Assembly: GCF_008704715.1 (NCBI RefSeq)
Contig: NZ_CP023689.1
Location: 9,114,001-9,178,000 of the forward strand
Reading direction: 5' to 3'
From: Streptomyces chartreusis
Lineage (GTDB): Bacteria; Actinomycetota; Actinomycetes; Streptomycetales; Streptomycetaceae
DNA length: 64,000 nt
Under the pieces are notes generated by a model, which did not search any database, was not told where the DNA came from, and was given only the letters and a program-made list of their open reading frames with translations. A program made the position numbers and the translations under genes. Each line of letters starts with the position of its first letter. The stretch's first letter is position 1. Positions 1-64,000 of the stretch are shown piece by piece.

Positions 1-425
1 GCCAGCGCGGCCCCGAGCAGGGTGTCCGGCGGTTGGCCGTCACGCAGTATCCCGACGCTCTCGCACAGCATGGGCAGCAGTCGGCCGGGCTCGTGCCGGC
101 CGACGTCCTCGGCCCGGTCGTCGAAGACGAACTGGTAGGCGATCTGGTTGGCCATGATCTGGAGCAGTCCGGAATCCATGGTCGGGCTGTTGTAGGCGGC
201 GAGTTCGGCGGGGCGCGTACGGGAGATCATGGCCGCAACTTCCGGTTCATCGGTGAGGCCCCATTTGCTGAGCCATTTCTCGACGCCGGTTGCCGCTCGG
301 GACGCGTGGGGATTGCTCTGGAACGGGAAGGGCATGTAGAGGTTCGCGTCGATCAGCTCCCGCAGATTGGCCGCGGTAATTCTGGCCGGAGCGGCGAGCG
401 TGATTTCCTCATGCGTCATGGACAT
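1..425 (-). CDS. Terpene synthase, N-terminal part (cut by left window edge)
   Basis: A class I bacterial terpene cyclase that would cyclise an isoprenoid diphosphate, probably farnesyl diphosphate, using Mg2+. About 141 N-terminal residues are visible. They include the aspartate-rich metal-binding motif FDDRAED (Asp102, Asp103) in the expected place, after the MPFPFQSNPHA-type opening typical of actinobacterial sesquiterpene synthases. The NSE and RY motifs lie outside the window. The start at 425 is set by an AGGAGG site five bases upstream; an in-frame ATG at 419 is the alternative. The gene begins 17 bases before the P450 stop, so the two are probably translationally coupled. The terpene product cannot be named from this fragment. 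Confidence 0.85.
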   Translation of the reverse strand, partial: MSMTHEEITLAAPARITAANLRELIDANLYMPFPFQSNPHASRAATGVEKWLSKWGLTDEPEVAAMISRTRPAELAAYNSPTMDSGLLQIMANQIAYQFVFDDRAEDVGRHEPGRLLPMLCESVGILRDGQPPDTLLGAAL

Positions 426-1890
426 CGTCGCCTCCTGCCGCTCGGGGTTCGTGGACTTCGGTGTTCGGCATTGCCCTCGATACGAGAGCTGCCTCGGGCG
501 GTGGACCCGCCGGCCGTTGTGACCGCGGTTCGCAGACCATCACCAAATCCCTCGGCCCCAATGACGCCGCGGGGCGGAGCCGTTCGACGTGTCCGGGAAG
601 ATGGCGCAGACGCCAGTGGCGGGCGATGTACGCGATGGCCACCATGGCCTCAGTCAGTGCGAATGTCTCGCCGATGCATTTCCGGGTGCCCGCAGCGAAT
701 GGAATCATCGCACCGGGCGGGACGGCGGGAGCCTGATCCGGCAGCCAGCGGTCGGGGAGGAAGCGGTCGGGCTCGGGGAACGAGGCGGGGTCGTGGTGCA
801 GGAGATACGGGCTGTACAGGACGGTTGCGCCCCGCGGGAGACGGTGTCCGGCGAGCACCGTCTCCTTGGTGGTGACCCGGGTGAAGAGCCAGCCCGGCGG
901 ACGGTGGCGAAGGGTCTCGGTGAGAACGCGCTGGGTGTGGACGAGCCGCGGCAGCTCGTCGGGACCGGGCGGCCGCCCGTCGGCGAGCACGGCGTCGACC
1001 TCGGAATGCAGGCGGCGTTCGTCCTCTGGATGGCGGGCCAGGAGGTCGAAGGCGGAGGTGAGGCACAGGGCGGTGCTCTCGGCTCCGGCGAACATCAGCG
1101 TGAACACCTGGCTGCGGACTTCCCGTTCGGTGATCGCCTTCGCCTCGTCCTTGCTGCGCGCGGCCGTCAGCAGCACTCCCAGCAGGTCGTCCCGGTCGGT
1201 TCCGGGCCCACCCCGTCGGCGCTCGGCGACGGCCGCGTCGACGATGGCGCTCAGACGGCTGGAAGCGTGCCGGAAACGCCGGTTCGCGGGCGTGGGGACC
1301 CGGAACAGGGCATCGACCGGCACCACCGTCCGCAGGAACAGGCCGCGCACGATGGTGACGAGGCACCTGTGCATCTCGGCGGCCGTCGCGGCGTCCAGCG
1401 AGTCGGAGAACAGGAGGCGGTTGATCACCCGTGCCGACAGCGTCAGCAGGGTCGCGCTGACGTCGACCTCCTGCCCCGCCCGCCACTCGCGGCACATCGA
1501 CTCCGCTTCCTCGCCCATCAGCCCCGTCTGGTCGGCGACACGGGTCTTGCGGAAGCCGGGTTGCAGCAGCCTGCGCTGCCGCCGATGGGCCTGATGACGG
1601 CAAGTGCCGACGCCGTCGCCCAAGAGCGTCCGCAGCCTGTCGTAGAGCGGGCCGCCCTTGTCGAAAGTGCGCGCGTCCATGAGGACCTGGTGGACCAGCT
1701 CCGGGTGGCAGACCACCCAGGCGCGCACGGGACCAAGGCGCACCTCGACCAGATCCCCGTGCGCGGGTAAGGAATTCAGAAAATCCAGCGGCCGCCGAAA
1801 CAAAGCGATACCGTGGGATGCGGTGGGGAATATGCCTGGCGCAACCCCCACCCTCCAGGCGTGTCCTGCTTCAGGCACGACGTGACTCAT
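409..1890 (-). CDS. Cytochrome P450, terpene-tailoring type
   Basis: A 493-residue cytochrome P450 that presumably oxidises the product of the overlapping terpene synthase, using external ferredoxin and reductase. Visible motifs are the oxygen-activation I-helix AGAEST (269-274), the K-helix ExxR (Glu325-Arg328), a PDRW segment near 379-382, and the heme loop FAAGTRKCIG with the thiolate ligand Cys405. The N-terminal half resembles, from memory, pentalenene oxygenase and CYP170-type enzymes that act on sesquiterpenes. The P450 precedes the synthase in the same message. Leu41 is a TTA codon (1768-1770), making translation dependent on the bldA tRNA. A GGGGG site lies upstream of the ATG. The C-terminal tail after about residue 455 is Pro/Ala rich and probably disordered. 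Confidence 0.9.
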   Translation of the reverse strand: MSHVVPEAGHAWRVGVAPGIFPTASHGIALFRRPLDFLNSLPAHGDLVEVRLGPVRAWVVCHPELVHQVLMDARTFDKGGPLYDRLRTLLGDGVGTCRHQAHRRQRRLLQPGFRKTRVADQTGLMGEEAESMCREWRAGQEVDVSATLLTLSARVINRLLFSDSLDAATAAEMHRCLVTIVRGLFLRTVVPVDALFRVPTPANRRFRHASSRLSAIVDAAVAERRRGGPGTDRDDLLGVLLTAARSKDEAKAITEREVRSQVFTLMFAGAESTALCLTSAFDLLARHPEDERRLHSEVDAVLADGRPPGPDELPRLVHTQRVLTETLRHRPPGWLFTRVTTKETVLAGHRLPRGATVLYSPYLLHHDPASFPEPDRFLPDRWLPDQAPAVPPGAMIPFAAGTRKCIGETFALTEAMVAIAYIARHWRLRHLPGHVERLRPAASLGPRDLVMVCEPRSQRPAGPPPEAALVSRAMPNTEVHEPRAAGGDDVHDA

Positions 1891-2072
1891 TGCAAGCCCC
1901 CTGTCTCAATTGCCACGTGAAAGTCGGTGAACGTTCCACCGTGTTGGCGCCTGAGACATGTCCTGCCCAGTTCAATCGGCCATCGCTTTCGCGAATCCTT
2001 TCTGCAGGGGGGCGCACAGAAGCACAGCGAAGCAAAGAAACAATTCGCCTGGGTCACTCTTGTGGAGCCGAA

Positions 2073-2108
2073 ATGCGGTCCCGCCCGTGGGAAGGGGCGG
2101 GACCGCAT
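2073..2108. terminator. Hairpin terminator downstream of the acylase gene
   Basis: A perfect 14-base-pair inverted repeat (arms 2073-2086 and 2095-2108, 8-base loop) lies directly downstream of the TAA stop of the minus-strand acylase gene. It is GC-rich and lacks a strong U-tract, as is usual in Streptomyces. It would separate the acylase transcript from the P450 promoter region at about 1891-2070, which is noticeably AT-richer than the surroundings. Confidence 0.75.
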
Positions 2109-2113
2109 CCCTG

Positions 2114-4531
2114 TTACCTGCCTTCGCGCACCGACACCACCCTCAACTCGGGTGACGCCAGGATGTCCTTCTCGCAGAACCGTGCGGTCACCCACTTCTC
2201 ACCGGAGAACAACCGCGTCTGGTCGCTGAAGTGGGGCGAGTTCGGGTTCGAGGACTGCGAGTACGTCAGCAGCGTGCGGGCCACCGGGCAGCGGCTGCCG
2301 TCCCAGCCCACCGCCTGGATGTGGCTGGAGCCGGTCGTCACCTCCGTGTAGCCGCCCTGTGCCTGGTCCCACACCGGCTCGATCTTGTTCCACACGCCCA
2401 TCCCCTCCGTGCCGCCGGGCACCGGGATGCGCTGACCGTTCCGTACGACGACCTGGTGCTCGCCGAGACGGGAGTCGAGCGCGATGCCCGCCGCGCGGAG
2501 CTCGGCGACCGCGTCCGCGAGGGCCGTGGCGAAGCCGGGCGCACCGGTGTTGAGCGTGTTCGGCGTACGCACCGGGTCCGCCGCGGAGAACGGCACCTTC
2601 CACCGCTGGGCGGCCGGCACCTTCGCGGACAGCTTCCGCCAGAAGCGGTCGAAGAGCAGGGCGCCCCGGCTGCCGGTGTCCATGGTGCGATCCCAGTGCG
2701 CGAGCACCGCACAGGCCGCGGAGACGTCAACCGCCTTGCCGTCACTGCCCGTCGCCGTGCCACCAGGGAGTGCCGCGCACGCCCTCGCGGTGTCCGCAAC
2801 GGCCAGGTCGGCTGCCGGAACCCGGTTCCTGAACTCCTGGCGCTCCAGGTCCCGGACGGTCAGACCGCCCCGCTCCGCCATCGCCGCCACGTCCTCGATC
2901 GCACCGCGGGTGCGCAGGGAACGCTGGGTGCCGATGTTGCCGTAGATCCGCTCGTAACCGGTGAGCGGCCGGTCGGCGTTGGCGAGCCACGCACTGTCGT
3001 TGGAGTTCTCCGCGTACGGCGCGTCCTTGAGCGTCGGCATGCGCGACGGCCCGAACGTCCCGCGCTGCACGGCGTCCGGATCGCTGCCGAGCGCACAGTC
3101 GCCGCGGGAGCCGTCGAGGACCGCCACGCCCGCCGCCGGGTAGGTGACCTTGCCCAGACCCGTGGAGCACCGTGCCGCCAGGTCGTCGGTGATCCGGGGC
3201 AGCACCTGCGACTGCGTGTACAGGGAGTGCCCCGAGGAGTCCGCGGCGATCGTGTTCACCCACGGCAGGCCCTGATGCCGGGCGAGCGACGCCAGGACAT
3301 CGGCCGTGCCGCGCGCCTTGCTGAAGCCCAGCGACGTGTCGCCGAACCGCATGTTGGCCGCGTTGGGGTCGTTCAACGCGTACGCCGTGGTCGTCGTCCA
3401 GGACAGCGGGAGGTCGCCCCCTTCGGAAGCCACGACGGGGCCGTACCGGGTCCACCACTGGGTGCGGGTCACCGGTGCCGCGCCCTTGACCGCGACGGTG
3501 ACGGTCCGCTTCTTCATCCGCTCCCGCTTGCCGTCCACCAGGTACACGGTCGGGTCGGCCGGATCGAGTGTCAGCTGGTGCAGGCTGAACGGAACACCGG
3601 TCGACACGGTGTGGCTCCACGCCACACGGGAGTTGTAACCGATGGCGATGGTCGGCGACCCGAGCAGAGCCGCACCAGCGACGTCCAGCTCGCCGGGGAT
3701 CGTCTGCTGCGCCTGCCAGAAGCGGCGCCCGCCGTGCCATGGGTAGTGCGGGTTGCCCAGGAGCAGACCGCGGCCGTTCGCCGTGGTGTCACCCTGGAAC
3801 GCAACCGCGTTGGACCCCATGTTCGCGTCGGCGGTCCGCTCGCGCACGGCTCCGATCAGCGCCTGGGCGTCCGGTGCGGCCCCGCCGCTGCCGGCGGCGG
3901 ACCCGCTGGGCGGCGCGGCGGCGGTGATGTCGTCCACGGAGCCGCCCTGACCGCCGAGCACGGCGATCGCGTAGAAACGTGCGGCCACGTCCTGTGTGGT
4001 GATCGGCCGCACCCATGTGGCGCCCCTACATGTGGGGTCGGTGATCCGCTTCTGCTCGAGCCATGTGTTGTACCCGGCCGCGAAGCCCCGCATCAGGTCC
4101 TTGACCTGACGGCTGGGCCCGCGCGGCGCCGGTTCGGCGAGCAGCTTCTCCACCGTGCCCGTCTGGCGTACGCCCCGGAAGTACAGGTCGCTGGAGAGGT
4201 TGCTGGTCGCCGACGAGAGCGCGGAGTCGGCCGCCGCGTCCGCTCCGAAGAAGCGCGAACGCTCGCCGCGCACGGTCACGAAGCCGTCGGCGAGCGTGCA
4301 CACCTGGTCGGCGGCCTGCGCCCAGCCGGTGCCGAAGCCGAGCGACTTGTAGTCCCTGCCGACGATGTGCGGAATGCCGTATTCGGTGTAGCGGATCACG
4401 GCGGACATGCCGCCGTGCGAGGGATGTTCCTGACGACCGTGCCGTTCGGCCGCGGCGGCCGGCAGCGCCGCCGAGGCCATGAGCAGGGCTGCTGCCCCGG
4501 CGGCCAGTCGTCTCACGCGGGTGGTGCGCAT
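2114..4531 (-). CDS. Secreted penicillin acylase family protein (AHL or lipopeptide acylase type)
   Basis: An 805-residue Ntn hydrolase of the penicillin acylase family that cleaves amide-linked acyl groups outside the cell. Residues 1-28 form a signal peptide ending in an Ala-rich AAAA cleavage region. The precursor would cut itself at Gly239-Ser240 in the sequence NMGSNAVAF, freeing Ser240 as the N-terminal nucleophile of the beta chain. Length and sequence style fit the Streptomyces enzymes AhlM (acyl-homoserine lactone acylase) and aculeacin A acylase, so substrates could be acyl-homoserine lactones, lipopeptides or penicillin V. The start at 4531 is chosen for its GGGAGG site and signal peptide; the frame stays open upstream into the divergent ligase gene, but that extension is not protein-like. 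Confidence 0.88.
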   Translation of the reverse strand: MRTTRVRRLAAGAAALLMASAALPAAAAERHGRQEHPSHGGMSAVIRYTEYGIPHIVGRDYKSLGFGTGWAQAADQVCTLADGFVTVRGERSRFFGADAAADSALSSATSNLSSDLYFRGVRQTGTVEKLLAEPAPRGPSRQVKDLMRGFAAGYNTWLEQKRITDPTCRGATWVRPITTQDVAARFYAIAVLGGQGGSVDDITAAAPPSGSAAGSGGAAPDAQALIGAVRERTADANMGSNAVAFQGDTTANGRGLLLGNPHYPWHGGRRFWQAQQTIPGELDVAGAALLGSPTIAIGYNSRVAWSHTVSTGVPFSLHQLTLDPADPTVYLVDGKRERMKKRTVTVAVKGAAPVTRTQWWTRYGPVVASEGGDLPLSWTTTTAYALNDPNAANMRFGDTSLGFSKARGTADVLASLARHQGLPWVNTIAADSSGHSLYTQSQVLPRITDDLAARCSTGLGKVTYPAAGVAVLDGSRGDCALGSDPDAVQRGTFGPSRMPTLKDAPYAENSNDSAWLANADRPLTGYERIYGNIGTQRSLRTRGAIEDVAAMAERGGLTVRDLERQEFRNRVPAADLAVADTARACAALPGGTATGSDGKAVDVSAACAVLAHWDRTMDTGSRGALLFDRFWRKLSAKVPAAQRWKVPFSAADPVRTPNTLNTGAPGFATALADAVAELRAAGIALDSRLGEHQVVVRNGQRIPVPGGTEGMGVWNKIEPVWDQAQGGYTEVTTGSSHIQAVGWDGSRCPVARTLLTYSQSSNPNSPHFSDQTRLFSGEKWVTARFCEKDILASPELRVVSVREGR

Positions 4532-4643
4532 CGTGCCTCCCAACGTCATTGAGGGAAGGAGCGGTTGAGCGTACCCACTGGTCTGTCCAATGTGCCCCCG
4601 GGGTGCTTGACCCGCCCCGGTGACGGACCGAGGATCATGAGTC

Positions 4644-6143
4644 ATGACGCAGGGACAGGGCAGCACGGTTGACGGGGTGCTGCGGCGCAGCGCGCGGCGG
4701 ACCCCGGCACGGACCGCGGTGGAGTACGCCGACCGCACATGGACGTACGAGGAACTCGACGAGGCGGTCTCCCGCGCGGCGAGCGTCCTGCTCGACCAGG
4801 GACTCGCTCCCGGCGACCGGGTGGGCGCCTACGGCCACAACTCGGACGCCTATCTGATCGCGTTCCTCGCCTGCGCCCGCGCGGGCCTCGTCCACGTCCC
4901 GGTCAACCAGAACCTGACCGGCGACGACCTCGCCTACATCGTCGGCCAGTCCGGCAGCTCCCTGGTCCTCGCCGACCCCGGCCTCGCCGGCCGCCTGCCC
5001 GGGGACGTCCGTACGCTGCCGCTGCGCGACGCCGACGACTCGCTCCTCGCGCGCCTCGAGTCGGCTCCCGCCCACGACGGCCCCGAGCCCCGCGCCGAGG
5101 ACCTGGTCCAGCTCCTCTACACGTCCGGTACGACCGCCCTCCCGAAGGGCGCGATGATGACGCACCGCGCCCTGGTCCACGAGTACCTGAGCGCCATCAC
5201 CGCCCTCGACCTCAGCGCGGGCGACCGCCCCGTGCACTCCCTGCCGCTCTACCACTCGGCGCAGATGCATGTGTTCCTGCTGCCGTACCTCGCGGTCGGC
5301 GCGACGAACGTCATCCTCGACGCGCCCGACGGCGACCGGCTCTTCGACCTCATCGAAGCCGGCCGCGCGGACAGCCTGTTCGCCCCGCCCACGGTGTGGA
5401 TCGCCCTCGCCAACCGCCCCGACTTCGCCGAACGCGACCTCGGCGGCCTGCGCAAGGCGTACTACGGCGCGTCGATCATGCCCGTGCCCGTCCTGGAACG
5501 CCTGCGCGAACGGCTCCCGAAGCTCGGCTTCTACAACTGCTTCGGGCAGAGCGAGATCGGCCCCCTCGCCACCGTCCTCGCCCCCGACGAGCACAAGGGC
5601 CGCATGGACTCCTGCGGGCGGTCCGTGCTGTTCGTCGACGCGCGCGTGGTCGACGAGGACGGCAAGGACGTCCCCGACGGCACAACCGGAGAGATCGTCT
5701 ACCGCTCCCCGCAGCTGTGCGAGGGCTACTGGGACAAGCCGGAGGAGACCGCCGAGGCGTTCCGCGACGGATGGTTCCGCTCCGGCGACCTCGCGGTGCG
5801 GGACGCGCACGGCTACTTCACCATCGTCGACCGGGTGAAGGACGTCATCAACTCCGGTGGCGTACTGGTCGCCACACGACAGGTCGAGGACGCCCTGTAC
5901 ACCCACGAGGGCGTCGCCGAGGTCGCCGTGATCGGCCTGCCCGACGAGCGGTGGATCGAGGCCGTCACGGCGGTCGTCGTGCCGCGCGGGGAGGTGAGCG
6001 AGGCCGCACTCATCGACCACGCGCGCGAGAAGCTCGCCCACTTCAAGGCGCCGAAGCGGGTGGTGTTCGTGGACGAGTTGCCGCGCAACGCGAGCGGGAA
6101 GATCCTCAAGCGGGAGCTGCGGGACCGGTTCGCCGGCGAATAG
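4644..6143 (+). CDS. Acyl-CoA synthetase (AMP-forming)
   Basis: A 499-residue member of the ANL superfamily that would activate a carboxylic acid through an acyl-adenylate to its CoA thioester. Motifs seen are the phosphate-binding loop YTSGTTALPKG (159-169), the A5-type motif YNCFGQSEIGP (297-307), the hinge aspartate in RSGDLAVRD (Asp382) and the catalytic lysine in NASGKILK (Lys486). The N-terminal AVEYADRTWTYEELD and overall length fit medium- or long-chain fatty acid or aromatic acid ligases, and the substrate is not determinable. The gene is divergent from the acylase (112-base gap), which could share a role in handling the released fatty acid, and convergent with paaK. Confidence 0.9.
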   Translation: MTQGQGSTVDGVLRRSARRTPARTAVEYADRTWTYEELDEAVSRAASVLLDQGLAPGDRVGAYGHNSDAYLIAFLACARAGLVHVPVNQNLTGDDLAYIVGQSGSSLVLADPGLAGRLPGDVRTLPLRDADDSLLARLESAPAHDGPEPRAEDLVQLLYTSGTTALPKGAMMTHRALVHEYLSAITALDLSAGDRPVHSLPLYHSAQMHVFLLPYLAVGATNVILDAPDGDRLFDLIEAGRADSLFAPPTVWIALANRPDFAERDLGGLRKAYYGASIMPVPVLERLRERLPKLGFYNCFGQSEIGPLATVLAPDEHKGRMDSCGRSVLFVDARVVDEDGKDVPDGTTGEIVYRSPQLCEGYWDKPEETAEAFRDGWFRSGDLAVRDAHGYFTIVDRVKDVINSGGVLVATRQVEDALYTHEGVAEVAVIGLPDERWIEAVTAVVVPRGEVSEAALIDHAREKLAHFKAPKRVVFVDELPRNASGKILKRELRDRFAGE

Positions 6144-6179
6144 GCGAGTGGACAAGTGCGCGAGTCGGCGGGCAAACGG

Positions 6180-7475
6180 CTAGCGGGGCCGGAGATCCAC
6201 GATCCGCCGGATCTTGCCCACCGACCGCTCCAGCGACTCGGGTTCGACGATCTCCACGGTGACCGACACCCCGATGCCGTCCTTCACGGCCGCTGCGATG
6301 GACCGCGCGGCGGCGTCCCGGGTCTCCGGGGACGCGTCGGGGCGGGCCTCCGCCCGCACGGTGAGGGCGTCGAGACGGCCCTCCCGGGTGAGCCGCAGCT
6401 GGAAGTGGGGCGCCACGCCCGGCGTGCGGAGCACGATCTCCTCGACCTGGGTGGGGAAGAGATTCACGCCGCGCAGGATGACCATGTCGTCACTGCGCCC
6501 GGTGATCTTCTCCATCCGCCGGAACACCCGCGCGGTCCCAGGCAGCAGCCGCGTCAGGTCCCGAGTGCGGTACCGGATGATCGGCATGGCCTCCTTGGTG
6601 AGCGAGGTGAACACCAGCTCGCCCTCCTCACCGTCCGGCAGCACCTCACCGGTGATCGGATCCACGATCTCCGGGAAGAAGTGGTCCTCCCACACATGGA
6701 GCCCGTCCTTGGTCTCCACACACTCCTGCGCCACACCGGGACCGATCACCTCGGACAGCCCGTATATGTCGACGGCGTCGATCGCGAACCGCTCCTCGAT
6801 CTCGCGGCGCATCTGCTCGGTCCAGGGCTCGGCACCGAAGATGCCCACGCGAAGCGACGTGCCGCGCGGATCGACGCCCTGGCGCTCGAACTCGTCGAGC
6901 AGGGTGAGCATGTACGACGGCGTCACCATGATGATCTCGGGTCGCAGGTCCTGGATCAGCTGGACCTGGCGTGCCGTCATGCCGCCGGACGCGGGGATGA
7001 CCGTACAGCCAAGACGTTCGGCACCGTAGTGTGCGCCGAGACCACCGGTGAAGAGGCCATAGCCGTACGCCACATGCACCTTGTCCCCGGGACGTCCGCC
7101 CGCGGCCCTGATGGAGCGGGCCACCATGTCGGACCACAGGGAAAGGTCGCCATCGGTGTAGCCGACGACCGTGGGGCGGCCGGTGGTGCCGCTGGAGGCA
7201 TGGAGGCGGCGGATACGGTCCTGGGGCACGGCGAACATCCCGTACGGGTAGTTCTCGCGCAGGTCGGCCTTGACCGTGAAGGGGAAGCGGGCCAGGTCTG
7301 CGAGCGAGCGGCAGTCCTCGGGCCGTACGCCGGCCTTGTCGAAGGACTCCCGGTAGAAGGGCACGTTGTCGTAGGCGTGCCGCAGCGACTTCCGCAACCG
7401 CTCCAGCTGCAACGCGCGCAGCGCCTCCGGGTCGAGCCGTTCGCCCGAGTCCAGCAGTTCCGTCGCGTCCGCCAT
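6180..7475 (-). CDS. paaK: Phenylacetate-CoA ligase
   Basis: A 431-residue AMP-forming aryl-CoA ligase of the PaaK family, converting phenylacetate or a related aryl acid to its CoA ester, the entry step of aerobic phenylacetate breakdown. It has the compact PaaK architecture: an N-terminal segment FYRESFDKAG, the phosphate loop ASSGTTGRPT near residues 93-102, the adenylate motif YGLSEVIGPG, the TSLTKEAMPIIRYRTRDL segment, and a C-terminal domain ending at SVGKIRRI with the lysine expected for acyl transfer. No other paa genes are nearby. A 14-base ACCG-N6-CGGT operator lies 38 bases upstream of the start and suggests PaaR-type TetR control. It may serve other aryl acids. Confidence 0.9.
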   Translation of the reverse strand: MADATELLDSGERLDPEALRALQLERLRKSLRHAYDNVPFYRESFDKAGVRPEDCRSLADLARFPFTVKADLRENYPYGMFAVPQDRIRRLHASSGTTGRPTVVGYTDGDLSLWSDMVARSIRAAGGRPGDKVHVAYGYGLFTGGLGAHYGAERLGCTVIPASGGMTARQVQLIQDLRPEIIMVTPSYMLTLLDEFERQGVDPRGTSLRVGIFGAEPWTEQMRREIEERFAIDAVDIYGLSEVIGPGVAQECVETKDGLHVWEDHFFPEIVDPITGEVLPDGEEGELVFTSLTKEAMPIIRYRTRDLTRLLPGTARVFRRMEKITGRSDDMVILRGVNLFPTQVEEIVLRTPGVAPHFQLRLTREGRLDALTVRAEARPDASPETRDAAARSIAAAVKDGIGVSVTVEIVEPESLERSVGKIRRIVDLRPR

Positions 7476-7512
7476 GAGGAGCTCTCCCTCGCCAACCGCA
7501 TCAATCCGGACG

Positions 7513-7526
7513 ACCGATCATTCGGT
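7513..7526. promoter_or_regulatory. PaaR-like operator upstream of paaK
   Basis: The sequence ACCGATCATTCGGT is an inverted repeat (GACCGA/TCGGTC arms when extended to 7512-7527). It matches the ACCG-N6-CGGT core that I recall for actinobacterial PaaR, a TetR-family repressor released by phenylacetyl-CoA. It lies 38 bases upstream of the paaK start, where a repressor would block transcription. The rest of the 199-base gap between paaK and the divergent hydrolase shows no other clear element. No paaR gene is in the window. Confidence 0.6.
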
Positions 7527-7674
7527 CTGCGTGCTCAGGATCAGTAATTCAGGCGATGAATGATCAGGCAAGGGGGCGGGGCGCACTTTCTGCACCCGGG
7601 CCTGCGGGGTGTGGAACGTGCGGCTTGTGGAACCCCATTGCATCGCCCGGCCGCCGCCGACCAAGATCGACGGT

Positions 7675-8529
7675 ATGCCGACCTTCCATGTCGCCGACGG
7701 GACCGAGATCGCCTACCACCTGCGAGGCGAGGGCGAACCGCTCGTCGTCCTGCCCGGCGGGCCCATGCGGGCCTCCGCCTACCTGGGCGACCTGGGTGGA
7801 CTCTCCGCACACCGGCAGCTCGTGCTGCTCGACCTGCGTGGCACCGGGGACTCGGCGGTGCCGGCGGATCCGGCCACGTATCGCTGCGACCGCCTGGTGG
7901 ACGACGTGGAGATGTTGCGCCACCACATGGGGCTGGCCCACATGGATGTGCTCGGGCACTCGGCGGGCGGAAGTCTGGCCATGCTGTACGCCGCCCGGTA
8001 TCCGGAGCGAGTGGCGAAGCTCACGCTCGTCACCGCGATTCCGTGGGCGCTGGGGATGCCGGTCGCGGCGGAGGAGCGGCTGGCCGCTGCCAGGCTTAGG
8101 GGGGATGAATCGTGGTTTATGTATGCATTACCGGCATTTGAGGAATGGCTCGCCGGGTCGGTCGACTTCGACCCCGTGATCGCACCCTTCTTCTACGGGC
8201 GATGGGACGAAGCGGCGCAGGAACACGACGCACGCGCCGAGTACGAGTTCAACGACGAGGCTGCCGGTATCTACGGCTCCGACGGCGCCTACGACCCAGC
8301 CGCGACCCGCTCCGAACTCGCCCGGTTCGCCGCCCCGGTGCTCGTGCTCGCCGGTGAACTCGACGGAGGGCCATGCCCCGCGCTCGCCCGTCGTGCCGCC
8401 GAGGTCTTCCCGAACGGCGAGTTCGCCGTGCAGCCGGGTGCCGGGCACTATCCGTGGCTCGATGACGCGGACTGGTTCGTGCGGCGGGTCGCCGCGTTCC
8501 TCGGCGGGAGCGGGCGAAGGACGGGCTGA
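7675..8529 (+). CDS. Alpha/beta hydrolase (proline iminopeptidase-like), TTA-containing
   Basis: A 284-residue cytoplasmic alpha/beta hydrolase. The nucleophile elbow is GHSAGG, with the acid in LAGELDGG and the histidine in GAGHYPW near the C-terminus. The opening GTEIAYHLRGEGEPLVVLPGG and the LDLRGTGDS segment are typical of proline iminopeptidase and related hydrolases; the substrate is unknown. The start at 7675 fits the domain boundary, though its ribosome site is weak and an upstream ATG at 7609 is possible. Residue 152 is a TTA codon (8128-8130). It sits in a stretch (about 8089-8150) with unusual codons such as AGG, CTT, TTT, TAT and GCA that contrasts sharply with the rest of the gene. 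Confidence 0.85.
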   Translation: MPTFHVADGTEIAYHLRGEGEPLVVLPGGPMRASAYLGDLGGLSAHRQLVLLDLRGTGDSAVPADPATYRCDRLVDDVEMLRHHMGLAHMDVLGHSAGGSLAMLYAARYPERVAKLTLVTAIPWALGMPVAAEERLAAARLRGDESWFMYALPAFEEWLAGSVDFDPVIAPFFYGRWDEAAQEHDARAEYEFNDEAAGIYGSDGAYDPAATRSELARFAAPVLVLAGELDGGPCPALARRAAEVFPNGEFAVQPGAGHYPWLDDADWFVRRVAAFLGGSGRRTG

Positions 8530-8608
8530 GTTCGGCTTTGGTGCCCCATGGTCGTTAAAGTTTCGTCAAAGACTGCTGGAAGAGACACCTGACTGAGGGG
8601 GGACCGCT

Positions 8609-9094
8609 ATGGGTGCTCCGCGCCTGAGCAGTACGCCATTGCCCGGCATCGGAGTCCGCTACGACCTCACCACACGTGAACAGCGCCGCTTGTCCGTGGT
8701 CGCCCACCGGGACGGATCGCGGACGCTGAGCGCGTACAGAAAGGATGATCCGGACGCGTGCGCGTTGTCGGTGCGGCTCAGCTCCGCCGAAGCGACCACG
8801 CTGATCGACGCGTTGATGCCCGCGCACCACAGCCCCAACCTGCTGTCCACCACCGAGCTGGGCCTCGTCGCCGAGCGAGTCGAGCTGTCCGCCACCTCGC
8901 ACTGGAACGGCCGCCTGCTCGGCGACACCCGGATGCGCACCGAGACGGGCGTGTCCATCGTCGCCGTGCTGCGCCGCGCCGAGGCCATCCCCTCGCCGAC
9001 GCCGGACTTCAGGCTGGCGGGTGGTGACACGCTGATTGTGATCGGGACCCGTGAGGGTGTGGATGCGGCCGCCGAGATACTCGGGCGGGAGTGA
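8609..9094 (+). CDS. Cation:proton antiporter regulatory subunit (KhtT-like, RCK_C domain)
   Basis: A 161-residue soluble protein with a C-terminal RCK_C/TrkA-C-like domain (about 75-158, including GVSIVAVLR and LAGGDTLIVIGTREG). It resembles the KhtT subunit that binds nucleotides and gates the KhtU potassium/proton antiporter on the cytoplasmic face. The N-terminal half (LPGIGVRYDLTTREQRRLSVV) matches the KhtT N-terminal domain. The antiporter gene follows six bases downstream, so the two form one transcription unit and very likely one complex. The GGGGGG stretch before the ATG is a suitable ribosome site. Confidence 0.88.
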   Translation: MGAPRLSSTPLPGIGVRYDLTTREQRRLSVVAHRDGSRTLSAYRKDDPDACALSVRLSSAEATTLIDALMPAHHSPNLLSTTELGLVAERVELSATSHWNGRLLGDTRMRTETGVSIVAVLRRAEAIPSPTPDFRLAGGDTLIVIGTREGVDAAAEILGRE

Positions 9095-9100
9095 GCCGCG

Positions 9101-10390
9101 ATGCACTCCTCCGCGGTTTTCCTCATAGAGTTCGGCGCGATCATCCTCGGCCTGGGCCTGCTCGGCCGGTTCGCCGGACGGTTCCAGTTCTCACCGATAC
9201 CCCTCTACCTCCTGGCCGGACTCGCCTTCGGCGAGGGCGGGCTGCTTCCGCTGGGCGCCAGCGAGGAGTTCGTCGCCATCGGTGCCGAGATCGGCGTGAT
9301 CCTGCTGTTGCTGATGCTCGGCCTCGAGTACACGGCCAGCGACCTCGTCTCCAATCTCAAGACGCAGTACCCGGCCGGACTCGTCGACGCGGCGCTCAAC
9401 GCGGTGCCGGGCGCGGTCATGGCACTGCTGCTCGGCTGGGGCCCGGTGGCCGCGGTCGTACTGGCCGGCGTCACCTGGATCTCGTCCTCCGGTGTCATCG
9501 CGAAGGTCCTCGGCGACCTCGGGCGGCTCGGCAATCGAGAGACACCGGTCATCCTGAGCATCCTGGTCCTCGAGGATCTCTCCATGGCGGTCTATCTGCC
9601 GATCGTGACCGCCCTCCTGGCGGGCGCCGGTCTCGCGGCGGGCAGCGCCACCCTCGCCATCGCGCTCGGCGTCGCCGGGCTCGTGCTGCTGCTGGCGGTG
9701 CGCTACGGCCGGCACATCTCGCGCTTCGTCTCCAGCGACGACCCCGAGAAGCTGCTCTTGGTCGTGCTCGGCCTCACTCTGGTCGTGGCCGGACTCGCCC
9801 AGCAGCTCCAGGTGTCGGCGGCCGTCGGCGCGTTCCTCGTCGGCATCGCGCTGTCCGGGGAGGTGGCGGAAGGCGCGCACAACCTGCTGGCACCCCTGCG
9901 GGATCTGTTCGCCGCGGTGTTCTTCGTCTTCTTCGGCCTGCACACGGACCCGGCGAGCATTCCGCCGGTGCTGCTGCCCGCGCTCGCGCTGGCCGTCGTC
10001 ACCGCGTGCACGAAGATCGCCACCGGATACTGGGCGGCCAAGCGCGCCGGAGTCTCGGTCAAGGGCCGCTGGCGGGCGGGTGGAACCCTGGTGGCGCGCG
10101 GTGAGTTCTCCATCGTCATCGCGGGACTTGCCGTCACCGCCGGCATCGAGCCTTCGCTCGGCCCGCTGGCCACCGCCTACGTCCTGATCCTGGTGATCGT
10201 GGGCCCGCTCACCGCCCGCTACACCGAACCGCTGGCGACCCGCGTCACACGGTGGCGCGCAGGCCGGGCAGCGGCGGCGGTTCCGGCCGCCCCCGAGGGC
10301 GGCGAATCCCCGGCCGAGTCGGCGACGGACGCGGCCGCGGACCCGGCGTACGACGCGGTCGACGGCAGGGACGTGCTCGGCCGGTCCTGA
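9101..10390 (+). CDS. CPA2-family cation:proton antiporter (KefB/KhtU-like)
   Basis: A 429-residue integral membrane antiporter of the CPA2 family with about 12 to 13 hydrophobic segments. It would exchange K+ or Na+ for protons. Family signatures include LLMLGLEYTASDL in the fifth helix region, the ESL/VLEDLSMAVYLP segment and the GEFSIVIAGLAV segment. Unlike KefB it has no C-terminal RCK_N nucleotide-binding domain; the last 60 residues are a hydrophilic Ala/Pro/Asp-rich tail. Regulation is therefore supplied in trans by the KhtT-like protein encoded immediately upstream. A strong bidirectional terminator follows at 10462-10493. Confidence 0.9.
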   Translation: MHSSAVFLIEFGAIILGLGLLGRFAGRFQFSPIPLYLLAGLAFGEGGLLPLGASEEFVAIGAEIGVILLLLMLGLEYTASDLVSNLKTQYPAGLVDAALNAVPGAVMALLLGWGPVAAVVLAGVTWISSSGVIAKVLGDLGRLGNRETPVILSILVLEDLSMAVYLPIVTALLAGAGLAAGSATLAIALGVAGLVLLLAVRYGRHISRFVSSDDPEKLLLVVLGLTLVVAGLAQQLQVSAAVGAFLVGIALSGEVAEGAHNLLAPLRDLFAAVFFVFFGLHTDPASIPPVLLPALALAVVTACTKIATGYWAAKRAGVSVKGRWRAGGTLVARGEFSIVIAGLAVTAGIEPSLGPLATAYVLILVIVGPLTARYTEPLATRVTRWRAGRAAAAVPAAPEGGESPAESATDAAADPAYDAVDGRDVLGRS

Positions 10391-10461
10391 GCGAATCCGC
10401 CCACGTCGATCACGTCGGCAGGGAACCAAGGGAGCCGGGCGAGTCCGCCCGGTTTCCCCGT

Positions 10462-10493
10462 CACGGCCGGGAGGCGCTGTACTCCCGGCCGTG
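10462..10493. terminator. Bidirectional hairpin terminator
   Basis: A perfect 12-base-pair inverted repeat (CACGGCCGGGAG at 10462-10473, partner at 10482-10493, 8-base loop) sits between the convergent antiporter gene and the small membrane-protein gene. It should stop transcription from both sides. Confidence 0.8.
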
Positions 10494-10503
10494 TGGTCGT
10501 CCG

Positions 10504-10818
10504 CTACTCGACCTCGCGCATCATCTTCTCCATGGAGCCGACCGAGAGCCGGGTCCGGGTGAGCTCGTCCAGGGTCTGCCGCTGTTCTTCGGCGGTGCGG
10601 CGCTGCAACACCACCGTGTCCTCAAGGAGCAGCGCGTACTTCGTCGCCAGTTCCTTGTACTGCTCCTCGCGGGCGGCCAGCATCCGGGCCCGCCAGGTGG
10701 CGGCGCCCTGCCAGACGATCACGATGAGCAGGCTGAAAAATCCGGCCGCGCCCACGGCGCCGACCAGGACGCCCAGTTCGTCGGCTCCGGCGGCCAGCGT
10801 CACCACTTCCTCGTTCAC
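10504..10818 (-). CDS. Small single-pass membrane protein with coiled coil
   Basis: A 104-residue protein of unknown function. One transmembrane segment is seen at about residues 12-37 (GVLVGAVGAAGFFSLLIVIVW), followed by a charged helix of about 55 residues (RARMLAAREEQYKELATKYALLLEDTV and onward) with heptad-like spacing that predicts a coiled coil on the cytoplasmic side. Its ATG overlaps the TGA of the upstream ArsR-family gene by four bases, so the two proteins are co-expressed and probably functionally linked. I do not recognise the family beyond this pairing. Confidence 0.8.
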   Translation of the reverse strand: MNEEVVTLAAGADELGVLVGAVGAAGFFSLLIVIVWQGAATWRARMLAAREEQYKELATKYALLLEDTVVLQRRTAEEQRQTLDELTRTRLSVGSMEKMMREVE

Positions 10819-11171
10819 TTCGCTTCCTCTTTCGCGGTCCGGTCAGCGTCGGTCGCGGTGATCGTCGCGGCCGCCCGGGCTATGACGTGGGGCGTCAACT
10901 CGAAGAAGAAGGGGGTGACGTCGAAGTACTTCATCGCCTTGCCGTCCTCCGAGAGCTCGAGCGTGCCGACGACGAGTCCGGCGGCCTCCAGGCGCTGAAG
11001 ATGCATGTGCAGCAGCGGGCGGCCCATGCCGATCTCACGAGCCAGCGCGCTGACGTAGTTACGGCTCTCCATGAGCGCCGCGACGATCCGCATGCGGTGC
11101 GGATTGCCGAGCGCGGAGAGCACTTTCAGCAACTCGTCGCCCGTCGGTGCCGGAGGCGGGACCTCGGGCAT
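10815..11171 (-). CDS. ArsR-family winged-helix repressor
   Basis: A 118-residue ArsR/SmtB-type transcription factor. The winged helix-turn-helix spans about residues 12-85 (LLKVLSALGNPHRMRIVAAL, then YVSALAREIGMGRPLLHMHLQRLEAAGLV). There is no CxC metal site, so it probably senses something other than arsenite, or acts constitutively on dimer binding. It starts a two-gene unit with the small membrane protein that overlaps its 3' end. Two identical-format palindromes, TGTCA-N8-TGACA, lie just upstream (11194-11211 and 11227-11244) and are the obvious autoregulatory operators. Confidence 0.88.
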   Translation of the reverse strand: MPEVPPPAPTGDELLKVLSALGNPHRMRIVAALMESRNYVSALAREIGMGRPLLHMHLQRLEAAGLVVGTLELSEDGKAMKYFDVTPFFFELTPHVIARAAATITATDADRTAKEEAK

Positions 11172-11193
11172 CGCGGCCCCTTTCCGTCGTACC

Positions 11194-11244
11194 TGTCAGA
11201 AAACGCTGACAGTCGCTCCGAGGACCTGTCAAAGATTCCTGACA
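11194..11244. promoter_or_regulatory. Two tandem operators TGTCA-N8-TGACA upstream of the ArsR gene
   Basis: Two 18-base inverted repeats of identical format occur at 11194-11211 and 11227-11244. Their starts are 33 bases apart, about three helical turns, so bound dimers would lie on one face. They begin 23 bases upstream of the ArsR start codon, consistent with autorepression. The first arm pair extends by a base to CTGTCAG/CTGACAG. Confidence 0.75.
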
Positions 11245-11254
11245 CATATCAGGG

Positions 11255-11425
11255 CTGAATCAGGGGGAGGTCCGGGAGAGGTCAGGGGGAGGCCCGGGAA
11301 AACTCAGGGGCAGTTCGGGGATGGCCCAGGGGGGTGGCTCACGGAGGTGGCTCACGGGGTGGCCGGCTCGGGGGACGGCCCAAGGGGTGGCCGGCTCGGG
11401 GAGTGGTCCAAGGGGCGGCTCAGGC
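11255..11425. repeat. Degenerate G-rich tandem repeats in the ArsR/Excalibur intergenic region
   Basis: The 307-base gap 11172-11478 contains the ArsR operators and then a strongly G-biased stretch with imperfect direct repeats. Examples are gtggctcacg at about 11333 and 11348, and gtggccggctcgggg at about 11358 and 11387, with further AGGGG-type units. No open frame in it looks like protein. It lies downstream of the minus-strand Excalibur gene. G-tract runs could form quadruplex or slippage-prone structures; that is only inference. Confidence 0.55.
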
Positions 11426-11478
11426 GCGGCAGTCGCAGTCGCACAGACCGGCGACCGGCCTGTCACCCCGAGCGATGA

Positions 11479-11919
11479 TCAGCGATGGCGTCGACGCCTG
11501 ACCACCACGTATCCGGCGGCCAGCGCCAGCGCGCCGACGGCGAGGCCGGCGCCGAGCACCAGCTCGAAGTCCGCGGGCCCGGTGGCACCGCCCAGTCCGC
11601 CCCGGACACCCTGCGTGGGGCGCGGCGAGCTCGTCGGGGGCGGTGTGAAGGTGGGAAGCGGCGTGATCGTGGGAAGCGGTGAATCGATCCTGCTGCGGCG
11701 CGGCAGGACCTCGCAGGCGATGCCGTCGTGCGCGCCCTGGTCCTCGTCCAGATGATTGGGGTCGCGAGGGTCGCGGTTGAACTCCGCCTGCGCGTCCTCC
11801 TGGAAGACGAAGTCGCGGCAGTTCAGGTCGCCCCGGGCATGAGCCAGGTGGGACGCCGGGCCGGTGACGGCGAGAACGGTGATCGCGGTCGTGCATATCG
11901 CGTGGGCGCGTCGCTTCAC
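11479..11919 (-). CDS. Excalibur calcium-binding domain surface protein
   Basis: A 147-residue exported protein. A signal peptide covers about residues 1-28, followed by an Excalibur domain (about 32-72) with the conserved Cys pair (LNCRDF and GIACEVL) and the acidic loop HLDEDQGAHDG that would bind Ca2+. A Pro/Thr-rich stalk (about 80-110) leads to a C-terminal transmembrane helix and an Arg/His-rich tail (VVVRRRRHR). The layout suggests a membrane-anchored extracellular protein with a wall-spanning stalk. The GTG start at 11919 directly precedes the signal peptide. Function is unknown. Confidence 0.82.
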   Translation of the reverse strand: MKRRAHAICTTAITVLAVTGPASHLAHARGDLNCRDFVFQEDAQAEFNRDPRDPNHLDEDQGAHDGIACEVLPRRSRIDSPLPTITPLPTFTPPPTSSPRPTQGVRGGLGGATGPADFELVLGAGLAVGALALAAGYVVVRRRRHR

Positions 11920-12067
11920 GTGCGTTGCCTCTCGGTCCTGCGGTCTCGACGACTGCCGATCGACAACCGTCAAGGCGACCGTAGGTACGCCACCGGCCCA
12001 CGAGCGCGCGGTGCTAGGCCGTTCGAGCTCCTCCCGGGGTTCCTCGAACGGCCCAGCCGGCCGCCGC

Positions 12068-14044
12068 TCAGTCCCCTCGGGGCCCGTACGCGGTCATGAA
12101 GCGGTCCCGGAAGCGGTCCATGCCCCAGGTGGGGGCGTTCTCGGCGGGCTTCAGGCCGTCCGTCCAGTTCCAGTCGGCGATCTTGTCGAGGACCTTCGGG
12201 TCGCGGGCGACGATCGTGACGGGAACGTCCTTGCTGGTGCTGCCGGCGGTGACGGTGGGGACGGGCTGGTGGTCGCCGAGGAAGACGAGGACCGTGTCGT
12301 CGGTGCCGTACCGCTCGACCCACTCGGTGAGGCTGTGCAGCGAGTACTCGATGGCGTGACGGTACTCGGTGCGGACGCGCTCGGGGTCCTTCCAGACCTC
12401 CTTGGGGTCGGTGCCCTCCTTCTTGATCTGGTTGAAGACCGAGCCGTCGCCGAGTCGGTCCCAGTCGGTCATGCGGGCGATGGGGGACCAGGGGTTGTGG
12501 CTGGAGGCCAGGATGATCTCCGCCATGATCGGGTCGCGGTTCTTCTTGCCGTGCTCCAGACGCTGGAACGCCTCCAGGCTGAACTGGTCGGGCACGGGGG
12601 TCCAGCTGAAGTACGGGCCGTTGTAGCCCAGGTGCTCGGAGTCGTAGATGTGGTCGAGCGCGAAGAACTTGCCCTCCGGCCAGGCCCGCCGCACGCCCGG
12701 CACGATGCCGACCGTCCGCCATGCGCCGGTCTTCCTGAAGTAGCTGCCCAGCGTCGCCCGGTCGCTGGTGGTCAGGCTGCGGTACCGCTGCTGGTTCTTG
12801 ATCCAGAGGCCGGACAGGAACGTGGAGTGCGCGAGCCAGCTGCCCGCTCCCGTCACGGGCGACTTCAGCCACGCGCTGCGCGACTGGAACCCGGCCGCCT
12901 TGAGGGAGTTCGTCCCCTCCTTCAGCACCGAGTCGATCTGCGGCGCCATCGCCGGATCGTCGATCGCGACGCGGCCGTAGCTCTCGATGAACGTGAACAG
13001 CACGTCCTTGCCGCGCAGCCCCGTCAGCAGCTGGTCCGGCGGCGTCTTCGCGAACGCGTCGACGGCGGCCTGCTTCTCGAAGACCCGCCCGTCCTTGAGG
13101 CCCGCCTGGACCTGCTCGATCCGGTTGTTCACGAAGTCGGCGTTGCCCTTGGTGGCCAGCGGGACCCCGGCGATCTGGATGCCCAGGGTCATGCAGGTGA
13201 TCCACGCGGTGCCGAGGATCAGCGTCGTGCGCGTGGCGACGGCCCGATGGCCGACCATCAGGTTCGTCACCCGCACCGTCGCGAGCGTCATCAGGACGAG
13301 CACCGCGACGATCAGGACGATCACCCCGACCACCGCGAGCACCTGCCCGGTACGGCCGAAGGACTCCCGGACGAATTCGGCGGCGTCGTCCAGCAGGATC
13401 CAGTCCAGGACCAGGTCGAAGGGGCGGGCCAGCACCGAGTAGAAGCCCATGTCCACGAACTTCAGGACGGTGAGCAGACCCAGGAGCGCGCCCGCGGCCA
13501 CCGACATCAGCCGCCGTGACCGCGGCGGCACCGCCAGCAGCAGGCCCGCGAGCAGGATCCCTTCGGCGGGCAGCCGGAAGAACGCCTCGGGGCCGAGCCG
13601 TTCGAGTCGGTTCGGCACGAGGAGCGCGAAGAGCACGAGCACGCCGGCCAGGACGGTCGTGCCTATGGTCACGCCGCGTGCGGTACGGGGGTAGCGGCGC
13701 CGCCAGCCGAACCAGCCCGGGGGAGGGGAGTCGGAGCGCTCCGCAGGGTCGGCCGTTTCCTCGGTGCTGTCGGCCTTCTCGGCCGCCTCGGCGCCCTCAT
13801 CCCGCTCGGCGGCGGCCTCAGCCGAATCGGCATCTTCACCCGAAGCCGTCTCGGTACCCTCACTCGAAGCCGTCTCGGCACTCTCATCCGAAGCCGTCTC
13901 GGCACCTTCGCCCGAAGCCGTTCCGGCCTCTTCCGTTGCTTCGGACGCCTCCCCGGCCACCCCCGTCCCGCCCGTATCGTCCTCCGAGTCCGCGCCGCCC
14001 TCAGCGGTGTCGTGCGGCTGACGGGAGCGAGTGAAGAGCGACAC
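12068..14044 (-). CDS. LTA-synthase-like membrane sulfatase family protein
   Basis: A 658-residue membrane enzyme of the alkaline phosphatase/sulfatase superfamily with LtaS-like architecture. After a 110-residue acidic, disordered N-terminal region come five transmembrane helices (about residues 123-290) and then an extracellular catalytic domain. Metal-site motifs are FIESYGR at its start and FLGDHQP near its end; the Ser/Thr nucleophile probably lies in SWLAHSTFLSG. LtaS-type enzymes transfer glycerol phosphate to polymers, but Streptomyces homologues are uncharacterised and may modify other surface glycans. The acidic region contains four tandem 8-residue units (TASGEGAE type, residues 42-73). 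The GTG start at 14044 has an AAGGA site; an ATG at 14113 lacks a good one. Confidence 0.82.
   Translation of the reverse strand: MSLFTRSRQPHDTAEGGADSEDDTGGTGVAGEASEATEEAGTASGEGAETASDESAETASSEGTETASGEDADSAEAAAERDEGAEAAEKADSTEETADPAERSDSPPPGWFGWRRRYPRTARGVTIGTTVLAGVLVLFALLVPNRLERLGPEAFFRLPAEGILLAGLLLAVPPRSRRLMSVAAGALLGLLTVLKFVDMGFYSVLARPFDLVLDWILLDDAAEFVRESFGRTGQVLAVVGVIVLIVAVLVLMTLATVRVTNLMVGHRAVATRTTLILGTAWITCMTLGIQIAGVPLATKGNADFVNNRIEQVQAGLKDGRVFEKQAAVDAFAKTPPDQLLTGLRGKDVLFTFIESYGRVAIDDPAMAPQIDSVLKEGTNSLKAAGFQSRSAWLKSPVTGAGSWLAHSTFLSGLWIKNQQRYRSLTTSDRATLGSYFRKTGAWRTVGIVPGVRRAWPEGKFFALDHIYDSEHLGYNGPYFSWTPVPDQFSLEAFQRLEHGKKNRDPIMAEIILASSHNPWSPIARMTDWDRLGDGSVFNQIKKEGTDPKEVWKDPERVRTEYRHAIEYSLHSLTEWVERYGTDDTVLVFLGDHQPVPTVTAGSTSKDVPVTIVARDPKVLDKIADWNWTDGLKPAENAPTWGMDRFRDRFMTAYGPRGD
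13826..13921 (-). repeat. Four 24-base tandem repeats encoding TAS(G/D/S)E units
   Basis: Within the sulfatase gene, residues 42-73 are four consecutive 8-residue units beginning TAS, each encoded by 24 bases that share the core gaagccgtctcgg on the plus strand. The repeat keeps frame and adds negative charge to the cytoplasmic N-terminal tail. Copy number could vary between strains. Confidence 0.7.
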
Positions 14045-14161
14045 TCGGCGGTCCTTCCGTGCGGTCTTGCGATGGCATGGCAAACACCGGTCGATGACCG
14101 AGCCTGCCACCATCAGTACGTCCGCACGTCACCTTAGGTTCAACCGGACCTGCGGCGGGAT

Positions 14162-15790
14162 TCACCCGTCCCCGGACACCGCCACCTCGCGCGCCCAGCG
14201 GTAGTCCGCCTTGCCGCTGGGGGAGCGACGGATCGAGTCCGCGATCACCAGCTGGCGGGGGATCTTGTATCCCGCGAGATGGGAACGGCAGTGCGTCTGG
14301 ATGTCCGCCAGGGTCGGCCGCACCGCCCCCGTGCGCAACTGCACCACCGCCGCCACGTGGTGTCCCCACTTCGCGTCCGGCACTCCGGCCACCAGCGCGT
14401 CGTACACATCGGGGTGGGACTTGAGCGCCTGCTCGACCTCCTCCGGGTACACCTTCTCGCCGCCGGTGTTGATGCACTGCGAGCCGCGTCCGAGCACGGT
14501 GACGATGCCGTCCTCGTCCACCGTGGCCATGTCACCGAGCAGCACCCACCGCTTGCCGTCCTTCTGGAAGAAGGTCTCTGCGGTCTTCCGGGGGTCGTTG
14601 TAGTAGCCGAGCGGCACATGGCCGCACTGGGCGACCCGGCCCACCTCGCCCGCGGCGACCGGCTCGTACGTGGCCGGATCGACCACCTGCGTACGGGAGT
14701 TGACCCGGATGCGGAAGCCGCGCTCGGGGCCAGAGTCCTCGGTCGCCGTACCGTTGAAGCCGGACTCCGAGGAGCCGAAGTTGTTCAGGAGCATCACGTT
14801 CGGGACGAGCTCCTGGAACTGCCGGCGCACCGTGTCCGACATGATCGCCCCGGACGAGGACACGCTGAACATCGACGAGCAGTCCGTGCCCTTCATGGGC
14901 CCGTTCAGGGCGTCGACCAGCGGCCGCAGCATCGCGTCGCCGACCAGCGAGACGCTGGTGACCTTCTCCTTCTCGATAGTCCGCAGTACTTCCTCCGGCG
15001 CGAACTTGCGGTGGATCACGATGCGCTGGCCGAAGTTGAAGCCGATGAAGGCCGTCAGCGTGGACGTGCCGTGCATCAGCGGGGCGGTGGGGAAGAAGGT
15101 GATGCCGTCGCCGCCGGCCGCCACGCGCTCGGCGAGTTCCTCCGGTTTCTGGACCGGCTCACCGGTCGGCGCGCCGCCGCCCAGCCCCGAGAAGAACAGG
15201 TCCTCCTGGCGCCACATCACACCCTTGGGCATGCCGGTCGTGCCGCCGGTGTAGATGATGAACTGGTCGTCTCCCGACCGTGCCGGGAACCCCCGCTCGG
15301 GCGACGCGGCGGCCTCGGCGTCCGCGAAGGCCACGGCCGGCACGACCGGTGCCTCGGCCGCACCCGGCGCCACGGTCCCGACCCGCACCAGGTGCCGCAG
15401 CCCGTCCACGCGGGGCAGCGCCGCCGCCACCAGGTCAGTGAACTCCGCCTCGAAGACCAGGGCCACCAGATCGGCGTCCCGGTAGAGGTACACCAACTCC
15501 TCTTCCACATAGCGGTAGTTGACGTTGACCGGGACGATCCGCGCCTTGAGGCAGCCCAGCACCGTCTGGAGGTACTCGACGCCGTTGTAGAGATGGAGCC
15601 CGAGATGCTCGCCGGGACGTATCCCGCTGTCGAGCAGATGGTGGGCGATCCGGTTGGCCGCCGCGTCCAGCTCCGCATAGGTGAGGCGGCGCTCCGCACC
15701 CGTGCCCGGATGATCCATGTACACGAGCGCCTCGCGGTCCGGGACCGCGTCGACGACCGACTCGAACAGGTCGGCAAGGTTGTACTCCAC
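14162..15790 (-). CDS. FadD19-like acyl-CoA synthetase (steroid side-chain type)
   Basis: A 542-residue AMP-forming ligase that closely matches what I recall of mycobacterial FadD19, which activates the C26/C24 carboxylate of sterol side chains. The N-terminus EYNLADLFESVVDAVPDREAL, the phosphate loop YTGGTTGMPKG with VMWR (180-194), the NNFGSSESGF adenylate motif, GDMATVDEDG and the C-terminal PSGKADYRW with catalytic Lys527 all follow that subfamily. The GTG at 15790 is set by an AGGAGG site. It is divergent from an EchA19-like gene, the same arrangement as Rv3515c/Rv3516. A TCTGAC-N5-GTCAGA operator lies between them. The true substrate could be another branched or polycyclic acid. Confidence 0.85.
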   Translation of the reverse strand: MEYNLADLFESVVDAVPDREALVYMDHPGTGAERRLTYAELDAAANRIAHHLLDSGIRPGEHLGLHLYNGVEYLQTVLGCLKARIVPVNVNYRYVEEELVYLYRDADLVALVFEAEFTDLVAAALPRVDGLRHLVRVGTVAPGAAEAPVVPAVAFADAEAAASPERGFPARSGDDQFIIYTGGTTGMPKGVMWRQEDLFFSGLGGGAPTGEPVQKPEELAERVAAGGDGITFFPTAPLMHGTSTLTAFIGFNFGQRIVIHRKFAPEEVLRTIEKEKVTSVSLVGDAMLRPLVDALNGPMKGTDCSSMFSVSSSGAIMSDTVRRQFQELVPNVMLLNNFGSSESGFNGTATEDSGPERGFRIRVNSRTQVVDPATYEPVAAGEVGRVAQCGHVPLGYYNDPRKTAETFFQKDGKRWVLLGDMATVDEDGIVTVLGRGSQCINTGGEKVYPEEVEQALKSHPDVYDALVAGVPDAKWGHHVAAVVQLRTGAVRPTLADIQTHCRSHLAGYKIPRQLVIADSIRRSPSGKADYRWAREVAVSGDG

Positions 15791-15874
15791 CGTTCCTCCT
15801 GCCCTGGCTCTCCACCGGCTGCCGGTCATCAGAGCAAAGCGCGGCACAACTGTGAAGGGTCCGCGCACAAGAAA

Positions 15875-15891
15875 TCTGACTACCTGTCAGA
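15875..15891. promoter_or_regulatory. TetR-type operator TCTGAC-N5-GTCAGA in the fadD/echA divergent promoter
   Basis: A perfect 6-base inverted repeat with a 5-base spacer sits 85 bases from the ligase start and 66 bases from the hydratase start. Its position would let one regulator control both directions. The format is typical of TetR-family acyl-CoA-responsive repressors. It is unlike the KstR and KstR2 motifs I know. No TetR gene is adjacent in this window, so the regulator is encoded elsewhere. Confidence 0.65.
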
Positions 15892-15956
15892 AAACCCTTG
15901 AAGTGCCCCGGCGCCTCCTGCAACCTGTTCTCGTTCTTTCAGAGGGGAGATGGGCG

Positions 15957-16757
15957 ATGAGTGGGACGGAACACCTCACCGTGCGACGCGAAGGCGCCAC
16001 ACTGGTGCTCACGCTCAACAGGCCGGAGGCCAAGAACGCGCTCTCGTTGGCGATGCTCGTCGGCCTGTACGACGGCTGGCTGGAAGCCGACGCGGACGAC
16101 ACGATCCGCTCGGTCGTGTTCACGGGTGCGGGCGGCTCGTTCTGTGCGGGCATGGACCTCAAGGCCCTGGCAGGCCACGGCATGGAGGGCGAGCGCCACC
16201 GGGACCGGCTCAAGGCCGACCCCGATCTGCACTGGAAGGCGATGCTGCGCCACCACCGCCCCCGCAAGCCGGTGATCGCCGCCGTCGAGGGGTACTGCGT
16301 CGCCGGCGGCACCGAGATGCTCCAGGGCACCGACATCCGCGTCGCGGGCGAGTCGGCGACCTTCGGGCTCTTCGAAGTGAAGCGCGGCCTGTTCCCGATC
16401 GGCGGCTCCACGGTCCGGCTGCAACGCCAGATCCCGCGCACCCACGCCATGGAGATGCTGCTCACCGGACGTCCCTACAGCGCCCGTGAGGCCGCCGACA
16501 TCGGCCTGATCGGGCATGTCGTCCCCGACGGTACGGCACTGGACAAGGCCCTGGAGATCGCCGAACAGATCAACGCCTGCGGTCCCCTGGCCGTCGAGGC
16601 CGTCAAGGCGTCCGTGTACGACACCGCCGAGATGAGCGAGACCGACGGCCTCGCCGCCGAACTCAAGCGCGGCTGGCCGATCTTCGACACGGCCGACGCC
16701 AAGGAAGGCGCCCGCGCCTTCGCGGAGAAGCGGTCACCCGTCTACAAGCGCGCGTAG
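15957..16757 (+). CDS. Enoyl-CoA hydratase/crotonase (EchA19-like)
   Basis: A 266-residue crotonase-fold enzyme expected to hydrate a trans-2-enoyl-CoA. Both catalytic glutamates are present: Glu120 in GGTEMLQGTDI and Glu140 in FEVKRGLFPIGG. The oxyanion-hole segment GSFCAGMDLKAL (60-71) is intact. Sequence style and divergent pairing with the FadD19-like ligase match EchA19, which acts on sterol side-chain enoyl-CoAs. The start is set by GGGGAG upstream of the ATG at 15957. The DUF35 and Ltp genes follow after a 120-base gap carrying a Streptomyces intergenic repeat. Confidence 0.88.
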   Translation: MSGTEHLTVRREGATLVLTLNRPEAKNALSLAMLVGLYDGWLEADADDTIRSVVFTGAGGSFCAGMDLKALAGHGMEGERHRDRLKADPDLHWKAMLRHHRPRKPVIAAVEGYCVAGGTEMLQGTDIRVAGESATFGLFEVKRGLFPIGGSTVRLQRQIPRTHAMEMLLTGRPYSAREAADIGLIGHVVPDGTALDKALEIAEQINACGPLAVEAVKASVYDTAEMSETDGLAAELKRGWPIFDTADAKEGARAFAEKRSPVYKRA

Positions 16758-16799
16758 CGCTGCGCTGGCCCGGGCCGGTTGGAAGCAGCGGGCCGTATG

Positions 16800-16850
16800 T
16801 GGCTGGTCGCGCAGTTCCTCGCGCCCCCTTTCGGGGCGCGCCTCTCGCAC
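16800..16850. repeat. Streptomyces-type dispersed intergenic repeat with hairpin
   Basis: The sequence around ctggtcgcgcagttcctcgc followed by the inverted repeat gcgcccc-ctttc-ggggcgc belongs to a family of short intergenic elements that recur widely in Streptomyces genomes, usually as a cgcgcagttccccgcgcccc variant. Here it lies between the EchA19-like and DUF35 genes. Its hairpin could attenuate or process the operon transcript. Recognition is from memory; copy number cannot be checked here. Confidence 0.6.
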
Positions 16851-16877
16851 CCGACCTCCGAAGGAGGCACGCCCCCG

Positions 16878-17837
16878 ATGCCCGAAGTCCTCAAGGCGCC
16901 GCTGACCGTCGAGTTCCCCTTCACCCGCTCCCTCGGCCCCGTCCAGAGCGCCTTCCTCACCGGCCTGCGCGAACGCGTCGTGCTCGGGGTGCGCACCGGC
17001 GACGGACGCACACTCGTCCCACCCGTCGAGTACGACCCCGTCACCGCCGAGGAGATCCGCGACCTGGTCGAGGTCGCCCCGACGGGCACCGTCACCACGT
17101 GGGCCTGGAACCACGCCCCACGCCGCGACCAGCCCCTGAACACCCCCTTCGCCTGGGTCCTGGTACGCCTCGACGGCGCCGACACCGCCCTCCTGCACGC
17201 CCTCGACGCCCCCGGGCCCGACGCCGTGCACACCGGCATGCGGGTCCGCGTCCGCTGGGCCGAGGAACGCTCCGGCGCCATCACCGACATCGCCTGCTTC
17301 GAGCCGTACGACGACAGCGGCCAGGATGCCGGGGACATCTCTGAACCCTCCGCCCACAGCGGCGAGTTCGCGGACCCGATCACCGGCATCGTCGCCCGCG
17401 CCAGGCTCGACTACACCTACTCACCCGGCCGCGCCCAGTCCGCCTACCTCGCTGCCCTGGCCGAACACCGCAACGTCGGCGAGCGCTGCCCGTCCTGCCG
17501 CAAGGTGTACGTGCCGCCGAGGGGTGCGTGCCCCACATGTGGCCTCGCCACATCGGAACAGGTCGAAGTGGGTCCCCGGGGCACGGTCACCACGTTCTGC
17601 ATCGTCAACATCAAGGCGAAGAACCTCGACATCGAAGTGCCGTACGTCTACGCCCACATCGCCCTCGACGGCGCCGGCCTCGCCCTGCACGCCCGGATCG
17701 GCGGCATCCCCTACGACCAGGTGCGGATGGGCCTGCGGGTCGAACCCGTGTGGACGGCAGAGTCCCGCTTCCCCGATCACTACCGGCCCACGGGCGAGCC
17801 CGACGCGGACTACGACACCTACAGGGAGCTGCTGTGA
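16878..17837 (+). CDS. Tandem DUF35 OB-fold protein, acyl-CoA-binding partner of Ltp enzymes
   Basis: A 319-residue protein made of two DUF35-like halves. The C-terminal half (about 165-319) has an intact zinc ribbon (Cys204, Cys207, Cys218, Cys221) and OB fold. The N-terminal half (about 1-145) has the OB-fold pattern, but its ribbon cysteines are missing (VVLGVRTGDGRTLVPP). DUF35 proteins such as ChsH2 bind acyl-CoA and assemble with thiolase-fold partners such as Ltp2 to cleave sterol side chains; Rv3521 is the likely mycobacterial counterpart. AAGGAGG ten bases upstream sets the start at 16878. The stop overlaps the next gene's GTG, so it is coupled to both thiolase-fold genes. Confidence 0.85.
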   Translation: MPEVLKAPLTVEFPFTRSLGPVQSAFLTGLRERVVLGVRTGDGRTLVPPVEYDPVTAEEIRDLVEVAPTGTVTTWAWNHAPRRDQPLNTPFAWVLVRLDGADTALLHALDAPGPDAVHTGMRVRVRWAEERSGAITDIACFEPYDDSGQDAGDISEPSAHSGEFADPITGIVARARLDYTYSPGRAQSAYLAALAEHRNVGERCPSCRKVYVPPRGACPTCGLATSEQVEVGPRGTVTTFCIVNIKAKNLDIEVPYVYAHIALDGAGLALHARIGGIPYDQVRMGLRVEPVWTAESRFPDHYRPTGEPDADYDTYRELL

Positions 17838-18883
17838 ACCGCGAGATCGCCGTCGTCGCCTTTGCGCAGACCGACCACCGGCGCACCAGCGAGGAGCTCT
17901 CCGAGGTGGAGATGCTCATGCCCGTCCTGCACGAGGTGCTGGCGCAGACCGGCCTGAAGACCGCCGACATCGGCTTCACCTGCTCCGGCTCCAGCGACTA
18001 CCTCGCCGGGCGCGCCTTCTCCTTCACCCTCGCCCTCGACGGCGTGGGCGCCTGGCCCCCGATCTCCGAGTCGCACGTCGAGATGGACGGCGCCTGGGCG
18101 CTGTACGAGGCGTGGACCAAGCTGCTGACCGGGGACGCCGACACCGCGCTCGTCTACTCCTACGGCAAGTCCTCACCCGGCCCGCTGCGCGACGTCCTCA
18201 CCCGCCAGCTCGACCCGTACTACGTCGCCCCGCTCTGGCCCGACTCCGTCGCCCTCGCCGCCCTCCAGGCCCAGGCCCTCATCGACGCCGGCGACACCGA
18301 CGAACCCGCCCTCGCCGCGGTCGCCGCCCGCAGCCGGGCCGACGCCACCGCCAACTCCCATGCCCAGCTGAGCGGTTCGGTGCCGCACGGGGACTACCTC
18401 GTACGACCGCTGCGTACCGGCGACTGCCCGCCCATCGGCGACGGAGCCGCCGCCGTGATCCTCGCGGCGGGGGAGCGGGCCCGTGAGCTGTGCGATCGGC
18501 CCGCCTGGATCCGCGGCCTGGACCACCGCATCGAGGCCCACGGCCTGGGCGTGCGCGACCTCACCGACTCGCCCTCCACCCGCCTTGCCGCCGAGAAGGC
18601 CGGCGCCTTCGAACGGCCCGTCGACACCGCCGAGTTGCACGCCCCGTTCACCGCGCAGGAGGTCGTCCTGCGCAAGGCGCTGAGCCTCGACGACGGCGTG
18701 CGCGTCAACCCGTCCGGCGGCGCGCTCGCCGCCAACCCCGTCATGGCCGCCGGGCTCATCCGCATCGGCGAGGCCGCCGCCGGCATCCACCGGGGCGAGT
18801 CCGACCGGGCGCTCGCACACGCCACGTCCGGCCCCTGTCTGCAACAGAACCTGGTCGCCGTACTCGAAGGGGATCCGCGATGA
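17834..18883 (+). CDS. Thiolase-fold lipid-transfer protein, Ltp4-like
   Basis: A 349-residue thiolase-superfamily protein of the SCPx/Ltp group. It opens with AVVAFAQTDHRR and keeps the VNPSGGALAANPVMAAGLIR loop of the family. At the usual nucleophile position the sequence reads SESHVEMDGA, with no catalytic cysteine, so it is unlikely to be a normal ketothiolase. A retro-aldolase role like that shown for Ltp2 with a DUF35 partner is plausible. It starts with GTG overlapping the DUF35 stop (GTGA) and its own stop overlaps the next start. Gene order matches Rv3521-Rv3522-Rv3523, where Rv3522 is ltp4. Confidence 0.8.
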   Translation: MNREIAVVAFAQTDHRRTSEELSEVEMLMPVLHEVLAQTGLKTADIGFTCSGSSDYLAGRAFSFTLALDGVGAWPPISESHVEMDGAWALYEAWTKLLTGDADTALVYSYGKSSPGPLRDVLTRQLDPYYVAPLWPDSVALAALQAQALIDAGDTDEPALAAVAARSRADATANSHAQLSGSVPHGDYLVRPLRTGDCPPIGDGAAAVILAAGERARELCDRPAWIRGLDHRIEAHGLGVRDLTDSPSTRLAAEKAGAFERPVDTAELHAPFTAQEVVLRKALSLDDGVRVNPSGGALAANPVMAAGLIRIGEAAAGIHRGESDRALAHATSGPCLQQNLVAVLEGDPR

Positions 18884-20046
18884 GCAAGGAGCCCGTGGCC
18901 GTCATAGGCATCGGACAGACCAAGCACGTCGCCGCGCGCCGGGACGTGTCGATCGCCGGGCTCGTCCGGGAGGCGGCCCGCAGCGCACTCGACGACGCCG
19001 AGCTGGACTGGGCGGACATCGACGCCGTGGTCATCGGCAAGGCGCCCGACTTCTTCGAGGGCGTGATGATGCCGGAGCTGTACCTCGCCGACGCCCTCGG
19101 CGCGGTCGGCAAGCCCATGCTCCGCGTCCACACGGCGGGCTCGGTCGGCGGATCGACGGCACTCGTCGCCGCCAACCTGGTCGCCGCCCGCGTCCACGGC
19201 ACCGTGCTGACGCTCGCCTTCGAGAAACAGTCCGAGTCCAACGCCATGTGGGGACTGTCCCTGCCCATGCCCTTCCAGCAGCCGCTGCTGGCCGGGGCCG
19301 GCGGGTTCTTCGCCCCGCACGTGCGCGCGTACATGCGGCGCAGCGGCGCGCCCGACACGATCGGCTCGCTGGTCGCGTACAAGGACCGGCGCAACGCCTT
19401 GAAGAACCCGTACGCCCATCTGCACGAGCACGACATCACCCTGGAGAAGGTCCAGGCGTCCCCCATGTTGTGGGACCCCATCCGCTACTCGGAGACCTGC
19501 CCCTCCTCCGACGGGGCATGCGCGATGGTCCTCACCGACCGGGCCGGAGCCGCCCGCGCGCCCCGGCCGCCCGCGTGGATGCTCGGCGGCGCGATGCGCA
19601 GCGAGCCCACCCTCTTCCCCGGCAAGGACGCCGTGTCACCGCAGGCCGGCAAGGACTGCGCGGCCGACGTGTACCGCCAGGCGGGCATCGCCGACCCGCG
19701 CCGGGACATCGACGCCGTCGAGATGTACGTGCCGTTCTCCTGGTACGAGCCCATGTGGCTGGAGAACCTCGGCTTCGCCGCCGAGGGCGAGGGCTGGAAG
19801 CTCACCGAGGCCGGGGTGACCGAGCTGGACGGCGACCTGCCGGTCAACATGTCGGGCGGCGTCCTGTCGACCAACCCCATCGGGGCCTCCGGGATGATCC
19901 GCTTCGCCGAAGCCGCCCTCCAGGTGCGCGGCCAGGCCGGGGAACACCAGGTGGAAGGGGCACGCAAGGCGCTCGGGCACGCCTACGGCGGAGGGTCGCA
20001 GTTCTTCGCGATGTGGCTCGTGGGCGCCGAGCCCCCGGACGCCTGA
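18880..20046 (+). CDS. Thiolase-fold lipid-transfer protein, Ltp3-like
   Basis: A 388-residue SCPx-type thiolase-fold protein. The N-terminus PVAVIGIGQTKHVAARRDVS and the C-terminal NMSGGVLSTNPIGASGM and HAYGGGSQF loops are family hallmarks. In the segment RVHTAGSVGGSTA that normally carries the nucleophilic cysteine there is Ala-Gly instead, so classical thiolysis is doubtful. It is joined to the upstream gene by an ATGA overlap. A heteromeric complex of this protein, the Ltp4-like protein and the DUF35 protein is the natural inference, acting after the EchA19-like hydratase on a beta-hydroxyacyl-CoA. Confidence 0.82.
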   Translation: MSKEPVAVIGIGQTKHVAARRDVSIAGLVREAARSALDDAELDWADIDAVVIGKAPDFFEGVMMPELYLADALGAVGKPMLRVHTAGSVGGSTALVAANLVAARVHGTVLTLAFEKQSESNAMWGLSLPMPFQQPLLAGAGGFFAPHVRAYMRRSGAPDTIGSLVAYKDRRNALKNPYAHLHEHDITLEKVQASPMLWDPIRYSETCPSSDGACAMVLTDRAGAARAPRPPAWMLGGAMRSEPTLFPGKDAVSPQAGKDCAADVYRQAGIADPRRDIDAVEMYVPFSWYEPMWLENLGFAAEGEGWKLTEAGVTELDGDLPVNMSGGVLSTNPIGASGMIRFAEAALQVRGQAGEHQVEGARKALGHAYGGGSQFFAMWLVGAEPPDA

Positions 20047-20166
20047 GCGAGCTCCCGGACGTCCGCGGAGAGGCCTCCGCAAAGGTCCCCCTCACGTGGC
20101 CTGTTGGCACCCGGGACCGATCGCTAGGCTGACCCGCGGACGACGCGAATCGGGAGGAGCACGGAC

Positions 20167-20412
20167 GTGGCCGAGAGCACCACCATCCAGCAGCAGCCGT
20201 TCACGGGCTGGGACAAGCCGGAACTGGACCTCAGCACCGCCGACTGGCACTCGAGCAGCCGTGGCCTGGGGGATGTCCAGATCGCCTTTGTCGAGGGGTT
20301 CATCGCGATGCGCAACAGCGGCCGCCCGGAGAGCCCTTCCCTGATCTTCACGCCCGCCGAGTGGGGCGCGTTCGTGTCGGGCGCGCGCGAGGGCGAGTTC
20401 GACCTGACCTGA
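20167..20412 (+). CDS. DUF397 domain protein
   Basis: An 81-residue DUF397 protein, a family found almost only in actinobacteria and usually encoded beside a helix-turn-helix regulator and often an ATP-binding (anti-sigma-like) protein. Visible signatures are the LSTADWHSSSRG opening, VEGFIAMRNSGRPESPSLIFTPAEWGAFVSGAREGEFDL. Here no such partner is adjacent. The GTG start at 20167 follows a GGGAGGAG site. Function is unknown; in other systems the family acts as a small regulator of development or antibiotic production. Confidence 0.85.
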   Translation: MAESTTIQQQPFTGWDKPELDLSTADWHSSSRGLGDVQIAFVEGFIAMRNSGRPESPSLIFTPAEWGAFVSGAREGEFDLT

Positions 20413-20608
20413 CACGGCGGAGCCGCGAGCGGACCGTGGCGGGATGAGCCGGCGGGCGGTGGCCCCGCACGCCGGCCGCCTTCGGGCCGATCCGGGGGTG
20501 TTCCTGCCGTTTTTCCGGACACGCGACCTTGAGAGCCCCCTCGGGGCCGAAGCCTGAGCCAGGCTGGCCCCGGTATCGGGAAGGTCGTACTCCGGAGGCG
20601 AGGAACCC

Positions 20609-21517
20609 ATGAGCACCCAGCCGGTCATCGCGGCGGTCGACGGTTCGGACGACAGCCTGGTCGCACTGGACTGGGCCTTCGAGACCGCCCTGCTGCGCGG
20701 GGCGCCACTTCGGGTGGTCCACGTACAGCAGTACGCCACCTGGGCCGGTCCCGAGATCGTGCCGCCCGGGCAGCCGGAGTCCGAGCACGACCCGGTGCTC
20801 GACGAGGCACGCCGCTATCTGGCGGGGCGCGTCGAGAGGCCCACCCTGGAGTACTCCGCCCTTGCCGGAGCGGCCGGCACGGTGCTGCCAGAACTGGGCT
20901 CGACCGCCCGGTTGCTGGTTCTGGGCAGCCGCGGCCGCGGGGGCTTCGCCAGCCTGCTGCTCGGCTCCAGCGGCATGATCACCGCGCGGGACGCCGGGTG
21001 CCCGGTCGTCGTGGTGCCGAAGCCGGGCCGGGAGGTGGAGGACGCGGCGCTGCCGATCGAGCCGGGTCCCCGGGTCGTCGTCGGCCTCCAGGTCGACAGT
21101 CCGGACGACGCCACACTGGGCTTCGCCTTCGCCGAGGCCGCCCGGCGCGGAGCCCGGGTCCAGGCCGTCGCCGCCTACGCCTGGCCGCTGCACCTGTGGT
21201 CCGCGGTCGCCGCGGAGGTCATGTCGCCGCTGGCCGACCAGGACGCCGTCGAGGCCGAGACCCGCACCCTCGCCGAGGGCCTCCTCGCCGCGCATCGCGA
21301 ACGCCACCCGGACGTCCGCGCCGAGACCTACGTGGTCCCGGGTGACGCGGCGGGTCACCTCGTCGCCGCCTCCAGGGACGCGTCGCTCGTCGTCGTGGGC
21401 CGCCACCGGCGCCGCCTCCTGGCGCCCGCCCGCATGATGGGCTCGGTGGCCCAGGCGGTCCTGCTCCACGCCGCCGCCCCCGTGGCGGTGGTACCACCCG
21501 CGCCGGCGGAGGAGTAG
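20609..21517 (+). CDS. Tandem universal stress protein
   Basis: A 302-residue protein with two UspA domains (about 1-145 and 150-300), each near 145 residues. The first carries the ATP-binding loop GSRGRGGFASLLLGSS; the second has a looser GRHRRRLLAPARMMGSVAQ version and may bind nucleotide less well. Tandem Usp proteins of this type are common in Streptomyces and are induced by hypoxia, stationary phase or stress. Nothing nearby points to a specific partner. A GGAGGCGAGG region precedes the ATG. Confidence 0.9.
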   Translation: MSTQPVIAAVDGSDDSLVALDWAFETALLRGAPLRVVHVQQYATWAGPEIVPPGQPESEHDPVLDEARRYLAGRVERPTLEYSALAGAAGTVLPELGSTARLLVLGSRGRGGFASLLLGSSGMITARDAGCPVVVVPKPGREVEDAALPIEPGPRVVVGLQVDSPDDATLGFAFAEAARRGARVQAVAAYAWPLHLWSAVAAEVMSPLADQDAVEAETRTLAEGLLAAHRERHPDVRAETYVVPGDAAGHLVAASRDASLVVVGRHRRRLLAPARMMGSVAQAVLLHAAAPVAVVPPAPAEE

Positions 21518-21621
21518 AGGGACACGCAGCGGCCAACTCCCGCTGGTCGAAGTACCGGGGCGCACGTCTCCAACGGCCGCCCTCACGTCATGGAACGGGT
21601 TCGGCCACGTACCATGGCGAC

Positions 21622-22119
21622 ATGTCGTTCCTCCGCCGCCGCAGCGCCACGCCCGCCGGGCCCGACTTCGACGTACTGGCCATGGACCCGGGCGACTGGC
21701 CCGGCAACCTGGGCGCCGGGCTGCTGCCCGCCCCCGACGGCAGCTGCCAGGGCGTCTTCCTGCGCTACGACCTCTTCGGCGGCCGCGGTCCGGCGATGAT
21801 CATCGGCAATCTGCCCGAGGGCTCCCCGGCCCGCGAGGTGGAGCAGGACGAGATCCCGTTCGAGGTCGCGCAGCTGCTGCTGGCGCTGGAGAACGAAGAG
21901 GAGGTCACCGTCGTCGGCAGCGAGGACGTGCCGGTGATGCAGGGCGACAACCTCCTGATCGTGCGGCGCCTCAAGCTCTCCGAGAGCCGGATCTCCTGTG
22001 TGCAGTTCGACCGCAGCGACAATGTGCTGGTCACCATCGCCGCCTGGGACCGCCCCATCACCGACGACCTGTACGCCCTGCTCAAGCCGCTGCCCGCGGA
22101 GCTCTTCCAGCAGGGCTGA
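21622..22119 (+). CDS. Conserved hypothetical protein
   Basis: A 165-residue soluble, acidic protein I do not recognise by family. It has a short basic N-terminus (MSFLRRRS), then an alternating beta/alpha pattern with segments such as GVFLRYDLFGGRGPAMIIGNLPEG, EEVTVVGSEDVPVMQGDNLLIVRRLKL and SCVQFDRSDNVLVTIAAWDRP. No signal peptide, membrane helix or metal motif is present. There is no good ribosome site at 21622; an ATG eight bases upstream is out of frame, so the message may be leaderless or have a short leader. It stands alone between the stress protein and the GH95 gene. Confidence 0.75.
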   Translation: MSFLRRRSATPAGPDFDVLAMDPGDWPGNLGAGLLPAPDGSCQGVFLRYDLFGGRGPAMIIGNLPEGSPAREVEQDEIPFEVAQLLLALENEEEVTVVGSEDVPVMQGDNLLIVRRLKLSESRISCVQFDRSDNVLVTIAAWDRPITDDLYALLKPLPAELFQQG

Positions 22120-22213
22120 ACCGTCTCGCCCTTCCTCCCCGGCCGGACCGGCCCCTGTTTGACTTTGTCATGACCCTTGCCGCTGAGTCATCGGATCTCT
22201 AGCGTCAGGGGTC

Positions 22214-24592
22214 ATGTCGTATGAGCCGCAAGGGATCACCCGAAGAACGACTCTGAAGGCAGTGGCAGCCGTCGGAGGAGCCGGAGGACTCGCTCTGGGA
22301 GCAGGGGCCGGAGAGGCCGGCGCCACCGATTCCTCCGATGTGTCGAGCGTGCCGTCCATGCTCTGGTACGCCGCCCCGGCCGCCGACTGGGAGCGCGAGG
22401 CGTTACCCATCGGCAACGGTGCACTCGGTGCCATGGTGTTCGGCACCCTCGCCTCCGAACACCTCCAGTTCAACGAGAAGACCCTGTGGACCGGCGGCCC
22501 CGGCACAACCCAGGACTACGACCACGGCAACTGGCGGGCGCCCCGACCCGGCGCGATCACCGCCGTACAGGACGACCTCGACACGGGCACCACCCTCGAC
22601 CCCGAATCCGCCGCCGACCGCCTCGGCCAGCCACGGGTCGGCTACGGCGCCCACCAGACCTTCGGCGACCTCCACCTCGATCTGCCCGACGCACCGGCAA
22701 CGCCCCCGCCGGACTACCGCCGAGAGCTCGACCTCGACAACGCGATAGCCTCCGTCGCCTACACCCACCAAGGCGTGCGCCACCAACGGGAGTTCTTCGC
22801 GTCCTACCCCGACGACGTGATCGTGGGAAGGCTCAGTGCCGACCGCCCCGGCAGCGTCACCTTCACCCTGCGCCACACCTCGCCCCGCACCGACTTCACC
22901 GCCACCGCCGCCGACGGGACCCTGACCGTGCGGGGCGCCCTCGCCGACAACGGGCTGCGCTTCGAGGCGCAGGTCCGGGTGTACGCCGAGGGCGGCACCG
23001 TGACCTCCGGGGCCGGCGGCACGCTCATCGTGACCGGCGCCGACAGTGCCTGGTTCGTCCTGGCCGCCGGCACGGACTACGCCGACACCTACCCCGACTA
23101 CCGCGGCCCGGACCCGCACGCCGCCGTCGCCCGAGCCGTGCGACGCGCGGGCCGGAACTACGAGAACCTGCTCGACCGGCACGTCCGCGACCACCGCGCC
23201 CTCTTCGCCCGAGTCGCCCTCGACATCGGCCAGTCGCTCCCCGCCGACCTCCCCACGGACCGGCTGCTGTCCACGTACACCGGCGGCACGAGCGCGACGG
23301 ACCGTGCCCTGGAAGCCCTGTACTTCCAGTACGGCCGCTACCTGCTCATCGCCTCCTCACGCCCCGGCTCCCTGCCCGCCAACCTCCAGGGCGTCTGGAA
23401 CAACAGCACCACACCCCCGTGGTCGGCCGACTACCACGTCAACATCAACCTCCAGATGAACTACTGGCCCGCCGAGGCCGCGAACCTCGCCGAGACGACG
23501 GCGCCCTACGACCGCTTCGTCGAGGCCCTGCGCGCACCCGGACGCCGTAGCGCACAGGAGATGTTCGGCTCGCGCGGCTGGGTCGTGCACAACGAGACCA
23601 ACCCGTACGGCTTCACCGGCGTGCACGACTGGGCGACCTCGTTCTGGTTCCCCGAGGCGGCCGCCTGGCTCACCCAGCAGATGTACGAGCACTACAGATT
23701 CGGCGGCTCCACCGACTACCTGCGCTCCACCGCGTACCCGGTGATGAAGGAGGCCGCCGAGTTCTGGCTCGACAACCTGCGCACCGACCCACGCGACGGC
23801 ACCCTCGTCGTCACCCCCAGCTACTCGCCCGAGCACGGCGACTTCACGGCTGGCGCCGCCATGTCGCAGCAGATCGTCCACGACCTGTTCACCAGCACCC
23901 TCGAAGCCGCCCGCACCCTGGGTGACGCGCCCGACTTCCGGCGCCGTGTCGAGGACGCCCTGAAACGGCTCGACCCCGGTCTGCGGATCGGCTCCTGGGG
24001 TCAACTCCAGGAATGGAAGCAGGACTTGGACGACCCCGCCGACGCCCATCGGCATGTCTCGCACCTGTTCGCCCTCCACCCCGGGCGCCAGATCCGACCC
24101 GGCAGCGAGTGGGCGCGGGCCGCCGAGGTCTCCCTGACCGCACGCGGGGACGGCGGCACCGGCTGGTCCAAGGCCTGGAAGATCAACTTCTGGGCGCGGC
24201 TGCGCGACGGCGACCACGCCCACACCATGCTGGGCGAACAGCTCAAGTCCTCCACCCTGCCCAACCTCTGGGACACGCACCCGCCGTTCCAGATCGACGG
24301 CAACTTCGGCGCCACGTCCGGTGTCGTGGAGATGCTGCTCCAGAGCCAGCACGACATCATCGAGGTGCTCCCCGCACTGCCCGCCGCCTGGCCGTCCGGT
24401 TCGGTGCGCGGCCTGCGCGCCCGCGGCGGCGCCACCCTCGACATCGAGTGGGCCGACGGCCGGGCGACCCGTATCGCCCTGAAGGCGTCCCGAACCCGCG
24501 AACTCATCGTCCGCAGCGACCTGTTCGGGACCGGCCGGCACTCCTTCAGGGCGGTGGCGGGGCGGCAGTACACCTGGGAGAGGCAGGACTGA
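22214..24592 (+). CDS. Glycoside hydrolase family 95 (alpha-L-fucosidase), Tat-exported, TTA-containing
   Basis: A 792-residue secreted enzyme of family GH95, which removes alpha-1,2-linked fucose or, in some members, alpha-galactose from glycans by inversion. The N-terminus ITRRTTLKAVAAVGG is a twin-arginine signal. Family catalytic features are present: Glu540 in YSPEHG (general acid), Asn410 and Asn412 in VNINLQMNYW, and Asp695 in IDGNFGATSG, which together position the water. Leu64 is a TTA codon (22403-22405), so production should depend on bldA and fall late in growth. No sugar transporter is next to it. Confidence 0.9.
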   Translation: MSYEPQGITRRTTLKAVAAVGGAGGLALGAGAGEAGATDSSDVSSVPSMLWYAAPAADWEREALPIGNGALGAMVFGTLASEHLQFNEKTLWTGGPGTTQDYDHGNWRAPRPGAITAVQDDLDTGTTLDPESAADRLGQPRVGYGAHQTFGDLHLDLPDAPATPPPDYRRELDLDNAIASVAYTHQGVRHQREFFASYPDDVIVGRLSADRPGSVTFTLRHTSPRTDFTATAADGTLTVRGALADNGLRFEAQVRVYAEGGTVTSGAGGTLIVTGADSAWFVLAAGTDYADTYPDYRGPDPHAAVARAVRRAGRNYENLLDRHVRDHRALFARVALDIGQSLPADLPTDRLLSTYTGGTSATDRALEALYFQYGRYLLIASSRPGSLPANLQGVWNNSTTPPWSADYHVNINLQMNYWPAEAANLAETTAPYDRFVEALRAPGRRSAQEMFGSRGWVVHNETNPYGFTGVHDWATSFWFPEAAAWLTQQMYEHYRFGGSTDYLRSTAYPVMKEAAEFWLDNLRTDPRDGTLVVTPSYSPEHGDFTAGAAMSQQIVHDLFTSTLEAARTLGDAPDFRRRVEDALKRLDPGLRIGSWGQLQEWKQDLDDPADAHRHVSHLFALHPGRQIRPGSEWARAAEVSLTARGDGGTGWSKAWKINFWARLRDGDHAHTMLGEQLKSSTLPNLWDTHPPFQIDGNFGATSGVVEMLLQSQHDIIEVLPALPAAWPSGSVRGLRARGGATLDIEWADGRATRIALKASRTRELIVRSDLFGTGRHSFRAVAGRQYTWERQD

Positions 24593-24614
24593 CGCCCGCC
24601 ACAGGACCGATCCG

Positions 24615-26534
24615 CTAGGAACCCGAAGCCACGAGGTCCACGTCCGCCGCCCGCACGAACGCCACCCGGTGGCCGTACTGGATCTCGTAGTACAGGTCCT
24701 TGCCGACCACCACGCGGTGCGACGCCTGGTCGAAGTCGACCGCGTAGAAGTACTCGCTCTGCACCTTGCCGCCCGCCGCGTACCGCTGGCCGGCCGGCAA
24801 GGTGTACGGCAGCGGCGACACCGACTGCACGGGCACGTCCGCCGGATAGGCCGAGGACTCGGGATAGGCGCGGCCGTACACCGGGACACTCGCCATGCCG
24901 TCCTTCGGTGTCACCACCTCACCGGACGCGTTCACCGCGGCCGGACTCTCCTTCGTGTTCTTGAACCACGCCTTCTGGCCCAGGTACCAGATCGCCGTCC
25001 AGTCACCCTCCTGGCCGGCGACCGCGTACTGCTGCCCGGTCGACACCCGGGAGGACAGGTCGTTGACACCCTTGGTCGGGGTCGACCCCAGCCCGGGGTC
25101 CTTGATCAGGGGATACGTCTCACCGGGCCCGGAGTACAGCCGCACCGCGCTCGAACCGTGGTCCGCGCAGGCCTGACCGGCGGTCACACAGCCGGTGTAC
25201 TCGGGCCGGTTGGTCGCGTAGTCGGGGCGGATCGTCACCAGTCCGCCGTTCGGGCCGGCGCTCGGCTCGATGGGCCGGCCGAGCAGCTCGAAGTAGTGCC
25301 GCCAGTCCCAGTACGGGCCCGGGTCGGTGTGCATGCCCCTGACGTTCGCCGCGGTCGGGCCCGGCACCGTGTCGTGGCCGAGGATGTGCTGCCGGTCCAG
25401 CGGGATGTCGTACTGCTTGGCGAGGTACGCCACCAGGCGGGCCGAGGAGCGGTACATCGCCTCCGTGTACCAGGCGTCCGGCCGCGCGAGGAAGCCCTCG
25501 TGCTCCAGACCGATCGACTTCGAGTTGACGTACCAGTTGCCCGCGTGCCAGGCCACATCCTTGGCCTTTACATGCTGGGCGATGTGGCCGTCAGTGGAGC
25601 GCAGTGTGTATTGCCACGACACATAGGTGGGGTCCTGCACCATGGTGAGGACACCCTCCCAGGCGCCTTCCGTGTCATGGACGACGATGTAGTCGATGTC
25701 CTGCGTCGTCGGACGACCGCCCATGTCGTGGTTGCCGTAGTCACCGTCGCCGAACTCCTCGTACGGCGCCGGGATCCACTCGCAGGACACCGTGGGCGGA
25801 CACTCGGTCTCCCCGGCCTTGAGCGTGCGAAGGCCGGCCCGGCGCAGCTGCCCCGTGTCGGGGGACAGGCTCGGCTGCGCGGCCAGTGCCACCAGCTGGC
25901 CCCCGTCCGTCTCACGCTCCTGGCCGGTGCGCAGCACGGCGTAGACGTCGTTCGCGTACGCCGCCGCCGTCGCGGTGTCGTCGGCACCGGAGAAGCGGGC
26001 CACCGCCGCGTACCAGTCCGCCGGATCCGAGCTCAGCGGTTCGCCGAGCTCCTTCTGCGCGGCGGCGAGCAGCGCGGCACCGCCCGCCACATTGGCGGCC
26101 GGGTCCGTACGCAGCCGCTCCCGGCTCAGCCCGGTCAGCTCGGCCGCCCTGGGCAGCGTCCTCAGGCGGGCCGGGATCTCGGAGCTCTTCGGCAGCTTCG
26201 CCTTCGGGGCCAGAGCCTTGCGGGCACCGTCGCCGCGCGCGTCCTCCGCGCCGTCGCCGTGATGCGACCCGGACTCGGCGAGCGCGGTGCGGGCGTCGGT
26301 GAGGTGCATCGGGCCATACCCGCCGGTCACGCTGGGCGCCCCGGCGTGCGCGTCCCAGCGGGACTGGAGGTAGGAGACGCCGAGCAGGACGCTCTGCGGC
26401 ACGTGGTACCGGGCGGCGGCGGAGGTGAAGGCCGACTGGAGGCCGTGCTCCGAGCCCTGCGATACGGACGGGGCCGCGCCGATCAAGGGGAACAGCAGTG
26501 TCGCAGCGGCCAAGGCGGTGACGGATCCACGCAA
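24615..26534 (-). CDS. Secreted N-acetylmuramoyl-L-alanine amidase with degenerate lysozyme-like domain
   Basis: A 639-residue exported cell-wall hydrolase. A signal peptide covers about residues 1-27. Residues 30-230 look like a lytic-transglycosylase fold whose catalytic glutamate position holds Gln57 (YLQSRW), so that domain is probably inactive or only binds glycan. An Amidase_2 domain (about 280-420) carries the zinc ligands His286 (VVHDTEG), His387 (ILGHDTVPGPT) and Asp404 (HTDPG), cutting the bond between muramic acid and L-alanine. The C-terminal 220 residues resemble SH3-like wall-binding segments (VRLYSGPGETYPL). It may act in wall turnover during growth or sporulation. Confidence 0.87.
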   Translation of the reverse strand: MRGSVTALAAATLLFPLIGAAPSVSQGSEHGLQSAFTSAAARYHVPQSVLLGVSYLQSRWDAHAGAPSVTGGYGPMHLTDARTALAESGSHHGDGAEDARGDGARKALAPKAKLPKSSEIPARLRTLPRAAELTGLSRERLRTDPAANVAGGAALLAAAQKELGEPLSSDPADWYAAVARFSGADDTATAAAYANDVYAVLRTGQERETDGGQLVALAAQPSLSPDTGQLRRAGLRTLKAGETECPPTVSCEWIPAPYEEFGDGDYGNHDMGGRPTTQDIDYIVVHDTEGAWEGVLTMVQDPTYVSWQYTLRSTDGHIAQHVKAKDVAWHAGNWYVNSKSIGLEHEGFLARPDAWYTEAMYRSSARLVAYLAKQYDIPLDRQHILGHDTVPGPTAANVRGMHTDPGPYWDWRHYFELLGRPIEPSAGPNGGLVTIRPDYATNRPEYTGCVTAGQACADHGSSAVRLYSGPGETYPLIKDPGLGSTPTKGVNDLSSRVSTGQQYAVAGQEGDWTAIWYLGQKAWFKNTKESPAAVNASGEVVTPKDGMASVPVYGRAYPESSAYPADVPVQSVSPLPYTLPAGQRYAAGGKVQSEYFYAVDFDQASHRVVVGKDLYYEIQYGHRVAFVRAADVDLVASGS

Positions 26535-26860
26535 TGCAGCCTCCTGGGACGGTCGGGCGCGATGAGCCGTGCGGGGCCGGGCGTGGGTCTGTGGTCCCGG
26601 CTGTCCGACGATCCGTCAATCATGCCAAGAGCTCCGTGAATTCCCTTGTCAAGAGGGATTCCCGGGAGTTTCGCGCCGTCGGCTCCCTGGCCTGCGGGGC
26701 GTCAGAGGCGTACCCCAATGGCTGCGTCCGGGCCCACCGAGGGTCCGCTCAGATCTCCATGGGCCGGACACAAGAAGCGTTCGGACACACGAGAGTGGCC
26801 GGACACACGAAAGCCCGCGGTACGCCTGTCTCCAGGGCGCACCGCGGACCACCGTCCCCG
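26535..26860. other. 326-base intergenic region with CGGACACA repeats
   Basis: No convincing gene is present. The octamer CGGACACA occurs three times at 26765, 26782 and 26800, spaced 17 and 18 bases apart, and twice as part of the longer unit ggccggacac. A short inverted repeat, CCGCGGT...ACCGCGG, at about 26815-26847 lies just past the end of the phosphotransferase gene and could terminate it. The upstream part should hold the promoter of the minus-strand amidase gene. Confidence 0.5.
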
Positions 26861-28003
26861 TCAGCGAGTGCCGACCGCCGCACGCACGGCCCGCCGGGCC
26901 AGCTGGCAGTCGTCGTGCAGCCGCCGCAGAAGCAGCCGCTGTTCCTCGCCGGACGGCGCAGCACCCGGGTGGGCCACTCCCGATGCCGCCGGGGTCGAGT
27001 CGTGCATCGAACGCTGCACGGCCGTCTCGTACGTACGGATCTCGCGGGTCAGCACCAGCATCAGGTTCACCAGGAAGGCGTCCCGGGAAGCCGGACCCGC
27101 CGACTGCGCGATCTGGCTGATCTGCCGCCGTGCCACCGGTGCGTCCCCGAGCACCGCCCACAGCGTCGCCAGGTCGTAGCCCGGCAGGTACCAGCCCGCG
27201 TGCTCCCAATCCACCAGCACTGGACCGGCCGGTGAAAGAAGGATGTTCGACAGCAGCGCGTCGCCGTGGCAGAACTGGCCCATGCCCTGCCGGCCCGCGG
27301 TCGCCGCGATGCCGTGCAGCAGCTTCTGGAGATCACCCATGTCCCGGTCGGTGAGCAACCCCAGCTCGTGGTACCGGGAGATCCGGGCCGCGTAGTCCAG
27401 CGGAGCGTCGAACGTGCCCGCCGGCGGCCGCCAGGCGTTCAGCCGGCAGATCGCGCCGAGTGCCGCCTTGATGTCCGCACGCGGCGGCACCTCTGTCGGG
27501 TGCCGCTGGAGTGCCGCCACCCGGCCCGGCATCCGCTCGATCACGAGTGTGCAGTTGTCAGGATCCGCCGCGATCAGTCTCGGCACCCGCACCGGGGGGC
27601 GGTGCCGGACGAACGAGCGGTATGCCGCTATCTCGTGCCGGATCCGCTCGGCCCAGGCCGGCGAGTGATCGAGTAAACACTTGGCGACGGCCGTGCTGCG
27701 CCCGGTCGTGCCGACCATGAGTACGGACCGCCCGCTGCGGCGCAGCACCTGCACCGGTGCGAACTCCGGGCAGATCCGGTGCACCGACGCGATCGCCGTA
27801 CGCAACTGGGCGCCCTGAGGGCCGGACAAGTCGAGTCTCCCGCTGAGCGGTTGGGTGCCGAGCCCCGCGGCGCGCAGCGGTCGGCCCGCGCCGAGCACGG
27901 GGGCGGCCGCCGGCCGCGCGGGGGCGAGGTAGGGGCCGCCACCCGCCGGGCGGGCACGCAGCGACCGGGGTGGGGCGGACACGGAGGACGATGCTGCGTA
28001 CAT
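26861..28003 (-). CDS. Aminoglycoside phosphotransferase-fold kinase, TTA-containing
   Basis: A 380-residue protein with an APH/choline-kinase fold. The phosphotransfer loop reads [12 protein letters not shown] (His-Gly-Asp with the following Asn) and the metal-binding loop is VLVDWEHAG. The N-terminal 60 residues are Ala/Pro/Arg-rich and poorly conserved. The substrate is unknown: such kinases in Streptomyces range from antibiotic kinases to small-molecule housekeeping kinases. Leu110 is a TTA codon (27674-27676), so it needs the bldA tRNA. It is divergent from the NsdA-like regulator gene. I chose the ATG at 28003; the open frame extends upstream to 28135 without protein-like character. Confidence 0.82.
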
Positions 28004-28246
28004 GGGAGAAACAGATCCCTTCGTGTGCCTTCGACGTATTGCGCTACCCGGCCCGGTCCCCCGGGTGCACCCTGGGGAGTGCGGCCCGTAGTTCAAAAGG
28101 CGACCGGGTCGGGGTGGCGCGTTCCTACCTGACACCCGTTGCCCAGTGGCACACCATCTGGCGCACCCTGGCGAACCCTGGCGAATAGTCCCGGGGCAAC
28201 TCTCACCGGGCTACTGTCAACTCAGCCGAGAACCTGGGGGCTTGAC

Positions 28247-29740
28247 GTGAGCGGAGAACCCAACACCCGCCTGGCGGACCTGTTCGGCCTGGCCGGCTGG
28301 TCCAAGGGCGAGCTCGCGAGGCTGGTCAACCGGCAGGCGGCGGCCATGGGCCACCCCCAGCTGTCGACCGACACCTCGCGGGTGCGGCGGTGGATCGACA
28401 TGGGAGAGATCCCGCGCGATCCGGTGCCGCGGGTGCTGGCAACTCTGTTCACCGAGCGTCTCGGCCGTGTCGTGACCATCGAGGACCTCGGTCTGGTCCG
28501 GCACGGGCGTACGGGGAAACGGCAGGACGCCGGGAGTGTGGAGCATCCCGACGGTGTGCCGTGGGCGCCCGAGCGAACCGCCGCGGTCCTCACCGAATTC
28601 ACGGGAATGGACCTCATGCTCAACCGACGCGGCTTGGTGGGCGCGGGTGCCGCGCTCGCCGCGGGATCCGCACTCAGCAGCGCCATGCACGACTGGCTGC
28701 ACTCCGACCCGGCCCTCAAGGCCGACGCCCCCCAGTTCGACGACCCCCTGCACGCCGACCCCGCCGGGTTCGACCGCTACGAGGCCGCCCCCATCGGGTC
28801 GCAGGAGATCGAGGAACTGGAGCGCTCGGTGGAGGTGTTCCGGGCCTGGGACGCGGCCCGCGGCGGCGGGCTGCAACGCAAGGCAGTCGTGGGCCAGCTC
28901 AACGAGGTGGGCGGCATGCTCGCCTACCGACACCCCGAACATCTCCAGCGGCGCCTGTGGGGCGTCGCCGCCAACCTCGCCGTCCTCGCGGGCTGGATGT
29001 CGCACGACGTCGGCCTGGAGCCCACGGCTCAGAAGTACTTCGTCATCGCCGCCCATGCGGCCCGAGAGGGCGGCGACCGGCCGCGCGCCGGGGAGGCGCT
29101 CTCCAGAGCGGCTCGCCAGATGGTGCACCTCGGCCGGCCCGACGACGCACTCGACCTCATGAAACTCGCCCAGTCCGGCTCCGGCGACGAGGTGCTGCCG
29201 CGCACCAGGGCCATGTTCCACACCATCGAGGCCTGGGCACAGGCGTCGATGGGCAAGGGCCAGGCCATGCGCCGCACCCTCGGACGCGCGGAGGACCTCT
29301 TCGTCTCCGACCGGAGCGACGTGCCCCCGCCGAGCTGGATGCAGACCTTCAAGGACGAGGATCTGTACGGCATGCAGGCCCTGGCCTACCGCACGCTGGC
29401 CGAGTACGAGCCGGGCGCGGCCGCACACGCCCGGCACTTCGCGGAGAAGGCCCTGGCCCTGCGCGTCGACGGGCGGGAGCGTTCGAAGATCTTCGACCAT
29501 CTGTCCATGGCGTCGGCCTGCTTCATCGCGGACGACCCCGAACAGGCCGACCGCTACGCACGGCTGGCCCTGATGGCGATGGGATCGAACTCGTCAGGCC
29601 GCACCTGGGACCGGCTCCGGCAGATGTACCGGCTCACCGCCGAGTACTCCAGCTACCCGAGGATCCACGAACTGCGGGAGGAGATCCGGATGGCGCTGCC
29701 CAAGGCGAAGAGGCCGGGCGGCGACAGCGCGCGGGCGTGA
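28247..29740 (+). CDS. NsdA-like regulatory protein with TPR-type helices
   Basis: A 497-residue cytoplasmic regulator resembling NsdA, the TPR-containing negative regulator of differentiation in S. coelicolor. The N-terminal 110 residues are helix-turn-helix-like (LADLFGLAGWSKGELARLVN, then STDTSRVRRWIDMGEIPRDPV), followed by about 350 residues of repeated helical hairpins. The GTG at 28247 follows GGGGG with a six-base gap. Streptomyces carry several paralogues; the neighbours here do not match those I recall for nsdA itself, so I call it a paralogue. It probably controls sporulation or antibiotic genes. Confidence 0.8.
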   Translation: MSGEPNTRLADLFGLAGWSKGELARLVNRQAAAMGHPQLSTDTSRVRRWIDMGEIPRDPVPRVLATLFTERLGRVVTIEDLGLVRHGRTGKRQDAGSVEHPDGVPWAPERTAAVLTEFTGMDLMLNRRGLVGAGAALAAGSALSSAMHDWLHSDPALKADAPQFDDPLHADPAGFDRYEAAPIGSQEIEELERSVEVFRAWDAARGGGLQRKAVVGQLNEVGGMLAYRHPEHLQRRLWGVAANLAVLAGWMSHDVGLEPTAQKYFVIAAHAAREGGDRPRAGEALSRAARQMVHLGRPDDALDLMKLAQSGSGDEVLPRTRAMFHTIEAWAQASMGKGQAMRRTLGRAEDLFVSDRSDVPPPSWMQTFKDEDLYGMQALAYRTLAEYEPGAAAHARHFAEKALALRVDGRERSKIFDHLSMASACFIADDPEQADRYARLALMAMGSNSSGRTWDRLRQMYRLTAEYSSYPRIHELREEIRMALPKAKRPGGDSARA

Positions 29741-29743
29741 CTG

Positions 29744-29768
29744 CGCACAGTCATAGGGGGACTGTGCG
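29744..29768. terminator. Hairpin terminator after the NsdA-like gene
   Basis: A perfect 9-base-pair inverted repeat (CGCACAGTC at 29744-29752, partner at 29760-29768, 7-base loop) begins four bases after the stop codon. It lies between convergent genes and may serve both. Confidence 0.7.
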
Positions 29769-29828
29769 ACTGACCGCGGCGCCGATGCCAAGGTTCCTGC
29801 GGGGCAGTGCCCTCAGGAGCGTCACCTT

Positions 29829-31226
29829 CTAGTACGTCACCCTGGCCACGAGCACGCAGGCATCGCCCTCACGCTCACTCTCACCGAACTCGTCGACGAC
29901 CAGCCGTACGCAGTCCTGTGCCGTGTCCGTCTCATCCAGGCGGGGGCCCAGGTCGAGGAGGAGGTTCACGGAGTCCGCCGGGTTGTGCCCCGGCACCAGT
30001 CCGTCGGTGTGCAGGACCAGCAGGTCGCCCACCTCCAGGGTCTCCTCGGCCTGCGCGTACACGGCACCCGGGGTGGCGCCCAGCAGGACGCCGTCCGGCG
30101 CGTTCAGCCTGCGCCCCGTCCCGTCGCGGAACAGCAACGGGGCGGGGTGTCCGGCCTGCGCCCAGGTCAGGGTGCGGGTGTCGGGTCGGTAGCGGCAGCA
30201 GACGGCGCTGCCGAGGGCCGGCTGGACGGTGGCGTCGAGTAACTGGTTGAGCCAGGACATCAGTTGGCCCGGCTGGGTGCCGGCCATCGCCATGCCGCGT
30301 ACGGCGCCCAGCAGGGCCGCCATGCCGGAGGCCACGGCCACGCCGTGTCCGGTGAGGTCGCCGACGCTCAACAGCGTCTCGCCGTCGGCCAGTTCGAGTG
30401 CGTCGTACCAGTCGCCGCCGATCATCGCGCTCGTCGACGACCGAAGGCAGCGGGCCGCGAGGTCCAGTGTCTGCGGGCCCTGGTGCGGGAGCCGCAGGGA
30501 GCCACGCCACGGCGGCAGCACGGCCTCCTGCAACTCGACCGCCAGCCGGTGCTCGGTGTGCGCCCGGTGGCGCTGGAGCGAGTCACGGGTCTCGCTCACG
30601 GCGCGCTGGCTCCGGCGCAGTTCGCTGACGTCCCGCAGCACGGCCCACATCGAGGAGGTGCTGCCGTCGGAGTCGAGCACGGGCTCGCCCATCATGTGCA
30701 CGGTCCTGGCCTCGCCGTCCGGCCGTACGATCCGGAACTCCCCGTCGATGGGCTTGGCGTCGACCAGGCAGTCGGTGACCATCGCCGTGAGCCGGCGCCG
30801 GTCCTCGTCGAGCACGACGGACGGCAGTTCGTCGAGGGTGAGCGGGGCGGCGGCGGGGTCGCGGCCCAGGATCTGGAAGAGCTCGCCGGACCAACTGGCC
30901 TCGTCCGTCAGCAGGTTCCACTCCGCGCTGCCGACCCGGCTGAGCAGCGAGTCGCGCTCGGGCGGGGGAGGGGTGGCCGCCGGGGACGGGGACGGGCCGT
31001 CGCGCAGCTGCCCCAAGTGCTCGTCCAGATCGTCGAGTTGGTGCAGGGCGAGGTCGCACAGCGCTCGCTGCCACCGCTCCTGCGGGTCCGATCCGTCGCT
31101 CTGGGTGTCCCGCCGCACGGCGTCGACATCGCCCTTGAGCCGCCGTGCCTGCGATATGAGCGCATCGACGGAGCCACGACCTGGCGGCTGGGCGGCGGGG
31201 CGGTCCGCAGAGAGATGGGGCGGCAT
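29829..31226 (-). CDS. PAS-SpoIIE (PP2C-type) phosphatase, TTA-containing
   Basis: A 465-residue serine/threonine phosphatase of the RsbU/SpoIIE type that would dephosphorylate an anti-anti-sigma factor. The order is an N-terminal helical segment (20-85), a PAS domain (about 95-205, with EWNLLTDEASWSGELFQILG and FRIVRPDGEARTVHMMGEP), a linking helix, then a PPM phosphatase domain (about 240-465). Metal-binding aspartates are in MIGGDWYDALEL, VGDLTGHGVA and LHTDGLVPG. No kinase domain is fused and no anti-sigma gene is adjacent. Leu329 is a TTA codon (30240-30242), placing the enzyme under bldA and so under developmental control. Confidence 0.9.
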   Translation of the reverse strand: MPPHLSADRPAAQPPGRGSVDALISQARRLKGDVDAVRRDTQSDGSDPQERWQRALCDLALHQLDDLDEHLGQLRDGPSPSPAATPPPPERDSLLSRVGSAEWNLLTDEASWSGELFQILGRDPAAAPLTLDELPSVVLDEDRRRLTAMVTDCLVDAKPIDGEFRIVRPDGEARTVHMMGEPVLDSDGSTSSMWAVLRDVSELRRSQRAVSETRDSLQRHRAHTEHRLAVELQEAVLPPWRGSLRLPHQGPQTLDLAARCLRSSTSAMIGGDWYDALELADGETLLSVGDLTGHGVAVASGMAALLGAVRGMAMAGTQPGQLMSWLNQLLDATVQPALGSAVCCRYRPDTRTLTWAQAGHPAPLLFRDGTGRRLNAPDGVLLGATPGAVYAQAEETLEVGDLLVLHTDGLVPGHNPADSVNLLLDLGPRLDETDTAQDCVRLVVDEFGESEREGDACVLVARVTY

Positions 31227-31656
31227 GACGCACTCCGATGCGGGGACGGTACGACCAAGGCTGACGGAAGGACCGTTACGACTGTTGCACAGCCCGCGAC
31301 GCGCTGTAAGGGATTTGGCAACACCCGATTCGGTGGTGCGTCCGGCATATGCCAGAGTCCCTCAGGAGGGCTCGTGCGGTACGAACGGCGTACGTCGCGG
31401 CTGGGTCCAAGTCGTAGGTGACGTACGGGTTTTGATGGTTTGTAGGGACGATCGTACGGCCCTCACGCACATGTTCGACGGTCGCGTGTTCCAGAGGTGG
31501 AGCGGCGGGCATGGTGCGGCGGATGACTCCTCGGCAAGGGAGTGATGCAGCTCACAAAATTTGTGTGCTCCTGGGTGTACTGCGAGGGGTGCCTGCGGAG
31601 TCGTAAAGACACAGCGGCAAAACCGTCCCGACCGCCGACCGCAGGGGAGACCGCAC
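31227..31656. other. 430-base divergent promoter region (phosphatase / SsgA-like gene)
   Basis: This gap separates the starts of the phosphatase and the SsgA-like gene and is AT-richer than its surroundings, as expected for a regulated promoter region. A 78-codon open frame on the minus strand (31276-31512) is present but has only a distant GAGGAG site and no recognisable family, so I do not call it. I see no clear palindrome. Confidence 0.5.
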
Positions 31657-32070
31657 ATGGACATCGCCCTCGAGCAGCCCGCCCGCGCCCGCCTCATCAC
31701 GGGCGAGGAGCGCGAGGTCCCCGTGCCCGCCACACTGCGGTACGCCTCCACGGACCCGCTGGCGGTGTACATCGACTTCCCGGGCGAGGTCTCACTCGAC
31801 GGCCGGGGCGCCACCTGGACCTTCGCTCGCGGTCTGCTGGAGACGGGGCTGCGCGGCCCCGCGGGCGACGGGGACGTGCACATCTGGCCGTGCGGCGACG
31901 AGCGGACCGTCGTGGAGCTGCACTCGCCGTACGGCATGGCGCTGCTCCGGTTCGACACCGGCGCGCTGCAACGCTTCCTGCTACGGACCTACGCGGTGGT
32001 CGCGTCCGGCGAGGAGGACCTGGAGGCGGTCGTGGAGCGGGGTCTGAGCGCCCTCTTCGACGGGGTGTGA
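31657..32070 (+). CDS. SsgA-like sporulation and cell division protein (SALP family)
   Basis: A 137-residue member of the SsgA-like family, unique to sporulating actinomycetes, which control septum placement, FtsZ recruitment and spore-wall maturation. Core family features are seen: the TLRYASTDPLAVYIDFP strand pair, VSLDGRGATWTFARGLLETGL, and FDTGALQRFLLRTYAVV. The length equals SsgA/SsgB. The exact orthologue (SsgA to SsgG) cannot be fixed without alignment; SsgD is one candidate. GGGGAG upstream of the ATG at 31657 sets the start. The adjacent TTA-containing phosphatase strengthens a developmental setting. Confidence 0.88.
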   Translation: MDIALEQPARARLITGEEREVPVPATLRYASTDPLAVYIDFPGEVSLDGRGATWTFARGLLETGLRGPAGDGDVHIWPCGDERTVVELHSPYGMALLRFDTGALQRFLLRTYAVVASGEEDLEAVVERGLSALFDGV

Positions 32071-32092
32071 GACCGGGCGCGAGGTGCCGTGC

Positions 32093-32124
32093 GAGGAGGC
32101 CGGTGAGCTGCTGCCGGCCTCCTC
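32093..32124. terminator. Bidirectional hairpin terminator
   Basis: An 11-base-pair perfect stem (GAGGAGGCCGG at 32093-32103, partner at 32114-32124) with further pairing outside after one bulged base. It lies between the convergent SsgA-like and baeRF genes. Confidence 0.75.
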
Positions 32125-32136
32125 GGCACGTCCGCG

Positions 32137-33234
32137 TCAGTAACGCAGCACCCCCGCGATCCCGAGGGCCTCGCTGAGGCTGCCGTCCGGCACGAAGCGG
32201 ACCTCGGCCCCGGTCTCCAGGCACTGCTCGACGATCTCGTCCACGATGTCCTCACGGGAGTCGAGATCACCGCTCGCGGCCGGGATCAGATGGTCGCCGC
32301 CCTCGTCGCGCACCGTCACCCGGTAGTTCTCCTCGACGGCCAGCAGCCGTACCCGGCCCTCGCGGGCGCTGCGCCAGACCTCGTCGACGCCGGCCGCGAA
32401 CGACTTGCGGCCCTGGGCGTTCTCGAGCTCGCGCATGACGGCGCCGGCGCTCTTGCGGGCCTCGGCGGTGATCCGTGGCTCGATCGCGTGCCACACCGCG
32501 TCGCGCGTGCCGTGCGCGAGGCCGCCGTGCGGGATGTGCACCGCGATCTTCGTGCTGCCGCCGATCTCGGTCAGCAGGGACAGCGCCGCCTGTTCGCCGG
32601 TGACGTAGAGCGGCCGCGGATCGCGCCGCAGGATCGTGCTCATGGCCGAGTCGGCGTCCTTGAGGAAGTGGCGGGTGTCCTCGTCGCGGAACGTGCTCGG
32701 CGTGTCCCCGATCTGCTCCCGGCGTTCGGCGTCGAAGTTCTCGGCGCGCCGGGTCAGCGGGAAGCCGCCGAGGCGGGCCTCGGTGATGCGGTCGAGGCTG
32801 CCGTTCCACAGGGTGACGCGGTCGGCGGAGACCGACAGCACCCAGTACGGGCGTTCGGCGGCCTGCGCGGAGACCAGGTTGCGGGTGAGGAAGGTGTCCG
32901 AGAGCACCACGCGCTCGGGCACGGTGCGGGCGAGCGACCACACCTGGTGCTCACCCGGCGCGGCGAAGATGACCAGGCCGTCCTCGGCGTAGGTGAGATC
33001 GACCTCCGCGAGGGCCTGGTCGAGCTGTCGCTCGACGTCCGTGCGCCGCTCGCGGGTGACCGAGGGATCGGCCTCCAGCTGCTTCTTGGCCTCGGCGACG
33101 ACATTGCGCAGCCGGACTTGGTCCTGGGCCCGATAGGGCTCGCGGCGATGCGTCGGCGTCAGCACGGACACGGCCGGATACGGGCGCGGGCGCCGCAGCT
33201 CGGTGAGGGTTGTGGGACTGAGTGCGTGCTCCAT
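32137..33234 (-). CDS. baeRF3-type eRF1-family protein
   Basis: A 365-residue protein of the bacterial/archaeal eRF1-related (baeRF) families, often labelled chemotaxis protein in older Streptomyces annotation. The three-part pattern of the family is visible: an N-terminal domain (PYPAVSVLTPTHRREPYRAQDQVRL), a middle RNase-H-like part (PRPLYVTGEQAALSLL, then KIAVHIPHGG) and a C-terminal pelota/L7Ae-like domain (VRLLAVEENYRVTV to VRFVPDGSLSEALGIAGVLRY). Family members are proposed to act at the ribosome, in rescue or hibernation; no direct function is known to me. The ATG at 33234 is preferred over a GTG at 33258 because family sequence begins there; neither has a strong ribosome site. Confidence 0.82.
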   Translation of the reverse strand: MEHALSPTTLTELRRPRPYPAVSVLTPTHRREPYRAQDQVRLRNVVAEAKKQLEADPSVTRERRTDVERQLDQALAEVDLTYAEDGLVIFAAPGEHQVWSLARTVPERVVLSDTFLTRNLVSAQAAERPYWVLSVSADRVTLWNGSLDRITEARLGGFPLTRRAENFDAERREQIGDTPSTFRDEDTRHFLKDADSAMSTILRRDPRPLYVTGEQAALSLLTEIGGSTKIAVHIPHGGLAHGTRDAVWHAIEPRITAEARKSAGAVMRELENAQGRKSFAAGVDEVWRSAREGRVRLLAVEENYRVTVRDEGGDHLIPAASGDLDSREDIVDEIVEQCLETGAEVRFVPDGSLSEALGIAGVLRY

Positions 33235-33299
33235 AACAGCACGATAGGACCGATTCACCGATCGGGCATTAGGGGCAATCCGATCACCCCGCCCGGGGC

Positions 33300-34883
33300 C
33301 TACTCCCTGTCATCCGCCGTCCCGCAGGAACTGCCGTCGGCCGGCAGCGTGCCGTACAGCAGGAAGGTGTCGACCTTGGCGTGCACACACTTGGAGGAGG
33401 CGTAACCGGTGTGCCCGCCGCCCTTGTTGTCGAGGATCACGGCCGAGGGCCCGAGGCGCCTCGCCGTCTCCACGGTCCAGCGGTACGGCGTCGCAGGGTC
33501 CCCGCGGGTGCCCACGAGGAGCATCTTCGAGGTGTCCACGTCCTTCACCTCGTCGCGGATGAAGTCCGTGCCCCGGGGGCGGCCGTAGCACATCAGCACC
33601 CCGCTGAGCCGGTACGGACCGAAGACGGGCGACGCCCGGTAGTACTCGGCGCGCAGCCGGTCGAGGTTGTCGACGATCTGCCTGCCGGTGGGCCGGTCCG
33701 GGTCGTCCGCGCAGTTGATCGCCATCAGCGCCGCGGGCATGTTGTCGAGGGGGACCTCCTCCTCGTCCACCAGGCCGCCGTCGGGATCGTCGGTCCCCTC
33801 GCGCCTCGGGGGCGCGGCCCCGCCGGCCGCGAAGGACTCGATGGCGTGCGTGTCGCCGTCCTCGACCAGCGCCGCCAGGGCCCGCTCCAGGGAGGGCCAC
33901 AACTCCTCGCTGTAGAGCGCCTGTCCGAGCGCGCCGACCAGGTCCTGACCCGTGAACGGATCGCCGAAGGCCGACGGCACCGGGTCCGCGTCCAGCGACT
34001 CGACGAGGCGTACGACCTGCTTGCGGGCCTCGCGCGCGTCCTGCCCGAACGGACAGGCGATGTCCTTCACACACCAGTTGATGAACTCGTCCAGCGCCTT
34101 CTGCTGCCCCTGCGCGCCCGCCACGCCCTGCTCGGTCAGCGGCTCCGTCAGTGTGTCCACGCCGTCGAGCACCAACCGGCCGACCTTGTCCGGGAACTGT
34201 GCCGCGTACACCGCGCCGAGCCGTGTCCCGTACGAGAAGCCCAGGTAGTTGAGCTTGTCGTCGCCGAGTGCCGCGCGCATCACGTCCATGTCGCGGGAGG
34301 CGTTGACCGTGCCTATGTACGGCAGTACGGGGCCGGAGTGCCGGGTGCACACGTCGGCCGCCTTCTTCAACTGGGACAGCACGGTCTGCGGATCACGGCT
34401 GAGGTCGGTGCCGTCCTCCGGCAGCTGGATCTGCTCCTGGCCGTCGCCGCAGCTGACCGGGGAGGACCTGCCGACACCGCGCGGATCGAAGGTCACGACG
34501 TCGTAGTTGTCGGTGAGCTCCATGAACTCCTTGCCACCGGACATGAACTCGGGGATGCCGGGCCCACCCGGCCCGCCGAAGTTCAGCAGTACCGAGCCCC
34601 GCTTGTCGCCCGTGGCCCGATAGCGGGCGAGTGCCAGGTCCAGCGATCCCTTTCGGGGGTGGGCGTAGTCGAGCGGGACGGTGACCTTGCCGCACTGAAG
34701 ATCCTTGGGCAGGCCCTCGCCCGGGCATTTCGACCAGGTGACCTTCTGCCCGTAGAAGCTGCCCAGGTCGGGATCGGAGTCGGCGGTGTTCGCGGACAGG
34801 CCCGTGGCGGACAGGGCGAGACCGACCGCGCAGGTGACCGTGCAGCGTCGCAGCATGGGCCGCGTTGACAGCTTGGCCAGCAT
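33300..34883 (-). CDS. Secreted alpha/beta hydrolase, tripeptidyl aminopeptidase (SlpD/E-like)
   Basis: A 527-residue exported serine peptidase of the S33-like Streptomyces tripeptidyl aminopeptidase group (Tap, SlpD, SlpE). A signal peptide covers about residues 1-35. Features include the oxyanion segment LLNFGGPGGPGIPEF, the nucleophile elbow GFSYGT, the acid in VGTRGDPATPY and the histidine in GGHTGYASSKC, followed by a C-terminal Cys pair. It removes N-terminal tripeptides from peptides outside the cell. The start at 34883 is fixed by GGAGG with a five-base gap. Confidence 0.87.
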   Translation of the reverse strand: MLAKLSTRPMLRRCTVTCAVGLALSATGLSANTADSDPDLGSFYGQKVTWSKCPGEGLPKDLQCGKVTVPLDYAHPRKGSLDLALARYRATGDKRGSVLLNFGGPGGPGIPEFMSGGKEFMELTDNYDVVTFDPRGVGRSSPVSCGDGQEQIQLPEDGTDLSRDPQTVLSQLKKAADVCTRHSGPVLPYIGTVNASRDMDVMRAALGDDKLNYLGFSYGTRLGAVYAAQFPDKVGRLVLDGVDTLTEPLTEQGVAGAQGQQKALDEFINWCVKDIACPFGQDAREARKQVVRLVESLDADPVPSAFGDPFTGQDLVGALGQALYSEELWPSLERALAALVEDGDTHAIESFAAGGAAPPRREGTDDPDGGLVDEEEVPLDNMPAALMAINCADDPDRPTGRQIVDNLDRLRAEYYRASPVFGPYRLSGVLMCYGRPRGTDFIRDEVKDVDTSKMLLVGTRGDPATPYRWTVETARRLGPSAVILDNKGGGHTGYASSKCVHAKVDTFLLYGTLPADGSSCGTADDRE

Positions 34884-35153
34884 GGATGCCTCCAGGACGC
34901 CCGTCGCGGACCGGGAAACGGCGTCCTCGATCACGATAAGCGGGCCCCGGGAGGGACGCCTCCCGGGATGCGGGGGCGTCCGAGCGGCCGTACCCTGCGC
35001 CCCTTGCGTTCCTATCGGGCGTTTTTGCCGCTAGTTCGACAAACGTGACACTCGATGGGGTGAAAGGCCGATAAGCCATAACTCCAATGGTTCGCCCGCG
35101 TTTTATCCGATGCGGGCGAGTGCTCGTGAACAAGTCTGGAAGGCAGGGAACCT

Positions 35154-35804
35154 ATGAGACGGGTTACCCGAAACGGTGTGATCGCCTTCGCCTCTGCCGG
35201 GGCGATGGCTGTGACGGTGCCGGCATTCGCCGATTCCGCGGCGGAGGGTGCCGCGACCGACTCGCCGGGGCTGCTCGCCGGCAACACCATCCAGGTCCCG
35301 GTGCACGTGCCGGTGAACGTGTGCGGGAACACCGTGAACGTGGTGGGGCTGCTGAACCCCACCGCCGGCAACAAGTGCGTCAACGAGGACGGTGGGCACA
35401 AGACCAAGGCACCCTCGGGCGGCGGCGGCGCCTCGGCCGAGGGAAGCGGAAAGGATTCACCCGGTCTCGTGTCCGGGAACGTCGTGGAGCTGCCGGTCCA
35501 CGTCCCCGTGAACGTCTCCGGCAACAGCGTGAACGTGGTCGGCGTCGGCAACGCGGCGGTGGACAACGAGTCGGTGAACACCTCCGTCCCGCCGCGCACC
35601 ACCAAGCCCGCTCCGAAGCCGTCCACGGAGCCCAGGTCGCATCCGCCGAGGTCGGTGCCGCCCGCGCACGTGCCGCACGCGCCCGAGGCGACGCTGGCCT
35701 ACACCGGAGCGGACCACACCGCCCCCACCGTGGCGGGCGCCGCGGCCCTCGTCCTGGGCGGGGCCGTCCTGTACCGCCGCTTCCGCCCGAGGTCGATGCG
35801 CTGA
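35154..35804 (+). CDS. Long chaplin with two chaplin domains and LAYTG sortase signal
   Basis: A 216-residue secreted, wall-anchored chaplin, one of the amyloid-forming proteins that coat aerial hyphae. A signal peptide (about 1-27) is followed by chaplin domain 1 (38-77, with the Cys57/Cys75 pair), a Gly/Ser linker, chaplin domain 2 (104-142), a Pro-rich wall-spanning stalk, and LAYTG (181-185) with a hydrophobic helix and an Arg-rich tail, a class E sortase signal. In domain 2 both cysteines are serines (Ser122 and Ser140), so only one disulfide can form. ChpA, ChpB and ChpC of S. coelicolor have the same layout. A terminator follows at 35828. Confidence 0.93.
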   Translation: MRRVTRNGVIAFASAGAMAVTVPAFADSAAEGAATDSPGLLAGNTIQVPVHVPVNVCGNTVNVVGLLNPTAGNKCVNEDGGHKTKAPSGGGGASAEGSGKDSPGLVSGNVVELPVHVPVNVSGNSVNVVGVGNAAVDNESVNTSVPPRTTKPAPKPSTEPRSHPPRSVPPAHVPHAPEATLAYTGADHTAPTVAGAAALVLGGAVLYRRFRPRSMR

Positions 35805-35827
35805 CCTGCGCCGCGTCGCGGTACGGC

Positions 35828-35860
35828 AGGCCCCACCGGGCGCACGAGCGGTGGGGCCTT
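35828..35860. terminator. Hairpin terminator after the chaplin gene
   Basis: An inverted repeat with an 11-base GC-rich stem (AGGCCCCACCG at 35828-35838, partner around 35849-35860) followed by a short T-run (TTTGT) on the plus strand. It lies 24 bases after the chaplin stop and is a good intrinsic terminator. Confidence 0.8.
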
Positions 35861-36050
35861 TGTCGTGCCTGAATCAGGGGTCCCGGGCTGCGGCGGTCGC
35901 CCGCGGCAGTGCGAACTGTTGCCCGGCAGGTCCCCCGCGGGGTGCCGCAACGGCTTGATCATGCCGTGACGCCCTCCCCGGGGTCAGCGAGGATGCTGCG
36001 TACGCGGATGATCACCGCGCGTACCCACCCCCACGGAACGGAGCGCATCC

Positions 36051-36905
36051 ATGGCCTCTCCGGCCCCCGAAGACCTCGTCATCACCCAGGCCGGCCTCGA
36101 CGACTGGCCGGTCGTCCGCGGCTGGGCCGTCGACGAGGGCTGGAACCCGGGAGTATCGGACAGCGCGGCCTTCTTCGCGCAGGATCCCGAGGGCTTCTTC
36201 ATCGGCCGGATCGACGGCGAGCCCGTCTCGGCGATCTCCGTCGTCAACTACGGCTCCGACTACGCCTTCCTCGGCTGGTATCTGGTCCGCCCCGACGCCC
36301 GCGGCCACGGCTACGGCCTCACCACCTGGAAGACGGCGCTGGCGCACGCCGAGAACCGCACGGTGGGCCTCGACGGGGTCGTCGCCCAGCAGGACAACTA
36401 CCGCCGCTCCGGCTTCGAGCTCGCCCATCGCACCTTCCGGTACACCGGCACCGCACCCGCCCGCCCGGCCCCCGCGGACGTGCGGGCGCTGCGGCCGGAG
36501 GACGTCGAGGACATCACCGCGTACGACGCGACCTGCACGCCCGCCGACCGGCCCGGCTTCCTCGCGCACTGGCTCACCGGCCCCGGACACCACGCCGTCG
36601 TACGCCGCGCCGGCGACCGCGTCACCGGTTACGGCGTGATCCGCCCCGGCCACGACTGCCCGCGCATCGGTCCGCTCTTCGCCGACACCCCCGATGACGC
36701 ACGCGCCGTCTTCGACGCCCTCATCGCGGAGGCGGCCGGCGGCCAGGTCGCGATCGACGTGCCGGAGACCAACCCGGCGGGCGTCGCCCTCGCCGAGGAG
36801 GCCGGCTTCACGCCCTCCTTCGAGACGGCCCGCATGTACACGGGTCCGGTACGGCCGTACGCCCGGGAGCGCGTCTTCGGCGTCACCACGCTGGAACTCG
36901 GCTAG
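36051..36905 (+). CDS. GNAT-family acetyltransferase, two-domain
   Basis: A 284-residue N-acetyltransferase with an N-terminal GNAT domain (about 10-130; acetyl-CoA motif WYLVRPDARGHGYGLTTWKTAL) and a C-terminal GNAT-like domain (about 150-284; GPLFADTPDDARAVFDALIAEA). The layout resembles the YitH/HolE type group. The substrate is unknown. It stands alone, with a CGGAGCGCATCC region before the ATG. Confidence 0.85.
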   Translation: MASPAPEDLVITQAGLDDWPVVRGWAVDEGWNPGVSDSAAFFAQDPEGFFIGRIDGEPVSAISVVNYGSDYAFLGWYLVRPDARGHGYGLTTWKTALAHAENRTVGLDGVVAQQDNYRRSGFELAHRTFRYTGTAPARPAPADVRALRPEDVEDITAYDATCTPADRPGFLAHWLTGPGHHAVVRRAGDRVTGYGVIRPGHDCPRIGPLFADTPDDARAVFDALIAEAAGGQVAIDVPETNPAGVALAEEAGFTPSFETARMYTGPVRPYARERVFGVTTLELG

Positions 36906-36942
36906 CGGGCTCCCGTCGGTGCTCGGGTCGAGGGCGTCCGCC

Positions 36943-37428
36943 TCAGCCCGTGCGCCGGTGGAACCGGAAGTGCAGTGCGCGGATGTCCTCCGTCAGCTCG
37001 GGCACGGGGCCGTCCACCGCCACGCCCGGCGCGACCTCCTGGATCGACAGGGCCCGCACCGGCGCGGCCGTCACCCCCAACTCGCCCAGCCATTCACCGA
37101 GTTGCTGGGACGAGGCGACGTACACGATGCGCCCCAGGCCCACCCACGCGTGCGCGGCCGAGCACATCGGGCAGTGCTCGCCGGAGGTGTACACCGTCGC
37201 GGCCGCACGCTCCTCGGGCGACATGTGGGCGGCGGACCACCGCGCCAGTTCGAACTCGGGGTGCCGGGTGTGGTCGCCCGAGGCCACCCTGTTGTGGTCC
37301 TCGGCGAGCACCTTTCCGTCCGCCCCCACCAGAACCGAACCGAACGGCTCGTCCCCCGTCTCCAGAGCCTCGGCCGCGAGCTCGACGCAGCGACGCAGGT
37401 GCGGCAGTTCGGTGTCCTTCACGACCAT
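36943..37428 (-). CDS. Cytidine/deoxycytidylate-type nucleoside deaminase
   Basis: A 161-residue zinc deaminase of the CDA superfamily that would hydrolytically deaminate a nucleobase or nucleoside such as guanine. The zinc site is HPEFE (His57, Glu59) and HCPMCSAA (Cys86, Cys89). The usual Ala of the HAE motif is Pro here and the residue before the first Cys is His rather than Pro, so it belongs to a divergent branch. GGAGGG about nine bases upstream supports the ATG at 37428; the longer open frame into the neighbouring acetyltransferase is a shadow. Confidence 0.82.
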   Translation of the reverse strand: MVVKDTELPHLRRCVELAAEALETGDEPFGSVLVGADGKVLAEDHNRVASGDHTRHPEFELARWSAAHMSPEERAAATVYTSGEHCPMCSAAHAWVGLGRIVYVASSQQLGEWLGELGVTAAPVRALSIQEVAPGVAVDGPVPELTEDIRALHFRFHRRTG

Positions 37429-37563
37429 GGCTTCCGGCCCTCCAAGCGGCACGACTTCTCCCTGCGCCTTCCATGGTCGCCCACGCCGGGCCGGAAGGAG
37501 AGGCGGGGCCGTCCGATCCGGAAAGGCCTTGCCGCGGCGGCGGCGCGGTGCTGGAGTGGCCTC

Positions 37564-38340
37564 ATGGATCATGCCGCGGTACTCGCCCTGTTCGACCGGG
37601 ACATGCGTGAAGGCGCACAGCCGGACGGCCCCGACGCCCGGGTCGAACGGGTGGGCCGCATCGTCCGCCAGGTGTCGTCCGAGCACGGCTGGAACGGCGT
37701 CGTGTGGTCCGACCTGGACGCGGCGGGCGCCGACGGGGCGATCGCCGAGCAGATCGCCCACTTCTCCGGACTCGGCCGCGAGTTCGAGTGGAAGCTCTAC
37801 GGCCACGACCTCCCGGTGGACCTCGGCCAGCGCCTCAGGGCGGCCGGCTTCGTGGGCCGGCCCGAGGAGACCCTGATGATCGGCGAGGTCGCCGACCTGA
37901 ATCTGGACGCCGAGCCGCCGGAAGGCGTCCGCATACTGCCGGTGACCGACAGCGCCGGCGTCGACCTCGTCGCGCAGGTCCACGAGAAGGCCTTCGGCAC
38001 CGACGGCTCCCGGCTCCGGCACCAGCTGATCGCCAGGCTCACGGCCGACGCGGACACCGTGGTCGCGGTCGTCGCCCTGGCCGGTGACACCCCGGTGAGC
38101 GCGGCCCGGATGGAGCTGGTGCCGGGCACGCGGTTCGCCGGGTTGTGGGGCGGCGGGACCGTCGAGGGCTGGCGGGGCCGCGGCATCTACCGTGCGCTGG
38201 TCGCCCACCGCGCCCGTGCCGCGGTGGACCGCGGCTACCGGTACCTCCAGGTCGACGCCATGAGCAGCAGCCGCCCCATCCTGGAGCGGCTGGGCTTCGA
38301 ACCGCTGACGACCACGACGCCGTACGTCTACACGCCGTAG
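37564..38340 (+). CDS. GNAT-family acetyltransferase
   Basis: A 258-residue protein with a C-terminal GNAT domain (about 115-258). The acetyl-CoA loop reads GGTVEGWRGRGIYRALVAHRA, close to the R/Q-x-x-G-x-G/A consensus, and the C-terminal strand is YLQVDAMSSSRPILERLGF. The N-terminal 110 residues form a less conserved helper domain. The substrate is unknown. The gene is divergent from the deaminase. Confidence 0.83.
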   Translation: MDHAAVLALFDRDMREGAQPDGPDARVERVGRIVRQVSSEHGWNGVVWSDLDAAGADGAIAEQIAHFSGLGREFEWKLYGHDLPVDLGQRLRAAGFVGRPEETLMIGEVADLNLDAEPPEGVRILPVTDSAGVDLVAQVHEKAFGTDGSRLRHQLIARLTADADTVVAVVALAGDTPVSAARMELVPGTRFAGLWGGGTVEGWRGRGIYRALVAHRARAAVDRGYRYLQVDAMSSSRPILERLGFEPLTTTTPYVYTP

Positions 38341-38380
38341 GGTCGACCGCCACGACCCGGCGCGATGCCGGGGGCGCCCC

Positions 38381-38401
38381 GCCCGGATGTCACATCCGGG
38401 C
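38381..38401. promoter_or_regulatory. 21-base palindrome upstream of the epimerase gene
   Basis: Perfect 10-base arms (GCCCGGATGT and its complement) flank a single central base. It ends 23 bases before the ATG at 38424. A one-base centre fits a protein-binding site better than a hairpin loop, so an operator is likely, although as RNA it could also end the upstream acetyltransferase message. Confidence 0.6.
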
Positions 38402-38423
38402 CCCGCCGGTTCGTCGCAAGGTC

Positions 38424-39368
38424 ATGACGACGAACCACAACGACGACAAGAGCACCGGCCGGACGATCCTCCTCGCGGGCGCAGGCGGCGTCCTCGGCCG
38501 GCACATCACCCGCGCCCTGACCGAGGCGGGCCACGAGGTCACCGGCCTCGGCCGCGGCGCACGCAACGACATCCGGGCCGACCTGATGGACCGGGACGCC
38601 CTGCTGCGCGCCGTCGACGGCCACCGCTTCGACACGGTGATCCACGCCGCGACCGTGCTGAGCAAGCCGCCCATGCGCCACCGCGACATGCACGCCACCA
38701 ACGCGCTGCGCACCGACGGAACCGCCCACCTCGTCGAGGCCGCGCGGGCCACCGGTGCCCGGCGTCTCGTGGCCGAGTCGATGGTCTTCGGATACGGCTA
38801 CGGCGACCACGGCGAGCGTGTGCTCACCGAGGACGATCCCTTCGGCCCGCGTGGCCGCTCCCCGGAGCTGGAACGGCACATCGAGGCGATGCGTGTGAAG
38901 GAACGACTCACCCTCGAAACCCCGGGGTTGGACGGCATCGCCCTGCGCTTCGGACTCTTCTACGGCCCCGGCGGCACCGACGCGCTCCTGCCCATGCTGC
39001 GCAAACGGCAACTGCCCTTGCCCGCGGACCACGGCCGGGTCCTGCCCTGGATCGAGCTCACCGACGCGGCCCGTGCGGTGGTCGCCGCCATCGAACGGGG
39101 GCGGCCCGGCCAGGCGTACAACATCGCCGACCGGACGCCGATGGGGTTCGGGAGCCATGTCCGTTGCGTGGCCGAGGAGTTCGCGCTGCCGAAGCCGATG
39201 ACCGTACCGCTGTGGCTGATGCGGCCCATGTCGTACGCGCACACGGTGATGTCGGCGACGCTGCGGGTGTCCACGGCGAAGGCCGAGCGGGAACTCGGCT
39301 GGACGCCGGTCCATCCGGCGGCCCGCGACGGCCTGGCCGCGCTGCGGGCCTCCGGGGCCGTCGCCTGA
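38424..39368 (+). CDS. NAD(P)-dependent epimerase/dehydratase (extended SDR)
   Basis: A 314-residue extended short-chain dehydrogenase-like protein. The nucleotide loop is LLAGAGGVLGRHI (about 15-27), a variant of GxxGxxG. VIHAATVLSKPP follows, and LRFGLFYGPGG lies near the substrate site. The usual YxxxK tyrosine is not obvious (the segment near MVFGYGYGDHGE differs), so catalysis may be atypical. The substrate is unknown. A 21-base palindrome lies just upstream and probably controls it. Confidence 0.83.
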   Translation: MTTNHNDDKSTGRTILLAGAGGVLGRHITRALTEAGHEVTGLGRGARNDIRADLMDRDALLRAVDGHRFDTVIHAATVLSKPPMRHRDMHATNALRTDGTAHLVEAARATGARRLVAESMVFGYGYGDHGERVLTEDDPFGPRGRSPELERHIEAMRVKERLTLETPGLDGIALRFGLFYGPGGTDALLPMLRKRQLPLPADHGRVLPWIELTDAARAVVAAIERGRPGQAYNIADRTPMGFGSHVRCVAEEFALPKPMTVPLWLMRPMSYAHTVMSATLRVSTAKAERELGWTPVHPAARDGLAALRASGAVA

Positions 39369-39446
39369 CGTGGGGTGCCGTGCGGAGCCGGGCGCCGTGG
39401 AGCCCGTGTCACCGGCGCGGCGCCCGCTCGTTCTCCCGGTGTGGTG

Positions 39447-39710
39447 TCAGCGGCGTGCCTTCGCCCGGTCCAGTGCCACGACGCCGAGTGCGGCGAGGCC
39501 GATCTGGATGAGCCACTCGATCCAGTCGACTCCGTCGGTGTCGGCCACGTCGAGGCCGGCCGCGAGCGCCGAACCGAGCAGCGCGGCCACGATGCCGACG
39601 AGGATCGTCCACAGGACACCGATGCGCTGACGACCCGGAACGACGAGCCGGCCGAGCACACCGATGACGATGCCGATCACGATGGCACTGATGATGCCCG
39701 AGATCTCCAT
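39447..39710 (-). CDS. GlsB/YeaQ/YmgE family membrane protein
   Basis: An 87-residue membrane protein of the transglycosylase-associated (Pfam Transgly_assoc) family, with three hydrophobic segments and the family motifs IGIVIGVLGRLVVPGRQRIG and TILVGIVAALLGS. Despite the name no enzyme activity is established; members respond to envelope stress. It is a single-gene unit convergent with the epimerase gene. Confidence 0.85.
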   Translation of the reverse strand: MEISGIISAIVIGIVIGVLGRLVVPGRQRIGVLWTILVGIVAALLGSALAAGLDVADTDGVDWIEWLIQIGLAALGVVALDRAKARR

Positions 39711-39780
39711 TTCGCCCCTCTTCCTCCTGTCCCCGTAGTAATGCGAGTTCCCCGTGGAGCGAGGGACAGTCCGTTCCGCT

Positions 39781-40356
39781 TCAGTCGGCGGTCGGTGCCC
39801 TACCGGTCACCGCCGTGGGGACGTCCACGGTCCATCCCGTCGCCGCCACCACCTCCGTGGCGATGTCGATCACCGTGCGGCCGTCCGTCGGCACGCGCCG
39901 CACGTCAGCGGGTGCGTGTTCGTCCAGGAGTCGGGCCTTGCGCCGGCTGCCGCGTATCTCGTGCTCCAGCTCGGAGCCCAGCTCACGCCCGGTCAGGCGC
40001 TGTGCGGCCGTCTCGTCGGTCGCGGTCAGCAGCACCCGCACGAGCCGTACGTCGTCCCCCATGGCTCGGCGGAACATGGGCGCCGCCATGTCGAGCACGC
40101 TCGAGGTGTTCGTGTAGACGAGCCGCCGGTGACCGAGGTCGGCGTAGTTCGACCACACCGCGGCCAGGTTCCGTGCCGTGATGCCGGAGCGGTGCGCGTC
40201 GTCCGGCGGCGCAGGGTGGACGGCCCCCATGAAGTCGCCGTCGATCACCGCGTGCGCGACCTGCGCGGCCCGCAGCAGGGCCGAGACCTCCCAGCCGACC
40301 GTGGTCTTCCCGACCCCGGCCCGCCCTCCGATCAGTAGGACCTCGGCGTGCTCCAT
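39781..40356 (-). CDS. P-loop ATPase/kinase-like protein
   Basis: A 191-residue P-loop protein with Walker A GGRAGVGKTT (10-19) directly after the first strand, then an acidic DGDFMGAV segment and the RxTGRELGSELEHEIRGS lid-like region. The size and layout resemble small nucleotide or metabolite kinases. The substrate is unknown. It is divergent, with a 79-base gap, from another small-molecule kinase gene. Confidence 0.8.
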   Translation of the reverse strand: MEHAEVLLIGGRAGVGKTTVGWEVSALLRAAQVAHAVIDGDFMGAVHPAPPDDAHRSGITARNLAAVWSNYADLGHRRLVYTNTSSVLDMAAPMFRRAMGDDVRLVRVLLTATDETAAQRLTGRELGSELEHEIRGSRRKARLLDEHAPADVRRVPTDGRTVIDIATEVVAATGWTVDVPTAVTGRAPTAD

Positions 40357-40435
40357 ACCGGCAGCCTGCCCGGGTGCGGGCTTGCTTCGCGAGTGGTTTT
40401 GTGGGCAGATGATCGTCTGATCGGCGGAGGTGCGA

Positions 40436-41176
40436 ATGGCGGAGCGGGTGCTCGGCGGCGGAGCCGTCAACGAGGTCGTGCGGGTCGGGACCACGGTGCG
40501 GCGTCCACCGCACGAACGGTCGGGTTACGTGCGGGAGTTGCTCACGCTCTTCGAGTCCCGGGAGTGGGCGGGCGCCCCGCCCTACATCGGGACGGACAAA
40601 CAGGGGCGGGAGGTCTTCGGCTACCTGGAGGGGCGGGCGGCGGTCACCGCCGAGGAGCGGGCCGCGGCCCGCACGGACACCGCGCTCGTGCGGGTGGCCC
40701 GACTCGTGCGCGCCGTCCACGACATGACGCACGGAACCGAACTGGCCGGCGACCGGGACGTCGTGTGCCACAACGACCTCGCCCCGAAGAACACGATCTA
40801 CACCGTCGAGGACGGCGAATGGTGGCCGACTGCCTTCGTCGACTGGGACCTGGCCGCACCCGGCGAGCGGGTGCACGACCTCGCGCACGTGTGCTGGCAG
40901 TACCTCGACCTCGGGCCGCGTGTCACCGACGTGCCCGAGGCGGCCCGGCGGATCGCCCTCGTACGTGACGCGTACGGTCCGTGCGACGGCGGCGAGGACC
41001 TCGTGGACGCGATCCTGTGGTGGCAGGACCGCTGCCGGCAGGGCATCGAGGCGGGTGCGCAGCGAGGTGAGCCGGCCATGGTGGCGCTGCGGCAGCGCGG
41101 CGTCCTGGTCGAGGTGCGCGACGCCCATGCCTGGACGGCCGAACACCGGGGCGCGCTGGGGGCGTTGCTGCGCTGA
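40436..41176 (+). CDS. Phosphotransferase family protein (APH fold)
   Basis: A 246-residue APH-fold kinase. The catalytic loop is VCHNDLAPKNT, containing the H-x-D-x-x-x-x-N pattern, followed by FVDWDLAAPGERVHDLA for the metal aspartate and the conserved HD pair. The N-lobe is short and starts directly at LGGGAVNEVVRVG. GGAGG at 40426-40430 fixes the ATG at 40436; a GTG at 40430 overlaps that site and is not usable. The substrate is unknown. Confidence 0.85.
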   Translation: MAERVLGGGAVNEVVRVGTTVRRPPHERSGYVRELLTLFESREWAGAPPYIGTDKQGREVFGYLEGRAAVTAEERAAARTDTALVRVARLVRAVHDMTHGTELAGDRDVVCHNDLAPKNTIYTVEDGEWWPTAFVDWDLAAPGERVHDLAHVCWQYLDLGPRVTDVPEAARRIALVRDAYGPCDGGEDLVDAILWWQDRCRQGIEAGAQRGEPAMVALRQRGVLVEVRDAHAWTAEHRGALGALLR

Positions 41177-41197
41177 CGCGGCGCACGGGCGCGGCGT

Positions 41198-41782
41198 CTA
41201 GGCCTCGCCCCAGGACGCCAGCCTGCCGTCCGGGTGGAGAGCGACGTGCAGTCCGTTGTTCTCGCCGTACGCGGCCCGGCCGTCGGCGACGAGCGTGTCG
41301 AGCCGCTTGCCGCCGGCGTAGACGTCGGCCTCGTAGTGGTCGGCCGTCAGCCGGTAGATCTTGGCCGTCGTCGACCCGTCCGCCAGCGTCGACGTGCCGA
41401 TCAGGACGCGCTCGGCGGCCGGCTCGGGCTTGGGCTCGGCCCGCTCGACCCAGGACGAGACCCGGCCGTCGGGGCGGAGCGTGACTTGCAGCCCGTTGTG
41501 CTGGGCGTGCGTGGGCATGCCCTGGGTGTACAAAGTGCCGTACTTCGCTCCCTCGGCCCAGATCTCCGCCTCGTAGCGGTCCTTGCCGGTCTTGTAGACC
41601 TTGGCCCGGCTGACCTCGTCAGCGAGCTTCACCGTCGTCACGTACCCGCGCTTGGCCTTGGTGTGCTGGGCCACGGACGGGATGTGCGCGGGGGCGGCGA
41701 GGGCGCCGGCGGCCGAGATGCCGAGTGCCGTGGTGACACCGGCGGCGACGAGGGCGGTGCGCAGGGTGCGGGAAGCACGCAT
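41198..41782 (-). CDS. Secreted protein with duplicated ~65-residue domain
   Basis: A 194-residue exported protein I do not recognise. A signal peptide covers about residues 1-30 (ending AGALAAPA). The mature part is an internal duplication: about 46-111 and 126-191 share the pattern AK(V/I)Y...D(R/H)YEA(E/D)(I/V), then HNGLQVTLRPDGRVSSWVE versus ENNGLHVALHPDGRLASWGE. The spacing of short strands suggests two small beta domains. No cysteines or catalytic motifs are evident, so an extracellular binding or structural role is possible. Confidence 0.8.
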   Translation of the reverse strand: MRASRTLRTALVAAGVTTALGISAAGALAAPAHIPSVAQHTKAKRGYVTTVKLADEVSRAKVYKTGKDRYEAEIWAEGAKYGTLYTQGMPTHAQHNGLQVTLRPDGRVSSWVERAEPKPEPAAERVLIGTSTLADGSTTAKIYRLTADHYEADVYAGGKRLDTLVADGRAAYGENNGLHVALHPDGRLASWGEA

Positions 41783-41911
41783 CAGGGAGTCGTTTCCTTC
41801 GGTGGGGTTCGTTCCGACGCATTCGAAGCTACGGACCGCCCATCAAGGGATCCCGTACGTCATGTAACAACCATTCGACACATGTGACGCAGAACGGGCA
41901 GAAGTCCTCGA

Positions 41912-41941
41912 TTGACATGCAGGCGATTGCCTGCATAACGT
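41912..41941 (+). promoter_or_regulatory. Sigma70-type promoter with embedded 20-base operator palindrome
   Basis: A consensus -35 TTGACA (41912-41917) is followed 18 bases later by a -10-like TAACGT (41936-41941). The spacer is almost entirely a perfect palindrome, ATGCAGGC-gatt-GCCTGCAT (41917-41936). A bound dimer would exclude RNA polymerase. The transcript should begin at about 41947-41948, at or next to an in-frame GTG. The obvious ligand is the ArsR-type domain encoded immediately downstream. Confidence 0.78.
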
Positions 41942-41970
41942 GGAGTGTGCGATCAGAGAGCGACACCGCG

Positions 41971-42738
41971 ATGGACAAGGTCTTCAAGGCGCTGGCCGAC
42001 GACACGCGCAGACGGCTCCTGGACCGGCTGCACGAGGACAACGGGCAGACGCTGGGCGAGCTGTGCGCGCGCATCGACATGACACGTCAGTCGGTGACCC
42101 AGCACCTGGGCGTCCTGGAGGCGGCCAATCTGGTCAGCACGGTGTGGCGGGGGCGGGAGAAGCTGCACTACCTCAATCCGGTCCCGCTCCATGAGATCCA
42201 GGAGCGGTGGATCGACAAGTTCGAGAGCCCGCGCCTGCGCGTGCTCGGGGCCGTGAAACGACGAGCCGAGGAAGCCATGACCGACAAGCCCACATTCGTC
42301 TACGTCACCTACATCGAGAGCACGCCCGAGAAGGTCTGGGACGCCCTCACCGACGCCGACCTGACCGCCGCCTACTGGGGCCACAGCAATGTCTCGGACT
42401 GGCGGCCCGGTTCCCGCTGGGAGCACGTCCGCACCGACGGCTCGGGCATCGCCGACGTCGTCGGCGCCGTCGTGGAGAGCGAGCGTCCGACCCGGCTGGT
42501 CACCACCTGGGCGGCGCCGGACGAGGAGGGGCAGGAGGACAGGCACTCCCGGGTCACCTTCGACATCCGGCAGCACGCCGAGATCGTCCGGCTCACCGTG
42601 ACCCACGAGGACCTCGCGGACGAGGGCGAGCGTGCCGACGTGTCCTCCGGCTGGCCGGCGGTGCTGTCCAACCTCAAGTCGCTGCTGGAGACCGGCCATG
42701 TCCTGCCGCAGGAGCCGTGGCTGATGCCGGCGCACTGA
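41971..42738 (+). CDS. ArsR-family regulator fused to SRPBCC (AHSA1-like) domain
   Basis: A 255-residue fusion. Residues 1-95 are an ArsR winged helix (VFKALADDTRRRLLDRLHED, then LGELCARIDMTRQSVTQHLGVLEAANLV). Residues 105-255 are an AHSA1/SRPBCC ligand-binding domain (FVYVTYIESTPEKVWDALTDADLTAAYWG). The fused domain may sense a hydrophobic ligand. Such pairs usually occur as two adjacent genes; here they are one chain with no stop or frame change. The promoter contains a matching palindrome, implying autorepression. The start is either the ATG at 41971 (GAGAG site) or an in-frame GTG at 41947, which would coincide with the predicted transcript start and give a leaderless message. Confidence 0.88.
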   Translation: MDKVFKALADDTRRRLLDRLHEDNGQTLGELCARIDMTRQSVTQHLGVLEAANLVSTVWRGREKLHYLNPVPLHEIQERWIDKFESPRLRVLGAVKRRAEEAMTDKPTFVYVTYIESTPEKVWDALTDADLTAAYWGHSNVSDWRPGSRWEHVRTDGSGIADVVGAVVESERPTRLVTTWAAPDEEGQEDRHSRVTFDIRQHAEIVRLTVTHEDLADEGERADVSSGWPAVLSNLKSLLETGHVLPQEPWLMPAH

Positions 42739-42762
42739 GCGCGCCGTGGTCCGAGAGCACGA

Positions 42763-42794
42763 GAAGGCCGGTCCGCGGGTGCGGTCCGGCCTTC
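42763..42794. terminator. Bidirectional hairpin terminator
   Basis: Arms GAAGGCCGG (42763-42771) and CCGGCCTTC (42786-42794) form a 9-base-pair stem, with possible further pairing of GTCCGC-type bases inside. It lies between the convergent ArsR-SRPBCC and SPW-repeat genes. Confidence 0.75.
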
Positions 42795-42817
42795 GTGTCC
42801 GACTCTCCCGTGTGCCG

Positions 42818-43258
42818 CTACGGCCTCGGAGTGCTCTTGGCCGCCGCGCCGGCGCACATCAGCCCTAGGAGCACGGCCAGCGCGCCGATGATGATGTTGT
42901 TCACTATGACACCGGCGTCCGGGCTGTCACCGACCACCCACGGCGCGATGATCATCCAGACACCGATCGCGCAGCAGGCCCAGCTGAGGCCGTACATGCG
43001 TTCCGGGGCCCGGGTGAACCCGAGGGCCAGCAGGCCGATCGCTATCCCCACGATCAGGTTGTGGGTCACGAGCGGGGGCTGGCTCGCCGTGTAGTGGAGT
43101 ATCCAGGGGGACACGGCGCAGTACAGACCGAGCAGGAACACCGGTCCGTCCAAAAGCGTCACATCACGACCGCCGAGCATGCGGGCATAGCGCTCCCGCA
43201 TCTCCGATACATCGGGGTGGCTGGATATGTCACCTCTGGTGGGCGAGACGTTGGCCAT
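42818..43258 (-). CDS. SPW-repeat membrane protein
   Basis: A 146-residue integral membrane protein with four hydrophobic helices and two SPW-type repeats, SPWIL in the first half and APWVV in the second, each beginning a short amphipathic stretch before a helix. SPW proteins occur widely in actinobacteria and are functionally uncharacterised. The N-terminal 35 residues are cytoplasmic and charged. It is divergent from the lipid operon and could share its 228-base promoter region. Confidence 0.85.
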   Translation of the reverse strand: MANVSPTRGDISSHPDVSEMRERYARMLGGRDVTLLDGPVFLLGLYCAVSPWILHYTASQPPLVTHNLIVGIAIGLLALGFTRAPERMYGLSWACCAIGVWMIIAPWVVGDSPDAGVIVNNIIIGALAVLLGLMCAGAAAKSTPRP

Positions 43259-43486
43259 GACTCGTCTCCTTTGACTCGCAGGCCTGACCGCTACTGGTGC
43301 GGTGTGCGGTAAGCGCCGCCTCAGCCCATTCTGCGCTTATTTCTTCCTTATGTGTAGTGGTGAGAGGTCTGCGGGAGGTTGCGCCTCGCACCTGATCGCA
43401 GGAAGTTCCCCCACCGGCCAATCCGGCCCGCCCGCAGCTTCGGATTACGCGGGACAAGGCGATCGCAGCGGGTGGGAGGAGCAACG

Positions 43487-44794
43487 ATGGCGCCAGCGTC
43501 ACGGCCGGAGGATGCGGCGGGGGGCGGGTCCGGTGCGCGTCGGCGTACGGCCGTCGTGGGCAGCGGGATCGCGGGACTGACCGCGGCGCATGTGCTGGCC
43601 CGCGCCCATCACGTCACGCTGTACGAGGCCGACGACCGGCTCGGCGGACACGCCCACACCCATGAACTGACGTCGGGTGACGGCACCGTCCACCGGGTGG
43701 ACTCCGGCTTCATCGTGCACAACCGGCGCACCTACCCGCAGCTGCTGCGGCTCTTCGGCGAACTCGACGTCGCCACGCGGGAGTCGGAGATGAGCATGTC
43801 CGTGCGGTGCGAGGGCTGCGGCCTGGAGTACGCGGGCGCCCGCGGCCCCGCCGGACTGCTCGCCCGGCCCCGCAACGCCCTGCGCGGCACCTATCTGCGG
43901 ATGCTCGCCGAGGTCCCCGCCTTCCATCGCGCGGCCCGCCGGCTCCTCGCCCGCCCGGCCGAGGACACCTGCACCCTCGGCGAGTTCCTGGACCGGGAGG
44001 GCTTCTCGCCCTATTTCCGCAGCCACTTCATGACGCCGCTCGTCTCCGCGGTCTGGTCCTGCGACGCGGCGACCGCCGGACGCTACCCCGCCGCCTACCT
44101 GTTCCGCTTCCTCGACCACCACGGCATGCTCTCGATCGGCGGCTCACCCCAGTGGCGCACGGTGACCGGCGGCTCGCGGACCTACGTCGACCGGATCGCC
44201 GAGCGTCTCCACCAGGTGCGCACCGGTGCCCCCGTACACGCCGTGCGCCGGCACGCAGGCGGGGCCGACGTCACGACACGCGACGGCACCACCGAGTCGT
44301 ACGACTCCGTCGTGATCGCCGTACACCCCGACCAGGCCCTCACCCTCCTCGCCGACGCCTCCCCGGCGGAGAAGGAGGTGCTGGGGGCCTTCCGCTACTC
44401 GCGCAACGCCACGCTCCTGCACACCGACACGACACTGCTTCCGCGTGCCCGTGCCGCCCGCGCGTCGTGGAACTACCTGATGCCCTCGTGCCGGGCACCC
44501 GCCGACCGGGTCCGCGTCAGCTACGACATGAACCGCCTCCAGGGACTCGACACCCCGGAGACGTACGTGGTCACGCTCGGCGGCGAGGACCGCGTCGACC
44601 CGGCCCGGATCCGGGCCCGCATGGTCTACGAACACCCCGTCTACACGCCCGAGTCGGTCGCCGCGCAGCAGCGGCTGCCCGAACTGGACACCGCCGTCAC
44701 CGCGTTCGCCGGCGCCTACCACGGCTGGGGCTTCCACGAGGACGGCTGCCGCTCCGGAGTGACGGCCGCCGCGGCACTGGGGGTGCGATGGTGA
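43487..44794 (+). CDS. FAD-dependent amine-oxidase-type oxidoreductase (lipid operon gene 1)
   Basis: A 435-residue flavoprotein of the amine oxidase/phytoene-desaturase-like group. The FAD-binding motif VVGSGIAGLTAAH (residues 23-35) with YEADDRLGGHAHT gives the dinucleotide and ribose contacts, and the C-terminal FAGAYHGWGFHEDG closes the FAD site. It heads a five-gene operon whose members overlap by 4 to 7 bases. The same set (Rv0449c, Rv0448c, ufaA1, Rv0446c) accompanies sigK-rskA in M. tuberculosis. A lipid-modifying role, such as desaturation or oxidation of a methylated or cyclopropanated acyl chain, is inferred. GGGAGGAG precedes the ATG. Confidence 0.87.
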   Translation: MAPASRPEDAAGGGSGARRRTAVVGSGIAGLTAAHVLARAHHVTLYEADDRLGGHAHTHELTSGDGTVHRVDSGFIVHNRRTYPQLLRLFGELDVATRESEMSMSVRCEGCGLEYAGARGPAGLLARPRNALRGTYLRMLAEVPAFHRAARRLLARPAEDTCTLGEFLDREGFSPYFRSHFMTPLVSAVWSCDAATAGRYPAAYLFRFLDHHGMLSIGGSPQWRTVTGGSRTYVDRIAERLHQVRTGAPVHAVRRHAGGADVTTRDGTTESYDSVVIAVHPDQALTLLADASPAEKEVLGAFRYSRNATLLHTDTTLLPRARAARASWNYLMPSCRAPADRVRVSYDMNRLQGLDTPETYVVTLGGEDRVDPARIRARMVYEHPVYTPESVAAQQRLPELDTAVTAFAGAYHGWGFHEDGCRSGVTAAAALGVRW

Positions 44795-45522
44795 CGGCGA
44801 CCCCGGCCCTGTACTCCTGCGCGATCACGCATGTGCGCACGGCGCCCACCCGGTACGGGCTGCGGCACCGCACCTACATGTGGCTGATCGACCCCGACCG
44901 GCCGCCTCGACTCCCGTACGCGGTACGGGCGTTGGCGCGCTTCGACCCGCGCGACCACTTCGACGGCACACAGCCCTCCATCCGGGCCGGGCTCGACAAG
45001 TACCTCGCCGACCGCGGTGTCGACCTGCGCGGCGGGCGCGTGGTCATGCTCACCCACGCGCGCGTATTCGGGTACGTCTTCAACCCCCTCACCCTCTACT
45101 GGTGTCACGACCCCGACGGCCGGCCGCGCTGCGTGGTCGCCGAGGTCCACAACACGTACGGCGAACGGCACTGCTACCTCCTCCGCCCGGACGCGGAGGA
45201 CGTCGCGTACACCGGCAAGGAGTTCTACGTCTCGCCGTTCTTCCCCGTCGACGGCCGCTACCGCATGCGCGTTCCGGCGCCCGACCGCCGGCTCGACCTC
45301 ACCGTGCGCCTGGACCGTGCGGGCGGCCGGCCCTTCACCGCAACCGTTCGCGGCCTGCGCCGGGAAGTGACGACCGGCACGCTGCTCCGGCTGGCGCTAC
45401 GTCACCCGTGGTCCACGGCCGCGGTGTCGGCGGCCATCCGGATGCACGGCATCCGCCTGTACCTGCGGGGACTGCCCGTCCAGCCCCGCCCCCGCCACCG
45501 GACTCCGGAGAATGTGAAATGA
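44788..45522 (+). CDS. DUF1365 family protein (lipid operon gene 2)
   Basis: A 244-residue DUF1365 protein, a family nearly always encoded between an FAD oxidoreductase and a cyclopropane-fatty-acid-synthase-type methyltransferase. Family features include the opening LYSCAITHVRTAPTRYGLRHRTYMWLID, VMLTHARVFGYVFNPLTLYWCH, and KEFYVSPFFPVDGRYRMR. The FNPL and SPF segments are the most conserved. The biochemical function is unknown; membrane-lipid methylation is the consistent context. The gene begins 7 bases before the previous stop and its stop overlaps the next start by ATGA. Confidence 0.87.
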   Translation: MVTATPALYSCAITHVRTAPTRYGLRHRTYMWLIDPDRPPRLPYAVRALARFDPRDHFDGTQPSIRAGLDKYLADRGVDLRGGRVVMLTHARVFGYVFNPLTLYWCHDPDGRPRCVVAEVHNTYGERHCYLLRPDAEDVAYTGKEFYVSPFFPVDGRYRMRVPAPDRRLDLTVRLDRAGGRPFTATVRGLRREVTTGTLLRLALRHPWSTAAVSAAIRMHGIRLYLRGLPVQPRPRHRTPENVK

Positions 45523-46865
45523 GAGCCGCCGAGCCCCGCTCCGCCGCCGAGCAGGGGGACGCCCCCACGGGCGACCTCGACGCCGAACACCCCAGCGCCG
45601 ACGCCGACGCGGAACGCCCTGGCGCCACGCCCGCCGACCCCGATGCCGACCCCACCCGGCTCGACGTGCCGGCCCCACCCGCAGCCACCTGGCCCCGGAC
45701 CTCGCTGACCCGTGCCGTGGTGCGCCGGGCCCTGCGCGAGCTGCCCCTGCAAGCCCGCTTCGCCGGAACGGGCAGCGTCGGCAAGGGCGGACCCCTGCTG
45801 GACGTCCACGATCCGGACGCCTTCCACCGACGCATCGGATCCCAGGGGCTGATCGGATTCGGCGAGTCCTACATGGCGGGTGAGTGGGACGCGCCCGACC
45901 CGGTCGGCGTCCTCACCGTGCTGGCCGCCCACGCGGCCGAACTGGTCCCGGCCACGTTGCAGCGCCTGCGCGGCCTGTGGGCCCTGCGCCAGCCGCCGAG
46001 CCGCCGCAACACACCCGATCACGCCCGGGACAACATCAGCCACCACTACGACCTGTCCAACGAACTGTTCGCCCTCTTCCTGGACGACACCCTCACCTAC
46101 TCCTCGGCGCTCTTCCGCGGCTTCCCCGCCCACTGGGACCTGCTCGCCGCCGCCCAGCACCGCAAGATCGACCGGCTGCTCGACCTGGCCGAGGTCGGCG
46201 GCGGCACCCGGCTGCTGGAGATCGGCACCGGCTGGGGCGAACTGGCGATCCGGGCCGCCGCCCGTGGCGCGCATGTCACCTCGCTGACCCTCTCCCGGGA
46301 ACAGCGCGACCTGGCCCGTGAGCGGGTCCGCGAGGCGGGCCTGGGCGAGCGCGTCGCGATAGAGCTGTGCGACTACCGGGAGGCACGCGGCAGCTACGAC
46401 GCCGTGGTGAGCGTCGAGATGCTGGAGGCGGTCGGCGAGGAGTTCTGGCCGGTGTACTTCCGCACCCTGGACGAGCGGCTCGTTCCCGGCGGACGTGCCG
46501 CGTTCCAGGTCATCACCATGCCGCACGAGCGGATGCTGGCCAGCCGGAACACCCACACCTGGATCCAGAAGTACATCTTCCCCGGCGGCCTGCTGCCCTC
46601 CGCGAAGGCCATCGAATGGACCGTCCGGGACCACACCCGGCTCGCCGTCACCCGCCGCGAGGGCTTCGGCGCGCACTACGCCGAGACGCTGCGCCTGTGG
46701 CGCGAACGGTTCACCGAGCGCGCGGACGAGGTGGCCGGCCTCGGCTTCGACGAGACCTTCCGGCGCATGTGGACCTTCTACCTGGCCTACTCCGAGGCCG
46801 GATTCCGCTCCGGATACCTCGACGTCCAGCAGTACCTGTGCACGAAGGAGGACCTCGCCCGATGA
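45519..46865 (+). CDS. Cyclopropane-fatty-acid-synthase-type methyltransferase 1 (UfaA1-like)
   Basis: A 448-residue SAM-dependent methyltransferase of the CFA synthase family, which adds a methylene or methyl group to the double bond of phospholipid acyl chains. After a disordered acidic N-terminus (1-58) comes a substrate-binding region, the signature SHHYDLSNELFALFLDD (174-190) and the SAM loop LLEIGTGWGELA (232-243). The position that is Cys139 in E. coli Cfa reads Ser here (YSSALF), while the sister enzyme downstream keeps Cys. The segment resembles UfaA1, implicated in tuberculostearic acid formation. The start overlaps the DUF1365 stop. Confidence 0.87.
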   Translation: MRAAEPRSAAEQGDAPTGDLDAEHPSADADAERPGATPADPDADPTRLDVPAPPAATWPRTSLTRAVVRRALRELPLQARFAGTGSVGKGGPLLDVHDPDAFHRRIGSQGLIGFGESYMAGEWDAPDPVGVLTVLAAHAAELVPATLQRLRGLWALRQPPSRRNTPDHARDNISHHYDLSNELFALFLDDTLTYSSALFRGFPAHWDLLAAAQHRKIDRLLDLAEVGGGTRLLEIGTGWGELAIRAAARGAHVTSLTLSREQRDLARERVREAGLGERVAIELCDYREARGSYDAVVSVEMLEAVGEEFWPVYFRTLDERLVPGGRAAFQVITMPHERMLASRNTHTWIQKYIFPGGLLPSAKAIEWTVRDHTRLAVTRREGFGAHYAETLRLWRERFTERADEVAGLGFDETFRRMWTFYLAYSEAGFRSGYLDVQQYLCTKEDLAR

Positions 46866-48223
46866 CCACCGCCGGAACCGACCGAGACGAGCCGACCCCC
46901 CGAACCGACCGGCCGGGCCCCGCCCCGGACGACCGGCCGGGTGTCGCCCACCGGCTCGCCGCCCTGGCCGGAGAAGCGCTCGGCGGCCCGTTGCCGGTGC
47001 GGCTGCGCGCCTGGGACGGCAGCGAGGCCGGCCCGGCCGACGGGCCCGTGGCCGTCGTACGTTCCCGGCGCGCCCTGCGGCGACTGCTGTGGGCACCCGG
47101 CGAGCTGGGCCTGGCCCAGGCGTACGTGACCGGTGACCTCGACGTCGAGGGCGACCTGGCGCAGGCGCTGCGCATCATGTGGGCTGCGGCCCGGGACCAT
47201 GGCTCGCACGCCCCACGGCTCACCCTCGCAGGCCGGGCCCGGGCGGTCGGCACGGCCGTACGGCTCGGTGCCGTCGGTCCCCGTCCGGCCGCGCCGCCGT
47301 CCCAGGCACGCCTGCGCGGCCGCCTGCACAGCAAGTCCCGCGACCGGGACGCCATCAGCCACCACTACGACCTGTCCAACGACTTCTACCGGCTCCTCCT
47401 CGACGACACCATGGCCTACTCCTGCGGCTACTGGGCGAGCGACGACCCCGGCTTCGGTTCCGCCGACGCCCAGCGGGCCAAGCTGGAACTGATCTGCCGC
47501 AAGCTGGCCGTCGTGCCCGGCGCCCGGCTGCTCGACATCGGCTGCGGCTGGGGCTCCCTCACGCTGCACGCGGCCGAACGGCACAAGGCGCAGGTCACCG
47601 CCGTCACCCTGGCCGCGGAGCAGGCCGCGTACGTGCGGGAACAGGTGCGTGAACGCCGCCTGGAGCACCGGGTCGAGGTCGTGTGCCAGGACTACCGGGA
47701 CATCACGGGCGGCGACTACGACGCGGTCGCCACCGTCGAGATGGGCGAGCACGTCGGCGACGCCGAGTACCCGGCCTTCGCCGCCGCCCTGCACCGGCTC
47801 GTCCGGCCCCAGGGGCGCGTGCTGGTGCAGCAGATGTCGCGCGCGGGCAACGCACCGGGCGGCGGCGCCTTCATCGAGGCATACATCGCCCCCGACATGC
47901 ACATGCGACCGCTCGGCGACACCGCCGGGCTCTTGGAGCGCGCCGGGCTGGAGGTGCGGCACATCGAATCGCTGCGCGAGCACTACGTGCGCACGGTCGC
48001 GGCGTGGCAGCGCACCCTGGAGGAACGCTGGGACGACGTCGTACGGATGACCGGCGAGGAGACGGCACGCGTATGGCGGCTGTACCTGGCCGGCGGCGCA
48101 CTCGCCTTCGAGGAGGGGCGTATGGGCGTCGACCAGATCCTGAGCGTTCGCCCGAATCCGCGCGGCGGCAGTGGCATGCCGCTGTCGCCGGAGCACTGGT
48201 ACGCGGGGCTGGACCGGTCGTGA
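46862..48223 (+). CDS. Cyclopropane-fatty-acid-synthase-type methyltransferase 2
   Basis: A 453-residue paralogue of the preceding enzyme. The SAM loop is LLDIGCGWGSLT (223-234) and the acyl-chain signature HYDLSNDFYRLLLDD (168-182) is followed by YSCGYW, retaining the conserved Cys of classical CFA synthases. The N-terminal 30 residues are charged and disordered, then come an SCP2-like lipid-binding segment (VAVVRSRRALRRLLWAPGELGLAQAYVTGDLDVEG) and the methyltransferase domain. Two such enzymes in one operon suggests sequential or alternative modifications, for example methyl addition versus cyclopropanation. It joins both neighbours by 4-base overlaps. Confidence 0.88.
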   Translation: MTTAGTDRDEPTPRTDRPGPAPDDRPGVAHRLAALAGEALGGPLPVRLRAWDGSEAGPADGPVAVVRSRRALRRLLWAPGELGLAQAYVTGDLDVEGDLAQALRIMWAAARDHGSHAPRLTLAGRARAVGTAVRLGAVGPRPAAPPSQARLRGRLHSKSRDRDAISHHYDLSNDFYRLLLDDTMAYSCGYWASDDPGFGSADAQRAKLELICRKLAVVPGARLLDIGCGWGSLTLHAAERHKAQVTAVTLAAEQAAYVREQVRERRLEHRVEVVCQDYRDITGGDYDAVATVEMGEHVGDAEYPAFAAALHRLVRPQGRVLVQQMSRAGNAPGGGAFIEAYIAPDMHMRPLGDTAGLLERAGLEVRHIESLREHYVRTVAAWQRTLEERWDDVVRMTGEETARVWRLYLAGGALAFEEGRMGVDQILSVRPNPRGGSGMPLSPEHWYAGLDRS

Positions 48224-49026
48224 ACGGCCTCGACTGGGGCGCCTTCGCCCTCAACCTGCTCTGGGCCGCGGCCGCCGTCCTCGCCGTCATGCTGGTCACC
48301 TTCGCCGTGGCCGTACGTCTGGGCGTCCACCGCGTGGTCGACATCGCCTGGGGCGCCGCGTTCGGAGCGGTCGCCGTCGTGACCTTCGTGGCGTCGGCCG
48401 GGGACGGGGACCTCGGGCGCCGGGTCCTGGTCACCGCCCTGACGGTGGTGTGGGGGCTGCGGCTCGCCGTGCACATCGCCCGCCGGGGGCACGGCGACGG
48501 CGAGGACCCGCGCTACGACGCCCTGCTGGCGAAGGTGCCCGGGAACCGCGACCTGTACGCGCTGCGCGTCGTGTACCTGCTCCAGGGCGCACTGGTGCTG
48601 CTCGTGTCGCTCCCGGTCCAGGCCGCCCAGTACGTACCGGCGGACATGACGGCCTTCGCCTGGGCCGGCACCGCGCTCTGGGCGGTGGGCCTGTTCTTCG
48701 AAGCCGTCGGGGACGCCCAGCTGGCCCGCTTCAAGGCGGATCCCGCTCACCGAGGCCGGATCATGGACCGGGGGCTGTGGCGCTACACCCGGCACCCCAA
48801 CTACTTCGGGGACTTCTGCGTCTGGTGGGGGCTGTTCCTGATCGCCTGCGACTCGGGCGCGGCGGCCCTGGTGTCCGTCGTCTCCCCGCTGGTGATGACC
48901 TTCCTGCTCGTCCGCGGGAGCGGGAAGCCGCTGCTGGAGCGGCACATGAGCGAACGTCCGGGATACGCCGAGTACGTCGCCCGTACGAGCGGATTCTTCC
49001 CTTGGCCGCCGCGTCGCCGTGTATGA
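48220..49026 (+). CDS. DUF1295 (steroid 5-alpha-reductase-like) membrane protein (lipid operon gene 5)
   Basis: A 268-residue membrane protein of the DUF1295/steroid 5-alpha-reductase superfamily with about six or seven helices. The signature near the C-terminus, GLWRYTRHPNYFGDFCVWWGLFL, and RPGYAEYVARTSGFFPWPP match the NADPH-binding half of such reductases. It probably reduces a double bond in a modified lipid, or acts as an isoprenylcysteine-methyltransferase-like enzyme. It starts with GTG overlapping the previous TGA and ends the operon, facing the anti-sigma gene 26 bases away. The homologue Rv0446c lies beside sigK in mycobacteria. Confidence 0.87.
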   Translation: MNGLDWGAFALNLLWAAAAVLAVMLVTFAVAVRLGVHRVVDIAWGAAFGAVAVVTFVASAGDGDLGRRVLVTALTVVWGLRLAVHIARRGHGDGEDPRYDALLAKVPGNRDLYALRVVYLLQGALVLLVSLPVQAAQYVPADMTAFAWAGTALWAVGLFFEAVGDAQLARFKADPAHRGRIMDRGLWRYTRHPNYFGDFCVWWGLFLIACDSGAAALVSVVSPLVMTFLLVRGSGKPLLERHMSERPGYAEYVARTSGFFPWPPRRRV

Positions 49027-49052
49027 CGGACCGCCCGCGACGGACCGGCGTG

Positions 49053-49802
49053 TCAGGCCGGGAAGTCCATCACTGCGACCGGTGGCGAGGTGGGTTCCGG
49101 CGAGCCGCCCGCCGGTTCCACCGTGATGCCCATGCCGTCCGCCCCGTCCAGGGCGCCCTGGAGCAGCACCGACTGGTCGGCCCGGCGCGGGTCCATCAGA
49201 CCGGCGGGCCGCATGGTGCCGCGGTCGTCGAACCACAGCTGGTAGACCTTGCCGCGCGGCGGCTCCGCCATGCCGGAGCTGACGAACACGGCCTTGTCCA
49301 GGCTCCGGGACACCACCACCGCACCGGTCGCACCGCCCGCCAGCCGGGCCGTACCGGTGCGCGCGTCGGGAGCGGTGAGCACGGCGGCCAGCTCGTCGGC
49401 GCTCGCCCGTGCCTGGCGGGCCTCGGCCCGCGCGTCCCCGGCACGATCGCGCTGCCACACGGCGACGCCGCCCAGCCCGGCGGCGGCGAGACAGGCGGCC
49501 AACGCCCACCGGGACGACCGGCGCGCCCGCGCCCCGAACCGGCCGGCACGGGCGGTGGAGGCCGACACCGGCCTCTCCTGCCGTACGGCGGCTATGCGGT
49601 GCAGTACCTGCTCCCGCATCTCCGGCGGCATCGGCCCGGCCGTCGCGAGGCCGAGCCTGGCCGCGGTCGCGGTGAACTCGGCGACCTCCTGCGCGCAGGC
49701 CTCGCAGTCCGCGAGATGCCGCTCGAAGGCGGCCCGCTCGTCGTGGGGGAGGGCGTGCAGGGCGTAGGCACCGGACAGCGTGTGCAGCTCGGCGGTGATC
49801 AC
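49053..49802 (-). CDS. rskA: RskA-type anti-sigma factor
   Basis: A 249-residue single-pass anti-sigma factor. The cytoplasmic part has the zinc-type anti-sigma pattern HLADCEAC (His29, Cys33, Cys36). A transmembrane helix lies at about 96-115 (WALAACLAAAGLGGVAVW). The extracellular C-terminal RskA domain carries VYQLWFDDRGTMRPAGLMD. In mycobacteria RskA holds SigK inactive until regulated cleavage. Here it overlaps the sigK stop by GTGA, so the two are made together. Symbol assigned by family and pairing. Confidence 0.85.
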   Translation of the reverse strand: MITAELHTLSGAYALHALPHDERAAFERHLADCEACAQEVAEFTATAARLGLATAGPMPPEMREQVLHRIAAVRQERPVSASTARAGRFGARARRSSRWALAACLAAAGLGGVAVWQRDRAGDARAEARQARASADELAAVLTAPDARTGTARLAGGATGAVVVSRSLDKAVFVSSGMAEPPRGKVYQLWFDDRGTMRPAGLMDPRRADQSVLLQGALDGADGMGITVEPAGGSPEPTSPPVAVMDFPA

Positions 49803-50383
49803 ACGGTCACCCCCAGACAGTCACGCAGCCGGACGAGGCCGTCGCGCAGCCGCGTCTTGACCGTGCCGAGCGGCAGCGCGAGGGTCTCGGCGACCTGGCG
49901 GTACGTCAGCCCCCGGTAGTACGCGAGCGTGACGGCCTGCTTCTGGAGGTCCGTGAGGGTCCGCAGACAGCGCCGCACCTGCTCCCGCTCCAGACGTGCC
50001 TCGACCTGCTCGGTCACGTGGTCGTACTCGGGCAACCGGTCGAGCAGCGCGGCCTTGTGCTCCCGCGCAGCGGCGGCCTCCACCGACCGCACCCGGTCCA
50101 CGGCCCGCCGGTGCGCGAGCGTCAGGATCCAGTTCACGGGGGTGCCGCGGTCGGGCCGGTACCGGGGAGCCGTCCGCCACACCTCCACCAGCACCTCCTG
50201 GGCCACCTCCTCCGACTGGGCCCGGTCGCGCAGCACGCTGCGGACCACCCCGTGGACGGGGCTCGCCACGGAGTCGTACAGCGCGGCGAACGCGTCCTGG
50301 TCGCCCAGGGCCACCCGCTGCACCAGTTCCGCCAGATCGGGCTTTGACGACGGGTTCGGGCCGATGTACACGGCTTCTTTCAC
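49799..50383 (-). CDS. sigK: ECF sigma factor, SigK type
   Basis: A 194-residue ECF sigma factor of the SigK (ECF19) group. Region 2 covers about 15-90 (DAFAALYDSVASPVHGVVRSVL, then GTPVNWILTLAHRRAVDRVR) and region 4 about 130-190 (LTDLQKQAVTLAYYRGLTYRQVAETLALPLGTVKTRL). It begins with GTG, with GGAGG seven bases upstream, and is followed by overlapping rskA. Its probable targets include the convergent lipid operon, by analogy with the M. tuberculosis locus where sigK-rskA adjoins the same genes. It is co-directional with the LitS-type sigma gene 248 bases upstream. Confidence 0.87.
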   Translation of the reverse strand: MKEAVYIGPNPSSKPDLAELVQRVALGDQDAFAALYDSVASPVHGVVRSVLRDRAQSEEVAQEVLVEVWRTAPRYRPDRGTPVNWILTLAHRRAVDRVRSVEAAAAREHKAALLDRLPEYDHVTEQVEARLEREQVRRCLRTLTDLQKQAVTLAYYRGLTYRQVAETLALPLGTVKTRLRDGLVRLRDCLGVTV

Positions 50384-50631
50384 GAGGGGTCCTCCGGGAG
50401 TGGGACATGGCCGCGGCTGTGGCCTGCCCGGCGGCCTGCCCGGCCGCCGGGCCGAACGACGGAGCGGCTGCCGGCGGACGTCCGACGGCAGGCCCGCCCC
50501 CGAGGAGCGCCGATTCTCCCCGGGGGCGAGCGGGGGAGCGGGGCCTGCTCCCCGGGTGCGGCGCGAGGGGATGCGCCGCTCGATGTGGCTTTGTGTTGGT
50601 CGTGCGCGCCACCGACGTGCCGGCGTGCCGT

Positions 50632-51249
50632 TCAGACCTGGACGTCCTCCCGCAGACGGTGGTGCAGCCGGTGCAGGCCGCGCCGGGCGTGGCTCTTGAC
50701 CGTCCCCAGGGGCCAGCCGGTGCGTTCGGCGATCTGGGTCTGGGTGAGGTCCTCGTAGAAGGTCAGCCGCAGCACCCGCTGCTGGGCGTCCGGCAGCCCG
50801 GCGAGCGCGTCGCGGACGACCACCCGGTCCAGGGCGGCCTCCGCGAACCGGTCGCTGCCGCCCTCGTCGGGGGAGAGACGGGTGCCGGCCGAGGCGACGA
50901 GGTCACTGCGCCGCGTCCGTGCGGACAGGGCGTCGGCGATCTTGCGCCGGGTGATGCCCGAGATCCAGCCGGCGACCGTGCCGCGCTCGGGCCGGTAGCC
51001 CTGCCGACCCCGCCACACGCCGAGGAAGACCTGCTGGGTGACGTCCTCCGCCTCCCGCGCGTCGCCGAGCGCCCGCCAGGCGAGCGTGTGCACCAGGGGC
51101 GACCAGCGCCGGTACAGGGCGGCCAGACACGCCTCGTCGCCCGAGACCAGGCCACGCTCCAGCTCTTCCTCGCCGGTCGGTGCCGGGCCCTGATCGGTGG
51201 ATCCGGCAGCCGAGCGGGCCGGGGGCACGGCGCTCGGAGGCGGTGTCAT
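50632..51249 (-). CDS. ECF sigma factor, LitS type
   Basis: A 205-residue ECF sigma factor. Region 2 (about 30-105; CLAALYRRWSPLVHTLAWRALGDAREAEDVTQQVFLGVW) and region 4 (about 145-200; LPDAQQRVLRLTFYEDLTQTQIAERTGWPLGTVKSHARRGL) are complete. It stands divergent from a LitR-type photoreceptor gene, the arrangement of litS/litR in S. coelicolor where LitS drives light-induced genes. An AGGAG site seven bases upstream fixes the ATG at 51249; the frame stays open further upstream but has no such site. No anti-sigma factor follows it directly. The name rests on context rather than alignment. Confidence 0.8.
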   Translation of the reverse strand: MTPPPSAVPPARSAAGSTDQGPAPTGEEELERGLVSGDEACLAALYRRWSPLVHTLAWRALGDAREAEDVTQQVFLGVWRGRQGYRPERGTVAGWISGITRRKIADALSARTRRSDLVASAGTRLSPDEGGSDRFAEAALDRVVVRDALAGLPDAQQRVLRLTFYEDLTQTQIAERTGWPLGTVKSHARRGLHRLHHRLREDVQV

Positions 51250-51428
51250 GTCGATGGCTCCTCTCCTGAGGGACGGCTCGGTCCTGCGGTCGGTTCGCGA
51301 CGGACGGATCCGGTCCTCGGGTCGGTCGGGGGGCCTCTGTTGATCCGGCCGCGCCGGGTAACGCCATCGTGTGATCCGGGGCGGGAGGACAACAACACGC
51401 ATCGGTTGTGCGTCGTATCGTCGGGACC

Positions 51429-52469
51429 ATGGAGAAGACGGCGAGCCAGGCGGACCTCGGGACCGGACCCCGGGAGTCGGCCTCCCGGGAGGCGGGCGCG
51501 GGTCTCACGACCGGTGCGCTGGCCCGCCGGCTCGGGGTGTCGCCCACCACGCTGCGTTCCTGGGACCGCCGCTACGGCATCGGGCCGGAGGTCCGCGGCG
51601 AGGGCCGGCACCGGCGGTGGACGCCGCGGGACGTCGCCGTGCTGGAGGCGATGTGCCGGCTGACGTCCGCCGGAGTACCGCCCGCGGAGGCCGCCCGCAC
51701 CGCGAGCCGGGGAGCGGACGATGCCGTCGCGCTCGCGGACGACGCCGAGGCCGCGCCGACGGGCGGCGCCCGGACCCGTGCGAGCGGCACGCTGCCGCTG
51801 GGCGATGTGCGTCAGGAGTGCCGTGGGCTCGCCCGGGCCGCGGTGCGGCTCGACGCGCCCGCCGTGGAGCAGCAGTTGGCCTCGGCGGTGGACGACCACG
51901 GCATCGTCGTCGCCTGGCAGGAGGTGATGGCGCCGACGCTGCACGCGGTGGGCCGCAAGTGGGCCTCGTCAGGCGACCGTTACGTCGAGGTGGAACACCT
52001 GCTGTCCTGGCACGTCTCCAGCGCGCTCCGCCGGTGCACCCGCCCCCTGGGGACACCGGGCCCGGCCCACGCTCCCGGACCCGTGCTGCTGGCCTGCGTG
52101 CCCGGCGAGCAGCACAGCCTCCCGCTCGAGGCGCTCAACGCCGGGCTGTGCGAACTGGGCCTGCCCACGCGGATGTTCGGCGGCGCCGTCCCCGCGGAGG
52201 CGCTCACGGCCGCGGTGACCCGGATCGGTCCTGCGGTGGTCGTGCTGTGGGCCCAGACCCGGTCGGCCGCGAGCCTGCCGCTGGCCCAGCACATCGCGGG
52301 CGCGCAGTGGGGCGTGCGGGGCGCACGCGGCCGGCCCGTGGTGATGCTGGGCGGCCCCGGCTGGCTCGGCCGCCCCGGGCCGGGAATGCTGCGGCCCACC
52401 AGCCTGAAGGACGCGCTGGACGTGCTCACGGGGCTGTACTCGCAAGGGACGCCCGCGGGTTCGCAGTGA
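51429..52469 (+). CDS. LitR/CarH-type B12-binding MerR-family photoreceptor
   Basis: A 346-residue light-responsive repressor type. Residues 26-95 form a MerR winged helix (LTTGALARRLGVSPTTLRSWDRRYG). Residues 125-205 are the helical B12-cap domain with Trp178 and Glu189-His190 (a W-x10-EH spacing). The Rossmann-like cobalamin domain (about 215-340) has VPGEQHSLP, where His229 is the expected lower ligand. Family members bind adenosylcobalamin in the dark, repress, and release DNA when light breaks the Co-C bond. It is divergent from the LitS-type sigma factor and convergent with a photolyase. The start may lie at the very 5' end of the message. Confidence 0.87.
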   Translation: MEKTASQADLGTGPRESASREAGAGLTTGALARRLGVSPTTLRSWDRRYGIGPEVRGEGRHRRWTPRDVAVLEAMCRLTSAGVPPAEAARTASRGADDAVALADDAEAAPTGGARTRASGTLPLGDVRQECRGLARAAVRLDAPAVEQQLASAVDDHGIVVAWQEVMAPTLHAVGRKWASSGDRYVEVEHLLSWHVSSALRRCTRPLGTPGPAHAPGPVLLACVPGEQHSLPLEALNAGLCELGLPTRMFGGAVPAEALTAAVTRIGPAVVVLWAQTRSAASLPLAQHIAGAQWGVRGARGRPVVMLGGPGWLGRPGPGMLRPTSLKDALDVLTGLYSQGTPAGSQ

Positions 52470-52490
52470 CCCGGGGCGGGCGAGGGGAGG

Positions 52491-53861
52491 TCATCTCCCA
52501 CGGGCCTGCTTGAAGCGGGCCAGCCCGTCGGACAGGTCGATGATCGGATCCGGGTAGTCCAGCGCGGCACGCTCGTCGTCGGGCAGCCGCCACGGCTCGT
52601 GCACCGTACGTCCCTCGACCCCCGCCAACTCCGGTACCCAGCGCCGGACATAGCCGCCGTCGGGGTCGTAGCGCTTGGCCTGCGTGACCGGGTTGAGGAC
52701 ACGGTTGGGCCGGGTGTCTGTGCCCGTCCCCGCGACCCACTGCCAGTTCAGCTGGTTGTTGGCGACATCGCCGTCGACCAGCAGATCGAGGAAGTGCCGG
52801 GCGCCGATGCGCCAGTCGACGTACAGGGTCTTGGCCAGGAAGCTCGCCGTCAGCAGGCGGCCGCGGTTGTGCATCCAGCCCTCGTGCCGCAGCTGGCGCA
52901 TCGCGGCGTCGACGACCGGATAGCCGGTGCGGCCCTCCCTCCACGCCTCGATGTCGTCGCGCGCCTCCCGCTCGGAGCGCCAACGGTCGTGCCGGGGGCG
53001 GTAGTCGGCGCTGCCCGCGTCCGGCCGCGCGGCGAGGACCTGCCGGTGGAAGTCGCGCCAGGCGAGCTGCCGTACGAAGGCCTCGGCACCGGGCCCGCCG
53101 GCCCGCCGCGCGCGGTGGACCAGCTCGACGGGGGACAGGGTGCCGAAGTGCAGATGCGGGGAGAGGTGGGAGGTGGCGTCGCCGGCGAGGTCGTCATGGC
53201 GCTCCTCGTAGGCGGACACCGGTCCGCGCAGCCACGCGGTGAGCAGTTTGCGGCCCTCCTGCTCGCCTCCCGCGGCGAGCCCCTGCGACACGCCCCGCAC
53301 ATCGTCACGGGAGGGGAGCGGCTCGGAGCCGACGCCGTCCGGGACCCGTACCTTGCGCGGCGCGCCCAGCGCGTCCCGCACCAGCTCGTCGGACCAGCGG
53401 CGGAAGTAGGGCGTGAAGACGGCGAAGTGGTCCGAGCCGGCCGGGGTCACCGCCCCCGGGGCGACGGCGGTGCTCACCGTGTCGTGGACGTGCAGCCGCA
53501 CCCCTTCGGCCTCCAGGGCCCGCCGCAGCCGCTCCTCGCGCCGCTGGGCGTGGGCGCTGGCGTCGGACGCCATGTGCACCTCGTCGGCGTCCGCCTCGGT
53601 GACCACCTTGCAGACCTGGTCCACGAGGTCGCCCTCGCGCACGACGAGCCGGCCGCCCCGCTCGCGCAGCCCGGCGTCCAGGTCGCGCAGACAGTCGGCG
53701 AGGAAGGCCAGCCTGTTCGGTACGGCGAACCCGGCGCCGTCCACCGCCCGGTCCCGCACGAACAGCGGGACCGTCAGCTCGGTGCCGTCGAGGGCGGCGC
53801 GCAGCGGCGGGTGGTCGTGCAGCCGCAGATCGGAGGTGAACAGGACGACCGAGATGCTCAT
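52491..53861 (-). CDS. phr: Deoxyribodipyrimidine photolyase, class I type
   Basis: A 456-residue DNA photolyase that repairs UV-induced pyrimidine dimers with blue light. The N-terminal antenna domain (1-125; SVVLFTSDLRLHDHPPLRAAL) is followed by the FAD-binding domain. Conserved parts include LSPHLHFGTLSP, FVRQLAWRDFHRQVLA, GWMHNRGRLLTASFL, and DGDVANNQLNWQWVAGTGTD, which wraps FAD and the dimer. GGAG eight bases upstream sets the start at 53861. Upstream are three tandem CGGTCGAYG units that may be regulatory. It lies next to the LitR-type gene, and light-induced photolyases are known LitR/CarH-type targets. Confidence 0.9.
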   Translation of the reverse strand: MSISVVLFTSDLRLHDHPPLRAALDGTELTVPLFVRDRAVDGAGFAVPNRLAFLADCLRDLDAGLRERGGRLVVREGDLVDQVCKVVTEADADEVHMASDASAHAQRREERLRRALEAEGVRLHVHDTVSTAVAPGAVTPAGSDHFAVFTPYFRRWSDELVRDALGAPRKVRVPDGVGSEPLPSRDDVRGVSQGLAAGGEQEGRKLLTAWLRGPVSAYEERHDDLAGDATSHLSPHLHFGTLSPVELVHRARRAGGPGAEAFVRQLAWRDFHRQVLAARPDAGSADYRPRHDRWRSEREARDDIEAWREGRTGYPVVDAAMRQLRHEGWMHNRGRLLTASFLAKTLYVDWRIGARHFLDLLVDGDVANNQLNWQWVAGTGTDTRPNRVLNPVTQAKRYDPDGGYVRRWVPELAGVEGRTVHEPWRLPDDERAALDYPDPIIDLSDGLARFKQARGR

Positions 53862-53901
53862 GTCGGGTGCTCCGTGGGAGTCGGGGATCTGACCCGCTGC
53901 C

Positions 53902-53928
53902 CGGTCGATGCGGTCGATGCGGTCGACG
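53902..53928. repeat. Three tandem 9-base units CGGTCGAYG upstream of the photolyase
   Basis: The units start at 53902, 53911 and 53920: CGGTCGATG, CGGTCGATG and CGGTCGACG. They lie 41 to 67 bases upstream of the photolyase ATG, in the 83-base gap to the SDR gene. Iterated short direct repeats at a promoter can bind a multimeric regulator, but this could be chance slippage. Confidence 0.55.
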
Positions 53929-53944
53929 GGGGCGGCCGGGAAGG

Positions 53945-55471
53945 TCAGGGAACGCGGGCGCCGTCCGGTGCGGGGGCGGGCGTGCTCGCCGCGGCCCGGG
54001 CGATGTTGCGGGCCATGCCGCCGAACACGATCGCGTGGAAGGGGGAGACGCTCCACCAGTACGCCTGGCCGAGCAGACCGTGCGGATGGAACAGGGCGCG
54101 CTGCCGGTACCGGGTGCGGCCGTCCCCGTCGGTGAGGACCCGCATCTCCAGCCAGGCCAGCCCCGGCAGCCGCATCTCGGCGCGCAGCCGCAGCAGCCGG
54201 CCGGGCTCGATCGCCTCGACCCGCCAGAAGTCCAGCGAGTCGCCGACCCGCAGCCGGGACGCGTCGCGGCGCCCCCGGCGCAGCCCCACCCCGCCGACCA
54301 GCCGGTCGAGCCAGCCGCGCACCGCCCACGCGAGCGGGAAGGAGTACCAGCCGTTCTCGCCGCCGATCCCCTCGATCACCCGCCACAGCGCCCCGGGTGA
54401 GGCGTCGACCCGGCACTCCCGGTCGTCGCTGTACAGGCTTCCGCCCGCCCAGTGCGGGTCGGTCGGCAGGGGGTCGCTCGGGGCGCCGGGCACGGACGCC
54501 GACGACCAGCGGGTCGTCACCCGCGCGTCCCGCACCCGCCGCAGGGCCAGCCGTACGGCCTCCTCGAAGCCGATCGGATGCCCCGGCGGGTCGGGGACGT
54601 GTTCGGTGATGTCGTGCTCGGCGCACACCACCTCGTGCCGCAGCGACTCGGTGAGCGGGCGTGCGATCGAGGAGGGGACAGGGGTGACCAGGCCGACCCA
54701 GAGGCTGGACAGGCCGGGGGTGAGCATCGGCACGGTGAGGATGACCCGGCGCGGCAGCCCGGCGACCGCCGCGTAGCGGACCATCATCTCCCGGTACGTC
54801 AGCACGTCCGGCCCGCCGATGTCGAAGGTCCGGTTGACGTCCTCGGGCATCCGGGCGCTGCCGACGAGGGCGCGCAGCACGTCCCGGACGGCCACGGGCT
54901 GGATGCGGGTGTGCACCCAGCCGGGAGTGACCATCACCGGCAGGCGTTCGGTCAGATAGCGCAGCATCTCGAAGGAGGCGGAGCCCGAGCCGAGGATGAC
55001 GGCCGCCCGCAGGACGGTCGTCGGCACCCCTGAGGCCAGCAGGATCCGGCCGACCTCGGCCCGCGAGCGCAGATGCGGGGAGAGCTCCCGCTCGGGCACG
55101 CCCGCGGGGGTGAGACCGCCGAGGTAGACGATCCGCCGGACGCCCGCGGCCCGTGCCTGCTCGGCGAAGATCCGCGCGGCCCTGCGGTCGGTCTCCTCGA
55201 ATTCCTTCCCGGTGCCCAGGGCGTGCACCAGGTAGTACGCCACGTCGACGCCCTCCAGCGCCCGGCGGACGGAGGCCGCGTCGGTGACGTCGCCGCGCAC
55301 CACCTCGGCCTCCTTCGCCCAGGGGTGATCACGCAGCCGGTCGGGGGAGCGGGCCAGGCAGCGCACCCCGAACCCGGCGTCCAGCAGCTCGGGCACGAGG
55401 CGCCCGCCGATGTAACCCGTGGCGCCGGTCACCAGGCACCGCGGTCCCTCACGCACCTCGTCCTGCTCCAT
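53945..55471 (-). CDS. SDR-family NAD(P)-binding protein fused to DUF2867
   Basis: A 508-residue two-domain protein. Residues 1-310 are an atypical/extended SDR with VTGATGYIGGRLVPELL (the GxxGxxG nucleotide loop) and a VDVAYYLVHALGTGKEFEETDR segment. Residues 345-500 are a DUF2867 SRPBCC-like domain (DRECRVDASPGALWRVIEGIGGENGWY, with FHPHGLLGQAYWW near the end). Such proteins frequently neighbour photolyase genes in actinobacteria and proteobacteria. Flavin, quinone or lipid chemistry is possible; no substrate is known to me. It is upstream of and co-directional with the photolyase. Confidence 0.85.
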   Translation of the reverse strand: MEQDEVREGPRCLVTGATGYIGGRLVPELLDAGFGVRCLARSPDRLRDHPWAKEAEVVRGDVTDAASVRRALEGVDVAYYLVHALGTGKEFEETDRRAARIFAEQARAAGVRRIVYLGGLTPAGVPERELSPHLRSRAEVGRILLASGVPTTVLRAAVILGSGSASFEMLRYLTERLPVMVTPGWVHTRIQPVAVRDVLRALVGSARMPEDVNRTFDIGGPDVLTYREMMVRYAAVAGLPRRVILTVPMLTPGLSSLWVGLVTPVPSSIARPLTESLRHEVVCAEHDITEHVPDPPGHPIGFEEAVRLALRRVRDARVTTRWSSASVPGAPSDPLPTDPHWAGGSLYSDDRECRVDASPGALWRVIEGIGGENGWYSFPLAWAVRGWLDRLVGGVGLRRGRRDASRLRVGDSLDFWRVEAIEPGRLLRLRAEMRLPGLAWLEMRVLTDGDGRTRYRQRALFHPHGLLGQAYWWSVSPFHAIVFGGMARNIARAAASTPAPAPDGARVP

Positions 55472-55587
55472 CTGGCATCGGTCCTCACGTGTCGGAACCC
55501 CCTGGTGATCACTTCCCCGCCCGGGGCGGTTTCGGATGCGGCCACCGTCGGGCGAGGGGAACGGCGGCGGGTCTATAGGGTGATCGC

Positions 55588-56094
55588 GTGGGCACAGCGA
55601 ACGACGGGCAACAGCGTGCGGCGGGACCGGAGTCCGGCGCGGACGGGACGCCGACCGACCTGTACTCCTTCGCGGTGCGGCTGCGCCGCATGAACGGAGA
55701 GATCAACCGTCTGGTCCATGGCTTCGCGGCCGAGCACGGTCTGCACCCCACGGACATCCAGGCCCTCGCGGCGATCATGGACACGGACGAACCGATGACC
55801 CCCGGCCGCCTGCGGCAGCACCTCGGCCTCACCTCTGGGGCGGTCACGGCGTGCGTGGACCGCCTGGAGCGCGCGGGGCACATCCGCAGGGTCCGGGAGA
55901 GCGCCGACCGCAGGGTCGTCCATCTGCACTACGCCCCCGACGCGCGGTCCGCGGCCCGGTCCTACTTCCGTCCGCTCGCCGCGGCGACGGAGGCCGCCCG
56001 CGCACAGTTCAGCGAGGCGGAGCTGGCCGTGGTGCTGCGCTTCCTCACCGCGATGAACGAGGAACTGGGCACGGTCGGGCCGGGCGCCCGCTGA
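55588..56094 (+). CDS. MarR-family transcriptional regulator
   Basis: A 168-residue MarR regulator. The winged helix spans about 55-120 (LHPTDIQALAAIMDTDEPMTPGRLRQHLGLTSGAVTACVDRLERAGHIRRVRESADRR). Flanking helices form the dimer interface. The GTG at 55588 is chosen as the only start that fits the domain. It lies 161 bases upstream of an MMPL exporter gene, and a perfect 17-base palindrome of MarR format sits between them, so repression of the exporter is likely. It is divergent from the SDR-DUF2867 gene. Confidence 0.87.
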   Translation: MGTANDGQQRAAGPESGADGTPTDLYSFAVRLRRMNGEINRLVHGFAAEHGLHPTDIQALAAIMDTDEPMTPGRLRQHLGLTSGAVTACVDRLERAGHIRRVRESADRRVVHLHYAPDARSAARSYFRPLAAATEAARAQFSEAELAVVLRFLTAMNEELGTVGPGAR

Positions 56095-56173
56095 ATTCGC
56101 CGGCCCGCGGGTGCATCCGACCCCCGGGAGGCAACGGAAGAACGGGTGTCGTCTACGATCACGGACAGCAAAT

Positions 56174-56190
56174 ATCTCAATCATTGAGAT
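56174..56190. promoter_or_regulatory. MarR-type operator ATCTCAAT-c-ATTGAGAT
   Basis: A perfect palindrome with 8-base arms around one central base, AT-rich in a GC-rich setting, 66 bases upstream of the MMPL start. The format matches MarR-family sites. It lies downstream of the MarR gene and upstream of the transporter, suggesting the transporter has its own repressible promoter. Confidence 0.8.
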
Positions 56191-56255
56191 TGTTTGTTGT
56201 TGAGGTATCTGCCGTCCGGGCAGCCCTCCTGCCGTACGAACAGCTCTGGAGACCG

Positions 56256-58331
56256 ATGTCCTCCCCCGCCCGACGCGCCCGTGTGCTCGTCCCCCTGCTC
56301 CTGCTGGTCGGCTGGCTCGTCGCCGGAGGTGTCCTCGGCCCCTACGCCGGACGCCTCGGCGAGGTCGCGACCAATGACCAGGCCGCGTTCCTGCCGCGCA
56401 GCGCCGAGTCGACCGAAGTCATAGCGCAGCAGCGCGCGTTCCGGCAGAACGAGACCCTGCCCGTGATCGTGGTCTGGACCGGCGAGGAAGGCACCGGGAT
56501 CACCGAGCGGCGGACCGCCGCCACCCGGGCCCTCGCCTCCCTCACCGGCTCGCCCGGAGTCGCCGGCGAGGTCTCACCGGCGATCCCGTCCGAGGACGGG
56601 CAGGCACTGGAGGGCGTGGTCCCGCTGCGCCCCGACCTCGGCGACGAACTCGCCGGCACCCTGGACCGCGTCCGCGCGGCCGCCGAGCGCGTCCCGGGCA
56701 CCACGGTCCAGCTCGCGGGTCCCGCCGCGACCCAGGCCGACCTGTCCGACGCCTTCGCCGGCATCGACGGGCTGCTCCTCGCGGTCGCGCTGGCCGTGGT
56801 CCTGGTCATCCTGCTGCTCGTCTACCGCAGCCTGCTGCTGCCCCTGGTGATCATCGTCGGTTCGGTCTTCGCCCTCGGCGTGGCCTGCGCCGTGGTGTAC
56901 GTCCTGGCCGACCACGACGTCGTCCGCGTCGACGGGCAGGTGCAGGGCATCCTCTCGATCCTCGTGATCGGCGCGGCCACCGACTACGCCCTGCTGCTCA
57001 CGGCCCGCTACCGCGAGGAACTCGCCCGGCGCGCCGACCGGTTCACCGCCATGGCGGCCGCGCTGCGGCAGTCCTGGGCGGCGATCACCGCCAGCGCCGC
57101 CACCGTCGCGCTCGGACTGCTCGCCCTGCTGCTCAGCGACCTCACCAACAACCGCGCCCTCGGCCCGGTCGGCGCCATCGGCATCGCCTGCGCCGTCCTG
57201 ACCTCGCTGACCTTCCTGCCCGCCGCGCTCGTCCTCCTCGGCCGCGCCGCCTACTGGCCCGCAAGGCCGCGCCCCGTGGACGCGGACCGGGAAGGCATCT
57301 GGCACCGGGTCGCCGCCCTGGTCGACCGGGCGCCGCGCAAGGTCTGGGCGGTCACCCTCGCCGTCCTGCTGGCCGGCGCCGCCTGCGCGCCCCTCCTCAC
57401 CTCCAAGGGGGTCCCGCTCGACGAGACCTTCGTCAACGACGCGCCCTCGGTCGCCGCGCAGCAGACCCTGAGCCGGCACTTCCCGGCCGGCTCCGGCAAC
57501 CCCGCCGTGGTCGTCGCCGACGCCGGCCGGCTCACCGACGTCGTCCGCGCGGCCGAGGACACCGAGGGCGTCGCTTCCGCCGCCGCGGCCGGCGCCTCGG
57601 GCCGGCCCGGTGACGAACCCCTCGTCGTCGACGGCCGGGTACGCGTCGACGTCACCCTCACCGCCGCCCCCGACAGCGACGCCGCCAAGGACACCGTCGC
57701 CCGGCTGCGCGCCGCCGTGCACGACGTGCCGGACGCCGACGCCCTCGTCGGCGGCTACACGGCCCAGCAGTACGACACCCTGCGCACCGCCCAGGACGAC
57801 CGTGCCCTGATCGTCCCCGTGGTCCTCGCGATCATCCTGGTCATCCTGATCGCGCTGCTGCGCTCGCTCCTGCTGCCGGTGCTGCTGGTGGTGACGGTGG
57901 CTCTCAACTTCCTGACCACACTGGGCGTCTCGGCGCTGGTGTTCCGTCACATCCTCGGCTTCGAGGGGACCGACGCGTCGGTGCCGCTGTACGGGTTCGT
58001 GTTCCTCGTCGCCCTCGGGGTCGACTACAACATCTTCCTCATGTCCCGGGTGCGGGAGGAGACACTGCGGCACGGGCCCGCGCAGGGCATCTCCCGCGGC
58101 CTCGTCAGCACCGGCGGGGTCATCACCTCCGCCGGTGTGGTGCTGGCCGCCACCTTCGCCGCCCTCGGCGTGATCCCGCTGGCGTTCCTCGTACAGATCG
58201 CCTTCATCGTGGCCTTCGGCGTCCTGCTCGACACCCTCGTCGTGCGGTCGCTGCTGGTGCCCGCGCTGGTGCGGGACATCGGGCCGCGCGTGTGGTGGCC
58301 GACGTCCGTCGGAGAAAACACGAAGGGGTGA
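56256..58331 (+). CDS. MMPL-family RND exporter
   Basis: A 691-residue inner-membrane transporter of the MMPL/RND type with 12 predicted helices in two repeats and an extracellular loop after the first helix of each half. The proton-relay motifs are GAATDYALLLTARYREE in the first half and ALGVDYNIFLMSRVREE in the second (Asp-Tyr pairs). MMPL proteins export lipids, siderophores or drugs. Lying beside a lipid-modification island and controlled by MarR, it may export a modified lipid or a toxic hydrophobic compound. GGAG four bases upstream fixes the ATG at 56256. Confidence 0.9.
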   Translation: MSSPARRARVLVPLLLLVGWLVAGGVLGPYAGRLGEVATNDQAAFLPRSAESTEVIAQQRAFRQNETLPVIVVWTGEEGTGITERRTAATRALASLTGSPGVAGEVSPAIPSEDGQALEGVVPLRPDLGDELAGTLDRVRAAAERVPGTTVQLAGPAATQADLSDAFAGIDGLLLAVALAVVLVILLLVYRSLLLPLVIIVGSVFALGVACAVVYVLADHDVVRVDGQVQGILSILVIGAATDYALLLTARYREELARRADRFTAMAAALRQSWAAITASAATVALGLLALLLSDLTNNRALGPVGAIGIACAVLTSLTFLPAALVLLGRAAYWPARPRPVDADREGIWHRVAALVDRAPRKVWAVTLAVLLAGAACAPLLTSKGVPLDETFVNDAPSVAAQQTLSRHFPAGSGNPAVVVADAGRLTDVVRAAEDTEGVASAAAAGASGRPGDEPLVVDGRVRVDVTLTAAPDSDAAKDTVARLRAAVHDVPDADALVGGYTAQQYDTLRTAQDDRALIVPVVLAIILVILIALLRSLLLPVLLVVTVALNFLTTLGVSALVFRHILGFEGTDASVPLYGFVFLVALGVDYNIFLMSRVREETLRHGPAQGISRGLVSTGGVITSAGVVLAATFAALGVIPLAFLVQIAFIVAFGVLLDTLVVRSLLVPALVRDIGPRVWWPTSVGENTKG

Positions 58332-58421
58332 ACATGCTCACGCCGAAGGCGGGCAGGCGGAGTGTACGGGGCAACTACTCGGCCCACGAGGCGAAGTCCG
58401 ATCCTGGAGGTGTCTGCCGGT

Positions 58422-58589
58422 ATGGGCGCGAAGGTGTTGGAGCGGTTTCCCGCGGGTGCTCCGCGCGGATCGTGGCCGGCGGAGGAGTACGCGGCCGAAC
58501 GCCGCGCCCATGGTGAACCGGCGACCGTCGTGATGGACCTGAAGTCGGACGCCTTCCTCGTCGTCGTCCCCACGCGCGAAGAGGACTGA
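58422..58589 (+). CDS. Small conserved-type protein, 55 residues
   Basis: A 55-residue acidic protein of unknown function: MGAKVLERFPAGAPRGSWPA opens it and VVMDLKSDAFLVVVPTREE closes it. It has good Streptomyces codon bias at third positions and a GGAGG upstream of the ATG, though the 11-base gap is long. A very strong terminator follows eight bases after the stop, supporting a real gene end. An open frame slightly upstream in another frame is not protein-like. Confidence 0.6.
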   Translation: MGAKVLERFPAGAPRGSWPAEEYAAERRAHGEPATVVMDLKSDAFLVVVPTREED

Positions 58590-58596
58590 GCGGGCC

Positions 58597-58637
58597 TCCG
58601 CACGCCGGGCGGGATCAGGGCCCGCCCGGCGTGCGGA
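58597..58637. terminator. Very strong bidirectional hairpin terminator
   Basis: A perfect 17-base-pair inverted repeat (arms 58597-58613 and 58621-58637, loop atcaggg) lies between the convergent small-protein and acyl-CoA-dehydrogenase-like genes. It is the longest perfect stem found in this window. Confidence 0.85.
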
Positions 58638-58649
58638 CCTACGACGGCT

Positions 58650-59690
58650 TCAGGAGGCGCCCGCCACGAGTGTCTCCAGATGGGCCGCGCGCGACCGTGC
58701 GGTCTGCCCCTGCACCAGCAGGAACAGGGCCTCCCGGGCCAGGCGTTGCGCCGTGCCGGCCAGCGACAGGGACCGGCCGCCCCCGGCCACCACCGCCGCG
58801 GTGGTGGCCGTACGCATCAGTTCGGCCGCCCGGATGCGCAGCGCCAGACGTTCCGCCAGATGCTCGCCCGCGGCGGACCGGTCGGCCAGCTCGTAGGCAC
58901 CATGGCGCACTTCCTCCAGCCGGGTGCGCAGCGGCCCGGCGGTCCCCTCGTCGAGGAGGGCCAGCGCCGCTTCGGTCACCCCGAACACCGCCGGGGACGC
59001 CTCGACCGTCTTCGCGCGGTCCGTGAGAGCCCACTCCTCGTACGGCTTCCGCAGCGCCACCGAGTCCTCCGGCAGCCACAGCCCGGCCAGCTCCAGCGAC
59101 ACCGTGCGGGACGCGGTGAGCGCCGCGAGCCGCATCGGCTCCGAGGCCCGGAGCCCCGGCTGCTCCCTGGCCTCGGTGAACGCGAACACCACCTCGCCGC
59201 CCTCCGTGACACCCGCGAGCAGCATCACGTCGTTCAGACCCCAGCCGGTGTACCAGGGCACCTTCCCGTCGAACCGCCACCCGTCGCCCTCCCGGGTGAC
59301 CCGCACCGGCATGCGCGGATAGGACCGCAGATGCGCGTACGCCACCCCCGACAGCAGCTCGCCCCGGGCCAGCGGACCCAGCAGCCGTTCCCGTACCGGC
59401 CCCTCGCACCCGGTCAGTGTCGCGACCGGCGTGTGGTGCTGCGTCTGCACGAACCAGGTCGAGCAGCAGGCCCCGGCCAGGATCTCCCCGGTGCGCCGGG
59501 CCACCGCCGCCGGGGCCGCCCACCCGCCGTACGCCTCGGGCGCGCTCACCCCGAGCAGCCCGGAGCGCCTGATCGCGTCGATGTGACTGGTCGGCACGCC
59601 CTCCTGGTCGACGCGTTCGGCCAGTGGGGCGAGCAGGTCGTGCGCGAGACGGTGGGCGCGGCCGACGAGGGGATGGTCTTTCGTGGTCAT
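58650..59690 (-). CDS. Acyl-CoA dehydrogenase-like flavoprotein
   Basis: A 346-residue protein of the acyl-CoA dehydrogenase superfamily, slightly short for the family (usually 375-400). The N-terminal helical domain (1-110) contains VPTSHIDAIRRSGLLGVSAPEAYGG. The middle beta domain has GDGWRFDGKVPWYTGWGLNDVMLLAG. A C-terminal four-helix domain (about 215-346) ends in LFLLVQGQTARSRAAHLETL. The catalytic glutamate of true dehydrogenases is not obvious, so a flavin monooxygenase or hydroxylase of the same fold is possible. A 15-base palindrome directly abuts its ATG and covers the ribosome site. Confidence 0.8.
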   Translation of the reverse strand: MTTKDHPLVGRAHRLAHDLLAPLAERVDQEGVPTSHIDAIRRSGLLGVSAPEAYGGWAAPAAVARRTGEILAGACCSTWFVQTQHHTPVATLTGCEGPVRERLLGPLARGELLSGVAYAHLRSYPRMPVRVTREGDGWRFDGKVPWYTGWGLNDVMLLAGVTEGGEVVFAFTEAREQPGLRASEPMRLAALTASRTVSLELAGLWLPEDSVALRKPYEEWALTDRAKTVEASPAVFGVTEAALALLDEGTAGPLRTRLEEVRHGAYELADRSAAGEHLAERLALRIRAAELMRTATTAAVVAGGGRSLSLAGTAQRLAREALFLLVQGQTARSRAAHLETLVAGAS

Positions 59691-59705
59691 GGAAGAAATT
59701 CTTCC
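59691..59705. promoter_or_regulatory. Palindrome GGAAGAA-a-TTCTTCC abutting the start of the dehydrogenase-like gene
   Basis: A perfect 15-base palindrome with a one-base centre ends immediately before the minus-strand ATG at 59690. On that message its first arm, GGAAGAA, is also the only plausible Shine-Dalgarno sequence. It could bind a regulator or, as RNA, fold weakly over the ribosome site. The divergent DGPF gene starts 84 bases away. Confidence 0.65.
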
Positions 59706-59789
59706 GGCGCGGTCGTGCGGGGTGTCGATTCGGGGGTGTGTCGTTCGTGTAGGAGGTGAGAGAACACGACGACGCCCGAGGAGGCCGTC

Positions 59790-60158
59790 ATGAAGTACTA
59801 CCTGCTCAATGTGATGCAGCCGGTGGGGGAGCGCCCGGCACCCGAGGTGCTCGCCGGGATCGAGAAGAACCTCGACGCCCTCAACCGTGAGCTGCGCGAG
59901 GCGGGCGCCTGGGTGTTCGCCGGCGGGCTGCACGGCCCGGAGTCCTCCACCGTGCTGCGGCCCCGCGACGGCGACGTCCTGATCACCGACGGCCCCTACG
60001 CCGAGGGCAAGGAGATGCTCGGCGGCATCAGCCTCATCAAGGCGCCCGACCTGGACGCGGCCCTGGAGTGGGGCCGCAGGCTGGCCCTGGCGACGACCCT
60101 GCCGATCGAGGTGCGGCCGTTCATGGGCGAGGCCGGGGACCACGAAGCCGGCGCCTGA
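59790..60158 (+). CDS. DGPF-domain (YCII-related) protein, ECF42 partner
   Basis: A 122-residue YCII/DGPF-domain protein ([11 protein letters not shown] opening, [15 protein letters not shown] motif with the Asp-Gly-Pro-Tyr signature). DGPF proteins are encoded next to ECF42 sigma factors and depend on them for expression; their biochemical role is unknown. The stop overlaps the next gene's ATG by one base (TGATG). GAGGAGG upstream gives strong initiation. It is the first gene of a two-gene unit. Confidence 0.9.
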
Positions 60159-61351
60159 TGACGCACCCCGACGTCGAGGCGGTCTTCCGCGCGGAGTACG
60201 GCCGCGCGGTCGCCGTCCTCGTGCGGGCCCTCGGCGACATCGACCTCGCCGAGGAAGCGGTGCAGGACGCGTTCACCACGGCCCTGCGGCGCTGGCCGGA
60301 GACCGGAGTGCCGCCGAGCCCGGCCGGCTGGATCATCACCACCGCCCGCAACCGTGCCGTCGACCGGCTGCGCCGCGAGGCGGGCCGGGGCGAACGCCAC
60401 GCCCAGGCGGCCCTGTTGCACGCCCCCGACGCACCGCGCGAGGAGGGTCCCGTGCGCGACGAACGGCTTCGGCTCGTCTTCACCTGCTGCCACCCCGCCC
60501 TCGCCGTCCAGGCGCGGGTCGCCCTGACCCTGCGCCTGCTCGGCGGGCTCACCACCGCGCAGATCGCGCGGGCCTTCCTGGTGCCCGAGCCGACGATGGC
60601 CCAGCGCCTGGTGCGGGCCAAGGCCAAGATCCGCAACGCCGGCATCCCCTACCGCGTGCCGCGCGACGCCGACCTGCCCGACCGGCTCACCGGAGTCCTG
60701 GCCGTCGTCTACCTGATCTTCAATCAGGGGTACGAGGGTGAGGCGGCCCTGTGCGCGGAGGCCGTACGGCTCGGCCGTCTCCTCGCCGAACTCATGCCGG
60801 ACGAGACCGAGGTCACCGGACTGCTCGCGCTGATGCTCCTCGTCGAGTCGCGCCGAGGCGCCCGGCAGGACGAGCACGGCGAACTCGTGCCGTTGCCGGA
60901 ACAGGACCGGGGACTGTGGGACCGGGACCTGATCGCCGAAGGACAGTCGCTCGTGCGCCGCTGCCTGCGCCTCGGCCGGCCGGGGCCGTACCAGATCCAG
61001 GCCGCGATCCAGGCCGTGCACAGCGACGCCCCGAGCGGACGCGACACGGACTGGGGGCAGATCCGGCAGCTCTACGACCAGCTCATGGCCGTCGCGCCGA
61101 GCCCCGTCGTGGCCCTCAACCGGGCTGTCGCCGTCGCCGAGACCGAAGGCCCGGCCCGGGCCCTGGGCCTAGTGGACGCGCTGGACCTCGACGGCTACCA
61201 CGTCCTGCACGCCGTCCGCGCCGACCTGCTGCGCCGCCTGGGCCGCGACACCGAGGCAGTGCGCGAGTACGAGAGAGCCGTCGAGCTCTCCGAGAACCCG
61301 GCCGAGCGCGCGTACCTCGAACGCCGGCGCCGTGAACTCGTCCGCACCTGA
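60158..61351 (+). CDS. ECF42 sigma factor with C-terminal TPR extension
   Basis: A 397-residue ECF sigma factor of the ECF42 group. Region 2 (about 5-75) and region 4 (about 105-165; [41 protein letters not shown]) are followed by an extension of about 220 residues with tetratricopeptide-like helices ([25 protein letters not shown], then [33 protein letters not shown]). ECF42 factors have no anti-sigma partner; the fused extension is needed for activity. It transcribes its own DGPF operon in studied species. The ATG overlaps the DGPF stop. Confidence 0.92.
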
Positions 61352-61482
61352 TGCCGGCAAGGCGGTGGCGAATGTGTCTCCACCGCCCAAGAAGGTACAG
61401 GTCAGCGGCCGGGTGAAGGGTACTCAGGTGGCGCAATGATTCAGCAACACCACTGCGCCGACACCGTCGGTATGGTCAGCGC

Positions 61483-62253
61483 ATGCCAGCCGAACGAACC
61501 CGCGAGCACACCGCGCCGCTCGCCGCCGCCCGTCGCCGACGGCTGCGTGCGGACCGTGCGCGCCAGCTCGCGGACCTGCTGCGGCACCTGGTCCTGACCG
61601 GAGGATTCCCCAGCGGCGCGCTGCCCCACGAGGACGTGCTCGCCGCCGACTACCAGGTCTCGCGCAACACCGTCCGGCACGCACTCGACCTGCTGCGCGC
61701 CGAACAGCTCGTCGAACGGCAGCCCGGCGTCGGCACCGTCGTCGTCGCCGAGAAGTACCCGCACGGCCTCGACCGGCTCATGGGACTCGCGGAAACCCTG
61801 CGGGAACACGGCCGGGTCACCAACGAGGTGCGCACCATGGGGCCCGTCGCCGCGCCCGCACCCGTGGCCGAGCGACTGCGGCTGCCCACCGGCACCGACG
61901 TGCTCTACATCGAGCGGCTGCGCCGGCTGAACGGCCTGCCGCTCTCCCTCGACCTCACCTATCTGCCCCTGGACATCGGCGGCGAGCTGCTCGGCGCCGA
62001 CCTGGAGAACACCGACGTCTTCCGGCTGCTGGAGCAGATCACCGGGCAGCCCCTCGGGCACGCCGAGATCACCCTGGAGGCCGTCAACGCCGACGCGCAC
62101 TCCGCCACCGTGCTCCAGGCCCCGCGCGGCACCGCCGTACTGATGCTGGAGCGCCTCACCCACCTGTGCGACGGCAGGCCCGTGGACCTGGAGTTCATCC
62201 GGTTCCGCGGCGACCGGATCGCGATGAGCGGGCTGCTGCGCCGCATCGTGTGA
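61483..62253 (+). CDS. GntR-family regulator (HutC type, UTRA domain)
   Basis: A 256-residue GntR regulator. The winged helix is at about 24-85 (ADRARQLADLLRHLVLTGGF, then LAADYQVSRNTVRHALDLLRAEQLVERQPGVGTVV) and a UTRA ligand-binding domain at about 105-250 (LYIERLRRLNGLPLSLDLTYLP). It precedes a ferredoxin and an ABC importer, which it presumably controls in response to the imported substrate. The 131-base gap before it shows no strong palindrome. Confidence 0.88.
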   Translation: MPAERTREHTAPLAAARRRRLRADRARQLADLLRHLVLTGGFPSGALPHEDVLAADYQVSRNTVRHALDLLRAEQLVERQPGVGTVVVAEKYPHGLDRLMGLAETLREHGRVTNEVRTMGPVAAPAPVAERLRLPTGTDVLYIERLRRLNGLPLSLDLTYLPLDIGGELLGADLENTDVFRLLEQITGQPLGHAEITLEAVNADAHSATVLQAPRGTAVLMLERLTHLCDGRPVDLEFIRFRGDRIAMSGLLRRIV

Positions 62254-62340
62254 ACCGGCCGCGGCGCCATCGGGCCCGTCACCCCGCGCGACGAGCGCGG
62301 ACCTTCCCTCACCCCTAGCAGGACTTCACTGGAGACAGCC

Positions 62341-62568
62341 ATGCCCTTGGTGCCCCAGCGGGCCGACGTGCCCGTGACCGTCGACGAGTCGAAGTGCATC
62401 GACGGCTGCACGCTCTGCGTCGACATGTGTCCGCTGGACTCCCTGGCGATCAACCCCGACAGCGGCAAGGCGTACATGCACGTCGACGAGTGCTGGTACT
62501 GCGGCCCCTGCGCCGCCCGCTGCCCCACGGGGGCCGTCACGGTCAACATGCCCTACCTGCTTCGGTGA
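62341..62568 (+). CDS. 4Fe-4S dicluster ferredoxin (AprB-like)
   Basis: A 75-residue ferredoxin with two cubane-cluster motifs, CIDGCTLCVDMCP and CWYCGPCAARCP, eight cysteines in all. The GC spacing in the first motif is like the iron-sulfur subunit of adenylylsulfate-reductase-type flavoprotein complexes, so a flavoprotein partner may lie further along the operon beyond the right edge. It is separated by only 13 bases from the importer lipoprotein gene. Confidence 0.88.
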   Translation: MPLVPQRADVPVTVDESKCIDGCTLCVDMCPLDSLAINPDSGKAYMHVDECWYCGPCAARCPTGAVTVNMPYLLR

Positions 62569-62581
62569 AAGGCGCGCTTCG

Positions 62582-63955
62582 ATGAACTCCCCGGCCCGCA
62601 AGAAACGCACGACGACCGCCGCCCTGCTCTCGGCAGCCCTCCTCGGCACCCTCGTCACCGGCTGCGGCGGCGACGCGTCCGCCGGCGACGCCACCCACGT
62701 CACCGTCACCGTCGGCTACCAGTCCAAGACCATCAACACCGTCACCGCCGGCACCCTGCTGCGCTCCCTCGGCTACCTCGAACGCGAACTCAAAGCCCAG
62801 GGCAAGCGCGACGGCATCACCTACAAGGTCGAATGGCAGGACTACGCCACGGGCGCGCCCATCACCGCGCAGATGACCGCCGGGAAGATCGACATCGGGT
62901 CCATGGGCGACTTCCCGTTGCTCATCAACGCAGCCCGCGGAAAGCAGCTGAACCGCCCCACCCGGCTCGTCTCGGTCACCGGCTACAACCTGCGCGGCGC
63001 CCTCAACACCGTGGTCACGGCACCGCAGTCGAAGCTCGCCTCGCTCAAGGACCTCAAGGGCAGGACCGTCTCCACCAGCGTCGGATCGGCGGCCGACGGG
63101 ACCCTCGTACGGGCCCTCCAGGAAGCCGGGCTGGACCCGGACGAGGACATCCGCAAGCTCAACCAGCAGCCGTCGGTGGGTGCTTCGGCGCTCCAGGCAG
63201 GCAGCGCCGACGCGCTCTCGCAGTTCGTGGCCTGGCCCGGACTGCTCGCCTTCCAGGGCAGGGCGAAGGCCCTGTACGACGGTGCCGAGCTGAATCTGCC
63301 GACCTTCCACGGAGTGACGGTCCGCAAGGACTTCGCCGAGCAGCGGCCGAAGGTGCTCGACGCCTTCCTCGCGGCCCAGATCGACGCCACGCGATACCTC
63401 AACGACCACCCCGTGCAGGCCGCGGAGAAGGTCGCCGAGGCCACCGGCCTGCCGCCCGAGGTCGTCTACCTCTACAACGGCAGCGGCGGCATCGCCACGT
63501 TCGACCCGGCCGTCAGGCCCGATCTCGTCGCCGCGCTGAAGAAGGACGTCCCCGTGCTGCGGTCGGCGAAGCTCGTGGGCGACGTCGACGTGGACTCGTT
63601 CGTCGACGACAGCGCGATCAAGCGGGTGTACGGCGGCGAGTACGCCGAGCACCTCGCCACCACGCCGGACCCCTCACGCAACGAGGTCTGGCTCAAGGGC
63701 GAGGACCGCACCCGGGCCTTCGACTCGCCCTTTGCACTGCTGGAGTTCGTCGCGGGCCACAAGGACCAGGTGCGGGCCGCCTACGTCCCGGACGCCACGA
63801 CCGGCACCCGCTGGTACGCCGACAAGGCCGTCTGGGTGCGGGACGGCAAGGAGCTGAGCCCCTTCGTCACCGCGTCCGCGGCCCGCGCGTACGCCCGGGC
63901 CCACCCCGGCGCCCGTACCGTCTCCTACTCCGCCGCACTGGAGCAGGCGTCATGA
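62582..63955 (+). CDS. ABC importer substrate-binding lipoprotein (SsuA/TauA/NMT1 type)
   Basis: A 457-residue lipoprotein. The signal ends in the lipobox LVTGC (Cys about 28). The mature part follows the aliphatic sulfonate/nitrate binding-protein fold: VGYQSKTINTVTAG, IDIGSMGDFPLLINAARG, LKDLKGRTVSTSVGSAADG. It is longer than typical SsuA by a C-terminal extension of over 100 residues (from about 340, including YADKAVWVRDGKELSPFV). Substrate could be a sulfonate, sulfate ester or related oxyanion. Its stop overlaps the next start by ATGA, so the permease follows. Confidence 0.87.
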   Translation: MNSPARKKRTTTAALLSAALLGTLVTGCGGDASAGDATHVTVTVGYQSKTINTVTAGTLLRSLGYLERELKAQGKRDGITYKVEWQDYATGAPITAQMTAGKIDIGSMGDFPLLINAARGKQLNRPTRLVSVTGYNLRGALNTVVTAPQSKLASLKDLKGRTVSTSVGSAADGTLVRALQEAGLDPDEDIRKLNQQPSVGASALQAGSADALSQFVAWPGLLAFQGRAKALYDGAELNLPTFHGVTVRKDFAEQRPKVLDAFLAAQIDATRYLNDHPVQAAEKVAEATGLPPEVVYLYNGSGGIATFDPAVRPDLVAALKKDVPVLRSAKLVGDVDVDSFVDDSAIKRVYGGEYAEHLATTPDPSRNEVWLKGEDRTRAFDSPFALLEFVAGHKDQVRAAYVPDATTGTRWYADKAVWVRDGKELSPFVTASAARAYARAHPGARTVSYSAALEQAS

Positions 63956-64000
63956 CGCTGCTGACCGCTCCGGCGAGGAAGGCCTCGCCGGAGCCGGCAC
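63952..64000 (+). CDS. Start of next operon gene, probably ABC permease (cut by right edge)
   Basis: Only 16 codons are visible (MTLLTAPARKASPEPA). The ATG overlaps the TGA of the binding-protein gene. An ABC permease is expected at this place in SsuABC/TauABC-type operons, but the visible residues do not prove it. Confidence 0.5.
   Translation, partial: MTLLTAPARKASPEPA

Follow-up and report, generated by a model that had tools for sequence, protein, structure and literature searches.

A conserved five-gene block of sterol side-chain type in Streptomyces and a palindrome that it shares with dispersed steroid-type genes

In a survey that screened with models of eight proteins chosen for degradation of the steroid nucleus, 55 of 57 Streptomyces genomes are listed without a steroid pathway (PMC4810484). 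What, then, is the role of five genes of steroid side-chain type in a member of this genus? The genes occupy positions 14162-20046 of the stretch of Streptomyces chartreusis DNA analysed here (the window; 64,000 nucleotides, NZ_CP023689.1 positions 9,114,001-9,178,000). We consider it probable that a sterol side-chain regulon, dispersed in the Streptomyces chromosome, has an operator of its own and includes these genes as its module for C24-branched chains, and that the products Ltp3 and Ltp4 form a heteromer clamped by one two-lobed DUF35 chain. A system that is dispersed and centred on the side chain could escape a screen for ring-degradation proteins. The gene set itself is already known; its genomic setting is what is new.

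The block and its conservation

All five genes are present, and scores against curated model cut-offs, together with Pfam, bear out the family names given in a preliminary description (FadD19-, EchA19-, DUF35-, Ltp4- and Ltp3-like). The gene for the FadD19-family acyl-CoA ligase (14162-15790, minus strand) scores 750.3 bits with PRK07798 (cut-off 543), and its start is revised to a GTG at 15790, where an AGGAGG ribosome site can be read. It is divergent from the gene for an EchA19-like enoyl-CoA hydratase (15957-16757, plus strand), which scores 421.3 with PRK07799 (cut-off 316) and has EchA19 (6wyi) as its top solved-structure match; its score with the narrower equivalog model NF051848 is 375.3, below the cut-off of 400. 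On the plus strand there follow genes for a tandem DUF35 protein (16878-17837; Pfam OB_ChsH2_C in two stretches plus zf-ChsH2) and for the thiolase-like subunits Ltp4 (17834-18883; PRK07937, 574.4, cut-off 419) and Ltp3 (18880-20046; PRK08313, 712.7, cut-off 514). Stop/start overlaps couple DUF35 to ltp4 and ltp4 to ltp3.

In Rhodococcus and mycobacteria the set for C24-branched sterol side chains, whose mycobacterial DUF35 gene is presumably Rv3521, has the same families, with fadD19 and echA19 divergent and DUF35, ltp4 and ltp3 in a row. In Streptomyces, by contrast, both parts are adjacent, the promoter carries another palindrome and the partner genes are scattered. The block had been described as the mycobacterial set minus its intervening genes, and this agrees with an EchA19-to-DUF35 gap of 120 bp in the window and about 3.2 kb in two genomes of one genus taken for mycobacteria (L140, L141).

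Members of the Ltp4 family were found in 168 of 246 Streptomyces genomes. Among 80 loci, Ltp4 and Ltp3 are each present in 80, DUF35 in 79, EchA19 in 77 and FadD19 in 75, the missing genes being explained by five loci that start within the block or just beside it (L030, L072, L094, L099 and L108). The association is not due to chance, and a strain-specific acquisition was rejected on the strength of this breadth and of the block's retention in the 80 loci.

A shared palindrome and its candidate regulator

Between fadD19 and echA19 lies a palindromic, operator-like site, TCTGACTACCTGTCAGA (TCTGAC-N5-GTCAGA; 15875-15891), that is common to a genome-wide set. It is present in 77 intergenic regions, including that of the window, with an exact match in 73 and one mismatch in 4. 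The S. chartreusis genome holds 45 sites at up to one mismatch, compared with 1 for a control. Besides this block, sites accompany cyp125/fadA5, a chsH2-chsH1-ltp2-like operon, kstD and a 60-kb catabolic region. When the window's own site and one other are set aside, 11 of the remaining 43 are inside predicted genes, and some sites accompany genes that have no evident connection with sterols (those for an M15 peptidase, an isochorismatase and an SRP54/FtsY-type protein).

The scattered genes are predictions of a simple gene caller, and several score above the cut-offs of their families. The CYP125 gene, divergent from fadA5, encodes a protein that scores 523 bits with solved CYP125 and 310 with CYP124, and FadA5 reaches 682.5 with PRK07850 (cut-off 515). 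The operon that includes an Ltp2-family protein with the YDHF motif (667.2, cut-off 469; 570 bits to 6ok1) is headed by the gene for a MaoC-DUF35 ChsH2-like protein, and a FadD3-family ligase gene (802.8, cut-off 657) likewise has the palindrome. The preliminary statement that no ring-degradation genes are visible holds for the genes examined here, but kstD, at 4.25 Mb, carries the same palindrome (PRK07843, 921.5, cut-off 788).

The palindrome is lacking, within two mismatches, from 1 of 20 cyp125/fadA5 gaps and from 9 of 20 kstD upstream regions; in loci chosen because kstD is near the block, it accompanies kstD within one mismatch in 7 of 8. Matches to TCTGACGG-N3-GTCAGA at up to one mismatch have a median of 14 in Ltp4-positive and 2 in Ltp4-negative Streptomyces, with counts off this trend in 6 of 168 positive genomes (five or fewer) and 12 of 78 negative genomes (six or more).

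A second conserved element, TGCAACCTGTTC (15919-15930, plus strand), lies upstream of echA19, resembles a degenerate KstR box and was found in 76 of the 77 intergenic regions. It occurs once in the rest of the genome, inside a predicted gene, and in no second promoter. The KstR box TAGAACNNGTTCTA itself was not found in the block promoter, where the best match, TGCAACCTGTTCTC, agrees at 9 of 12 positions by hand count and at 7 of 8 in the core. After promoter and genome motif searches the KstR box was rejected as the shared operator in this genome. Orthologous sets also occur in other actinobacteria, where 15 of 23 non-Streptomyces stretches of 13-31 kb have a KstR-like box (11 or 12 of 12); this favours the sterol side-chain module.

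We propose that a repressor bound at TCTGAC-N5-GTCAGA would govern transcription. The genome has one match to the TetR family PF17925, which we take to include KstR, at 6948748-6949068; the distance is 2 kb to a palindrome ahead of a gene for an aldehyde dehydrogenase and about 22 kb to cyp125/fadA5. This protein is a candidate rather than a proven regulator because the family is present in 229 of 246 Streptomyces, including 63 of the 78 Ltp4-negative genomes. A PF19352 TetR protein in the 60-kb region was discarded, there being no palindrome within 6 kb. The KstR regulon of mycobacteria (PMC1995591) likewise consists of dispersed sterol genes under a shared palindrome, although that palindrome is TAGAACNNGTTCTA and not the one found here. 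Titles and abstract openings found in the open-access literature describe no such sterol regulon in Streptomyces.

Substrate and present use

There is a minor but appreciable chance that the module cleaves some other bulky beta-branched acyl-CoA, such as one with a side chain of triterpenoid, hopanoid or isoprenoid type, and that it owes its steroid names to its homologues. A search for KshA gave no match in this genome, so that the rings are not expected to be opened in the usual way, and none of at least 260 bits in 226 of 246 Streptomyces. The 60-kb region also has genes with broad uses, of tannase-like, FadD and LLM type, and in S. clavuligerus the block is near a terpene synthase gene. 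However, CYP125, FadA5, KstD and the ChsH2/ChsH1/Ltp2-like operon, all with the shared palindrome, are steroid-type enzymes according to curated models or to the best match of solved structure. FadA5 also closely tracks Ltp4, being found in 167 of 168 Ltp4-positive and 5 of 78 Ltp4-negative genomes, which are related, such that co-occurrence tests overstate their independence. KstD was detected, at the threshold used, in 66 of 168 Ltp4-positive genomes, which counts against a sterol side-chain module; in its favour, at least 15 of the 67 genomes that carry kstD have it no more than 12 kb from Ltp4. The aerobic 9,10-seco pathway of steroid degradation has CYP125, FadA5, KstD and the Ltp2-like operon in common with this genome and differs from it in KshA. 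An extradiol dioxygenase at 2.54 Mb was rejected as a further member, as it scores 225 against a cut-off of 366 and the surrounding 35 kb has no palindrome at up to one mismatch.

It is improbable that the block is left over from a complete ancestral steroid pathway, now decaying and with no present use. Such decay would fit the failure to find KshA and the location of kstD, which is away from the block here and beside it in other species. Against this, the five proteins are 78-98% identical across the Streptomyces loci holding them, key motifs are retained and the palindrome is exact in nearly all of the intergenic regions.

The block and its shared control site suggest that a programme for trimming sterols is widespread in Streptomyces, although the genus is usually listed without one. 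More tentatively, about two thirds of Streptomyces species might run a scattered side-chain programme under a rewired operator, possibly with a KstR-family repressor, that cuts sterols down to a C19 or C22 core, with the rings left unopened in most species, the branch point being cut by a new aldolase architecture of an asymmetric Ltp3-Ltp4 heterodimer and one two-lobed DUF35 clamp. If so, trimming of side chains from fungal and plant sterols would be widespread among Streptomyces, the propionyl-CoA and acetyl-CoA released could supply polyketide synthesis, and the genus would be convenient for settling the Ltp3/Ltp4 reaction.

The DUF35 chain and the thiolase-like pair

The two lobes of the DUF35 protein share 33% identity over 117 residues (BLASTP E 5e-16). 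Zinc cysteines are absent from the N-terminal lobe; the C-terminal lobe has a zinc ribbon and an OB fold and matches ChsH2-DUF35 (6ok1_B). Structure models of Ltp4 and the DUF35 protein (mean pLDDT 33.8 and 51.2) were left unused because they are poor, the Streptomyces alignments being shallow. In S. hirsuta the homologue of the DUF35 gene is up 2.9-fold on cholesterol (PMC9782250), which favours the sterol side-chain module. The same paper proposes DNA binding like that of KstR as possible for the S. hirsuta homologue of Rv3521. We nevertheless regard a DNA-binding regulator in place of a scaffold as very improbable, given that the gene is translationally coupled to ltp4 and that the C lobe has its matches among thiolase partners, including the DUF35 protein that accompanies the Ltp2 aldolase.

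The preliminary description had both Ltp proteins lacking the thiolase cysteine, and alignments to solved thiolases, from which the nucleophile column was read, restore none. In the window this position is Gly in Ltp3 and Met in Ltp4, within SHVE(M/T)D, and NP replaces the GHP motif in both. Across the 80 named Streptomyces loci Ltp3 always has Gly, and Ltp4 has Met in 70, Thr in 10 and Cys in none. A wider set of 39 rows gives Gly in 38 for Ltp3, the remaining row (L157) being scrambled there, and Met in 36 and Thr in 3 for Ltp4. A rival in which divergent SCP2-type thiolases carry out normal thiolytic beta-oxidation has the overall similarity to thiolases in its favour; it is already contradicted by these alignments and is scarcely credible, and the thiolase reading was rejected for both proteins.

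In the sterol side-chain module, FadD19 would convert a side-chain carboxylate, made by CYP125 encoded outside the block, to the CoA thioester, which an acyl-CoA dehydrogenase, also encoded elsewhere, would desaturate. Hydration by EchA19 would then give a 3-hydroxyacyl-CoA. When the sterol is C24-branched, the hydroxyl of this product is tertiary and cannot be oxidised to the ketone required for thiolysis. Ltp3 and Ltp4, held as a pair by the two-lobed DUF35 clamp, may instead cleave the C-C bond in a retro-aldol reaction that needs no cysteine nucleophile, with a tyrosine of Ltp3 as the probable base.

An earlier remark that neither protein has a settled reaction needs qualifying. Work on Mycobacterium or Rhodococcus reports that C24-branched sterols require fadD19, ltp3 and ltp4, and the record across relatives is mixed (PMC6273163, PMC10398937). 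M. neoaurum WIII lacking ltp3 or ltp4 still makes 4-HBC from phytosterols (PMC10398937), a result that lowered our confidence in the sterol side-chain module to the level given above. The literature found includes no assay of purified Ltp3 or Ltp4.

The likeness to Ltp2 noted earlier is confined to the missing cysteine. The YDHF motif and Tyr344 of Ltp2 are replaced in Ltp3 by Y283-VPF and the Asn of NP, and in Ltp4 the first position of the equivalent motif varies, being H, Y, Q or S among the 25 rows listed. The general-acid residues of Ltp2 and Sal are not conserved, which counts against the reading that we prefer. The steroid aldolases Ltp2-ChsH2(DUF35) and Sal-Shy(DUF35), with YDHF and Tyr344 or with YDCY, nonetheless resemble the block in having a thiolase fold with no nucleophilic cysteine, a DUF35 partner and a tyrosine base at the position found in Ltp3 (PMC12329534). 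They differ from it in architecture, since the block encodes two different thiolase-like subunits and a single tandem DUF35 chain.

Gene block and active sites of the Ltp proteins

The window covers positions 9,114,001–9,178,000 of the 9.9-Mb chromosome and holds five genes that probably form the module for C24-branched side chains in a dispersed Streptomyces sterol side-chain regulon. FadD19 (14162–15790, minus strand), Ltp4 (17834–18883, plus strand) and Ltp3 (18880–20046, plus strand) match curated family models under the names given in the preliminary description. The EchA19-like protein (15957–16757, plus strand) passes a broader model and falls short of the narrow equivalog (375.3 against a cut-off of 400). 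The DUF35 protein (16878–17837, plus strand) has a ChsH2-type zinc ribbon and OB fold in Pfam, with two OB stretches, and the stop and start codons of the DUF35, Ltp4 and Ltp3 genes overlap. This block belongs to an already known set. The 80 nearest named loci retained, selected by Ltp4 match, are all from Streptomyces, and gene order in the block is conserved in each locus that extends far enough. Downstream of it lie a DUF397 gene (20167–20412) in 76 of these loci and a gene for a 165-residue protein without a Pfam match (21622–22119) in 71. This protein is 85–98% identical across those loci, and its gene adjoins kstD in all eight loci read in which kstD is near the block.

The loss of the thiolase cysteine from both Ltp proteins, proposed initially, was confirmed. 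In alignments to solved thiolases, with columns matched by hand, the nucleophile position of Ltp3 is Gly and that of Ltp4 Met; across the 80 loci, Ltp3 has Gly in every case and Ltp4 has Met in 70 and Thr in 10. An alignment of 39 rows comprises the window, 14 sampled Streptomyces and 24 other loci, S. clavuligerus among them. In it, Tyr283 and Pro285 of Ltp3 are invariant, within YVPF in all rows except one that reads YIPY, and Ltp4 SHVExD is equally constant at its Ser, His, Val, Glu and Asp positions. Where Ltp2 has its catalytic Tyr, Ltp4 shows H, Y, Q or S in the 25 rows inspected. Passages of PMC12329534 assign the base of TcLtp2 to Tyr294 of YDHF and the acid to Tyr344, with Tyr302 and Cys304 as counterparts in CtSal. 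In comparison with these retro-aldolases, Ltp3 retains the tyrosine and lacks the known acids, whereas Ltp4 as a rule lacks both, rows L140 and L141 being exceptions that have the tyrosine. We infer that catalysis would fall to Ltp3, with the His, Glu and Asp that never vary in the Ltp4 loop perhaps assisting at or near the dimer interface.

A duplicated DUF35 protein

The DUF35 protein consists of two tandem copies, 33% identical over 117 residues (BLASTP E 5e-16), with a half-versus-half score of 137 and a maximum of 58 among 1000 shuffles. The zinc cysteines are absent from the N-terminal copy. Eighteen of 19 copies scored from other loci, S. clavuligerus included, give 96–207, and the outlier (L153) gives 33; the duplication also occurs outside Streptomyces. 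Ltp2 and Sal complexes are described in part of PMC12329534 as homodimers bearing two separate DUF35 domains. In contrast, the block encodes two unlike thiolase-like subunits and one two-lobed DUF35 chain. This arrangement suggests that the chain may act as a single clamp on Ltp3 and Ltp4; that the protein is instead a DNA-binding regulator was considered as an improbable alternative.

A palindrome shared by dispersed genes

The gap between fadD19 and echA19 carries the palindrome TCTGAC-N5-GTCAGA (15875–15891), exact in 73 of 77 such regions, the window's included, and with one mismatch in four. The S. chartreusis genome has 45 sites at up to one mismatch, five of them exact, versus one for the reversed control; 11 of 43 sites examined fall inside predicted genes, in stretches that are 84% coding. 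Sites accompany a divergent pair of genes, for CYP125 (523 bits to solved CYP125) and FadA5 (PRK07850, 682.5; cut-off 515), and Rv3545c/Rv3546 are paired likewise. Others are found at KstD (PRK07843, 921.5; cut-off 788) and at an operon whose products are a ChsH2-like MaoC-DUF35 protein, a second MaoC protein and a member of the Ltp2 family, the last of which carries the motif YDHF and scores 569.7 bits against 6ok1. Twelve sites lie between 5.478 and 5.562 Mb, together with genes for a FadD3-family ligase, acyl-CoA dehydrogenase-like proteins, a second Ltp-DUF35-EchA set and an HsaB-like reductase (184.5, below the cut-off of 230).

CYP125 adjoins FadA5 in all 20 loci read (75–90% identity), and the gap contains the palindrome within two mismatches in 19 of the 20, versus 8 of 1000 shuffles; for the region upstream of kstD the figures are 11 of 20 and 10 of 1000. 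At least 15 genomes have kstD within 12 kb of Ltp4, and in eight such loci that were fetched the block's site is present in all and kstD's own site (up to one mismatch) in seven. Across genomes, a slightly narrower pattern, TCTGACGG-N3-GTCAGA, matches a median of 14 times where Ltp4 is present and twice where it is absent; the two groups overlap (five or fewer in 6 of 168 positives, six or more in 12 of 78 negatives).

A second, KstR-like element of 12 bp, TGCAACCTGTTC (15919–15930), is kept in 76 of the 77 regions and occurs elsewhere in the genome solely inside a predicted gene. The sole PF17925 TetR match of the genome (6948748–6949068; stretches L179 and L272) is about 22 kb from cyp125/fadA5 and 2 kb from a palindrome in front of an aldehyde dehydrogenase gene. 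Sections of Kendall 2007 give the KstR motif and a possible S. coelicolor orthologue, 32% identical and without synteny (PMC1995591).

Distribution and extent of the putative pathway

The Ltp4 family is present in 168 of 246 Streptomyces genomes and, across the class, in 69 of 296 genomes and 19 of 114 genera. FadA5 (threshold 1e-160) occurs in 167 of 168 Ltp4-positive versus 5 of 78 Ltp4-negative Streptomyces genomes, and KstD (1e-230) in 66 versus 1; since these genomes are related, P values overstate the case.

KshA has no match in the S. chartreusis genome, and the extradiol dioxygenase candidate is below its cut-off, with no palindrome nearby. As far as genome-wide searches for KshA and an extradiol dioxygenase go, usual ring-B opening is therefore not expected here, and side-chain removal with delta-1 dehydrogenation would be. 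Across Streptomyces, KshA matches at E 0.001 or better in 66 of 246 genomes and at 260 bits or more in 20, of which 18 are Ltp4-positive. Four KshA stretches (L220–L223) from three of these 20 lack the palindrome at up to one mismatch; from their sequence they resemble ring-degradation clusters. At 2.542 Mb in S. chartreusis (L215, L216) there is a meta-cleavage-like cluster, as read from its genes, with an extradiol dioxygenase, a hydrolase and others and without the palindrome.

In a published survey (PMC4810484) whose models were selected for degradation of the nucleus, 55 of 57 Streptomyces genomes came out negative for a pathway. Parts of PMC6273163 state that M. smegmatis needs FadD19 for beta-sitosterol and not for cholesterol, that echA19 is dispensable for both, and that, by work cited there, branched side chains require Ltp3 and Ltp4. 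According to an excerpt of PMC10398937, M. neoaurum WIII without ltp3 or ltp4 still makes 4-HBC from phytosterols, which lowers our confidence in the assignment to C24-branched side chains. Two less likely readings, cleavage of some other bulky branched acyl-CoA and, more remotely, a decaying relic of a full steroid pathway, gained slightly in probability. The M. neoaurum result likewise weakens a wider and rather doubtful proposal, that about two-thirds of Streptomyces might carry a scattered side-chain programme with a rewired operator and an Ltp3–Ltp4 aldolase clamped by two-lobed DUF35. The proposed regulon, dispersed and marked by a palindrome of its own, likely makes Streptomyces a sterol side-chain degrader; our literature search did not find such a regulon described. 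Metabolism of HIP by Streptomyces rubescens was reportedly the subject of a 1977 title, cited in PMC5380842. In S. clavuligerus (L139), the block is located on a 278-kb linear plasmid with a terpene synthase gene nearby.
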